A stretch of DNA of 34,520 nt from Bacteroidales bacterium (GTDB lineage Bacteria; Bacteroidota; Bacteroidia; Bacteroidales; PUMT01): contig SLCF01000150.1 in the NCBI GenBank assembly GCA_007125955.1, positions 1 through 34,520 of the forward strand, written 5' to 3'. Both the position numbers and the translations under genes were made by a program. Of this stretch, positions 1 through 34,520 are shown one piece after another; position 1 is the first letter of the stretch, and each line of letters opens with the position of its first letter. A model generated the notes under the pieces. That model did no database searches and had not been told where the DNA came from. It saw only the letters and a program-made list of their open reading frames with translations.

Positions 1-291
1 ACAATAGAAAAGTACTATGAAGTCCGGGAACAATTCCGGGAAATGGTTGCATTTTACAGAAAAAGAGACTTAAAGTCCGTAAGAAGCAGACCGGAAGAAG
101 AACCTGAAGAGCAGATATACGAAGATGCGGGATTCATAACCGAAAGGAATTTAGAATGGCTTCCGTTAATGATAGAGATGATCCATGAAAAACCTGTTTT
201 TTTTGCTTTCGGTGCAGCGCATCTGCCTGGCGAAGAAGGACTGGTTAATCTGTTAAGGGGAGAAGGATACAGGGTAGAGCCGGTATTTTAA
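1..291 (+). CDS. TraB/GumN family protein, C-terminal fragment (5' end outside window)
   Basis: The reading frame is open from base 1, so the gene begins upstream and only about the last 96 residues are visible. The C-terminus has the pattern of TraB/GumN (PrgY-like) proteins: an NxxW stretch in a helix (ERNLEW), then a strand ending in FGAAHLPGEEGL, then a leucine-rich helix and GYRVEPVF. In this family the conserved GxxH near the C-terminus is thought to be part of a metal-dependent, Tiki-like peptidase site; that role is family knowledge and is not shown here. The stop codon overlaps the stop of the convergent FISUMP gene by four bases, so there is no room for a terminator between them. 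The first ATG in the window (43) is internal. Confidence 0.8.
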   Translation, partial: TIEKYYEVREQFREMVAFYRKRDLKSVRSRPEEEPEEQIYEDAGFITERNLEWLPLMIEMIHEKPVFFAFGAAHLPGEEGLVNLLRGEGYRVEPVF

Positions 292-995
292 TCTTCTTTG
301 ATACACCTTACATAAGCACCCGTGCTTTTGCTGTAAACACCTTCGTGCATATAGGAGTACTCGTTGCAGAAACTTCTGAAATAGGCGTAACCGTCCGGAA
401 AACCGAGTGAAGTCCAATAATCCCCGAATTTCCTGATGTTATAAAATGTTCCGTTACTGTGCCTGTAACCGCCGGGCAGTGCCGAAAAACCTGTTTCATC
501 TGTAGCCCCTTCATTTGGCCTCATCCAACGAAGGGATGTTGCTTTAAGTTTACCTCCTGCCTCCTCACGGCCGCCAAGGTAACGTGACAATTCCCGCCAG
601 TCATAATCATCAGGTATCCGCCAGCCTTCAGGACATAATCCTCTCTCATCATTAACAGCATGCCAGTTATAAAGGGCACCGTAAACACGTCCGAAATACC
701 AGAAATTCCTGTAGTAACTGTATGCCCCCTCTTTCATCTCTTCCCATTCCTGATTGTTTGTTATACTGGGTATGGGGTCACCGTTCCTGTAATGCGTAAC
801 ATTCAGGTTATCAGCCATCCAAACCTGATTTCCTATTTGAACAGTTTCATATGAAGTCCCGTTTACATCAACTATTTCTCCGGTGTCTCCGGAATTATTC
901 AGCAAAACGGCATTCAGCAGTCCATCCATAAAAATCTGCTGCTGTATTAAAACGAAAAATAGTACAGGAATTATAGTTATTTTGATTATCTCCAT
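288..995 (-). CDS. FISUMP-domain protein (Fibrobacter succinogenes major paralogous domain)
   Basis: This 235-residue protein is almost entirely one FISUMP domain (about residues 42-233). Recognisable landmarks are QIGNQVWMADNL (53-64), NWHAV (110-114), CPEGWRIP (121-128), the glycine-rich LPGGYR (173-178) and VRCIKE at the end. FISUMP domains are common in exported Bacteroidota and Fibrobacterota proteins; their biochemical function is not established. The N-terminus (IPVLFFVLI, about 9-17) is hydrophobic and could be a signal anchor, but there is no clear cleavage site or lipobox. The protein is probably outside the cytoplasm. Its ATG is well separated from the M28 gene upstream (211 bases). 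I saw no consensus promoter. The identification is strong; the function is unknown. Confidence 0.85.
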   Translation of the reverse strand: MEIIKITIIPVLFFVLIQQQIFMDGLLNAVLLNNSGDTGEIVDVNGTSYETVQIGNQVWMADNLNVTHYRNGDPIPSITNNQEWEEMKEGAYSYYRNFWYFGRVYGALYNWHAVNDERGLCPEGWRIPDDYDWRELSRYLGGREEAGGKLKATSLRWMRPNEGATDETGFSALPGGYRHSNGTFYNIRKFGDYWTSLGFPDGYAYFRSFCNEYSYMHEGVYSKSTGAYVRCIKED

Positions 996-1149
996 TTTCC
1001 CCGCAGGTTAAATGACTAGTTCTCCCAATGAAAGGCAATTTAATTTAAAAACGCCATTACAAAAACTTTTATTATCAATAACAGATTCCGTTCAGCATAG
1101 TTCAATTATAGTTTTTCTTCTGAATTGTCCCCATTTACTATAAATAAAA

Positions 1150-1178
1150 AGGGGATGCAATTAATGAATACATCCCCT
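1150..1178 (-). terminator. Intrinsic terminator of the M28 peptidase gene
   Basis: An 8-bp perfect stem (AGGGGATG, 1150-1157, with CATCCCCT, 1171-1178) and a 13-base loop lie 29 bases past the stop codon at 1207. Read on the minus strand the stem is followed by TTTTATTTA, a U-rich tail, so it terminates minus-strand transcription. Confidence 0.75.
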
Positions 1179-1206
1179 GAAGCGGTATATTGAAATGTAA
1201 TATTAC

Positions 1207-2874
1207 CTATCTGCTTCTTTCTGATGCTGTTTCATCGCGTATAGCCCTGAATTCATTTCCTTCAACCCAGTTTGGGAAATCATCGGAATTGGTAAGTTCC
1301 AGGCCGATATTGAAGAAAAGCCACAAGTCCTGATGCAAGCCGTCATAATCCCAGAGATCATGAATTATATCACCGGGCATGTGGTAGCGTTTAGCATAAT
1401 CTTCGGATACCATCCGGGAATATTCCTCATCACGTCCGATGTAATCAGATCCGCCTTTTGCATAAATCATTGGAACACCAAACCTGGCCATACTGAAATG
1501 ATCGGAACGGTAATAATAACCCCTTTCAGGGTATTCATCAGGTTCAAGTCTACGGTTTTGTGCAGAAGCATGGCGCCTAATATATTTGTCAAGGTCTGAA
1601 CTTCCGTAGCCAATAACAGAAACGTCATGGGTTGGACCATAAACATTCAAAGCATCCATATTGATGCCAGCCACAGTTGTTGCAAGGGGAAACAGCGGGT
1701 TTTCGGCATAGTACCTTGAGCCTAAGAGCCCTGACTCCTCTGCTGTTACAGCCATAAAAACAACCGTTCTTTCCGGTGCTTCATCCAGTTCCATGAATTT
1801 TTGAGCCAGGCAGATAACACCCGCAGTACCGGTAGCATTATCAACTGCTCCGTTATATATTTCTATCTCCCCTTCTTCTGTTTCGGTCATACCAAGGTGG
1901 TCCCAATGACCCATATAAACAAAAGATTCTTCCGGATGAACGGATCCTTCAATATAGCCGATAACGTTATAAGATTCGGATGTGCGGTAGCTGTTGTTAA
2001 AGTTCACTGAAGCTGCAAGTCCAAGGTGAACGGGCGAAAAATCGGGCTGAACGGCCATTTCAGAAATTTCGCTCAAAGATGTGCCAGCTTCTTCAAATAT
2101 CTTTTCAGCTACATCCTTATGTATCCAGCCTTCAACCAGCAGGGGCATCACATCCCTTTCAGCATCAAGATCGAGGTTTGGTCCGGACCATGATGTGCTG
2201 ACAACATTCCATTCATATCCTGCCGGACCGGTTTGGTGAACAATCAGTGCAGCATCGGCTCCCTGCCGGGCAGCTTCTTCAAACTTGTAAGTCCAGCGCC
2301 CGTAATAAGTCATGGCATTTCCTGTGAACATATCTTCATCTCCTGTGGCATATCCGGGATCGTTAACAAGAATTACAACTGTTTTCCCTTCAACATCAAC
2401 TCCTTCGTAGTCATTCCAGTTATATTCAGGTGCATTTATTCCGTATCCCACAAATACCAGTTCGCTGTTGCTGAGATTGACCTCTTCTGCACCAAGCCTT
2501 ACAGAGTTAACCATCATTTCGTCATAATATCTGAAAGACATCTCAGTTTCTTCCCCGCTTATGCTTAGATCTGATATGTTTGAGGGTGTTATTTCAATTA
2601 ATGGCACTGCCTGCCTGTAACTGCCGTTGACTGCAGGTTCAAGTCCGATTTTTTCGAACTCCGATTCAATATATTCCACGGTCTTCAGTCCTCCGGGGGT
2701 CGAAGGGGCCCTTCCTTCAAAATCATCGGATGAAAGAATTTCTATATGCTCTTGAAGATCTTCGCAGAATGGTTCAATTTCATCAACAGCTGGGCCGCAT
2801 TTGTTGAAAAATAACACTGCCGCAATGATTATTGCTGATTGTTGAATAATAATTTTGAAACTTTTGGTTTTCAT
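1207..2874 (-). CDS. Exported M28-family zinc peptidase with PA-domain insertion
   Basis: 555 residues. The catalytic domain (about 300-525) shows the M28 di-zinc ligand set: H323 and D325 in GHWDHLG, bridging D345 in GAVDNATG, the base E379 with ligand E380 in TAEES, D407 in NMDA, and H459 in RSDHFS. Residues about 130-270 look like an inserted PA (protease-associated) domain, as in many M28 exopeptidases (FVGYGI, VEGKTVVIL, GADAALIVH). The N-terminus has a hydrophobic signal (10-22) followed by Cys26. The sequence before it (FFNKC) is a poor lipobox, so lipidation is possible but uncertain. The likely role is aminopeptidase or carboxypeptidase processing of peptides in the periplasm or at the surface; the substrate is unknown. 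It diverges from the AbgT transporter, which could import cleavage products. It ends at a clear terminator. Confidence 0.9.
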   Translation of the reverse strand: MKTKSFKIIIQQSAIIIAAVLFFNKCGPAVDEIEPFCEDLQEHIEILSSDDFEGRAPSTPGGLKTVEYIESEFEKIGLEPAVNGSYRQAVPLIEITPSNISDLSISGEETEMSFRYYDEMMVNSVRLGAEEVNLSNSELVFVGYGINAPEYNWNDYEGVDVEGKTVVILVNDPGYATGDEDMFTGNAMTYYGRWTYKFEEAARQGADAALIVHQTGPAGYEWNVVSTSWSGPNLDLDAERDVMPLLVEGWIHKDVAEKIFEEAGTSLSEISEMAVQPDFSPVHLGLAASVNFNNSYRTSESYNVIGYIEGSVHPEESFVYMGHWDHLGMTETEEGEIEIYNGAVDNATGTAGVICLAQKFMELDEAPERTVVFMAVTAEESGLLGSRYYAENPLFPLATTVAGINMDALNVYGPTHDVSVIGYGSSDLDKYIRRHASAQNRRLEPDEYPERGYYYRSDHFSMARFGVPMIYAKGGSDYIGRDEEYSRMVSEDYAKRYHMPGDIIHDLWDYDGLHQDLWLFFNIGLELTNSDDFPNWVEGNEFRAIRDETASERSR

Positions 2875-2957
2875 AACTATGTTTGAATTAGGGTTATTAC
2901 TTGTTCTTTAACTCACAATAAATACGGAAAAAATTTCCGGTGATTGTAAACCACAAC

Positions 2958-2989
2958 CAAAATTATGAAAAATAACTCTTTAACCCAAT
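2958..2989 (-). promoter_or_regulatory. Candidate Bacteroidota promoter for the M28 peptidase gene
   Basis: On the minus strand a perfect -7 element TAATTTTG (2958-2965) lies 20 bases from ATTG (2986-2989), a 3-of-4 match to the -33 element TTTG. The predicted 5' leader is roughly 75 bases. Confidence 0.4.
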
Positions 2990-3060
2990 TAAAAAATTCA
3001 GCTATCAATTTTCGGCAGCTCGGAAGATGCGCTTTCCGGCTTTAAGAAAGTGGCATAAAT

Positions 3061-3111
3061 AATATCCAAACTGAGAGCAGTTTTTCTGGTATTACTCTCT
3101 TTATGGATATT
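3061..3111. other. Interrupted long hairpin upstream of the AbgT gene
   Basis: Nested complementary arms: AATATCC (3061-3067) with GGATATT (3105-3111), GAGAG (3073-3077) with CTCTC (3095-3099), and CAG (3078-3080) with CTG (3086-3088) around a T5 loop. It sits between the two divergent promoters, so it would probably be outside both transcripts; its role is unknown. Confidence 0.35.
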
Positions 3112-3150
3112 TTACTCAATTTTTATTAAAGAGATTGCTTATTGCAGCAT

Positions 3151-3183
3151 TTTGCTATTTGTTTCCTAAATATGTTATTTTTG
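3151..3183 (+). promoter_or_regulatory. Candidate Bacteroidota promoter for the AbgT transporter
   Basis: TTTG (3151-3154), 21 bases, then TATTTTTG (3176-3183), a perfect TAnnTTTG -7 element. The start of transcription would be near 3190, giving a leader of about 70 bases before the ATG at 3262. Confidence 0.55.
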
Positions 3184-3261
3184 TTTTGCATTTTACAGGG
3201 TAGCTAGTCAAATCAAAATTTTAATTATCTTTTTCAAACATAAAATCAGAATCGATTAATT

Positions 3262-4839
3262 ATGGAAGAAAAAAAAGAGAATGCCAGCAGCAGACAAACC
3301 CCGGAAAATGAAAGCAAATCGATTGAAACGAGCTCTTCCGGTTTTATCAGGTGGATAGAGGTGATGGGCAACAAACTTCCTCATCCTTTCTGGATATTTG
3401 TCTGGATTTGTATTTTTATAATTGTATTAAGCGGGATCACTTCATTCCTTGGAGTAAGTGCCACAGATCCATCAACCGGACGGGTGGTTGAAGCCCAAAA
3501 TCTAATATCGGGCGAAGCATTAAGGCGATTTGTAGAGGAGATGGTGACCAATTTTGCCCATTTTGCCCCGTTTGGACTTGTTCTGGTAATGTTGATGGGT
3601 GTTTCCGTAGCAGAGCGAAGCGGATTGCTTGCAGTTGCGATGCGTACGGTTGCCTTCTCGGTGCCGAATAAGATAGTCTTGCCGGTTATATTCATTATCG
3701 GTGCTTGCGGAAATATTGGCTCTGATGCGGGAGTCGTGATCGTTCCGCCGATTGCAGCACTTATCTTCGCACAAATGGGCCTCAATCCCATTGCCGGATT
3801 GATAGCAGGTTATGCCGGTGCTACTGCAGGCTTTACCGCCAATTTTTTTATTGCCGGTACAGATGTTTTGCTTGCCGGGATCAGTACATCCATTACGGAG
3901 CAGATGGCTGAAGGGATGGAAGTGAGTGCAACAGCCAACTGGTATTTCATGATTGTTTCAACAATCCTGCTTGGTATAGTCGGAGCATTCGTAGTATCCC
4001 GTTTTACAATACCGCGTTGCAAAAAATTTGATTACTATATTTCCGATGATACCCCAACTGAAAGAGCTTCTCTAACCCCTGAAGAGAGAAAAGGGCTTAA
4101 AAGGGCCGGAATTGCCCTGTTCTTTTATGTTGTCCTTATTTTGATACTGGTTGTTCCCTCAGGGGCTCCATTGCGAGATCCGGAAACTGGGGGGCTTGTA
4201 CCTTCGCCTTTTTTAAGGGGATTAATACCAATTCTGTTTTTCTTTTTTGCCATTCCGGGCTATTTTTTCGGAAAAGCAACAGGAACAATCAAAAGATCAA
4301 ATGATGTTCTGAAGTTTATGGAACACGGAATGAAGGAGCTTTCCGGATATATTGTACTTATGCTGATAGTTGCACAGTTCATAAACCTTTTCAACTGGTC
4401 ACAGCTTGATACCATACTTGCTATTTCGGGAGCAGAATTTCTTCAGGCTACCGGGCTTGTGGGCCCGCTTATGTTTACCGTTTATATGGTTATAGTGGCC
4501 GGAATAAATATTTTCATGGGCAGTGGTTCAGCAAAATGGGCTATATTCGCACCGATTTTCATACCTATGCTGGCACAACTTGGGTACAGTCCTGCTTTTG
4601 TTCAGCTGATGTACAGGGTAGGGGACTCAATAACAAACTGTATTTCGCCAATATACCCCTATTTCCCCCTTCTGCTCGGGTGGATACACAAGTATAATAA
4701 GAACCTGGGGATTGGAACAATTATATCACTCCTTATACCTTATGCTATAATACTTTTTGTAATGTGGGTTATATTGCTGTTTGTCTGGTACGGACTGAAC
4801 CTGCCGATTGGAGTAGGAGAAGGGATTTACATTCAATAG
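3262..4839 (+). CDS. AbgT-family transporter (aminobenzoyl-glutamate type)
   Basis: 525 residues, the usual AbgT length, with about a dozen hydrophobic segments. Family landmarks include the N-terminal NKLPHPFWIF, the re-entrant-loop-like stretch GACGNIGSDAGVVIVPP (about 147-163), GATAGFTANF, and the second-half motifs GSGSAKWAIFAPIF and DSITNCISPIYPYFP. The first 25 residues are charged and cytoplasmic. AbgT proteins in other bacteria import p-aminobenzoyl-glutamate or export sulfonamides, driven by ion gradients; which applies here cannot be read from sequence. The divergent M28 peptidase may be a functional neighbour. A candidate promoter lies at 3151 and a strong terminator at 4905. The ATG fits the charged N-terminal tail of the family. 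The family call is secure and the substrate is not. Confidence 0.92.
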   Translation: MEEKKENASSRQTPENESKSIETSSSGFIRWIEVMGNKLPHPFWIFVWICIFIIVLSGITSFLGVSATDPSTGRVVEAQNLISGEALRRFVEEMVTNFAHFAPFGLVLVMLMGVSVAERSGLLAVAMRTVAFSVPNKIVLPVIFIIGACGNIGSDAGVVIVPPIAALIFAQMGLNPIAGLIAGYAGATAGFTANFFIAGTDVLLAGISTSITEQMAEGMEVSATANWYFMIVSTILLGIVGAFVVSRFTIPRCKKFDYYISDDTPTERASLTPEERKGLKRAGIALFFYVVLILILVVPSGAPLRDPETGGLVPSPFLRGLIPILFFFFAIPGYFFGKATGTIKRSNDVLKFMEHGMKELSGYIVLMLIVAQFINLFNWSQLDTILAISGAEFLQATGLVGPLMFTVYMVIVAGINIFMGSGSAKWAIFAPIFIPMLAQLGYSPAFVQLMYRVGDSITNCISPIYPYFPLLLGWIHKYNKNLGIGTIISLLIPYAIILFVMWVILLFVWYGLNLPIGVGEGIYIQ

Positions 4840-4904
4840 TTATGGTGTCTGAGGGGTTAAGGAATATTCCATTTTTTTAACGCCGGCCACTTAGTATTAA
4901 TAAT

Positions 4905-4940
4905 AAATGCCGGGGTCATATGAAAAAGATCCCGGCATTT
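4905..4940 (+). terminator. Intrinsic terminator of the AbgT gene
   Basis: A perfect 10-bp stem (AAATGCCGGG, 4905-4914, with CCCGGCATTT, 4931-4940) and a 16-base loop, running into TTATT. It lies 65 bases after the stop codon and is oriented for plus-strand transcription. Confidence 0.85.
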
Positions 4941-4970
4941 TTATTACTTATTGCGTTAGGTTGAATAATT

Positions 4971-5045
4971 TAGGGGAGCCACCGTGCACGAAAGCTTGCC
5001 CGGCGCTGTGAGAGAGCGGGTTAGCAATCCTCCTGCCTGCCCGAT
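4971..5045 (+). mobile_element. Possible degenerate group II intron 3' end (domains V-VI)
   Basis: A 75-base GC-rich island in AT-rich intergenic DNA, with the order of signals expected at a group II intron 3' end. GAGCC (4976-4980) contains the AGC triad and can pair with GCT (5005-5007). It is followed by a GAAA loop (4990-4993), then CTGTGAGAGAG (5006-5016), a phrase typical of the linker after domain V. Next is a small hairpin with a GCAA loop (GCGGG with CCTGC), and finally CCCGAT (5040-5045), which fits a 3' AY boundary. The domain V stem has several mismatches and no reverse transcriptase ORF is present, so if real it is a fossil. It lies just downstream of an intrinsic terminator, the known target of group IIC introns. 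The assignment rests on remembered consensus. Confidence 0.4.
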
Positions 5046-5128
5046 TCTGTGCTTAACGGGTAGTATTTATCTTATGTGTAATTTAGAATTGCAGTCATTT
5101 TATCTTTGTGATAAAACGCTTTAAGTTC

Positions 5129-7039
5129 TCAGTTTTCAGAATCCACCAACCTGCCTGCCGGTTTGTAGACTTTTATCCAATCTATATCAAATGAGACGGG
5201 CAGATTGTTTTCAATAGCATTTCCTGTTATCCCCGAGCTGAGAATCATATACATCGGTTCACTAAAAGCTGAAATCCGTTCTTTCTTAACAATCATGTTG
5301 TTTATCTTCCATATAATTTCATCAGGCGTCCACTCCAGTCTGAAAATATAAAAACCCTTAGAGAAATCTACTCCTTTTATAACACTTTCGCTGTTTTTCA
5401 AATTGTCAGAGCCGGGTTTTTCCTGCCAGAATCCTCCCATGTTTACCTGTTTACTTTTATCACCAGAAAACCTGAAAACATTCAGGTGGGGGACCATTTT
5501 CCCCTGAACCATCCAGAAAGCATGATAAACAGAAGGTGAAGCATTAAGTTTTACTTTAGCTTCGAATGCTCCGTATTTTTGCCAAAGGCTTTCTCCTGTA
5601 TTTATCATTGCCGAGGTAAAATCAAAATCTTTTTGAAAAAAGCCAATAGAAGGATCCCACGCTTTACCCGTCACTTTTTCCTTTTTTGTATAAAGCTTCA
5701 ATATTCCGTTTTTTATCTCAAAATTTTTGTCCACTGTAAAGTAGTGAGGGTCGCTGGCAAGCGAGTAACTGTCATTTAAAAGGTTCTTGCCCCAGAAATA
5801 AGTTGTAAGCCATTTTTCCGGGTTAAGTCCGGTTGAATTGAAATTATCAGAGAAAACAAGCTCCCATTTTTTGATTTCATCAAATTTAGATGATTCCTTA
5901 AGTTTAAAGTACCATTTTATTTTTCTGGATTTTTTCAGTTGCTCATATTCAACTAGCTGCTGGTATTCAGGGGATTTTTTAAATTTATCGCGCGATTTCA
6001 TGTGCTTCTCGAGCTCTTTGAACTCATCTGACTGAACATACTTTTCCAGTTCGAGGAATTCTTTAATTTTATCGGAATTGTCAAGCTGCCTGTAATATTC
6101 GTAATCCTTTGATTCTTTAAGTTTGAAATATTTTTTGTATTTACTGCTTTTTTTAAGGTTTTTATACTCTTTTTCCTTATGCAGTGCTGCAGCTTTTTCT
6201 ATTTCAAATTTATTCTTTTCCGCTTCATAATCACCTGATGTTATAAATTTCTCAAGTTTTTCATATTCCTTGATCTCCGCCGAGTCTGCAAGTATTTTAT
6301 AATTTGCAAAAGCCTTTGATGAAACCAGCTTAAAATAGGCTTTTATTTTGGGGTCTTTTTTAAGATGAATATATTCCTCGTATTTCCGGTTATCCTCCGT
6401 TTGTTTGAATTCTGAAGCAGACATCACCTTTTTCTTTGCCTGGAAATCACTTGAATTAATAAACATTTCAAGTTCCCTGAACCCTGCAAGTTTTTCACTG
6501 TTTTCCGTTTCCCTGAAATCATCAAAATCCTGAGAAGATCTTATTGTAAAATAGTCATTAATGTCCGGTGACTTTTTAATCTTTTTGTATTCCTTAAATT
6601 TTTCATAAGCTTCGGTATCCTCGAATTTCATTTTTTTAATGCGCCTGAATTCTCCGGATTGGACGTATTGCTCAAGTTCCTGAAACTTTTTTATATCATC
6701 AGAGGCTTCAATTTTGGTGAAATTCCCGAAGAAGGGATTTGAGATAAATCTGAAATATCCGGCAACAGGTTTTGATTTTTTCAGCTCCCTGTAAGCCATA
6801 AGTTTATCATAGGCTTCCGTGTCGCTGAATTTCCTGTTGTTGATCTCTTTCTTTTTTTCCCTGAATTCCCGGGAATTGATTAATTCATCAAGTTCCATGA
6901 ACCTCGCAGGTTCTCCGGTCTGTTCGTACTCGAGTAATTTTTCATACTCTTTTCTTATCCTGTTTTCTCTTTCCTCAACTTTTGTTGTTCCCGGCAGGAA
7001 TCCGGTTTTTGCTTTTAGTCTGAACCTGAGCTTTAACAT
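5129..7039 (-). CDS. Five-repeat helical protein with C-terminal GH16-like domain lacking catalytic acids
   Basis: 636 residues in two parts. Residues 47 to about 392 hold five tandem copies of a unit of about 70 residues starting at 47, 119, 187, 259 and 328. Each begins with a pattern like F-x-E-L-E-x-Y-V-x-S and carries a later L-K-K-S...Y-F motif (at 83, 151, 223, 292 and 365). They are rich in Lys and Glu and probably helical. Residues about 392-626 resemble a GH16 beta-sandwich: LVFSDNF, GLNPEKW, YGAFEAKVKL, AFWMV, LEWTPDEIIWKIN and FDIDWIKVY. The GH16 active-site pattern E-x-D-x-x-E is replaced by H518-x-N520-x-x-R523, so glycosidase activity is unlikely and a carbohydrate-binding or structural role is more plausible. 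There is no signal peptide, which is odd for a GH16 relative. It is divergent from the unknown gene at 7333. Automatic annotation as a glycosidase would mislead. Confidence 0.75.
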   Translation of the reverse strand: MLKLRFRLKAKTGFLPGTTKVEERENRIRKEYEKLLEYEQTGEPARFMELDELINSREFREKKKEINNRKFSDTEAYDKLMAYRELKKSKPVAGYFRFISNPFFGNFTKIEASDDIKKFQELEQYVQSGEFRRIKKMKFEDTEAYEKFKEYKKIKKSPDINDYFTIRSSQDFDDFRETENSEKLAGFRELEMFINSSDFQAKKKVMSASEFKQTEDNRKYEEYIHLKKDPKIKAYFKLVSSKAFANYKILADSAEIKEYEKLEKFITSGDYEAEKNKFEIEKAAALHKEKEYKNLKKSSKYKKYFKLKESKDYEYYRQLDNSDKIKEFLELEKYVQSDEFKELEKHMKSRDKFKKSPEYQQLVEYEQLKKSRKIKWYFKLKESSKFDEIKKWELVFSDNFNSTGLNPEKWLTTYFWGKNLLNDSYSLASDPHYFTVDKNFEIKNGILKLYTKKEKVTGKAWDPSIGFFQKDFDFTSAMINTGESLWQKYGAFEAKVKLNASPSVYHAFWMVQGKMVPHLNVFRFSGDKSKQVNMGGFWQEKPGSDNLKNSESVIKGVDFSKGFYIFRLEWTPDEIIWKINNMIVKKERISAFSEPMYMILSSGITGNAIENNLPVSFDIDWIKVYKPAGRLVDSEN

Positions 7040-7332
7040 AAAATTTGAATTTGTTTTTATCCCTCAAATGAGATCATTAACTGCATTGTTTTACAAACGA
7101 AAGCACTACCGGTAAACGCCTTTTAAAAAGGGTGAGCCGGAGAATTCTTTATTTTTTGTTTAAAAAATGTTTTTACCGGTTTTGCAACCGGAAGAACATT
7201 TATAATTTTTACGTGAAACAGCTTTTTTTTGTTTCGTTATCAAATAGTTTTTAAGTGATATATTCCATTAGCAAAAATCTATTTGAAACATTATTCCAAT
7301 TTTCGAGTATATACTTATTTTAATAAATTTAT

Positions 7333-8196
7333 ATGGATCGTCAAAGCACATTGGAGGCCTGCCATTTTCTTGACAAGACTGAAACGGCAATGCTTGGTGG
7401 CCAGGGAGAGTTTTACCCCGTATATATATCCGTTAGCAGTGGAATAAAAAATATTTCTGTACTGAGCCGCATCGGTCACTTTATGAGACCCTACATGAGT
7501 GATATAGAGTCTCTGGTGGATAAAGATCTTTCCTCATCAGGATTGATGATAGAAGGATTTTTAACTGAGGGCTTGATGAAGCGTGCAAAAACTGAACAGG
7601 TTTTTCCCCTCACATCTTTGCTTGAACAGGAACTTGAGATAATAAAAAAGGCTGCTTTGCGTGAAATAGAGCTAAACGGAGAACTGACTGATAACAATTT
7701 TGCCTGGTCTTATGCAAGATATAGCTCAGATATTGCAGAGATACTTGACAGGATGATAAAAAAGGAATTTTTTAAAGAACTTGAGCAGGTTTTCGAAAAA
7801 TATGTAAATTCTGATAGTGATCAGAAAGCTTATAAGATCGCCAATTATTTCATTCATTACATTAACTGGAATAATTCCTTTAAAGATATTTATGAAAGGA
7901 GTTTCGAAATAATGCCCGATGATATAAAGCATATTGAAAAATATTTTTCACCCTCACTTTCAGCTGCTGTAAGGGCTTATCTTGCTTTATTGCCCAGTCT
8001 GAATATTCTAAGACAGGCATATTCATCCCGCAATGATGGCAAAATAACTAATTTAACATATATCGACTGGATCGGTAAGATACGAAACGTTGCCTGTGAA
8101 ATATTTATCAGATATTACGGGGAGAGGCAAGGTACAGAGTATCTTGATCGCCTTGATGATCTTCTGGAAAAAGATAATGCAAAAGACATTGCTTAA
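7333..8196 (+). CDS. Hypothetical protein, unknown function
   Basis: 287 residues that I do not recognise. The frame is uninterrupted and composition and codon use resemble the neighbours, so I take it as a real gene. No signal peptide, membrane segment or metal motif is evident; it is probably a soluble cytoplasmic protein, helical from about residue 85 onward, with several aromatic-rich helices (IANYFIHYINW, about 176-186). The N-terminal 60 residues contain a possible small strand region (FYPVYISVSS). The ATG at 7333 is the first in frame after an AT-rich 293-base spacer shared with the divergent repeat/GH16-like gene, which hints at shared control. It ends 16 bases before the stop of the convergent histidine kinase. 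Confidence 0.65.
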   Translation: MDRQSTLEACHFLDKTETAMLGGQGEFYPVYISVSSGIKNISVLSRIGHFMRPYMSDIESLVDKDLSSSGLMIEGFLTEGLMKRAKTEQVFPLTSLLEQELEIIKKAALREIELNGELTDNNFAWSYARYSSDIAEILDRMIKKEFFKELEQVFEKYVNSDSDQKAYKIANYFIHYINWNNSFKDIYERSFEIMPDDIKHIEKYFSPSLSAAVRAYLALLPSLNILRQAYSSRNDGKITNLTYIDWIGKIRNVACEIFIRYYGERQGTEYLDRLDDLLEKDNAKDIA

Positions 8197-8212
8197 ATAT
8201 CTATAATTCTTA

Positions 8213-11200
8213 TCATACAGTAATTTCAAGGCATTTCCTTATGGAATTGAACATCTCTTCAGTATTTATAGGTTTTGTCAGGTATCCGTCACATCCTGCA
8301 GAAACAAAACGCTCTTTTTCTCCGGGCATTGCATAGGCTGTCTGCATTATCACAGGGATTGAGGGGTTCATTTTTTTAATCTCCACCAGCACGTCGTAGC
8401 CGTTAACTTGAGGCATATTAATATCGAGAAGAACAAGGTCTATTTTTTTGTTTTTGCGGCAAATTTCCAGAGTTTCTTCTCCGTCTCTTGCCCATAAAAC
8501 TAAGGCATGGGTTTTTTTGAGCAGAGCTTCAATCAGCCTGAAGTTTGCTTCAATATCTTCGGCTACCACTATTGTTTTGTCCTTGAGGACAAGTTTTTTA
8601 CCCCTTGAAATTTGCACAATCTTTCTTGATGGTTCCCCTGACTCTGAATGGAGGCAGGGGATATTAAAGTAGAATGTAGTACCGATACCCTGGCTTGATT
8701 CAACCCAAATCTCACCCCCAAGCATTTCAACCAGGCTTTTTGAGATTGTCAGGCCAAGTCCTGCACCTCCGAAATTCCTTTTTGAAGAATCCTCACCCTG
8801 TCTGAAGCGGTTGAAGATAACTTTAGTTTTTTCTTTGGAGATACCGATCCCTGTATCTTTCACGAAGAATCTCAATTTCCCGCCTCTTTCCGGCTCGTAA
8901 CCAAATTCAACTGAACCTTTCCGGGTAAACTTGCATGAATTTCCAATCAGATTAACCAGGATCTGTCTCAGGCGGTGAGGATCGGTTATAATTGTTGTAT
9001 TGTCATTGTCAAATCCTTTGTGAACCGACAATACGGTGTTTCTGTTTCCCTGGGTTTCAACCTGATTCTTAAAGGTCTCCAGTATCTCATCAAGAAGTTT
9101 GTTTATCTGGCATTCGCTTTTAATGATACTGATCTGTCCGGCTTCGATTTTTGAAACATCTATGATATCTTCTATCAGTTTCAGAAGAACCTGACTGTTA
9201 TCGTTTATTATATTTGTAAATGATTTGCGTTCTTCAAGAGATATGCTTGTATCTACAAGCAGCCTTGAAAGACCCACGATCGCATTCATAGGTGTGCGGA
9301 TCTCGTGTGACATATTTGCAAGAAATGCCGTTTTCAAGCGGTCGCTTTCCTCTGCTTTTTCCTTTGCTCTCTTTATTTCCTCATCAGCCTCTTTTTGTTT
9401 GGTTATATCATTTTTTATAGCTACAAAATGGGTTATATCCCCTTTGTTGTTTATTATTGCTGAAATAGCGACTTTTTCCCAGTAAAGGGTTCCGTTTTTC
9501 TTTTTATTTATAATCTCCCCCTGCCAGTCTTTACCGCTTTTGATCGATTTCCACATTTTTCTGAAAAACTCTGCTGAATGCTTTCCTGAGTTGAGAACAT
9601 TCATGTTCCTGCCCATAACTTCCGCAAAGTTGTAGCCTGTTATGTTTGTGAAAGCAGGATTTACGAACTCTATTTTTCCTTCCGGATCTGTAATGACGAC
9701 ACAAACGGGCGAATACCTTATGGCTCTTGAAAGTATCCTCAGTTTATATTCTGCTTCCTTGCGCTTTGTGATATCAATGTAAATTCCACCAATACGGGAG
9801 GCGTCGGGATCTTTAATTGAGAATTTATGTACCATGTAAATACGTTCCCTGCCGTTTTTATCAGTGAGTATTTTCTCAACTACTATATTTTCCCCTGCAA
9901 TTGCTCTTTTATCTTCATCTCTTTCAATACGGGCGATTCTCCCGGGAAAAATCTCATTCGGTTTTTTCCCCGCACAGTTTTTTTTACAGAATACTTCATC
10001 CATATACCTGTTATGGTAGAGTGGCTTGCTTTTTTCATCCTTGATAAATATCCCAAGAGGCAGGTCATCCATGAAATGCCTGAATTGCCTTTCACTTTTT
10101 TCAAGGGCCTCTTCTGCTTTTTTTCTGTAAGTAATATCCCTGAAATCTTCCACCATTCCTTTAAGAACGCCATTTTCATCGTATATAGGCGTACATGTCT
10201 GTATACCTGTAATTTTTTTTACTGTTTTGCCTGGCTTTTCAACTTCTCCCTCAATTAGTTTTTCCCCGTTTTTCAATCTCAAAAGAGGGCAGGATTCTTT
10301 GTGGCATCTTGGTTCGGGCCAGTAGCTATAGCATTTTTTGCCAATTATTTTATCGGGATTTAAACCGAATAGTTTTGCATATGATTTATTAATCCGTATA
10401 ATCTGAAAATCTTTGTTTATAACCCTTATGCCTGTAGCAGTTGAGTTAAGAATATTATCCAGTTCAATCGCCGATCCTGTAATTTTTTCCGTTTCTTTCT
10501 GCAGGGTGTCAAATTTCTTCTTGTGAATATCGCTGAAACCGGTCACTGTTTTACCGGCGAAAAACCTTACCGAAATGTAAGCGATTATAAAAAAAACAGG
10601 TGCCAGGAAAAATATACCAAGAATATTTCGATTGAATATTGATTTTATTTCAGTTGCATCGTGCGCAATTATAAGTCCGCCGAGAGGAACCCCTGATTCA
10701 GCGGTTACAAGCCCCCTGTTTTCAATTACAAAACTCTTATTATCAATGCTCAGGGCTTTCTTTTCCGGAATCTCGTCATTGCCAAGGAACTCCAGGAACA
10801 ATTCCTCATAATTATATGGTTTCAGGCATAAATTATTGAGGTCAACCGTATTATCCGGCTGTAAATTGGCAATTACAGGAAACAGGCTTTTTGGGAAATA
10901 AAGTGCAGTTATAAAGTCTGATCCGGATTCAAGATATTCTATTATTTCAATATCTCTTAAACCGAGTTCAATTACACCTGAAAATGAACCGTTGTGGAAA
11001 ACGGGAGACACAACTTTAAAAAAAAGTTCATTGTTTACAACTTTGTAACCTCTCTCCGTTGATTTGTTATCTATGGCCTCTCTTATTAGCGATTGGGGAG
11101 GTATGTTAAGTATGTTGCCGGAACCATCAGGAGAAAAGAAAAGCCTGTATTCGGGGAGATAAAAGTTGATTATGAATTTAAAAGGATATTTTTCTTTTAG

Positions 11201-11509
11201 TTTTTGCTGTAAATCATTTACATTAGCTGAAAGAAGCTTTTTGTCTCTGTAGCGGAAAGGTTTGGTAATTTCTGCATTTTCTCTGAAATTGCTCAAAATA
11301 TCATTAAAGTCCCCTGAAAGAGCGTTTAATCTGGATTCTAAAAACGAGGTGTTTTCGGTTATAAGTTTTTCTTCTTGTACCCTTTTCAGTTTTACCTGAC
11401 TCCGGTACAATATAACTGAAGCAAAAAGAAGTACTGTGCCGAACACAACCATTGTAAATATTAAAATACGCGATTTTAACCGTTTGTTAATGTCTGTTTG
11501 TGTCAGCAT
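8213..11509 (-). CDS. Hybrid sensor histidine kinase (periplasmic sensor, three PAS, HisKA, HATPase, receiver)
   Basis: 1098 residues. Order: TM1 (about 16-36), an extracytoplasmic sensor region (37-293), TM2 (295-318), PAS1 (350-465), PAS2 (470-585), PAS3 (590-710), HisKA with phospho-acceptor H735 in SHEIRTP, HATPase with N857, DTGIGIS (885-891) and GAGLGL (915-920), and a C-terminal receiver with E984/D985, phospho-acceptor D1029 and K1079. PAS1 carries a cysteine cluster (C393, C402, C407; CYSYWPEPRC and SCPLL). All catalytic residues are present. There is no HPt domain and no DNA-binding output, and no partner response regulator is in the window, so it probably signals through a separate phosphotransfer protein or the receiver gates the kinase. 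It lies just downstream of nrfA but is separated from it by a terminator. The signal is unknown. Confidence 0.93.
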   Translation of the reverse strand: MLTQTDINKRLKSRILIFTMVVFGTVLLFASVILYRSQVKLKRVQEEKLITENTSFLESRLNALSGDFNDILSNFRENAEITKPFRYRDKKLLSANVNDLQQKLKEKYPFKFIINFYLPEYRLFFSPDGSGNILNIPPQSLIREAIDNKSTERGYKVVNNELFFKVVSPVFHNGSFSGVIELGLRDIEIIEYLESGSDFITALYFPKSLFPVIANLQPDNTVDLNNLCLKPYNYEELFLEFLGNDEIPEKKALSIDNKSFVIENRGLVTAESGVPLGGLIIAHDATEIKSIFNRNILGIFFLAPVFFIIAYISVRFFAGKTVTGFSDIHKKKFDTLQKETEKITGSAIELDNILNSTATGIRVINKDFQIIRINKSYAKLFGLNPDKIIGKKCYSYWPEPRCHKESCPLLRLKNGEKLIEGEVEKPGKTVKKITGIQTCTPIYDENGVLKGMVEDFRDITYRKKAEEALEKSERQFRHFMDDLPLGIFIKDEKSKPLYHNRYMDEVFCKKNCAGKKPNEIFPGRIARIERDEDKRAIAGENIVVEKILTDKNGRERIYMVHKFSIKDPDASRIGGIYIDITKRKEAEYKLRILSRAIRYSPVCVVITDPEGKIEFVNPAFTNITGYNFAEVMGRNMNVLNSGKHSAEFFRKMWKSIKSGKDWQGEIINKKKNGTLYWEKVAISAIINNKGDITHFVAIKNDITKQKEADEEIKRAKEKAEESDRLKTAFLANMSHEIRTPMNAIVGLSRLLVDTSISLEERKSFTNIINDNSQVLLKLIEDIIDVSKIEAGQISIIKSECQINKLLDEILETFKNQVETQGNRNTVLSVHKGFDNDNTTIITDPHRLRQILVNLIGNSCKFTRKGSVEFGYEPERGGKLRFFVKDTGIGISKEKTKVIFNRFRQGEDSSKRNFGGAGLGLTISKSLVEMLGGEIWVESSQGIGTTFYFNIPCLHSESGEPSRKIVQISRGKKLVLKDKTIVVAEDIEANFRLIEALLKKTHALVLWARDGEETLEICRKNKKIDLVLLDINMPQVNGYDVLVEIKKMNPSIPVIMQTAYAMPGEKERFVSAGCDGYLTKPINTEEMFNSIRKCLEITV

Positions 11510-11576
11510 CTTTTTCTCTCAAATAATATGTTAAGAAAATGAAAATTTTGGAATGAAAGAAACATTTTAATAAAAA

Positions 11577-11606
11577 AAACCCACCATAATTATTTATGGC
11601 GGGTTT
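11577..11606 (-). terminator. Intrinsic terminator of the nrfHA operon
   Basis: A 13-bp stem with one A·C mismatch (arms 11577-11589 and 11594-11606) and a 4-base loop, 22 bases past the nrfA stop. On the minus strand the stem runs into a T-rich tract (complement of the A-run at 11572-11579). It separates nrfHA from the histidine kinase gene. Confidence 0.8.
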
Positions 11607-11628
11607 AAAAGATTAAGGTGTAATATTA

Positions 11629-13101
11629 TTAACGGGTGTTGTATTCAGCTTCCCGTTTTTTAGCTTCCTCCAGCCATACAGGTAAAGTGTCACGCAGAAA
11701 CCGCTCCTTTTCAGCCCTTATCTCAGCCATGTCAAGTCCCAGGTATTCCTGCGCCTTTTCTTTTGTAGAGATATCAGGCATTTCTATTGGTTGTGACACA
11801 TTATACTTTGCAAATATTCTTGAAAGCAGTACGCGTGCTTCCTGTGCTTTTTGTATTGAGGTGCCGAGGACTCTCAGGGCTTCTGTGGGTGAATGGAAAC
11901 CCATACTGTTGGCTGCCGCAACCCAGTCCCATCTCCACTGAGAATGGCGAATGAGCTGAAGAATGGGCTCCATTTCCTCTTCAGCAGCCCCGGCATCCCA
12001 TGCTGCTTTTGCTTCTATATGGAGCCTTGCAAGGTTTTGTTCAGCAATACCTCTCATTTCACTAACTTTATTCTGGCGGTCGTAAACAATCTGGCGGAGT
12101 TTTTCTTCACCCTCTCTGTGGCACACCTGGCATGAACCTTCGATATTGCTTAGCGGGCTGGTCAGATGGTGATTTGTAAATTTCAGACCGCCCTCCCTTT
12201 TATAAGGCATATGGCAATCTGCGCATGAAACACCTCTTTCCGCATGTATACCCGTCATATAAAGCTCATAATCGGGGTGTTGGGTTTTAAGCATCGGTGC
12301 ACGGCTAAGTGAATGTGTCCAGTCTGCAAATTCATAATTATCGAAATATGTTTCCATTTCATCTGCCGAGAATCCTTCATCCCACGGAAAGATAAGGTAG
12401 TTTTCTTCACCGAAGTAATACTCAACATGGCATTGCGCACAAACAAGTGAGCGCATTTCCTGATGGGTAGCTTTGTTTATATCATCTCCCCGGCGCTGGA
12501 ATGCCTCTATAAGCGCCGGTCTGGTAATACGAAGGTTCATTGTTTCGGGGTCGTGGCAATCCTGGCAGCCTATGGGATTCACTATCTGACTTCCCATTTC
12601 GCTCCAGCTCGAGCTGTAAAATTCACCGATACCGATCTCAGCCATTACCCTCGGCACATCAGTGCTTTTACATGTCCAGCAAGTGGCCGGCTGGGGCTGA
12701 ACTGTCCTGAGAGTATTATGTACATCCGTAACAGAATAATAATGGCCCCTGCCCTGGTTATAATCACGTGCAAAAGCATAACCTGCCCACATAATAACCA
12801 GTTCCGGGTATTTTTCAAGGTAATCTATCATGACCGATCCGTAGTACTGACTTTCGAAAGTAGTGTCAAGCGTTTCAAGGTAAGATTCATACTGGCGGGG
12901 AAAATTTTGTCCCCACACTTCATTTCTCGGTTCCCATTCCGAAATGGGTTCTACCATTTGAAAGTACAGCTGGGCTTCGGTTCTCCGTTCTACAATCGAT
13001 GCTGCAAAAAGACCCAAAATAAAAACCACTGCAACGGTTCCAAAAAACAGTACCCAGCTTATCCAGGGTTTTTTTTCCGTTAGTTCTCGGATGCTTTTCA
13101 T
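11629..13101 (-). CDS. nrfA: Cytochrome c nitrite reductase, catalytic subunit (ammonia-forming)
   Basis: 490 residues with the five heme sites of NrfA. The catalytic heme uses the special CWTCK (141-145), and the other four are CQDCH (179), CAQCH (221), CADCH (293) and CQVCH (324). Active-site residues are visible: R112 in ARDYN, Y228 in VEYYF, and H275 in KTQHP, where K272 and Q274 match the calcium-site pattern. It performs the six-electron reduction of nitrite (and NO or hydroxylamine) to ammonium on the periplasmic face. An N-terminal hydrophobic segment (14-35) may be an uncleaved anchor. It is preceded by nrfH with a 54-base gap and shares its promoter. It is followed by a terminator. 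The length and motif set are normal. Confidence 0.98.
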   Translation of the reverse strand: MKSIRELTEKKPWISWVLFFGTVAVVFILGLFAASIVERRTEAQLYFQMVEPISEWEPRNEVWGQNFPRQYESYLETLDTTFESQYYGSVMIDYLEKYPELVIMWAGYAFARDYNQGRGHYYSVTDVHNTLRTVQPQPATCWTCKSTDVPRVMAEIGIGEFYSSSWSEMGSQIVNPIGCQDCHDPETMNLRITRPALIEAFQRRGDDINKATHQEMRSLVCAQCHVEYYFGEENYLIFPWDEGFSADEMETYFDNYEFADWTHSLSRAPMLKTQHPDYELYMTGIHAERGVSCADCHMPYKREGGLKFTNHHLTSPLSNIEGSCQVCHREGEEKLRQIVYDRQNKVSEMRGIAEQNLARLHIEAKAAWDAGAAEEEMEPILQLIRHSQWRWDWVAAANSMGFHSPTEALRVLGTSIQKAQEARVLLSRIFAKYNVSQPIEMPDISTKEKAQEYLGLDMAEIRAEKERFLRDTLPVWLEEAKKREAEYNTR

Positions 13102-13155
13102 TTTCGGGGATTTTAGTTATTTACTCAATATTAAATTTTTCTGTTTTTTAAAGGG

Positions 13156-13746
13156 CTATTCATTATCACCTGATGTTATGCGTTCAAGCCATTTTGGGGT
13201 GAGCGAAGGGAGTCTCGGGACAAGGGAAAAAGGTGCTGAAGAAAGGCTCCTGACTGTTCCGTGGGGAACTTCCCTGTGGCAGTCCCAGCAGCGGTGTCCG
13301 TCCCCTTTGGCATGTCCCCTTCCTGTAACCTCAACAATGCGTGTTGTTTCAACAAGTTCAACATGACACCTGATACAGTTTTCCTGTACAACATTGATAC
13401 CGGCAGGCTTTATCTCAATAACCTGCGGTTCGGCCCTTGCAGTGAATATTGTAGCATGACGCATACCGTCTTTGGCCTTGAAATAATATTTCCTTACGAA
13501 ATTGTCATGGGGGACATGACAGTCAGCGCAATTTGCGGCTTCACGGTGACTGCTTTTGGACCAGGAGGCGTACTGGGGATACATTACATGGCAGTTGATA
13601 CAGGTTTCCGGGCGGTCAGATATATATGAATGAGCTTCCGAAGCATGAACTACCAATATTAGAATTCCGGTTAGAATTCCGAGAAGAACAACCACAACCG
13701 GCTGCCATTTAGGCGGTGGTGCCAGTTTTTTGAATATTCTTTTCAT
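13156..13746 (-). CDS. nrfH: Cytochrome c nitrite reductase, membrane quinol-oxidising subunit
   Basis: 196 residues from the ATG at 13746. One membrane helix (16-34) is followed by four CxxCH heme sites: CINCH (49), CADCH (73), CIRCH (124) and CWDCH (153), the NapC/NirT/NrfH pattern. It passes electrons from menaquinol to NrfA. The frame stays open to a TTG at 13788, but I choose the ATG. It gives the usual short NrfH N-terminus (basic stretch, PPPKW, then the helix), and the TTG lies right next to the candidate promoter at 13791-13823, where transcription would begin at or after it. It is first in the nrfHA operon. Confidence 0.95.
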   Translation of the reverse strand: MKRIFKKLAPPPKWQPVVVVLLGILTGILILVVHASEAHSYISDRPETCINCHVMYPQYASWSKSSHREAANCADCHVPHDNFVRKYYFKAKDGMRHATIFTARAEPQVIEIKPAGINVVQENCIRCHVELVETTRIVEVTGRGHAKGDGHRCWDCHREVPHGTVRSLSSAPFSLVPRLPSLTPKWLERITSGDNE

Positions 13747-13790
13747 ATCTGGAATATTGGCTAATCTGTACCTGAAAACCGGTTTCAATT

Positions 13791-13823
13791 CAAAAGTAAA
13801 GAAAAATTTTTAAATCTGACAAA
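13791..13823 (-). promoter_or_regulatory. Candidate Bacteroidota promoter for nrfHA
   Basis: On the minus strand TTTG (13820-13823) is followed after 21 bases by TACTTTTG (13791-13798), a full match to the -33/-7 consensus. Transcription would start near 13784, about 38 bases before the nrfH ATG. Confidence 0.6.
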
Positions 13824-13874
13824 AAAACAGTTCGCATTTTGAAAATATTAAAGAGCGGTTCACTGCAGCATTAT

Positions 13875-14216
13875 CTATTCTTTTATCATTGTCAGAACCA
13901 TTTTGAATTTTCCGGGGGCCCTTACTGCATGTGGTATATTTGCCGGCATAATTATAGATTCGCCCTGGCTGAGATTGTAAGTTTTTTCTTCAATGGTTAT
14001 AATTGCTTCACCTTCTGTAATATTTACCAATGCATCAAAGGGAGCGGTATGTTCGCTCAGCCCTTCACCTTTGTCAAAAGCAAAAAGGGTTATATTTCCA
14101 CCGCTTCTCTTTAAGATGTTTTTGCTTACTATACCACCCTTGGCATAATTTATCTCATTGTTGAAGATGAAAATCTCAGATTTTTTAAATTCCTTTTGTT
14201 GTGTCATCTCTTTCAT
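13875..14216 (-). CDS. Small cupin-domain protein next to hcp
   Basis: 113 residues from the ATG at 14216 (a second ATG follows at 14207; a GTG at 14285 would add residues that overlap the intercistronic hairpin, so I reject it). The single cupin barrel is recognisable from GEGLSEHTAPFDALVNITEG, LSQGESIIMPANIPHAV and the hydrophobic C-terminal strand. Possible metal ligands are the histidines in SEHTAP and IPHAV; the usual second histidine and glutamate of motif 1 are not obvious. The substrate is unknown. It lies just downstream of hcp on the same strand, and cupins of this size are often found beside hcp in anaerobes, so a role in nitrosative or oxidative stress is plausible but unproven. 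Confidence 0.85.
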   Translation of the reverse strand: MKEMTQQKEFKKSEIFIFNNEINYAKGGIVSKNILKRSGGNITLFAFDKGEGLSEHTAPFDALVNITEGEAIITIEEKTYNLSQGESIIMPANIPHAVRAPGKFKMVLTMIKE

Positions 14217-14260
14217 TTTAAGTGTAATATCTTTTTTTTCTGAAATTAAGGGGCAGGTAT

Positions 14261-14292
14261 AATTCCGGTGCCCTGAGAAGGGCACTGGAATT
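14261..14292 (-). other. Strong intercistronic hairpin between hcp and cupin gene
   Basis: A 13-bp stem with one G·T pair (arms 14261-14273 and 14280-14292) and a 6-base loop, 11 bases beyond the hcp stop. No U-tract follows on either strand. It may act as an RNA-stability element or a weak terminator between hcp and the cupin gene. Confidence 0.6.
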
Positions 14293-14302
14293 ATTTCAGG
14301 AT

Positions 14303-15958
14303 TTAGCTGAGAAACATTTTAAGGTCTTCTTCCACGTCAGTAATTCCTCCGATTCCGAATTTCTCTATCAGCACATTTGCAACATTTGGAGAGAGAAATG
14401 CAGGCAGGGTGGGGCCAAGGTGGATGTTCCTGACTCCAAGTGAAAGGAGAGCCAGCAGTACAATTACCGCTTTCTGTTCGTACCATGCTATATTGTAAGC
14501 AATAGGCAGTTCATTGATATCGTTTAGTTTGAATATCTCCTTGAGCTTTAGTGCAATCACGGCAAGAGAGTATGAGTCATTGCACTGTCCTGCGTCAAGC
14601 ACCCTCGGTATACCTCCAATATCGCCAAGGGGAAGCTTGTTGTAGCGGTATTTCGCACAACCGGCTGTAAGTATTATGGTATCTTCAGGCAGTTTGCCTG
14701 CAAAGTCTGTGTAATATTCTCGGTCTTTCATCCTGCCGTCGCATCCGGCCATTACAAAGAATTTTTTTATTGCCCCCGATTTGACTGCATCAACAACCTT
14801 GTCAGCCAAAGCAAATACCTGGGCATGTGCAAAACCACCTACTATCTCCCCGTTTTCAATCTCAACCGGCGGATCGCATTTTTTTGCATGCTCAATTATT
14901 TGCGAGAAATCTTTTTCCCCTCCTTCTTTTCTTGGCGGAATATGGGGGAATTCCTCAAATCCGGCAGATCCTGTGGTATATACCCTCTCCCTGTATGTTG
15001 CTTTTTTGGACGGGGGGACAATGCAGTTTGTTGTAAAGAGTACAGGACCGTTAAATGTTTCAAAATCTTCTTTTTGTTTCCACCATGAGCTGCCGTAATT
15101 TCCTGTGAAATGGCTGTACTTTTTGAATGCTGGATAATAGTGAGCCGGCAGCATTTCGCTGTGAGTGTAAACATCAACTCCGGTGCCTTCAGTTTGTTTC
15201 AACAACTCTTCAATATCTTTAAGGTCATGTCCGCTGATGAGGATACCGGGTTTATTTCGCACACCGGTTCTGACCTTTGTGAGTTCCGGATTGCCGTATG
15301 CAGATGTATTTGCCTTGTCAAGTAAAGCCATTGCTTTAACCCCGAAATTACCGGTTTCAAGTACAAGGGATGTAAGCTCCTCTGCGCTGAGATCATCTCT
15401 TGTTAAAGCAACAAGTGTATCCTGAATAAATTCATGAATGGATTTGTCATTGTATCCCAGGTTCATGGCATGCTCAGTGTAAGCAGCCATACCTTTCAGT
15501 CCGTATGTGATAAGTTCCCGCAAAGAGCGTATATCTTCGTTTTCAGTTGACATTACCCCTACTGAGGCAGCTTTTTCATCGTATTCTTCCGCAGATGAAG
15601 GATTCCATGTTGCAGATTCGTGCAGATTACCCTTTTTTTCAATTCCACCTGCATTTTCAATCTTTTTTCTGAGCCGGTTGCGTATTTCCAGTCCTTTGCT
15701 TACCAGTTCAATAAAAACATTTCTGTCAAAGTTGGTGTTTGTAACTGTTGCAAATAAACCGTTTATAATGAAACTATCAACCCCGGGCTCTTCAATTTCT
15801 TTTTTCACTGCCTCCCTGTTGTAAACGGATATTCCCTTTATTACAAAAACAAGAAGATCCTGGAGGTTTGCAACATCATCTGTTTTACCGCATACTCCTT
15901 TGATAGTGCAACCTGTTCCTTTCGCAGCTTCCTGGCACTGATAACAAAACATGTTCAT
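14303..15958 (-). CDS. hcp: Hybrid cluster protein (hydroxylamine / NO reductase)
   Basis: 551 residues. The N-terminal cysteines C5, C8, C17 and C23 (C-x2-C-x8-C-x5-C) fit the [4Fe-4S]-binding form found in anaerobes. All ligands of the hybrid 4Fe-2O-2S cluster are present: H244, E268, C312, C406, C434, C459 and E494. To my recollection these coincide with the numbering of the Desulfovibrio vulgaris protein. Hcp is a cytoplasmic enzyme described as reducing hydroxylamine to ammonia and, in other studies, NO to N2O; it is linked to nitrosative stress and protein S-nitrosylation. It sits between the DUF1360 gene and the cupin gene on the same strand. Its 305-base upstream region contains a 16-base palindrome (16067-16082) of CRP/FNR spacing, a candidate operator. 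Reduction would need a donor, for which the ferredoxin-like protein nearby is a candidate. Confidence 0.97.
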
Positions 15959-16263
15959 AGTTTTAAATTTTTTAAATGGTTATTAATGGTTAACTAAATT
16001 GATCAGAAAACAGATATTAAGCAAGACGCTTCTGAATAATTTTCAACATTTCTATATAAAGCAAAAAGGTAATAATTTACCTAAATATCGGCAAAAAAAT
16101 TTTTAGATAAGTAACACTTTCCCTGTTTTTAGATCATTCATAATCCCCCTTTTGCATAATCTTATTACGTAACGTTTGTTCCGTATTAATGTTTATTGTC
16201 TGATATTGGTTTAATTTTTAATGTAATTTTTGATTTTCAGGTATTCATGATTATTATATTCTT
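15959..16263. other. Upstream region of hcp
   Basis: 305 AT-rich bases between hcp and the DUF1360 gene. It contains the palindrome at 16067-16082, an AAGT-N3-ACTT inverted repeat (16109-16119) and TTACGTAA (16165-16172). I found no consensus -7 element for the minus strand, consistent with an activator-dependent promoter, and no small gene. Confidence 0.5.
16067..16082. promoter_or_regulatory. Palindromic operator candidate upstream of hcp
   Basis: AGGTAA, four bases (TAAT), TTACCT: a perfect 6+4+6 inverted repeat about 110 bases before the hcp ATG. The 5-N4-5 geometry is that of CRP/FNR-family sites, although the half-site differs from FNR's TTGAT. HcpR, a CRP/FNR-family regulator of hcp in other bacteria, would be the obvious binder, but no such gene is in the window. 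Confidence 0.4.
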
Positions 16264-16758
16264 TCAATAACCTGGTTTCTGATTGTCTCCGTCATCTTTA
16301 TCTTTTTTCTTTTTCAAATCAAATTGTTTTTCATCCGCCTTCAGTCCGATAAAATTAACTGAAAGCTGAAATAAAGTTGCAATACCTGCTATCGCCATTA
16401 ATGTTACAAAAATATCCCCGAAGGGAATGAGGAAATATACAGTTGTATTAAAAAGTGCTATCCATACACCCGCACACCAGGGGCATGTAACTATTGCCTT
16501 AAGTGAATCACCAAATCCTGTTCCTTCCATTAAACGGATCATATCCCTTATCAGCTTGAAAACCCTGTCGTATACGAGCATTCGTGTCATCCTGTATGTG
16601 GAAATAGCAATCAGGAGAAACTCAAAAGCTGTTATATTCCTGATATCAACTCCCGCATCTATCAATAAGGTTCCTGCTAAAACAACTAAAGCAATAAATA
16701 CAAACGTAGAAACTATATTCCACCATTTTTCAGCTTGTGTAGGTTTAGGCAACTTCAT
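16264..16758 (-). CDS. DUF1360 small membrane protein
   Basis: 164 residues with about four hydrophobic segments (15-34, 44-56, 93-115, 117-138) and a charged, lysine-rich C-terminal tail that should be cytoplasmic. DUF1360 landmarks are STYRMTRMLVYDRVFK (about 53-68) and the conserved TCPWCAGVW, where C92 and C95 form a CxxC at the start of a membrane helix. The function of DUF1360 is unknown; a relative occurs among Bacillus sporulation genes. The CxxC could bind a metal or be redox-active, but nothing here proves it. It lies between the ferredoxin-like gene and hcp, all on one strand, which suggests but does not show a link with nitrosative stress. Confidence 0.85.
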   Translation of the reverse strand: MKLPKPTQAEKWWNIVSTFVFIALVVLAGTLLIDAGVDIRNITAFEFLLIAISTYRMTRMLVYDRVFKLIRDMIRLMEGTGFGDSLKAIVTCPWCAGVWIALFNTTVYFLIPFGDIFVTLMAIAGIATLFQLSVNFIGLKADEKQFDLKKKKDKDDGDNQKPGY

Positions 16759-16785
16759 TATTCTTTATTTTGCATGTCTCTGATG

Positions 16786-16825
16786 TGCCGGCAGAATGAA
16801 CACTTATTAAGCTTTTCTGCTGGCA
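16786..16825 (-). other. Hairpin between ferredoxin-like and DUF1360 genes
   Basis: An 11-bp stem with one G·T pair (TGCCGGCAGAA, 16786-16796, with 16815-16825) and an 18-base loop, 36 bases past the ferredoxin-like stop. It has no U-tract, like the hairpin after hcp. Confidence 0.5.
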
Positions 16826-16861
16826 TTACTTATATTTTTGCTTAAAAATAATAAAAATATA

Positions 16862-17785
16862 TCAAATCCATTCCTCTTTCAGCATATTCCCCCTTATACC
16901 CAGTATAACCTGTTTTATGGGGATTTTTCGCGAGGCCTTTTGAACAGCCGACCTGGCGAGTTGTAACAAACCTCCGCAACATGGAACCTCCATTATCATT
17001 ACGGTTAAAGTGTTAATTTTTGCCTTGTCGATCAGATCTATCAGTTTTTCAAAATAGATATCCATATTGCTGTCCAGTTTTGGGCATGCAATTGCAAGTG
17101 ATTTGCTTTTCAGGTGTAAGGAGTGAAAATCACCCGCCGCAAATGCTGTACAGTCAGCTGCCAGCAGCATATCACTTCCCTTGAAATGAGATGCAGCGGG
17201 GTTAATAAGATGCATTTGTACAGGCCACTGTTCAAGTGCGGATGGAAAAGGCCGTACGCTTCCGGTATCAGCTTTTGATGTTGTTTTGCCAAATGACATT
17301 GAAAGTGATCCGGGGCAACCTTTATGCTCATTACTATTACCTTCTCTTAACCCTGAACCGGAGACACCATTTTTTATGCTTCCTTCGTCTTCTTTGCTTT
17401 TATTGCAAACCTTTTCTATAACCTTTTCTACAGAAAAACCTATATTATTTTTGTTTTTCCTGAGGTATTCCAGAGCTTCCTTTAAATAACCCGTCTCATT
17501 ATGCTCGCTCAGGTGCATTAAATGGGCTGTAACCACATTTTTTCCCTTGACAGCCATTTCCCTTATAACCTTGATCTCATCGTATGGTTCGGCTTCCCTT
17601 TCCTCTATTTCAAGTGCCCCTTCCGGACAATGACCAATACATGCTCCAAGTCCGTCGCACATAAGTTCACTTACAAGCCGGGCTTTGCCGTCTATTATCT
17701 GCAAAGCGCCTTCATGGCAGTTCGGAATGCAAAGTCCGCAACCGTTGCATTTTTCATCGTCAATTTTTATAATCTCTCTCTTCAT
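16862..17785 (-). CDS. Ferredoxin-like Fe-S protein of an hcp-associated family
   Basis: 307 residues. The N-terminal ferredoxin fold has a complete first [4Fe-4S] motif (C13, C16, C19, C23). The second motif is CDGLGACIGHCP with C43, C49 and C53, where the usual second cysteine is Leu46. From memory this DGLGAC form is normal for the family, so cluster II may be [3Fe-4S], absent, or use another ligand. The large C-terminal domain has conserved-looking landmarks GCPGS (156-160), EQWPVQ (185-190), AADCTAF (209-215), ACPKLD (233-238) and MEVPCCGG (265-272), with the double cysteine C269-C270. Family members often accompany hcp and are annotated only as ferredoxins; an electron-transfer or redox-sensing role is inferred. 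A low-complexity linker (about 126-175) separates the parts. A good promoter candidate lies at 17898-17929. Confidence 0.85.
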   Translation of the reverse strand: MKREIIKIDDEKCNGCGLCIPNCHEGALQIIDGKARLVSELMCDGLGACIGHCPEGALEIEEREAEPYDEIKVIREMAVKGKNVVTAHLMHLSEHNETGYLKEALEYLRKNKNNIGFSVEKVIEKVCNKSKEDEGSIKNGVSGSGLREGNSNEHKGCPGSLSMSFGKTTSKADTGSVRPFPSALEQWPVQMHLINPAASHFKGSDMLLAADCTAFAAGDFHSLHLKSKSLAIACPKLDSNMDIYFEKLIDLIDKAKINTLTVMIMEVPCCGGLLQLARSAVQKASRKIPIKQVILGIRGNMLKEEWI

Positions 17786-18116
17786 TCGTATATTATTTAT
17801 ATTATTAAATTTCCTGTACTAAAGGGATGATAAACCAAATTATTCATTAATAATTCACTTAAAGTAAAACAAAAAAGTAATAAAGTAATGAAATACGCAA
17901 ATATATAAAATAGCTTTTATTTCAGCAAATTGTCCAAGGATATTTTTTTCGGTTAATTAAATGGTGTAAGTGCCTGAAAACAGTATGAGAATTTAACTGT
18001 GCAGACACTTTTTAGGATTACCAGAAGAGAATCCAATGTTCAGCAGTTTTGAAGGATAGTCAGATTATTTACAGTTGACCTGAAATAATCATCTGTTTAA
18101 AAAGATAAAAAAAGCT
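17786..18116. other. Upstream region of the ferredoxin-like gene
   Basis: 331 AT-rich bases between the Rrf2 gene and the ferredoxin-like gene. They hold a consensus promoter (17898-17929) and, downstream of its start point, three direct AAGTA repeats (17862-17866, 17875-17879, 17883-17887). I found no gene or clear terminator for the Rrf2 gene. Confidence 0.5.
17898..17929 (-). promoter_or_regulatory. Candidate Bacteroidota promoter for the ferredoxin-like gene
   Basis: On the minus strand TTTG (17926-17929), 20 bases, then TATATTTG (17898-17905): a full match to TTTG / TAnnTTTG. The leader would be about 105 bases long. Confidence 0.6.
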
Positions 18117-18515
18117 TCAGATGTAGAGGTTAAGTGTCTGCTTTTCAAGATGTGTTTTGAATTCCACGGTCATTTTGTTTGTAACATTGTTCATGATACA
18201 CTTGTCAAACGGACATATTGGCTTGCTAAGAGGGCATGGGGAAATTTCAATATCTCCCTCGATAGATTCATAAATATTGAGGAATGAAATTTCTGCAGGA
18301 TTTTTTTTTAGTGTAAAGCCCCCGTTTGGTCCCCGCTGTGAATTTAGGTAATTGCTCTTGGCAAGACGCTGCATTATTTTAGCAACATGATGCCTGGAAG
18401 CACCCGTTTCTTCTGCAATATATTGCACACTTACCGGGAGTTCTGACCTTGCAATCAGAATCATACCATGCAGTGCAATTGATGCGGCCTCTGAAATTGC
18501 TACTATTTTTGACAT
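18117..18515 (-). CDS. Rrf2-family transcriptional regulator with Fe-S-type cysteines
   Basis: 132 residues with the Rrf2 winged-helix: VQYIAEETGASRHHVAKIMQ (30-49) is the helix-turn-helix and RGPNGGFTL (61-69) the wing. Three cysteines near the dimerisation helix (C94, C101, C106) sit as in NsrR and IscR, which use three cysteines to hold an Fe-S cluster. The spacing here is C-x6-C-x4-C rather than C-x5-C-x5-C. An NO-sensing, NsrR-like repressor is the natural guess because the genes transcribed after it include hcp and nrfHA, but RsrR- or IscR-like roles cannot be excluded. An AAGTA-N6-TACTT inverted repeat just upstream (18527-18542) is a candidate self-operator. Confidence 0.88.
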   Translation of the reverse strand: MSKIVAISEAASIALHGMILIARSELPVSVQYIAEETGASRHHVAKIMQRLAKSNYLNSQRGPNGGFTLKKNPAEISFLNIYESIEGDIEISPCPLSKPICPFDKCIMNNVTNKMTVEFKTHLEKQTLNLYI

Positions 18516-18526
18516 TTTGGACTTGA

Positions 18527-18542
18527 AAGTATTTAATTACTT
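18527..18542. promoter_or_regulatory. Candidate operator upstream of the Rrf2 gene
   Basis: The inverted repeat AAGTA-N6-TACTT lies 11 bases upstream of the ATG at 18515. Rrf2 regulators often bind A/T-rich dyads at their own promoter. In AT-rich DNA a chance match is quite possible. Confidence 0.25.
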
Positions 18543-18695
18543 AATTAATGTTTTTGCGAATATACATCAAATTTTTTTTATCAGAAAACAGACACAGCCG
18601 GATCAATCGTCTTTGAAGATATTTTTCAATATCTTCTCAAAACAGAATGAGATATTGTCATGGCAAGATATACATAAGGTCAATGATGTATTGAT

Positions 18696-18746
18696 CCCCC
18701 ATGATCTGTTCATATCATTTTGTCTGCCCTTGACTGATGCAGGCTT
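18696..18746 (+). repeat. Intergenic repeat, copy A
   Basis: 22 identical bases (18707-18728, containing TTCATATCATTTTGTC) are shared with copy B at 30160-30181. Similarity continues on both sides: CCCYCATG before it, and CTGATG then a GG.TT block at the same distance after it. In this copy the arms no longer pair well, so it may be a decayed version. Confidence 0.6.
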
Positions 18747-18765
18747 AAAGTCAGAGAAACAAAAA

Positions 18766-18798
18766 ATGAATGCTCCCTTGATCCACGGGAGCATTCAT
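18766..18798 (-). terminator. Intrinsic terminator of the DUF2723 gene
   Basis: A perfect 12-bp stem (ATGAATGCTCCC, 18766-18777, with 18787-18798) and a 9-base loop, 35 bases past the stop at 18833. On the minus strand it is followed by TTTTTGTTTC. It is the strongest terminator in the window. Confidence 0.9.
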
Positions 18799-18832
18799 AA
18801 TAAATGGCAGTAAAGTCTTTTAAAACATAGGA

Positions 18833-21800
18833 CTAAATAGAGGATATCCTGGATAGAAACATTTCAAAAGTTTCAGTTATTTCACCTGCCAGTTGATCCT
18901 GGTCAAAGTTCCCTGCCATTCTTCCCATTTCATTCATTATCTGAAGGGAAATCGTTATTTCCTGTTCCAGAAGTTGGCGGCGCCTGCTGCCAAACCTGAA
19001 ATAGTAATTCAGCTCATCTTTCAGCTCATTATGGTAATCCCTTATAATATTATTTGCCTTTTCCGGCTCCTCCGCCATATAATATGATTCTGCAACTCCA
19101 AGCATCATAAAATCATTAGGCACCCTGTTTGCCGGCATTAGCTCCATTGCCTTGTCAAGTACAACCACCGCCGAATCCCTTTTGTTTTCCTCAAGCAATG
19201 AATTGGCAAGTCTGGAAAATTTCTGCCTTAGTCTCAATACCCTTATAGTCCTCAGATTGTAGTGGCACAGATGTACATCGGGTTCATTTATACGGCCCCA
19301 GTCGAATTTGTTAATAAAATTGTCAAACATTACATCGGTGTTAACCCTTCCGTATTCAAAATCATCGCCATCTGATTTAATTGGTACAAGCCTGTAGGCA
19401 AAGCCCTCAAGCTGAAAATAATCTTCCAGTCCGAGTGCATCTTCAGTGCCTCCGGTTACAAAATAGACAGGTCTTTCCCAGTTGTTATGCGCCAGTATAT
19501 CCAGCAAAATCATGTGGTTTTTCTGAATGAAATTTTTATCAATTTCCCATTCTATTGAAGGCACTATTTTATCCGCCAGATCAGGGGAAACAGTTCCGTT
19601 TTCTATTACCTTATCCCTGTCTACCGGGATTCTGAACTTGTTTGTGGGCAAATAGTCTAATTCACGTCCGTCCCTGAGCTGCAACTTGCTTCCGGAGCTG
19701 TCATCAGCAATGAAATCAATAATCTTCCTCAAATCCACATGTTCATCAAACCTGTTCATAATATGCAATAGAGTGTTTGTCCCCTCAATATACTTTTTCC
19801 TGGGAAGTGTAAGCGGAAGAGGAGCAGATTCATTCATCCTCTGCTTCATCTGGTCAATATACCAATGAGTGTTCAAAAGCATGAGATTGGCAACCCTTAC
19901 ATCAGTACGGTGTCCTTCCACCTCCTGCGCATACCAGAGAGGGAAAGTGTCGTTGTCGCCGTGGGTAAAAATTATGGCATCGGGCTCACATGTGCTGAGG
20001 TAGTTGAAGGCAAAATCCCTTGCAGTAAAGCGTCCTGAACGATCGTGGTCATTCCAGTTTTCCGAGGCCATCAAAACAGGAACGGCAAAAAGTGTTACAA
20101 TTGTGGCAGATATTGCAGCTGCCTTTAGAGGTACTTTTTTCCTCATCCATTCTATGAGTGAAAGGGTGCCAAGACCTATCCAGACCGAGAATGCAAAAAA
20201 GGAGCCCACGTAAGAATAGTCCCTTTCCCTGGGCTGCATAGGGGTCTGGTTCAGATATACAATTATGGCAAGTCCGGTAAAAATAAAGAGCAGTAAAACA
20301 GCAGTGAAATCTTTGGGATTTCTGTTTAAATGGAAGAAAAATCCCAAAAGCCCCAGCAGCAGTGGTAATCCGTAATAGATGTTCCGGGAGGGATGATTGG
20401 CAATACTGTCGGGCAGCCCGGTTTGCGGACCCAGTCTGAGCTCATCAATAAACCTGATTCCGCTGAGCCAGTTGCCTTTCAGTATATCACCGTGTCCCTG
20501 GAGGTCGTTCTGCCTGCCGGCAAAATTCCACATAAAGTATCGTCCGTACATATGCCATACCTGATAACGGAAGAAAAAACGCAGGTTTTCAGCAAATGTA
20601 GGGCGTGTTATTACTTCGGGTTCCCCACCTATATTAACCCTTATCCTTCTGCCTGTAATATCCCCCCATTTTTCATATTCCCTCACATGTGAAGGGTTAT
20701 TGCTGTACATGCGGGGGAAAAATCCGGTAAAATCGGGGTGGTAAACAGGTTCAGTTTTGTAATTGGCGACTTCATAACGCCCGTCTTCCTTAACATAAAT
20801 AGGCCTGCCCTCTTTTACATCTGTCTGGGGTGCACTGTAATATTCACCGCTGAAAAGAGGTCTCTGACCGTATTGTTCGCGGCTGAGATAAGAGAGAAGG
20901 GTGAAAACGTTATCGGGACTGTTCTGATCCATAGGCGGACCGGCTGAGGACCTGATTATGGTAACTGCATATGAGGAGTAGCCGATCAGAACCATTGTCA
21001 GTCCAAGTATGATGGTGTTAAGTACCGGTTTCTTCTTTTGATGGGTATAATACAGTGCCCAGACAATAAAAGATGCAAGGGCAGCTACAAAAAACAAAAC
21101 CCCGCTGTTGTAGGGAAACCCGAAAGAGTTCACAAATACCAATTCAAACTTGCTGGCAATTTCAATTACCCCGGGAATTATTATCCAGATGAAGCTTCCG
21201 AGCAAAATAACCGAAACAAGGCCTGCATAAATGACACCTTTTTTTGTAACAGGATATTTCCTGAAATAATATACAAATACAATTGCAGGTATGGCAAGCA
21301 GGTTAAGAAGGTGTATCCCTATTGACAAACCCATAAGATAAGCAATGAGGATCAGCCACCTTTGAGAATGCTTATGATGTGCCACATTTTCCCATTTCAA
21401 TATACACCAGAAAACTAAAGCTGTAAAAAATGCTGATGTTGCATAAGCTTCTGCTTCCACTGCCACAAACCAGAATGATGTGGAAAAGCATAGAGCAAGG
21501 GCACCAACCATACCGCTACCAAGAATGGATATGGTGCTCCCTGTTGAAATAGAGTGATCCTCAGGGTTTATAATTTTTCTGGCAAAATGGGTGATTATCC
21601 AGAAAAGCAGCATAACAGTAAATGCTCCAGCAAGTGCGGACATTCCGTTCATAAACATCGCTGCGCTGGAAGCAGAAGGTGCAAAAATCGTGAATAATCT
21701 GCCCAGAAGCATGAAAAACGGAGCGCCCGGAGGGTGTGGGATCTCAAGTTTGTATGAAGCTGTTATCCTTTCACTGCAGTCCCACCAGCTTGCTGTTGGT

Positions 21801-21898
21801 TCAAGGGTGAGAAAAAATACTATTACAGCTACCAGAAACACAATCCAGCCGCCAAATGTGTTCAGCTTATTAAAAAGCTTCAAACTGATCTTTTCCAT
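18833..21898 (-). CDS. DUF2723 membrane protein (TMEM260-like, glycosyltransferase-C type)
   Basis: 1021 residues. The N-terminal half has about twelve or more membrane helices up to about residue 590. It carries the DUF2723 signature: WWDCSE (38-43) in the first external loop, HPPGAPFF (55-62), and later YLNQTPMQPRERDYSYVGSF. The acidic D40/E43 correspond to the catalytic-type acidic loop of GT-C glycosyltransferases. The human relative TMEM260 transfers O-mannose to extracellular protein domains, so a protein O-glycosyltransferase role is plausible. Bacteroidota do have a general O-glycosylation system, but this particular assignment is inference. The C-terminal 420 residues are soluble and include a short TPR-like helical part (about 890-960). 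It is a single gene with its own promoter candidate and strong terminator. Confidence 0.9.
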   Translation of the reverse strand: MEKISLKLFNKLNTFGGWIVFLVAVIVFFLTLEPTASWWDCSERITASYKLEIPHPPGAPFFMLLGRLFTIFAPSASSAAMFMNGMSALAGAFTVMLLFWIITHFARKIINPEDHSISTGSTISILGSGMVGALALCFSTSFWFVAVEAEAYATSAFFTALVFWCILKWENVAHHKHSQRWLILIAYLMGLSIGIHLLNLLAIPAIVFVYYFRKYPVTKKGVIYAGLVSVILLGSFIWIIIPGVIEIASKFELVFVNSFGFPYNSGVLFFVAALASFIVWALYYTHQKKKPVLNTIILGLTMVLIGYSSYAVTIIRSSAGPPMDQNSPDNVFTLLSYLSREQYGQRPLFSGEYYSAPQTDVKEGRPIYVKEDGRYEVANYKTEPVYHPDFTGFFPRMYSNNPSHVREYEKWGDITGRRIRVNIGGEPEVITRPTFAENLRFFFRYQVWHMYGRYFMWNFAGRQNDLQGHGDILKGNWLSGIRFIDELRLGPQTGLPDSIANHPSRNIYYGLPLLLGLLGFFFHLNRNPKDFTAVLLLFIFTGLAIIVYLNQTPMQPRERDYSYVGSFFAFSVWIGLGTLSLIEWMRKKVPLKAAAISATIVTLFAVPVLMASENWNDHDRSGRFTARDFAFNYLSTCEPDAIIFTHGDNDTFPLWYAQEVEGHRTDVRVANLMLLNTHWYIDQMKQRMNESAPLPLTLPRKKYIEGTNTLLHIMNRFDEHVDLRKIIDFIADDSSGSKLQLRDGRELDYLPTNKFRIPVDRDKVIENGTVSPDLADKIVPSIEWEIDKNFIQKNHMILLDILAHNNWERPVYFVTGGTEDALGLEDYFQLEGFAYRLVPIKSDGDDFEYGRVNTDVMFDNFINKFDWGRINEPDVHLCHYNLRTIRVLRLRQKFSRLANSLLEENKRDSAVVVLDKAMELMPANRVPNDFMMLGVAESYYMAEEPEKANNIIRDYHNELKDELNYYFRFGSRRRQLLEQEITISLQIMNEMGRMAGNFDQDQLAGEITETFEMFLSRISSI

Positions 21899-22238
21899 TG
21901 GTTATCCATCTCGTTGGTTAAATTTCAAAAATAACCAAATTATAAAAGCTTTTAAACGTCAGCAGGAATATTTTAAATATTTTTAACTAGCCCGGACCCA
22001 CCTGTTGATTGTATGTAAAAGCATCAGCTACAATTAAACATGAAATGCTTGTTGTATTGATTAATTTTTTTTCAACTTTAACAACTTTTTGTTAAAAATG
22101 TAATAAATTAAAGCTCCAGGATTATCTTCATAACCGGGTAGAAACTTTTAAATTTTTCTGCTCATGTTCATGTTTAAGAGGGTAAGGTTTTTTTAATGTA
22201 ATTCAGAAGGTGTATAATTGCAACAGAATATCTGGCAA
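21899..22238. other. Divergent intergenic region (DUF2723 / TlpA-like)
   Basis: 340 AT-rich bases. They hold a minus-strand promoter candidate (21926-21956) and a small AT-rich hairpin (TTTAACA with TGTTAAA, 22077-22096). I see no consensus plus-strand promoter and no gene. Confidence 0.5.
21926..21956 (-). promoter_or_regulatory. Candidate Bacteroidota promoter for the DUF2723 gene
   Basis: On the minus strand a perfect -7 element TATTTTTG (21926-21933) lies 19 bases from TTTA (21953-21956), a 3-of-4 -33 match. The leader would be about 20 bases. Confidence 0.4.
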
Positions 22239-23654
22239 ATGGTGCGCATAGTTGTTTATATTATGATAGTTATGATTCCCGGATGTGCTTTATATAGTTC
22301 AAAGACAGCCGGAAATCAGGGGAAGGGGCATTATTATATCAAAGGAAATGTTGAAGGCCTGGAAGAGGAAACAGTTATCCTGTTCAGTGTTCAGTTTGAA
22401 AAAATGGTTGCCGTGGATTCTGCAAAAGCCGGAAGTGAAGGTAATTTTGAATTCATCCTGGAAAGTTCCGATAAAAGCGGCATATACAGGATAGTTCCCC
22501 GGCAGGACGATGGAACCGCAGTTTTTAATAATGATGGAATCGAAATAATTTTCAACTATGAAGATGTGGTTTTCAGCACCAATTTTTCGGATCCCGCCGG
22601 TAGTATGAAGATCAGTTCATCAGTTGAAAACTCCCTGTACTATGAATATAAAAGGGAAAGAAATAAATTTTTTAAGAAAATAACGGCACTTGATGCAGCT
22701 TTGGCGGAATATCCCCCAGGAGACTGGTTTTACAGAAGGATGGAGCGCCAATACAACCGGCTGGAAAAAAGCAGAGTAAAATTTGAGGAGAAAATCATTG
22801 GAAGAAATGAAGGTACACTGTTTTCTGCAATAGCAGCTTTTGAAAAGATCCCGCAAACTGATTCAGACACAAGAAGGGATACAGCTTTCCTGAAAAAAAA
22901 TTTTTTCAGCGAGGATCATTTTATTGAACCGGTATTGCTTAATACAGGCAGAATACCTGCCAGGATAGACCGCTACATCAGTTTATATACACATGAAAAA
23001 GGGCGGGATGAATCTCATTTGAAAGAGCTGAAAGATGCAGCGGAAAACATTCTTTATTATTCAATGACCGATGAGGAAGTATTTTACACGGTTCTGGAAT
23101 ATTTAGTAAATTACTTAATGAACATAGAACTGGAAGAAGTCGCCTCTTACCTGGTAAACAATTTTTTGCATGCTGACATTTGCATGGAAGAAGACAGGAG
23201 GATCCTTTCAGGTGAGCCTCTTGAAACGGGTATGAGAGCACCCGGTTTCCGGATCAGGTCACTTGACGGAAATGAAGTTGAGCTGTACAGCCTGGATAAT
23301 GAATATATACTGGTTTTTTTCTGGGGAAGCTGGTGTCCGTACTGCAGGGACATTGCATCAGGCCTTTTTGATATGTACACGGACTTCATGGAAGCAGATC
23401 CCTCTTTGCTTGAAGTTATTGCAATAGGCATTGAAGAAGACGAGGGGGAATGGATGTCGGCTATAGCCGAGTGGGGACTGAGCGGATGGATAAACTGCAG
23501 TTCAATTATGATGTGGGATTGCCCGGTTTCACGAAAATACACTATTGAAGGCACCCCCACCATGTTTTTGCTGGACAGAGAAAGAAACGTAGTTTCAAAA
23601 CCCCATCAAGTAAGGTCACTGAGGCGTTTTCTCTCCCGAAGGCTTGATAATTAG
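22239..23654 (+). CDS. TlpA-like thioredoxin-fold lipoprotein with DUF4369-like N-terminus
   Basis: 471 residues from the ATG at 22239; a TTG at 22218 would add seven residues in front of the signal peptide and is less likely. The signal peptide runs to a lipobox-like MIPGC, with lipid attachment at C16. Residues about 30-120 look like DUF4369 (YIKGNVEGLEEETVILFS), the domain usually found N-terminal to TlpA-like proteins in Bacteroidota. The middle is helical, and about 330-465 is a thioredoxin domain with active site WCPYC (365-369) and cis-proline in GTPTMF (P440). It should act as a membrane-anchored periplasmic thiol-disulfide oxidoreductase. Two more cysteines in the thioredoxin part (in INCSS and WDCP) are unusual and could form an extra disulfide. 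It converges with the amidase gene (6-base gap). Confidence 0.9.
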   Translation: MVRIVVYIMIVMIPGCALYSSKTAGNQGKGHYYIKGNVEGLEEETVILFSVQFEKMVAVDSAKAGSEGNFEFILESSDKSGIYRIVPRQDDGTAVFNNDGIEIIFNYEDVVFSTNFSDPAGSMKISSSVENSLYYEYKRERNKFFKKITALDAALAEYPPGDWFYRRMERQYNRLEKSRVKFEEKIIGRNEGTLFSAIAAFEKIPQTDSDTRRDTAFLKKNFFSEDHFIEPVLLNTGRIPARIDRYISLYTHEKGRDESHLKELKDAAENILYYSMTDEEVFYTVLEYLVNYLMNIELEEVASYLVNNFLHADICMEEDRRILSGEPLETGMRAPGFRIRSLDGNEVELYSLDNEYILVFFWGSWCPYCRDIASGLFDMYTDFMEADPSLLEVIAIGIEEDEGEWMSAIAEWGLSGWINCSSIMMWDCPVSRKYTIEGTPTMFLLDRERNVVSKPHQVRSLRRFLSRRLDN

Positions 23655-23660
23655 AAGCTG

Positions 23661-25364
23661 CTAATTTTCAGTTCCAAAACCGGGCGGTTGATGAAGATGG
23701 AAACCTGTATTATCCTGGTAAGCTTTGACAAATGTTAACAGGGTTGCTTCATCAAAAAGATTCCCAAGGAAACTGATGCTTGTAGGATTTTTATTATCGT
23801 CAAATCCGTTGGGCACAACAACACACGGATGACCGGTCAGATTTGTAATAAGCAGCTGGTTGCCTCCGTAACTGGGTGTTACAATAACATCATAATCCTT
23901 AATAAGCTGGTTGAACTCGTAGGCAAGAATCTGCCTGAACCTGTTTGCCTGTAGGTATTCAACTGCCGGAATAAAACGGGCTGTTCTGAATATATTTGGC
24001 CATGCTCCCCTGTTTTGCCTTACCAGCATATCGTCATCCCCGCTTAGAGTAAGGTCGTCAAATGCAGCTGCTGCTTCAGCATTCAATATAATCCTTAATG
24101 AGCTGACCGGAATGTCTGTATCAATTTGTACAGGAATCAGATTTACACCCATCTCCCTGAGGACTTCCAGAGTCGCGAGATCATTCCCCCGGCCACGGTA
24201 TTCCTCCTCAAAAAAATCTTCAAAGAAACCTATTTTCAACTCTCCAATCCCTGCATTTGCATTGAAGTTAAAGGGGAAGTCCATAAGCGAAAGGTCTTTG
24301 CCGTCAGGCCCGTGTATGGCTTCGAAAACAAGTGCCGCATCATGGGCAGAACGGCAAACAGGCCCAACCTTATCCATGCTCCAGCTCAATGCCATTGCAC
24401 CTGCACGGCTAACACGACCAAATGTTGGTCTGAGGCCTGTTGTACCACACCGGGTTGACGGGGAGACAATTGACCCAAGAGTTTCTGTGCCAATTGAAAA
24501 AGCAACCAGACCTGCTGCGGTAGCTGAAGCGGAACCGGCTGAAGAACCGCTTGACCCTATTTCGGGATTCCAGGGGCTTCTTGTTGTATCAGCAAACCAC
24601 ACATCGCCCATTGCAAGGGCTCCAAGAGTCATCTTCCCCAACAGAACGGCTCCGGCTTCTTCAAGCTTTTCAACAACCGTGGCATTCGTATCAATAATCT
24701 GATCTTTGTAAGGTGTTGCTCCCCAGGTTGTGGGGTAGCCCTTAACTGCAAAAAGATCCTTTATTCCATAAGGGATCCCGTGAAGAGGCCCCCTGTAAAT
24801 TCCCTCCGCCAATTCACGGTCTGCCCTCTCTGCCTGTTCCATTGCAAGATCTTCTGTAAGTGTAACAACGCATTTCAATACTTCATTATGCTTTTTCAGC
24901 CTTTCAAGGTACATGGAAGTCAATTCAACAGAAGTTACCTGCCTGTTCCTGATCAGCACAGATAGTTCCGAAACGTTATAAAATGCAAGGTCCTCAAGGG
25001 TTTCAGGCATTTCAACTCTTTCAGGAAGCCCTGGATTCCTTTCCCATACAGGGGAAGGTGGTGAAAACCCGGGAGGTACCGGATTGAAGATCAGGGCGGG
25101 AGGGATGGAATTATCTATAGTGTGTTCACGCATTGACCTGTACATACGAAGATTGTTCTCAAGTGAACGTTGCATAAGCTCCCTTTGGTCAGGGCTGAAG
25201 TTCAAACCGGTAAGTTTTTCGGCATGAACTATATCGCTTATAAGAATACTCTCATCATTATCGCTTTTGCATGAAAAAAGGGAAAAAAGGATAAAAGAGG
25301 GCAAAATGATGAAAATAAAAAGCCTGAAACAAATTATTGATATGCAGTTCTTTATAAGCTTCAT
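23661..25364 (-). CDS. Lipoprotein amidase (amidase-signature family)
   Basis: 567 residues. A signal peptide ends in a good lipobox, LFSC (C32), so it is probably a periplasmic or outer-membrane lipoprotein. The amidase-signature core starts near residue 130. It shows the catalytic Ser-cisSer-Lys set: K202 in GIKDLF, the cis-serine S274 (or S275) in GSSGSSAGS, and the nucleophile S298 in TETLGSIVSPS. The usual DTGGS reads ETLGS here, a conservative variation. Substrates of the family are carboxylic amides and are not predictable from sequence; extracytoplasmic members occur in many Bacteroidota. The N-terminal 100 residues are extra, with a helical segment and a proline-rich linker. A possible promoter lies at 25445-25474. 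Confidence 0.92.
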   Translation of the reverse strand: MKLIKNCISIICFRLFIFIILPSFILFSLFSCKSDNDESILISDIVHAEKLTGLNFSPDQRELMQRSLENNLRMYRSMREHTIDNSIPPALIFNPVPPGFSPPSPVWERNPGLPERVEMPETLEDLAFYNVSELSVLIRNRQVTSVELTSMYLERLKKHNEVLKCVVTLTEDLAMEQAERADRELAEGIYRGPLHGIPYGIKDLFAVKGYPTTWGATPYKDQIIDTNATVVEKLEEAGAVLLGKMTLGALAMGDVWFADTTRSPWNPEIGSSGSSAGSASATAAGLVAFSIGTETLGSIVSPSTRCGTTGLRPTFGRVSRAGAMALSWSMDKVGPVCRSAHDAALVFEAIHGPDGKDLSLMDFPFNFNANAGIGELKIGFFEDFFEEEYRGRGNDLATLEVLREMGVNLIPVQIDTDIPVSSLRIILNAEAAAAFDDLTLSGDDDMLVRQNRGAWPNIFRTARFIPAVEYLQANRFRQILAYEFNQLIKDYDVIVTPSYGGNQLLITNLTGHPCVVVPNGFDDNKNPTSISFLGNLFDEATLLTFVKAYQDNTGFHLHQPPGFGTEN

Positions 25365-25444
25365 AGGTTTTTATTTTAATTAATAATATAACTGCCAGAA
25401 CAGGAAAAATATAAAGACAAAAATCATTATATTGTGAAAATAAC

Positions 25445-25474
25445 CAAAAGTAATAACAAAACTAATTTTGCAAA
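25445..25474 (-). promoter_or_regulatory. Candidate Bacteroidota promoter for the amidase gene
   Basis: On the minus strand TTTG (25471-25474) and TACTTTTG (25445-25452) are both perfect, but the 18-base spacer is slightly shorter than usual. A second -7-like element (TAGTTTTG, 25457-25464) lacks a matching -33. Confidence 0.35.
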
Positions 25475-25642
25475 TGATATTTTTCTTAAACAGCTCATTT
25501 TCCCGGTTAAATTTTCCGGGACGGTTTCAGAATCATCATCAATAACGGAATATTAGTTTAACAAACCGGTCCGTATAAATTATGAATTAGCATTCTGATG
25601 CCGCAGGCATAGGTGAATTTTAAATAATAAATTTCACAGAAT

Positions 25643-27589
25643 ATGAAAAAAAACAAACAAACAGGCGCCAGCGGAAATAACAGTAAACCCTCAGGGGCAA
25701 AAGCTCCCAGGCAGCTGGTAAAAACCCGCATAGTTGACGATGTGTTTACAGATGAGGTTGAAATGCTGAAAACAAAATTTGAGATAGATTTCAATGCTTA
25801 CGTCAATCTTTTATGGTCTTCAAATCCGCGGATATACGATATTCTGAAAGAAGCCCCTGATTTGGAATCAGCCAGGGAAGCTATGTATAATTACCTCGAC
25901 AGGTGTGAGAGGAAAGTCTTTGATCTTGACAATGAGATGCATATTCTGGAAAAAGCCACTGTAAGGGAGTGTGTCAGAACTTTCAAGAGTGTTATAGGCC
26001 CTATAAACGAACGCCGGACAGAAACTTCTGCATTGAAAAACCTCTGGCTGCTGGCAACTGAAAATGAAGAGATGACAGGGAAAGTATATATTGGTTTTTT
26101 AATGGAGTTTATCAATCTCTTCAAGGGTGTGGCCGGAGCTGCCAATATCTATTTTGAGTCTGAGGGAGCAAAAAAAGGTATCCCGGATTTCCTGAGGATG
26201 GAAGGAAGGAAAGCCTCAGAACTGCGAACTCAGTTGCTTGATGAAGTGGGTTCAAAGATGAACAAATATTTTAAAAAATACCCAAGCGGACTGGACCCTG
26301 ATGTAATAAACTGGAGGGAGGAGAATAAAAAACGGATACTCGATTATTTCGGGGGAAATGAGAATGACTGGTATGATTACAAATGGCATCTGAAAAATGT
26401 AATAAAAGATGAAAAGCCACTTCTTTCTCTCATAGAATTAACCGGACAGCAAAAAACAGCTATTGTAAAAGCAGCCGGCAACAAAATACCTTTTGGGATC
26501 ACCCCCTATTATCTCGGTCTGATGGACAGGGACCTTTCGATAGGTTATGATCATGCCGTGAGGGCTCAGGTAATACCACCCCCGGATTATATTGATATGA
26601 TGATCGAAAACAGGGATGTCAGGGGTATGCGATTTGATTTCATGGGTGAGCACGATACTTCACCGGCTGAACTTATTACAAGGCGCTATCCGGGAATTGC
26701 AATACTCAAGCCTTACAATACCTGCAGCCAGATATGTGTTTATTGCCAGAGAAACTGGGAAATAGACGAATGCCTCGATCCGAAGGCCATGGCATCGCCA
26801 GAAACAATAGCAAAAGCAATTAAGTGGCTTGACAATCATCGTAGTGTTGGCGATATACTCATAACCGGTGGTGACCCGATGGTCATGGAAGACGATACAA
26901 TTGAAGAAATTCTCAGGGAACTTTCGGAAAAAGACCATGTTTACAGGATCCGTCTCGGCACCCGTACACCGGCGGTTCTTCCAATGAGGTGGACTGACAA
27001 GCTGGTAAGTATACTTGAAAAATACAATGTTCCCGGCAAAAGGCAAATATCTGTAATTACCCACTTTCAGCATCCGTATGAAATAACACCGGAAGCTGCA
27101 GCAGCAGTTAACAAAATAAAAAAAGCGGGTATTGGTGTTTACAACCAGCAGGTTTTTACAGTTGAAAACTCACGCAGGTTTGAATCAGCCAAGTTGCGTG
27201 TTGATCTTAGATCTATAGGGGTTGATCCCTATTATACCTTTAACATGAAAGGCAAGGAGGAAACACGTCGCTACATGGTGCCTATTGCCCGCATACTTCA
27301 GGAAAGAAAAGAGGAAGCCAGACTACTGCCGGGCCTTGACCGTACTGACGAACCGGTATTCAATGTTCCCAAGCTGGGGAAAAACAATCTTAATGCCTGG
27401 CAGGATCACAGGGTTGTAATGATTCTGCCGGACGGTTCAAGGGTTTATGAGTTCCATCCATGGGAAAAGAATATTAAACCTGTTCCTCCATACAATTATG
27501 TGGATGTTCCTATATATTACTACCTTGAGGAGCTGGCAGCCAGAGGGGAAAATATAAGGGATTACCGTACAATTTGGTATTATTATTAA
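25643..27589 (+). CDS. KamA-like radical SAM protein, divergent, with long N-terminal extension
   Basis: 648 residues. Residues about 340-610 match the lysine 2,3-aminomutase (KamA) family: the radical-SAM cysteines C361-x3-C365-x2-C368, ITGGDP (407-412), RLGTRTPAVLP, ITHFQHPYEIT and the C-terminal strand PDGSRVYEF. Residues 1-330 are extra and mostly helical; ordinary KamA is about 420-470 residues. When I align by eye to remembered clostridial KamA motifs, the lysine-binding aspartates and the PLP-binding lysine are not conserved. The position of D293 is K536, and the GGGKTP lysine falls on D569 (RTDEPVF). So a standard lysine aminomutase is doubtful, and another radical reaction without PLP, or PLP held elsewhere (K577 or K580 nearby), should be considered. 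The stop overlaps that of convergent folA by four bases. Confidence 0.85.
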   Translation: MKKNKQTGASGNNSKPSGAKAPRQLVKTRIVDDVFTDEVEMLKTKFEIDFNAYVNLLWSSNPRIYDILKEAPDLESAREAMYNYLDRCERKVFDLDNEMHILEKATVRECVRTFKSVIGPINERRTETSALKNLWLLATENEEMTGKVYIGFLMEFINLFKGVAGAANIYFESEGAKKGIPDFLRMEGRKASELRTQLLDEVGSKMNKYFKKYPSGLDPDVINWREENKKRILDYFGGNENDWYDYKWHLKNVIKDEKPLLSLIELTGQQKTAIVKAAGNKIPFGITPYYLGLMDRDLSIGYDHAVRAQVIPPPDYIDMMIENRDVRGMRFDFMGEHDTSPAELITRRYPGIAILKPYNTCSQICVYCQRNWEIDECLDPKAMASPETIAKAIKWLDNHRSVGDILITGGDPMVMEDDTIEEILRELSEKDHVYRIRLGTRTPAVLPMRWTDKLVSILEKYNVPGKRQISVITHFQHPYEITPEAAAAVNKIKKAGIGVYNQQVFTVENSRRFESAKLRVDLRSIGVDPYYTFNMKGKEETRRYMVPIARILQERKEEARLLPGLDRTDEPVFNVPKLGKNNLNAWQDHRVVMILPDGSRVYEFHPWEKNIKPVPPYNYVDVPIYYYLEELAARGENIRDYRTIWYYY

Positions 27590-28086
27590 ACTGATGAATT
27601 CCTGATCCGCTCATAGACCATGAATCTCATGTCGTATGAATTCTTTTCGTCAGCTTTGTGACCGGTGCATTTTATAAGCTTCCATATTTCAGGGTCAATT
27701 TCAGGGAAAAAAGTGTCTGCTTCCGGACTGTAACTGACTTTCGTAACATAAAGCTTATTTGTCAGAGGCATGGACTGACTGTAGATCTCTCCTCCACCGG
27801 CAATAAATATTTCTTCAGCCGGTTTTGATTTTTCTATTGCCTCTTCAATGGTCCCTGCCGTAACACAACCGGGAGCTCTGAAATCTTTCTTTCCTGAAAT
27901 AATTATGTTTTTCCTTCCCGGCAGCGGCTTGCCAACCGATTCAAATGTTTTTCTGCCCATCAGAACAGGCTTACCCATAGTGGTATTTTTAAAGTATTTC
28001 AGGTCTGCCGGCAGGTGCCAGAGCAACCGGTTATCCTTTCCGATAGCACGGTTGTTTCCCATTGCAACAATAATCGAAATTGTCAT
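27586..28086 (-). CDS. folA: Dihydrofolate reductase
   Basis: 166 residues, the normal bacterial length. Motifs in order: ISIIVAMGNNRAIGKDNRLLW, with the catalytic acid in LPADLKYF (D28), the NADPH-binding GRKTFESVGKPLPGRKNI, and FIAGGGEIY near residue 95. It regenerates tetrahydrofolate from the dihydrofolate made by thymidylate synthase. The gene begins three bases after the thyA stop, so the two are co-transcribed and probably coupled. Its stop overlaps the KamA-like gene stop. Confidence 0.98.
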   Translation of the reverse strand: MTISIIVAMGNNRAIGKDNRLLWHLPADLKYFKNTTMGKPVLMGRKTFESVGKPLPGRKNIIISGKKDFRAPGCVTAGTIEEAIEKSKPAEEIFIAGGGEIYSQSMPLTNKLYVTKVSYSPEADTFFPEIDPEIWKLIKCTGHKADEKNSYDMRFMVYERIRNSSV

Positions 28087-28089
28087 ATT

Positions 28090-28884
28090 TCAAACAGATA
28101 TTTCACCTTTTATATGAGGGTGAGGATTATAGTCAACTATTTTGAAATCGTCGAATGTAAAATCAAACAGACTCTTTTTCCCTGGATTGATTACCATTTG
28201 GGGCAGTTTGCGCGGTTCCCTTGTTAGCTGCTTTTCAACCTGCGGAATATGGTTCAGATATATGTGAGCATCACCGAAAGTATGTATAAAATCCCCAGGT
28301 TCAAGTCCGGTATCTCTTGCAACCATCATTGTAAGAAGTGCATATGAAGCTATATTGAACGGTACACCCAGAAATATGTCAGCACTGCGCTGGTAAAGCT
28401 GGCAGGAAAGCTTCCCGTCGCAGACATAAAACTGGAATAAAATATGGCACGGCGGCAGAGCCATATTATGAATATCACCTGCATTCCATGCCGATACGAT
28501 ATGTCGCCTTGAGTCTGGGTCAGATTTAAGTGAATTTATAACTTCGCTTACCTGGTCTATTTTCCTGCCGTCAGGAGCAGGCCATGAACGCCACTGATAA
28601 CCGTAAATATGGCCTAAATCGCCCTTTTCATCAGCCCATGGATCCCAGATCCTTACCTTATTTTCATTAAGATAGCCGGTATTTGTATCACCCTTCAGAA
28701 ACCAAAGCAGTTCGTGAATTATTGAAGGCAGATGCAGTTTTTTTGTTGTCAGCAAGGGAAATCCGTCCTTAAGGTCAAAACGCATTTGGTAACCAAAAAT
28801 ACTGAGTGTTCCTGTTTTTGTACGGTCTCTTTTCCTCTTTCCGTTTTTAAGGACGTGCGAAAGCAAATCTAAATATTGTTGCAT
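28090..28884 (-). CDS. thyA: Thymidylate synthase
   Basis: 264 residues, exactly the length of the E. coli enzyme. The nucleophile is C146 in [11 protein letters not shown], and the folate/dUMP motifs [24 protein letters not shown] and [19 protein letters not shown] are intact. It methylates dUMP to dTMP with methylene-tetrahydrofolate and yields the dihydrofolate that FolA, encoded directly downstream, recycles. A 57-base gap separates it from the upstream oxidoreductase gene on the same strand; I saw no promoter there, so the three may form one operon. Confidence 0.98.
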
Positions 28885-28941
28885 CTGTTAGTTTTTTATT
28901 GCACTACACTTTGAGAAAAAATAATCGGTATAAATAACTGT

Positions 28942-30069
28942 CTATTTTTCATCAACATTGTATATCACGTTTCTTTCCCTGAGATAATTTATGATGAAGT
29001 TGAAATTTTCACTGTTTTTTCCAAGGTATTCAGGCGGGGAAACACCTTTCTCCACATATTTTTCCGATGCCAGCAGGTTAACCGCTGCATTGCATGTAAA
29101 GCCTGTTGTTCGCGCCATTGAAAGCGTTCCGGTTAATCGATCGTATTTGTCGAATATATTCCAGACATGCCTTTTTCCCTCCCCGTTTTTAATCCCATCT
29201 ATAATTATCCGCATAACAGTAAAATCTTCTTCGCCCGGTTTCATCTCCCATTTTGGGAAAAGAAGCTTTGCGGTAAGGTCAAGCGGCCTGATTATTGCAC
29301 CATCAACCTCCACCGGTTCAGTTGAAAAGAAGCCTGTTTCGCGCAGAACCTTAAGGTATTCGATACATCCTGGATAGCGAAGGGTTTTTTCTATCATGCG
29401 TGGCACCTTCATTGTTTTAATAAGAGAGCGCAATCCATCAGAGTTCCACGCTTCAAGTGTCCCGATATTGTCAAAATGCATCAGTTCCGGATCAGACAGG
29501 GCTTCCTTTACAATGAGATTGCCGTTTTCAATGTACCTTGCCGGTCTTACATACTCTTCAATAACATCAACAGGTGAAAAAACTGCTTTGTATTCGTATG
29601 GCCACTCACGCACAAAAGGAAGACCACCTACATAGCATTCGTAATTTTCTACTTTCATCAAGTTATTGTAGTAGCCCAGTATTATATTGCCCATACCCGG
29701 CGCTACCCCGCAATCGGTTACGACGGTAACACTCTTCTCCCTTGCAAGATGATCGAGCTGCAAGGGATCCTCAGGGCAAAAGGATATATCCACCACATCC
29801 TTTTTCTCTTCAACAGCCACTCTGATCATGTTGTAACCCATAAATCCGGGTAGTGCTCCAACCACAATGTCAAAAGGACTGATGGTGCGGCAAAGTGTGC
29901 CGTTATCTGAAAGATCGGCGACAAAGGTTTTTATACCTGAATCTTTAAGTTTTTCCAGCGATTTTTTGTTCCTGTCAACAGCAGTTACATCAAAATCCCT
30001 GTGGAGATCAGCAGCAATAGTAGCACCTACCAGTCCGCTGCCCAGAACTACGATTTTTCTCTTTTTCAT
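28942..30069 (-). CDS. Saccharopine dehydrogenase-family oxidoreductase (lysine-6-dehydrogenase-like)
   Basis: 375 residues. The Rossmann start VVLGSGLVGATIAADL (7-22) followed by VTAVDRN binds NAD(P). The body carries LYS9-family landmarks: DIVVGALPGFMG, VTDCGVAPGMGNIILGYY, VGGLPFVREWPYEYKAVFS, and IGTLEAWNSDGLRSL. The length and the GGxPxxPxPPLxY-like and LEA motifs recall L-lysine 6-dehydrogenase rather than the longer bifunctional saccharopine enzymes. The likely substrate is lysine or a related amino acid, but this is by analogy. It lies upstream of thyA-folA on the same strand. Its own 5' region (304 bases) is shared with divergent tyrS and contains repeat copy B. Confidence 0.85.
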   Translation of the reverse strand: MKKRKIVVLGSGLVGATIAADLHRDFDVTAVDRNKKSLEKLKDSGIKTFVADLSDNGTLCRTISPFDIVVGALPGFMGYNMIRVAVEEKKDVVDISFCPEDPLQLDHLAREKSVTVVTDCGVAPGMGNIILGYYNNLMKVENYECYVGGLPFVREWPYEYKAVFSPVDVIEEYVRPARYIENGNLIVKEALSDPELMHFDNIGTLEAWNSDGLRSLIKTMKVPRMIEKTLRYPGCIEYLKVLRETGFFSTEPVEVDGAIIRPLDLTAKLLFPKWEMKPGEEDFTVMRIIIDGIKNGEGKRHVWNIFDKYDRLTGTLSMARTTGFTCNAAVNLLASEKYVEKGVSPPEYLGKNSENFNFIINYLRERNVIYNVDEK

Positions 30070-30373
30070 CAGAACTAACCGGGTTAATTAAATTAACTAT
30101 CAATAAATTATATATTGCGAGCAAAAAAAAGGCATTTCAACTGATGAAACCCTCATGTTTGTTCATATCATTTTGTCTGCCGAAGGCTGATGAGGGTTTC
30201 ATGAAGATAGTTTACTGTTTGGCTTTTACCTTTTCAGCTACAAAATTAAGAAAATTTATCGGGTTGAGTTTCATAAACACGCTCCCGTAGTTACTTATTA
30301 AAAGTATCAGAATCAATTGAAGTAGGGTTAAAGTAGAGAAAATTTATTTATTTTTACGGGAAATTTTTTTGCT
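30070..30373. other. Divergent intergenic region upstream of tyrS
   Basis: 304 bases. The main content is repeat copy B within a 13-bp hairpin (30144-30202). A TAATTTTG -7-like element for the minus strand occurs at 30241-30248, but no -33 partner lies at normal spacing. No T-box is expected in this phylum and none is seen. Confidence 0.5.
30144..30202 (+). repeat. Intergenic repeat, copy B, inside a long hairpin
   Basis: A perfect 13-bp inverted repeat (ATGAAACCCTCAT, 30144-30156, with ATGAGGGTTTCAT, 30190-30202) encloses a 33-base loop that contains the 22 bases (30160-30181) shared with copy A. No U-tract follows, so it is not an ordinary terminator. It ends about 170 bases before tyrS. 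Confidence 0.65.
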
Positions 30374-31654
30374 ATGCCGGATTTTATTGAAGAATTGAAA
30401 TGGAGGGGCATGATCCACGATATGATGCCCGGTGCTGAAGACCAGCTGAAAAGCGAAATGGTTACCGCATATGTGGGAATAGATCCCACCGCAAGCTCTC
30501 TCCATATAGGTCATCTTGTATCTGTTATGATGCTGAAGCATTTTCAGCGTTGCGGCCATAAACCAATAGTCCTTGTAGGGGGAGCAACCGGTCTTATTGG
30601 CGATCCGTCAGGGAAGTCTGAAGAAAGAAACCTGCTTGACGAGGAGACACTTCGATATAACCAGGAGCAGCTGAAAAAACAGCTTCGCAGATTTTTGGAA
30701 TTTGATAAAGGTGAGAATAAAGCAGAAATGGTGAATAATTACGACTGGATGAAAGATGTCAGCTTTCTGGAGTTTATCAGGGATATAGGGAAGCATATTA
30801 CTATAAATTATATGATGTCAAAAGATTCGGTGAAAAACAGGCTTGAAAGCGGATTGTCGTTCACTGAATTTTCTTATCAGCTTGTACAGGGTTACGATTT
30901 TTTACATCTCTACCGGGAAAAAAACTGCAAACTTCAAATGGGAGGGTCAGATCAGTGGGGTAATATAGTGACAGGCACAGAATTGATAAGGCGCAAGGAT
31001 GGAGGTGAAGCCTGGGGGCTGACCTGTCCGCTTATTACAAAAGCTGACGGTTCAAAATTCGGCAAAACTGAAGCGGGTAATGTCTGGCTCGATCCTGAAA
31101 TGACCTCTGCATACCGTTTTTACCAGTTCTGGCTGAATATTTCCGATGTTGATGCCCAGCGCTTTGTTAAGATATTTACATTGCTTTCAAAAACTGAAGT
31201 TGAAGAACTAATTAAAGAACACGGGGAAGCGCCACAGCGCAGATTACTTCAAAAAACCCTTGCAAGGGAAATGACACTTATGATTCACTCTGTTGCCGAT
31301 CTTGAGATAGCTGAGGAGGCTTCCGGGATCCTTTTCGGGAAAGGTACTACCGATACGCTCAGAAAAATTGATGAAAAGACATTTCTGGATATTTTTGAGG
31401 GTGTGCCAAGATACGAGGTTTCAACAGACCTGTTCTCAGGGGAGACTACGTTATCCGAACTGCTTGCCGGTATAACATCAGTTTTTTCATCAAAAGGAGA
31501 AATGCGCCGTTTTGTTAAAGGAGGAGGCCTTGGCATTAACAAAGAAAAAGTTAATGACCCTGAAGAGATTGTTGACAACCCCCGTCTTATAAACAACAAG
31601 TATTTGCTGGTTCAAAAAGGCAAGAAGAATTACTATCTGATTATTGTCAGGTAA
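30374..31654 (+). CDS. tyrS: Tyrosyl-tRNA synthetase
   Basis: 426 residues, normal for bacterial TyrRS. The class I signatures are HIGH at 44-47 (SLHIGHLVS) and the KMSKS equivalent KFGKT at 228-232 ([12 protein letters not shown]). Tyrosine-binding segments [14 protein letters not shown] and [13 protein letters not shown] are intact. An S4 RNA-binding domain occupies the last 70 residues ([15 protein letters not shown]... [14 protein letters not shown]). It charges tRNA-Tyr in the cytoplasm. The ATG at 30374 follows an AT-rich leader. It converges with the SpoIIE-type phosphatase gene 90 bases away, without a clear terminator between them. Confidence 0.98.
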
Positions 31655-31744
31655 TGAAAATTTCAGGGGTAAATTAACCTGAACAGATTCAGCATTGCTG
31701 CTGCCAAAAAAGTTATCAGGGGTTTAATGAAAAAACCGTGGAAT

Positions 31745-32974
31745 TCACTGGAATTCAAATCCCATAATTGAGATATCATCGAAGATTGATTTATTCCCTT
31801 CCAGTATCCCATAGTTTTTTACCATTTCCTCTATGTTTGCTTCAACAGGATCTTTGTTGAGAATGAATTTCTCAAGTGCTTCAGTTCCCATTTCAATTTT
31901 GTTCTCGTCAAGTATTTCTATCAGTCCGTCAGTATAGGAAAGCAACTTGCTTTTTTTCCTGATCTTTATGGTTTCCTGCTTTATGAACGGTATTTTGTCG
32001 AGCATTCCTATGCCGACACAATTGCTGTTAAGGTAAGTCAATTTTTTGTTAACCATATCATAAAGCATCGGGGGATTATGTCCGGCATTTATATATGTCA
32101 GTTCATGAGTCTTTAAATTGTATTTGGCTATGAACATGGTAATAAAACGTTCCCCTTTGGTGGTTTCGTTGATCCTCTCATTAAGAATTGTAATAAGCCT
32201 TGTAAACTTTATGGCTGATGTGAATAAAGCTCTGAGGTTAGCCTGAAAGTTCGACATTATTATTGCAGCGGATATTCCCTTCCCCGAAACATCTGCCATA
32301 CAAAATCCGTACTCGTTATTGTTGAGCTTGATAAAATCGTAATAATCTCCTCCAACATCAAAATGTGGATGATAAAATGCTGATGCCCTGATTGTTTTGT
32401 TGGAGGGCAGTTTACTTGAGTCGGGGATAAGCATGGACTGAAGTTTTGCTGCCACCTCAAGTTCCCGTTTTATTGCAGCCTGTCTTATGGACTCCTGATT
32501 GAGCCTGATATTTTCGGTGGCTACTATGATTATGTTCGAAAGAGTCTGGATGAAATGGAGATGCTTGATAATGGGACTGACCCCGGTGCTTTCCTCATCT
32601 ATATCGCCTATCAGAACAAATGCAATATGCCTGTTATTGTGAATTACAGGTATAATAATGTCAAATTGCTTAAGCTTTTCAGGTTTATCGGATGAAACGA
32701 ATGAAATGTCATTGTGACGTAACAGGTCACTTTCAACATCTATCATTTCATCTGCTTTGGGATCGAAACCTGAATTGAGCAGGCACTCCCATTGATTTGT
32801 AAGCTTGAATATAAGAACTTTGCCAATATTCAATTCCTTGCGCAACAGGTTTTCATAACTGTACAGAAGGTCCTCCTGCGAAAGGTTTGCATTAATACCC
32901 TTGGTGATATCAAGCAAAGCGCGGAGCTTGAACTTAATCAGCTCAAGTCTGCTGGAAGATGAACTGTCGCTCAT
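31745..32974 (-). CDS. SpoIIE/RsbU-type PP2C serine phosphatase with GAF-like N-terminus
   Basis: 409 residues. About 20-155 resembles a GAF-type sensor, 160-182 is a helical linker ending in LEVAAKLQSMLIP (the phrase that normally precedes this phosphatase domain), and 195-408 is the PP2C-like catalytic domain. Metal ligands fit: D210 in VGGDYYD, D228 in MADVSGKG, D349 in SYTDGL, and D399/D400 in FDDIS. Such proteins dephosphorylate anti-sigma-factor antagonists in partner-switching pathways. No kinase or STAS partner is in the window, so the target is unknown. It follows efp by 68 bases on the same strand, with a 17-base palindrome just upstream of its ATG (32984-33000). Confidence 0.93.
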   Translation of the reverse strand: MSDSSSSSRLELIKFKLRALLDITKGINANLSQEDLLYSYENLLRKELNIGKVLIFKLTNQWECLLNSGFDPKADEMIDVESDLLRHNDISFVSSDKPEKLKQFDIIIPVIHNNRHIAFVLIGDIDEESTGVSPIIKHLHFIQTLSNIIIVATENIRLNQESIRQAAIKRELEVAAKLQSMLIPDSSKLPSNKTIRASAFYHPHFDVGGDYYDFIKLNNNEYGFCMADVSGKGISAAIIMSNFQANLRALFTSAIKFTRLITILNERINETTKGERFITMFIAKYNLKTHELTYINAGHNPPMLYDMVNKKLTYLNSNCVGIGMLDKIPFIKQETIKIRKKSKLLSYTDGLIEILDENKIEMGTEALEKFILNKDPVEANIEEMVKNYGILEGNKSIFDDISIMGFEFQ

Positions 32975-32983
32975 TTATATCAG

Positions 32984-33000
32984 GTTGATAAATTATCAAC
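32984..33000. promoter_or_regulatory. Palindromic site upstream of the SpoIIE-type phosphatase gene
   Basis: GTTGATAA-A-TTATCAAC, a perfect 8+1+8 inverted repeat 10 bases before the ATG at 32974. The core TTGAT-N5-ATCAA is one base wider than the FNR consensus spacing. It could be an operator or, as RNA, a small hairpin at the start of the coding region. Confidence 0.4.
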
Positions 33001-33042
33001 TCTAAAAATAGTAAAAAAATGGTGTTATAAAAAAAACCGGGC

Positions 33043-33609
33043 CTATTTTACCCTTTCGGCATACGATTTTGTCCGGGTATCCACTTTGATTTTATCTCCC
33101 TTGTTTATGAAAAGCGGCACGTTTATGGTAGCTCCTGTTTCGATGGTAGCAGGTTTCTGAGAAGATGTCGAAGTGGTGTCCCCTTTAACACCGGGTTCCG
33201 TATATGTTACCTCCATTTCCACAAAGGGAGGCAGGTCGCATGAAAGAGGAGTTTCCGAATCCGCATGATAAACCACTTCTGCATCCTGACCTTCTATTAG
33301 AAGCTCATGCGCATCAATAAGGTCTTCTGAAAGGATGACCTGCTCGAATGTCTCTTTATGCATGAAATGAAAACCGAGGTCATCCTTGTAAAGAAACTGA
33401 TATGGCCTTCTTTCAACCCTTGCAATATCAACCTTCACCCCTGCGTTGAAAGTTTTGTCCAGCACTTTTCCTGTTTTAAGGTGCTTTAGCTTGGTTCTGA
33501 CGAAAGCTGGCCCCTTGCCCGGCTTTACGTGAAGAAACTGAACTATTGTATAGAGCTCCTTGTCAATTTCAAGGCATAACCCGTTTCTGAAATCTGAAGT
33601 TGTAGCCAT
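33043..33609 (-). CDS. efp: Elongation factor P
   Basis: 188 residues in three OB-like domains, the normal EF-P length. The tip of domain I reads VKPGKGPAF, placing K32 at the position that is post-translationally modified in other bacteria. Domains II and III carry [19 protein letters not shown] and [17 protein letters not shown] binds between the P and E sites and rescues ribosomes stalled on polyproline. No EpmA-like, EarP or YmfI-like modification gene is nearby. The ATG at 33609 is preceded by AT-rich DNA with no consensus promoter that I can find. It lies 105 bases after the DUF3108 gene on the same strand. Confidence 0.97.
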
Positions 33610-33714
33610 CTTAAATTTTTAAGTTGATATTCAGGCGTAAAAATAATAAAAAAAATACCTTTGATATTATCATGTGACAGGGAAAAGATCAGGTTTGACT
33701 AAACTTTTTCACAG

Positions 33715-34520
33715 TTATCTTGAATTGTTCAGTCCTGTTCTCAGACCGGAATATTCAATAATGTCCGCATTAACAGAACCTATGAACATATTGAGTTTGA
33801 GCTTGACCGGCACAAAATTGGGATCGTTGGAAAGCCAGATTGTAATGGCATTTTCAGATTTTAAAACTTTTCCGGGCTCGGCAACGGGCATGAACTTGAG
33901 TGCCTCATAGCTGCCGGATTTGGTGCGCACCTCTTCTATTCCCATATATCTCAATAACATCGGATAAACCTCCTCGCTGATAAAGGTCTGGAAAACAATA
34001 ACATCACCTTCTTTAAAAGTGTTTTGTCCAAGGATGTTACGAAGTTTGTAAAAAACCGCAATTTTGTCCATTATATCTGATGGAACATCATGATTGCCTG
34101 AGCGGGTGCTGATTACAATATTTTTCTCACGTTCGTAGAGAACTTCCGTGTAACGGCTGTGACTTCCCTCATTTACATCCCTGATTGACTTTACCGGAAG
34201 GCCGCTTGACGGATCCACAAAGCTTTCATAAGAATTGTTCAACCTGTAGATCCTGTTTGCCAGTCCGGTTGAGTATGCGTTCATTACAAGGTGATGGACA
34301 TTTTTCCTCTCCAGTCTGGTTTCAGTTACAGTCAGAGTTGCTTCGCCTGCATTGACTATTCCGTAATAGAGCTGGTATTTGAGTGATTCACCGGGGTAAT
34401 AAACTTTTGTATTATTTGAAATATTTAGATCGTTTACATAAATCGTATCGTTTCCGGCCCCGTTCAGCACACCTGAATGAAAGGACAAAAGAATCAGTAT
34501 GAATAATGGTATGCGGAGGT
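33715..34520 (-). CDS. DUF3108 exported protein (5' end outside window)
   Basis: The frame stays open to the window edge. The first in-frame start-like codon (TTG at 34488) is internal, because the codons before it encode a hydrophobic stretch (IPLFILILLSFHSG) that looks like a signal peptide whose start codon lies beyond 34520. About 268 residues are visible. DUF3108 landmarks are PGESLKYQLYYGIVNAGEATLTV, then NRIYRLNNSYESFVDPSSGLPVKSI, YEREKNI and the C-terminal WLSNDPNFVPVKLKLNMFIGSVNADI. The function of DUF3108 is unknown; members are periplasmic beta-rich proteins. Its position upstream of efp is probably incidental. Confidence 0.88.
   Translation of the reverse strand, partial: LRIPLFILILLSFHSGVLNGAGNDTIYVNDLNISNNTKVYYPGESLKYQLYYGIVNAGEATLTVTETRLERKNVHHLVMNAYSTGLANRIYRLNNSYESFVDPSSGLPVKSIRDVNEGSHSRYTEVLYEREKNIVISTRSGNHDVPSDIMDKIAVFYKLRNILGQNTFKEGDVIVFQTFISEEVYPMLLRYMGIEEVRTKSGSYEALKFMPVAEPGKVLKSENAITIWLSNDPNFVPVKLKLNMFIGSVNADIIEYSGLRTGLNNSR

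Follow-up and report, generated by a model that had tools for sequence, protein, structure and literature searches.

A predicted GH16 pseudoenzyme of Bacteroidales fused to an undescribed family of helical repeats

The window, that is, the whole stretch of 34,520 nucleotides analysed here (contig SLCF01000150.1 of a Bacteroidales bacterium), was found to carry a gene whose product is predicted to be a GH16 pseudoenzyme fused to an undescribed repeat family. The open reading frame is located at 5129..7039 (stop codon included), as the sequence-only reading of this DNA had it; it lies on the minus strand, begins with ATG and encodes 636 aa. In the model that we propose, and to which we give about an even chance, the product would work inside the cell as a non-enzymatic tether or scaffold with two ends and a helical spacer that can be adjusted. 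According to this proposal, a conserved N-terminal motif would dock on one partner, either the membrane or a protein, and an all-alpha array of repeats, variable in its length, would serve as the spacer. The GH16-derived beta-sandwich, which presumably goes back to a single recruitment of a laminarinase-type enzyme and no longer has its catalytic residues or most of those that bound substrate, would then form a head that binds a second partner; for this partner, a protein or an unfamiliar ligand is more probable than beta-glucan.

Five Lys/Glu-rich units of about 70 residues had been proposed to start at residues 47, 119, 187, 259 and 328. A repeat HMM built from these five units and iterated over the homologues returned identical starts with E-values from 1e-17 to 5e-25. 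On the minus strand, the array consists of repeat 1 (residues 47-118 with linker, 6686..6901; HMM match 47-116, E 4.8e-23), repeat 2 (residues 119-186, 6482..6685; 119-184, E 5.3e-23), repeat 3 (residues 187-258, 6266..6481; 187-256, E 8.8e-24), repeat 4 (residues 259-327, 6059..6265; 259-325, E 1.1e-17) and the conserved, domain-proximal repeat 5 (residues 328-393, 5861..6058; 328-393, E 5.1e-25). The region is indeed rich in Lys and Glu (19.7% and 13.6% of residues 47-392, respectively). The pairwise repeat scores exceed those of composition-preserving shuffles by 5.5 to 16.5 SD, and therefore the repeat is not an artefact of this composition. Its consensus is FEELEKYVNSQEFKEKKKSLEKKKFKKTEEYKKLQEYKELKKSKKIKAYFKLKNSKKFKEFKKLENSKEL. 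AlphaFold2 predicted an all-helical array (block pLDDT mostly 80-93) with about five short helices per unit, which tend to begin at conserved Ser/Thr positions, and with a last helix (residues 384-391) that is followed immediately by strand one of the GH16-derived domain.

No significant match to the repeat was obtained in Pfam, NCBIfam or the PDB. When 32 repeat units were scanned against Pfam, the best hit had an E-value of 0.0059 to an unrelated family, and no family recurred. The known repeat families in Pfam, including TPR, HEAT, FF and spectrin, were rejected since none gave a significant profile match. FF-domain arrays such as those of PRP40 and p190RhoGAP are likewise made of short helical repeats; their matches were non-significant (PDB E 1.0, Pfam E 0.05), and we claim no homology. 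In a viral structure library, mostly GH16/ConA-like jelly-roll or unnamed entries were matched, and the helical part had no clear match. Literature searches returned no description of the repeat. As far as these searches show, both the repeat family and the architecture are undescribed, which agrees with the earlier statement that no described family with such an architecture was known to the reader.

The array is followed by a GH16-derived beta-jelly-roll domain (residues 392-628; 5156..5866, minus strand), which is supported by Pfam, PDB sequence matches and Foldseek and starts at about residues 388-392, directly continuing the last helix. Pfam PF00722 matched residues 441-621 (E 1.9e-9), and the score of 37.7 bits, well over the cut-off of 22, places the domain within the GH16 fold by homology, whereas the motif E-x-D-x-x-E (or E-x-D-x-E) is not present. 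Using phmmer, laminarinases of Thermotoga (E 2e-11) and Pyrococcus were aligned to residues 386-627 with E-values of 2e-11 to 6e-11, and a family profile searched against PDB sequences retrieved 2vy0 at E 7e-18. An AlphaFold2 model of the domain from 8 sequences was of moderate confidence (mean pLDDT 71, pTM 0.75); Foldseek matched it to the laminarinase 4dfs (E 5e-15), with laminarinases at a TM of about 0.66. Thus, Pfam, phmmer and Foldseek agree on the C-terminal GH16-like beta-sandwich that had been recognised from the letters. The NCBIfam model of EglC (NF052454) matched the domain in part (residues 393-625), and its 77 bits are far under the 700-bit cut-off.

Sequence alignments to TmLam and ULam111 both revealed that E-x-D-x-x-E is replaced by H518-L-N520-V-F-R523 (5471..5488, minus strand), with H518 at the site of the nucleophile Glu, N520 at that of the Asp and R523 at that of the acid/base Glu. 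The loss of all three acids, as claimed before, was thereby borne out. Among the 78 family members in which the motif columns are present, the complete loss is a local extreme rather than the family rule, being shared by 13 members including the 636-aa protein. The family pattern is H/Q/E - D/N - K/R, with H, Q or E at the nucleophile position and K or R at the acid/base position in 62 of the 78. Inspection of the homologues for these residues, which the sequence-only reading had called for, revealed that no member (0/78) has both catalytic Glu together and that E-D-E is equally absent (0/78). The idea of intact acids elsewhere in the GH16 fold was rejected because the two Glu never co-occur across the family. 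In six divergent members, L061, L116 (f14), L068, L140 (f72), L125 (f42) and L145 (f159), Asp or Glu is found at the acid/base position; their triads read MSD, VSD, QTE, RNE, HNE and HQE, never with the nucleophile Glu alongside. Judged from these alignments, the GH16 domain is probably catalytically dead family-wide.

Residues 1-46 (6902..7039, minus strand) comprise a basic start (LKLRFRLKAK) followed by G-F-L-P-G-T-T-K-V-E at residues 13-22. In the family alignment, the motif G-x-x-P-x-T-x-K-x-E lies within the first ~25 residues (G in 84%, P in 85%, T in 86% and E in 99%) and is preceded by hydrophobic and basic residues. No family member has a lipobox, and the median of the best 12-residue hydropathy is 0.92 in the family versus 2.78 in its GH16 paralogues. 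We infer a cytoplasmic location because a lipobox is lacking and the hydropathy is far below that of the paralogue signal peptides. Since an in-frame stop lies 8 codons upstream of the ATG, there is no hidden longer N-terminus with a signal peptide, and an upstream start bearing one was rejected. The earlier observation that the 636-aa protein has no signal peptide therefore holds for it and extends to the family.

As a control, 20 ordinary GH16 loci of the order were collected together with the only other GH16 gene of the window's own genome (G000:C125:7245-7793). These yielded 21 ORFs whose matched stretch contains E-[IL]-D-x-x-E, most of the control ORFs having Sec or lipoprotein-type N-termini; one control match (L156_6) has no motif in its matched stretch. 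The own-genome gene (L173), whose frame of 370 aa contains EIDIME and has an N-terminus of lipoprotein type with ...LIACDSEN, appears to encode an ordinary exported GH16. Such same-genome paralogues, which retain the motif and export signals, speak against the notion that the repeat protein is still a glycosidase acting via other residues or is exported by an unrecognised route. That notion could appeal to the 13 members that keep the nucleophile Glu, the 4 that keep the acid/base Glu and the 59 that keep the Asp (D120 equivalent), but with no member holding both Glu and with K/R so prevalent at the acid/base position, we consider it very improbable.

The substrate-binding site of ULam111 is formed by Asn33, Gly37, Asn38, Arg71, Trp98, Trp102, Trp113 and Phe212 and additionally by Glu118, Asp120, Glu123 and His137 (PMC5595797). 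These residues were mapped onto the family via profile alignment. The results showed that the Arg71 equivalent is L/I/M, the Trp98 equivalent is Y/T/H/F and others, the Trp113-bearing loop is deleted, W predominates at the His137 position, and the stretch of the +1 subsite is shorter and has lost its aromatic. The Trp102 equivalent (W509), which is W in 70 of 80 members, is the only clearly kept cleft residue and the sole one retained among Arg71, Trp98, Trp102, Trp113 and His137. In addition, the family has a loop inserted relative to laminarinases, G458-K-A-W461-D-P-S-I-G466-F467 (5639..5668, minus strand), whose pattern G-x-x-W-x4-G-F is nearly invariant (W461, G466 and F467 at 98%; W461 in 78/80). 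The ancestral cleft thus appears to have been dismantled and something new fixed. Compared with the GH16_3 laminarinases (TmLam 3azx, ULam111 5wut and Pyrococcus 2vy0), which have the same fold and are clearly homologous in sequence along the entire domain, the family has neither the E-D-E triad nor most of the cleft residues nor the Trp113 loop, and it gains the extra loop and the helical-repeat fusion and has no signal peptide.

These changes bear on the alternative that the protein is an intracellular lectin, in which the dead GH16 domain binds beta-glucan or another glycan and the repeats display or multimerise it. Noncatalytic GH16 binding proteins do exist (PMC6827312), the Trp102 equivalent is kept, and the new conserved aromatics W461 and W538 (47/80) could form the lining of a remodelled cleft. 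Nevertheless, the loss extends beyond the acids to Arg71, Trp98, Trp113, His137 and the +1 aromatic, and no polysaccharide-utilisation genes stand out among the recurrent neighbours of the family. Moreover, we know of no cytoplasmic beta-glucan in these bacteria. Since most of the sugar-contact residues of laminarinases are lost, other readings suit the protein better than a canonical beta-glucan lectin, and we regard the lectin as rather unlikely. The cleft loss speaks against the simple retention of a beta-glucan lectin and would be compatible with a new ligand, while the kept Trp102 and D120 equivalents may leave room for residual ligand binding. A repurposed sugar-binding or structural scaffold had been suggested for this protein; the scaffold part is supported by our analysis, whereas the sugar-binding part is weakened by the loss of cleft residues together with the acids. 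A structural, protein-binding or new-ligand scaffold thus seems to fit better than a retained beta-glucan lectin.

A homologue search of 99 related genomes detected the protein in every sampled genome of the window's own family (f1) and, elsewhere in the order, in some 20 further families. With the repeat profile, it was found in 95 of 393 genomes of the order, representing 55 of 206 genera and 31 families. Outside the order, the repeat was not found in the roughly 390 genomes sampled from the same phylum; in this phylum sample of 395 genomes, nearly all from outside the order, the sole match was the window's own genome. The relatives include Bacteroidota/Bacteroidales metagenome-assembled genomes such as B1Sed10_220R1 and the CSSed isolates, labels that we take to denote soda-lake sediments.

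From these genomes, 81 loci were extracted besides the window. The same GH16-derived domain ends all 79 intact repeat ORFs examined, and the domain, shortened by a frame break in two cases, is present in each repeat ORF that is not truncated at a contig end. The order of N-terminal region, repeats and domain is constant. The repeat number by HMM ranges from 1 to 9, most commonly 3 (37 proteins) and 5 (26). The last repeats best match the last repeats of other families in 79 of 79 cases, i.e., they are orthologous, and many middle repeats are closest to another repeat of the same protein, with up to 94% identity. These data point to fixed ends with a variable middle, in which the middle repeats probably expand by tandem duplication. 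In the nine-repeat members L110 (G595) and L124 (G744) of family f143, the middle repeats share 88-94% identity, which points to tandem expansion in the recent past. At L067:2962-4047 (G059), a 362-aa frame has the domain and no repeat by HMM in the ~125 residues preceding it, possibly a minimal form.

A maximum-likelihood tree was built from 47 domains of the family and, from the same order, 19 ordinary GH16 domains. The family forms one clade with 100/99 support (the bootstrap was not fully settled); its best PDB matches are laminarinases, yet the clade stands apart from the sampled GH16s of the order. One recruitment followed by one catalytic loss is the simplest reading.

The identity between the 636-aa protein and its orthologues ranges from 74% to about 30%. 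Against the closest relative, dN is 0.15 and dS about 2.6, and the resulting dN/dS of about 0.06 is approximate because dS is saturated; dN is similar for the repeats and the GH16-derived domain. The gene is under purifying selection. Split copies occur in two genomes, G015 (L007/L033/L070) and G056 (L025/L059), each with two overlapping frames within the GH16 domain, which may reflect either true frameshifts or errors made in assembling the metagenome bins. They are what a decaying pseudogene or an annotation artefact might look like, but the intact ORFs in about 30 families, the low dN/dS and the conserved frame refute this explanation family-wide and leave it a practically negligible probability.

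In the window's own family, the gene lies downstream of a PAS hybrid histidine kinase gene and nrfHA and is convergent with an AbgT-type transporter gene. No conserved operon was found, the kinase, nrfHA and AbgT-type neighbours not being conserved outside this family; the gene thus seems to stand alone. Neighbours that recur across families are atpDC, lepA and a probable fmt/purN-type gene (identified by first residues only), on varying sides and strands, as well as large-family histidine kinases and response regulators. An operon-based function was rejected, given that the neighbours are conserved only in the own family and that the recurrent ones elsewhere are housekeeping genes and these histidine kinases and response regulators. 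The genomic neighbours, whose inspection had been suggested, were conserved within the own family and not across families. Anti-phage defence or phage origin was also rejected: PADLOC gave no match, and PHROG gave only one of unknown function at E 0.016 over the GH16 domain. Elsewhere in the window, 11629-18515 encodes NrfA-/NrfH-like multihaem cytochromes, a small cupin-like protein and a prismane/hydroxylamine reductase-family (Hcp) protein, with a ferredoxin-like protein and an Rrf2-family regulator close by, and looks like a nitrite/nitrosative-stress cluster. The protein encoded at 288-995 (minus strand) contains a Fib_succ_major domain (PF09603), and its N-terminus resembles a signal peptide.

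A divergent neighbour at 7333..8196 on the plus strand encodes a 287-aa protein without significant Pfam or NCBIfam match, which we treat as a candidate partner or regulator only. Of the 393 genomes sampled from the order, 17 have it, and 15 of these also have the repeat gene (hypergeometric P 2e-8 at the genome level; about 2e-3 to 5e-5 at the family level, depending on the assumed family number); it is divergently adjacent to the repeat gene in two families, the second being f38 (L051). The 287-aa gene is found without the repeat gene in G573 (97% complete) and G559, and most genomes with the repeat gene lack it; therefore, it is an accessory partner at most. More tentatively than for the scaffold itself, we suggest an undescribed Bacteroidales intracellular tether or ruler in which the repeat copy number may set the spacing between N-terminal motif and head, possibly with the 287-aa protein.

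The basic character of the 636-aa protein (pI 9.2; net charge of the repeats +13), the family median pI of 9.05 and the basic N-terminal start would also suit Lys-rich helical repeats that bind nucleic acid or the membrane on its inner face, with the GH16 domain as a structural cap only. However, the family pI spans 5.2 to 9.7, Lys is nearly balanced by Glu, and the repeats match no nucleic-acid-binding family. In addition, conservation lies in the domain and the last repeat, and the middle repeats differ in both number and sequence. We consider this explanation improbable and favour the two-ended tether or scaffold.

Insect beta-GRP/GNBP are secreted immune proteins, from which the present family differs as one bacterial clade without an export signal. 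These noncatalytic GH16_4 proteins likewise have mutated catalytic residues and were reused beyond hydrolysis; they are held to bind beta-glucan or other glycan, and the noncatalytic GH16_4 proteins are metazoan or fungal, with a catalytic loss that is not monophyletic (PMC6827312). Outside this metazoan/fungal subfamily, catalytic loss is rare in GH16, and Viborg et al. found the catalytic residues lost in only 0.7% of GH16_3 members (PMC6827312).

GH16 is a large and heavily studied enzyme family, and automatic annotation pipelines would be expected to call the proteins described here glycosyl hydrolases. A bacterial clade without catalysis and export signal, joined to a new helical repeat, would represent a clear enzyme-to-scaffold conversion. 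With a function that is unstudied according to our searches, this conserved gene offers a tractable target; the same design is found in about one quarter of the sampled genomes of the order, and therefore it looks like a conserved, uncharacterised scaffold protein.
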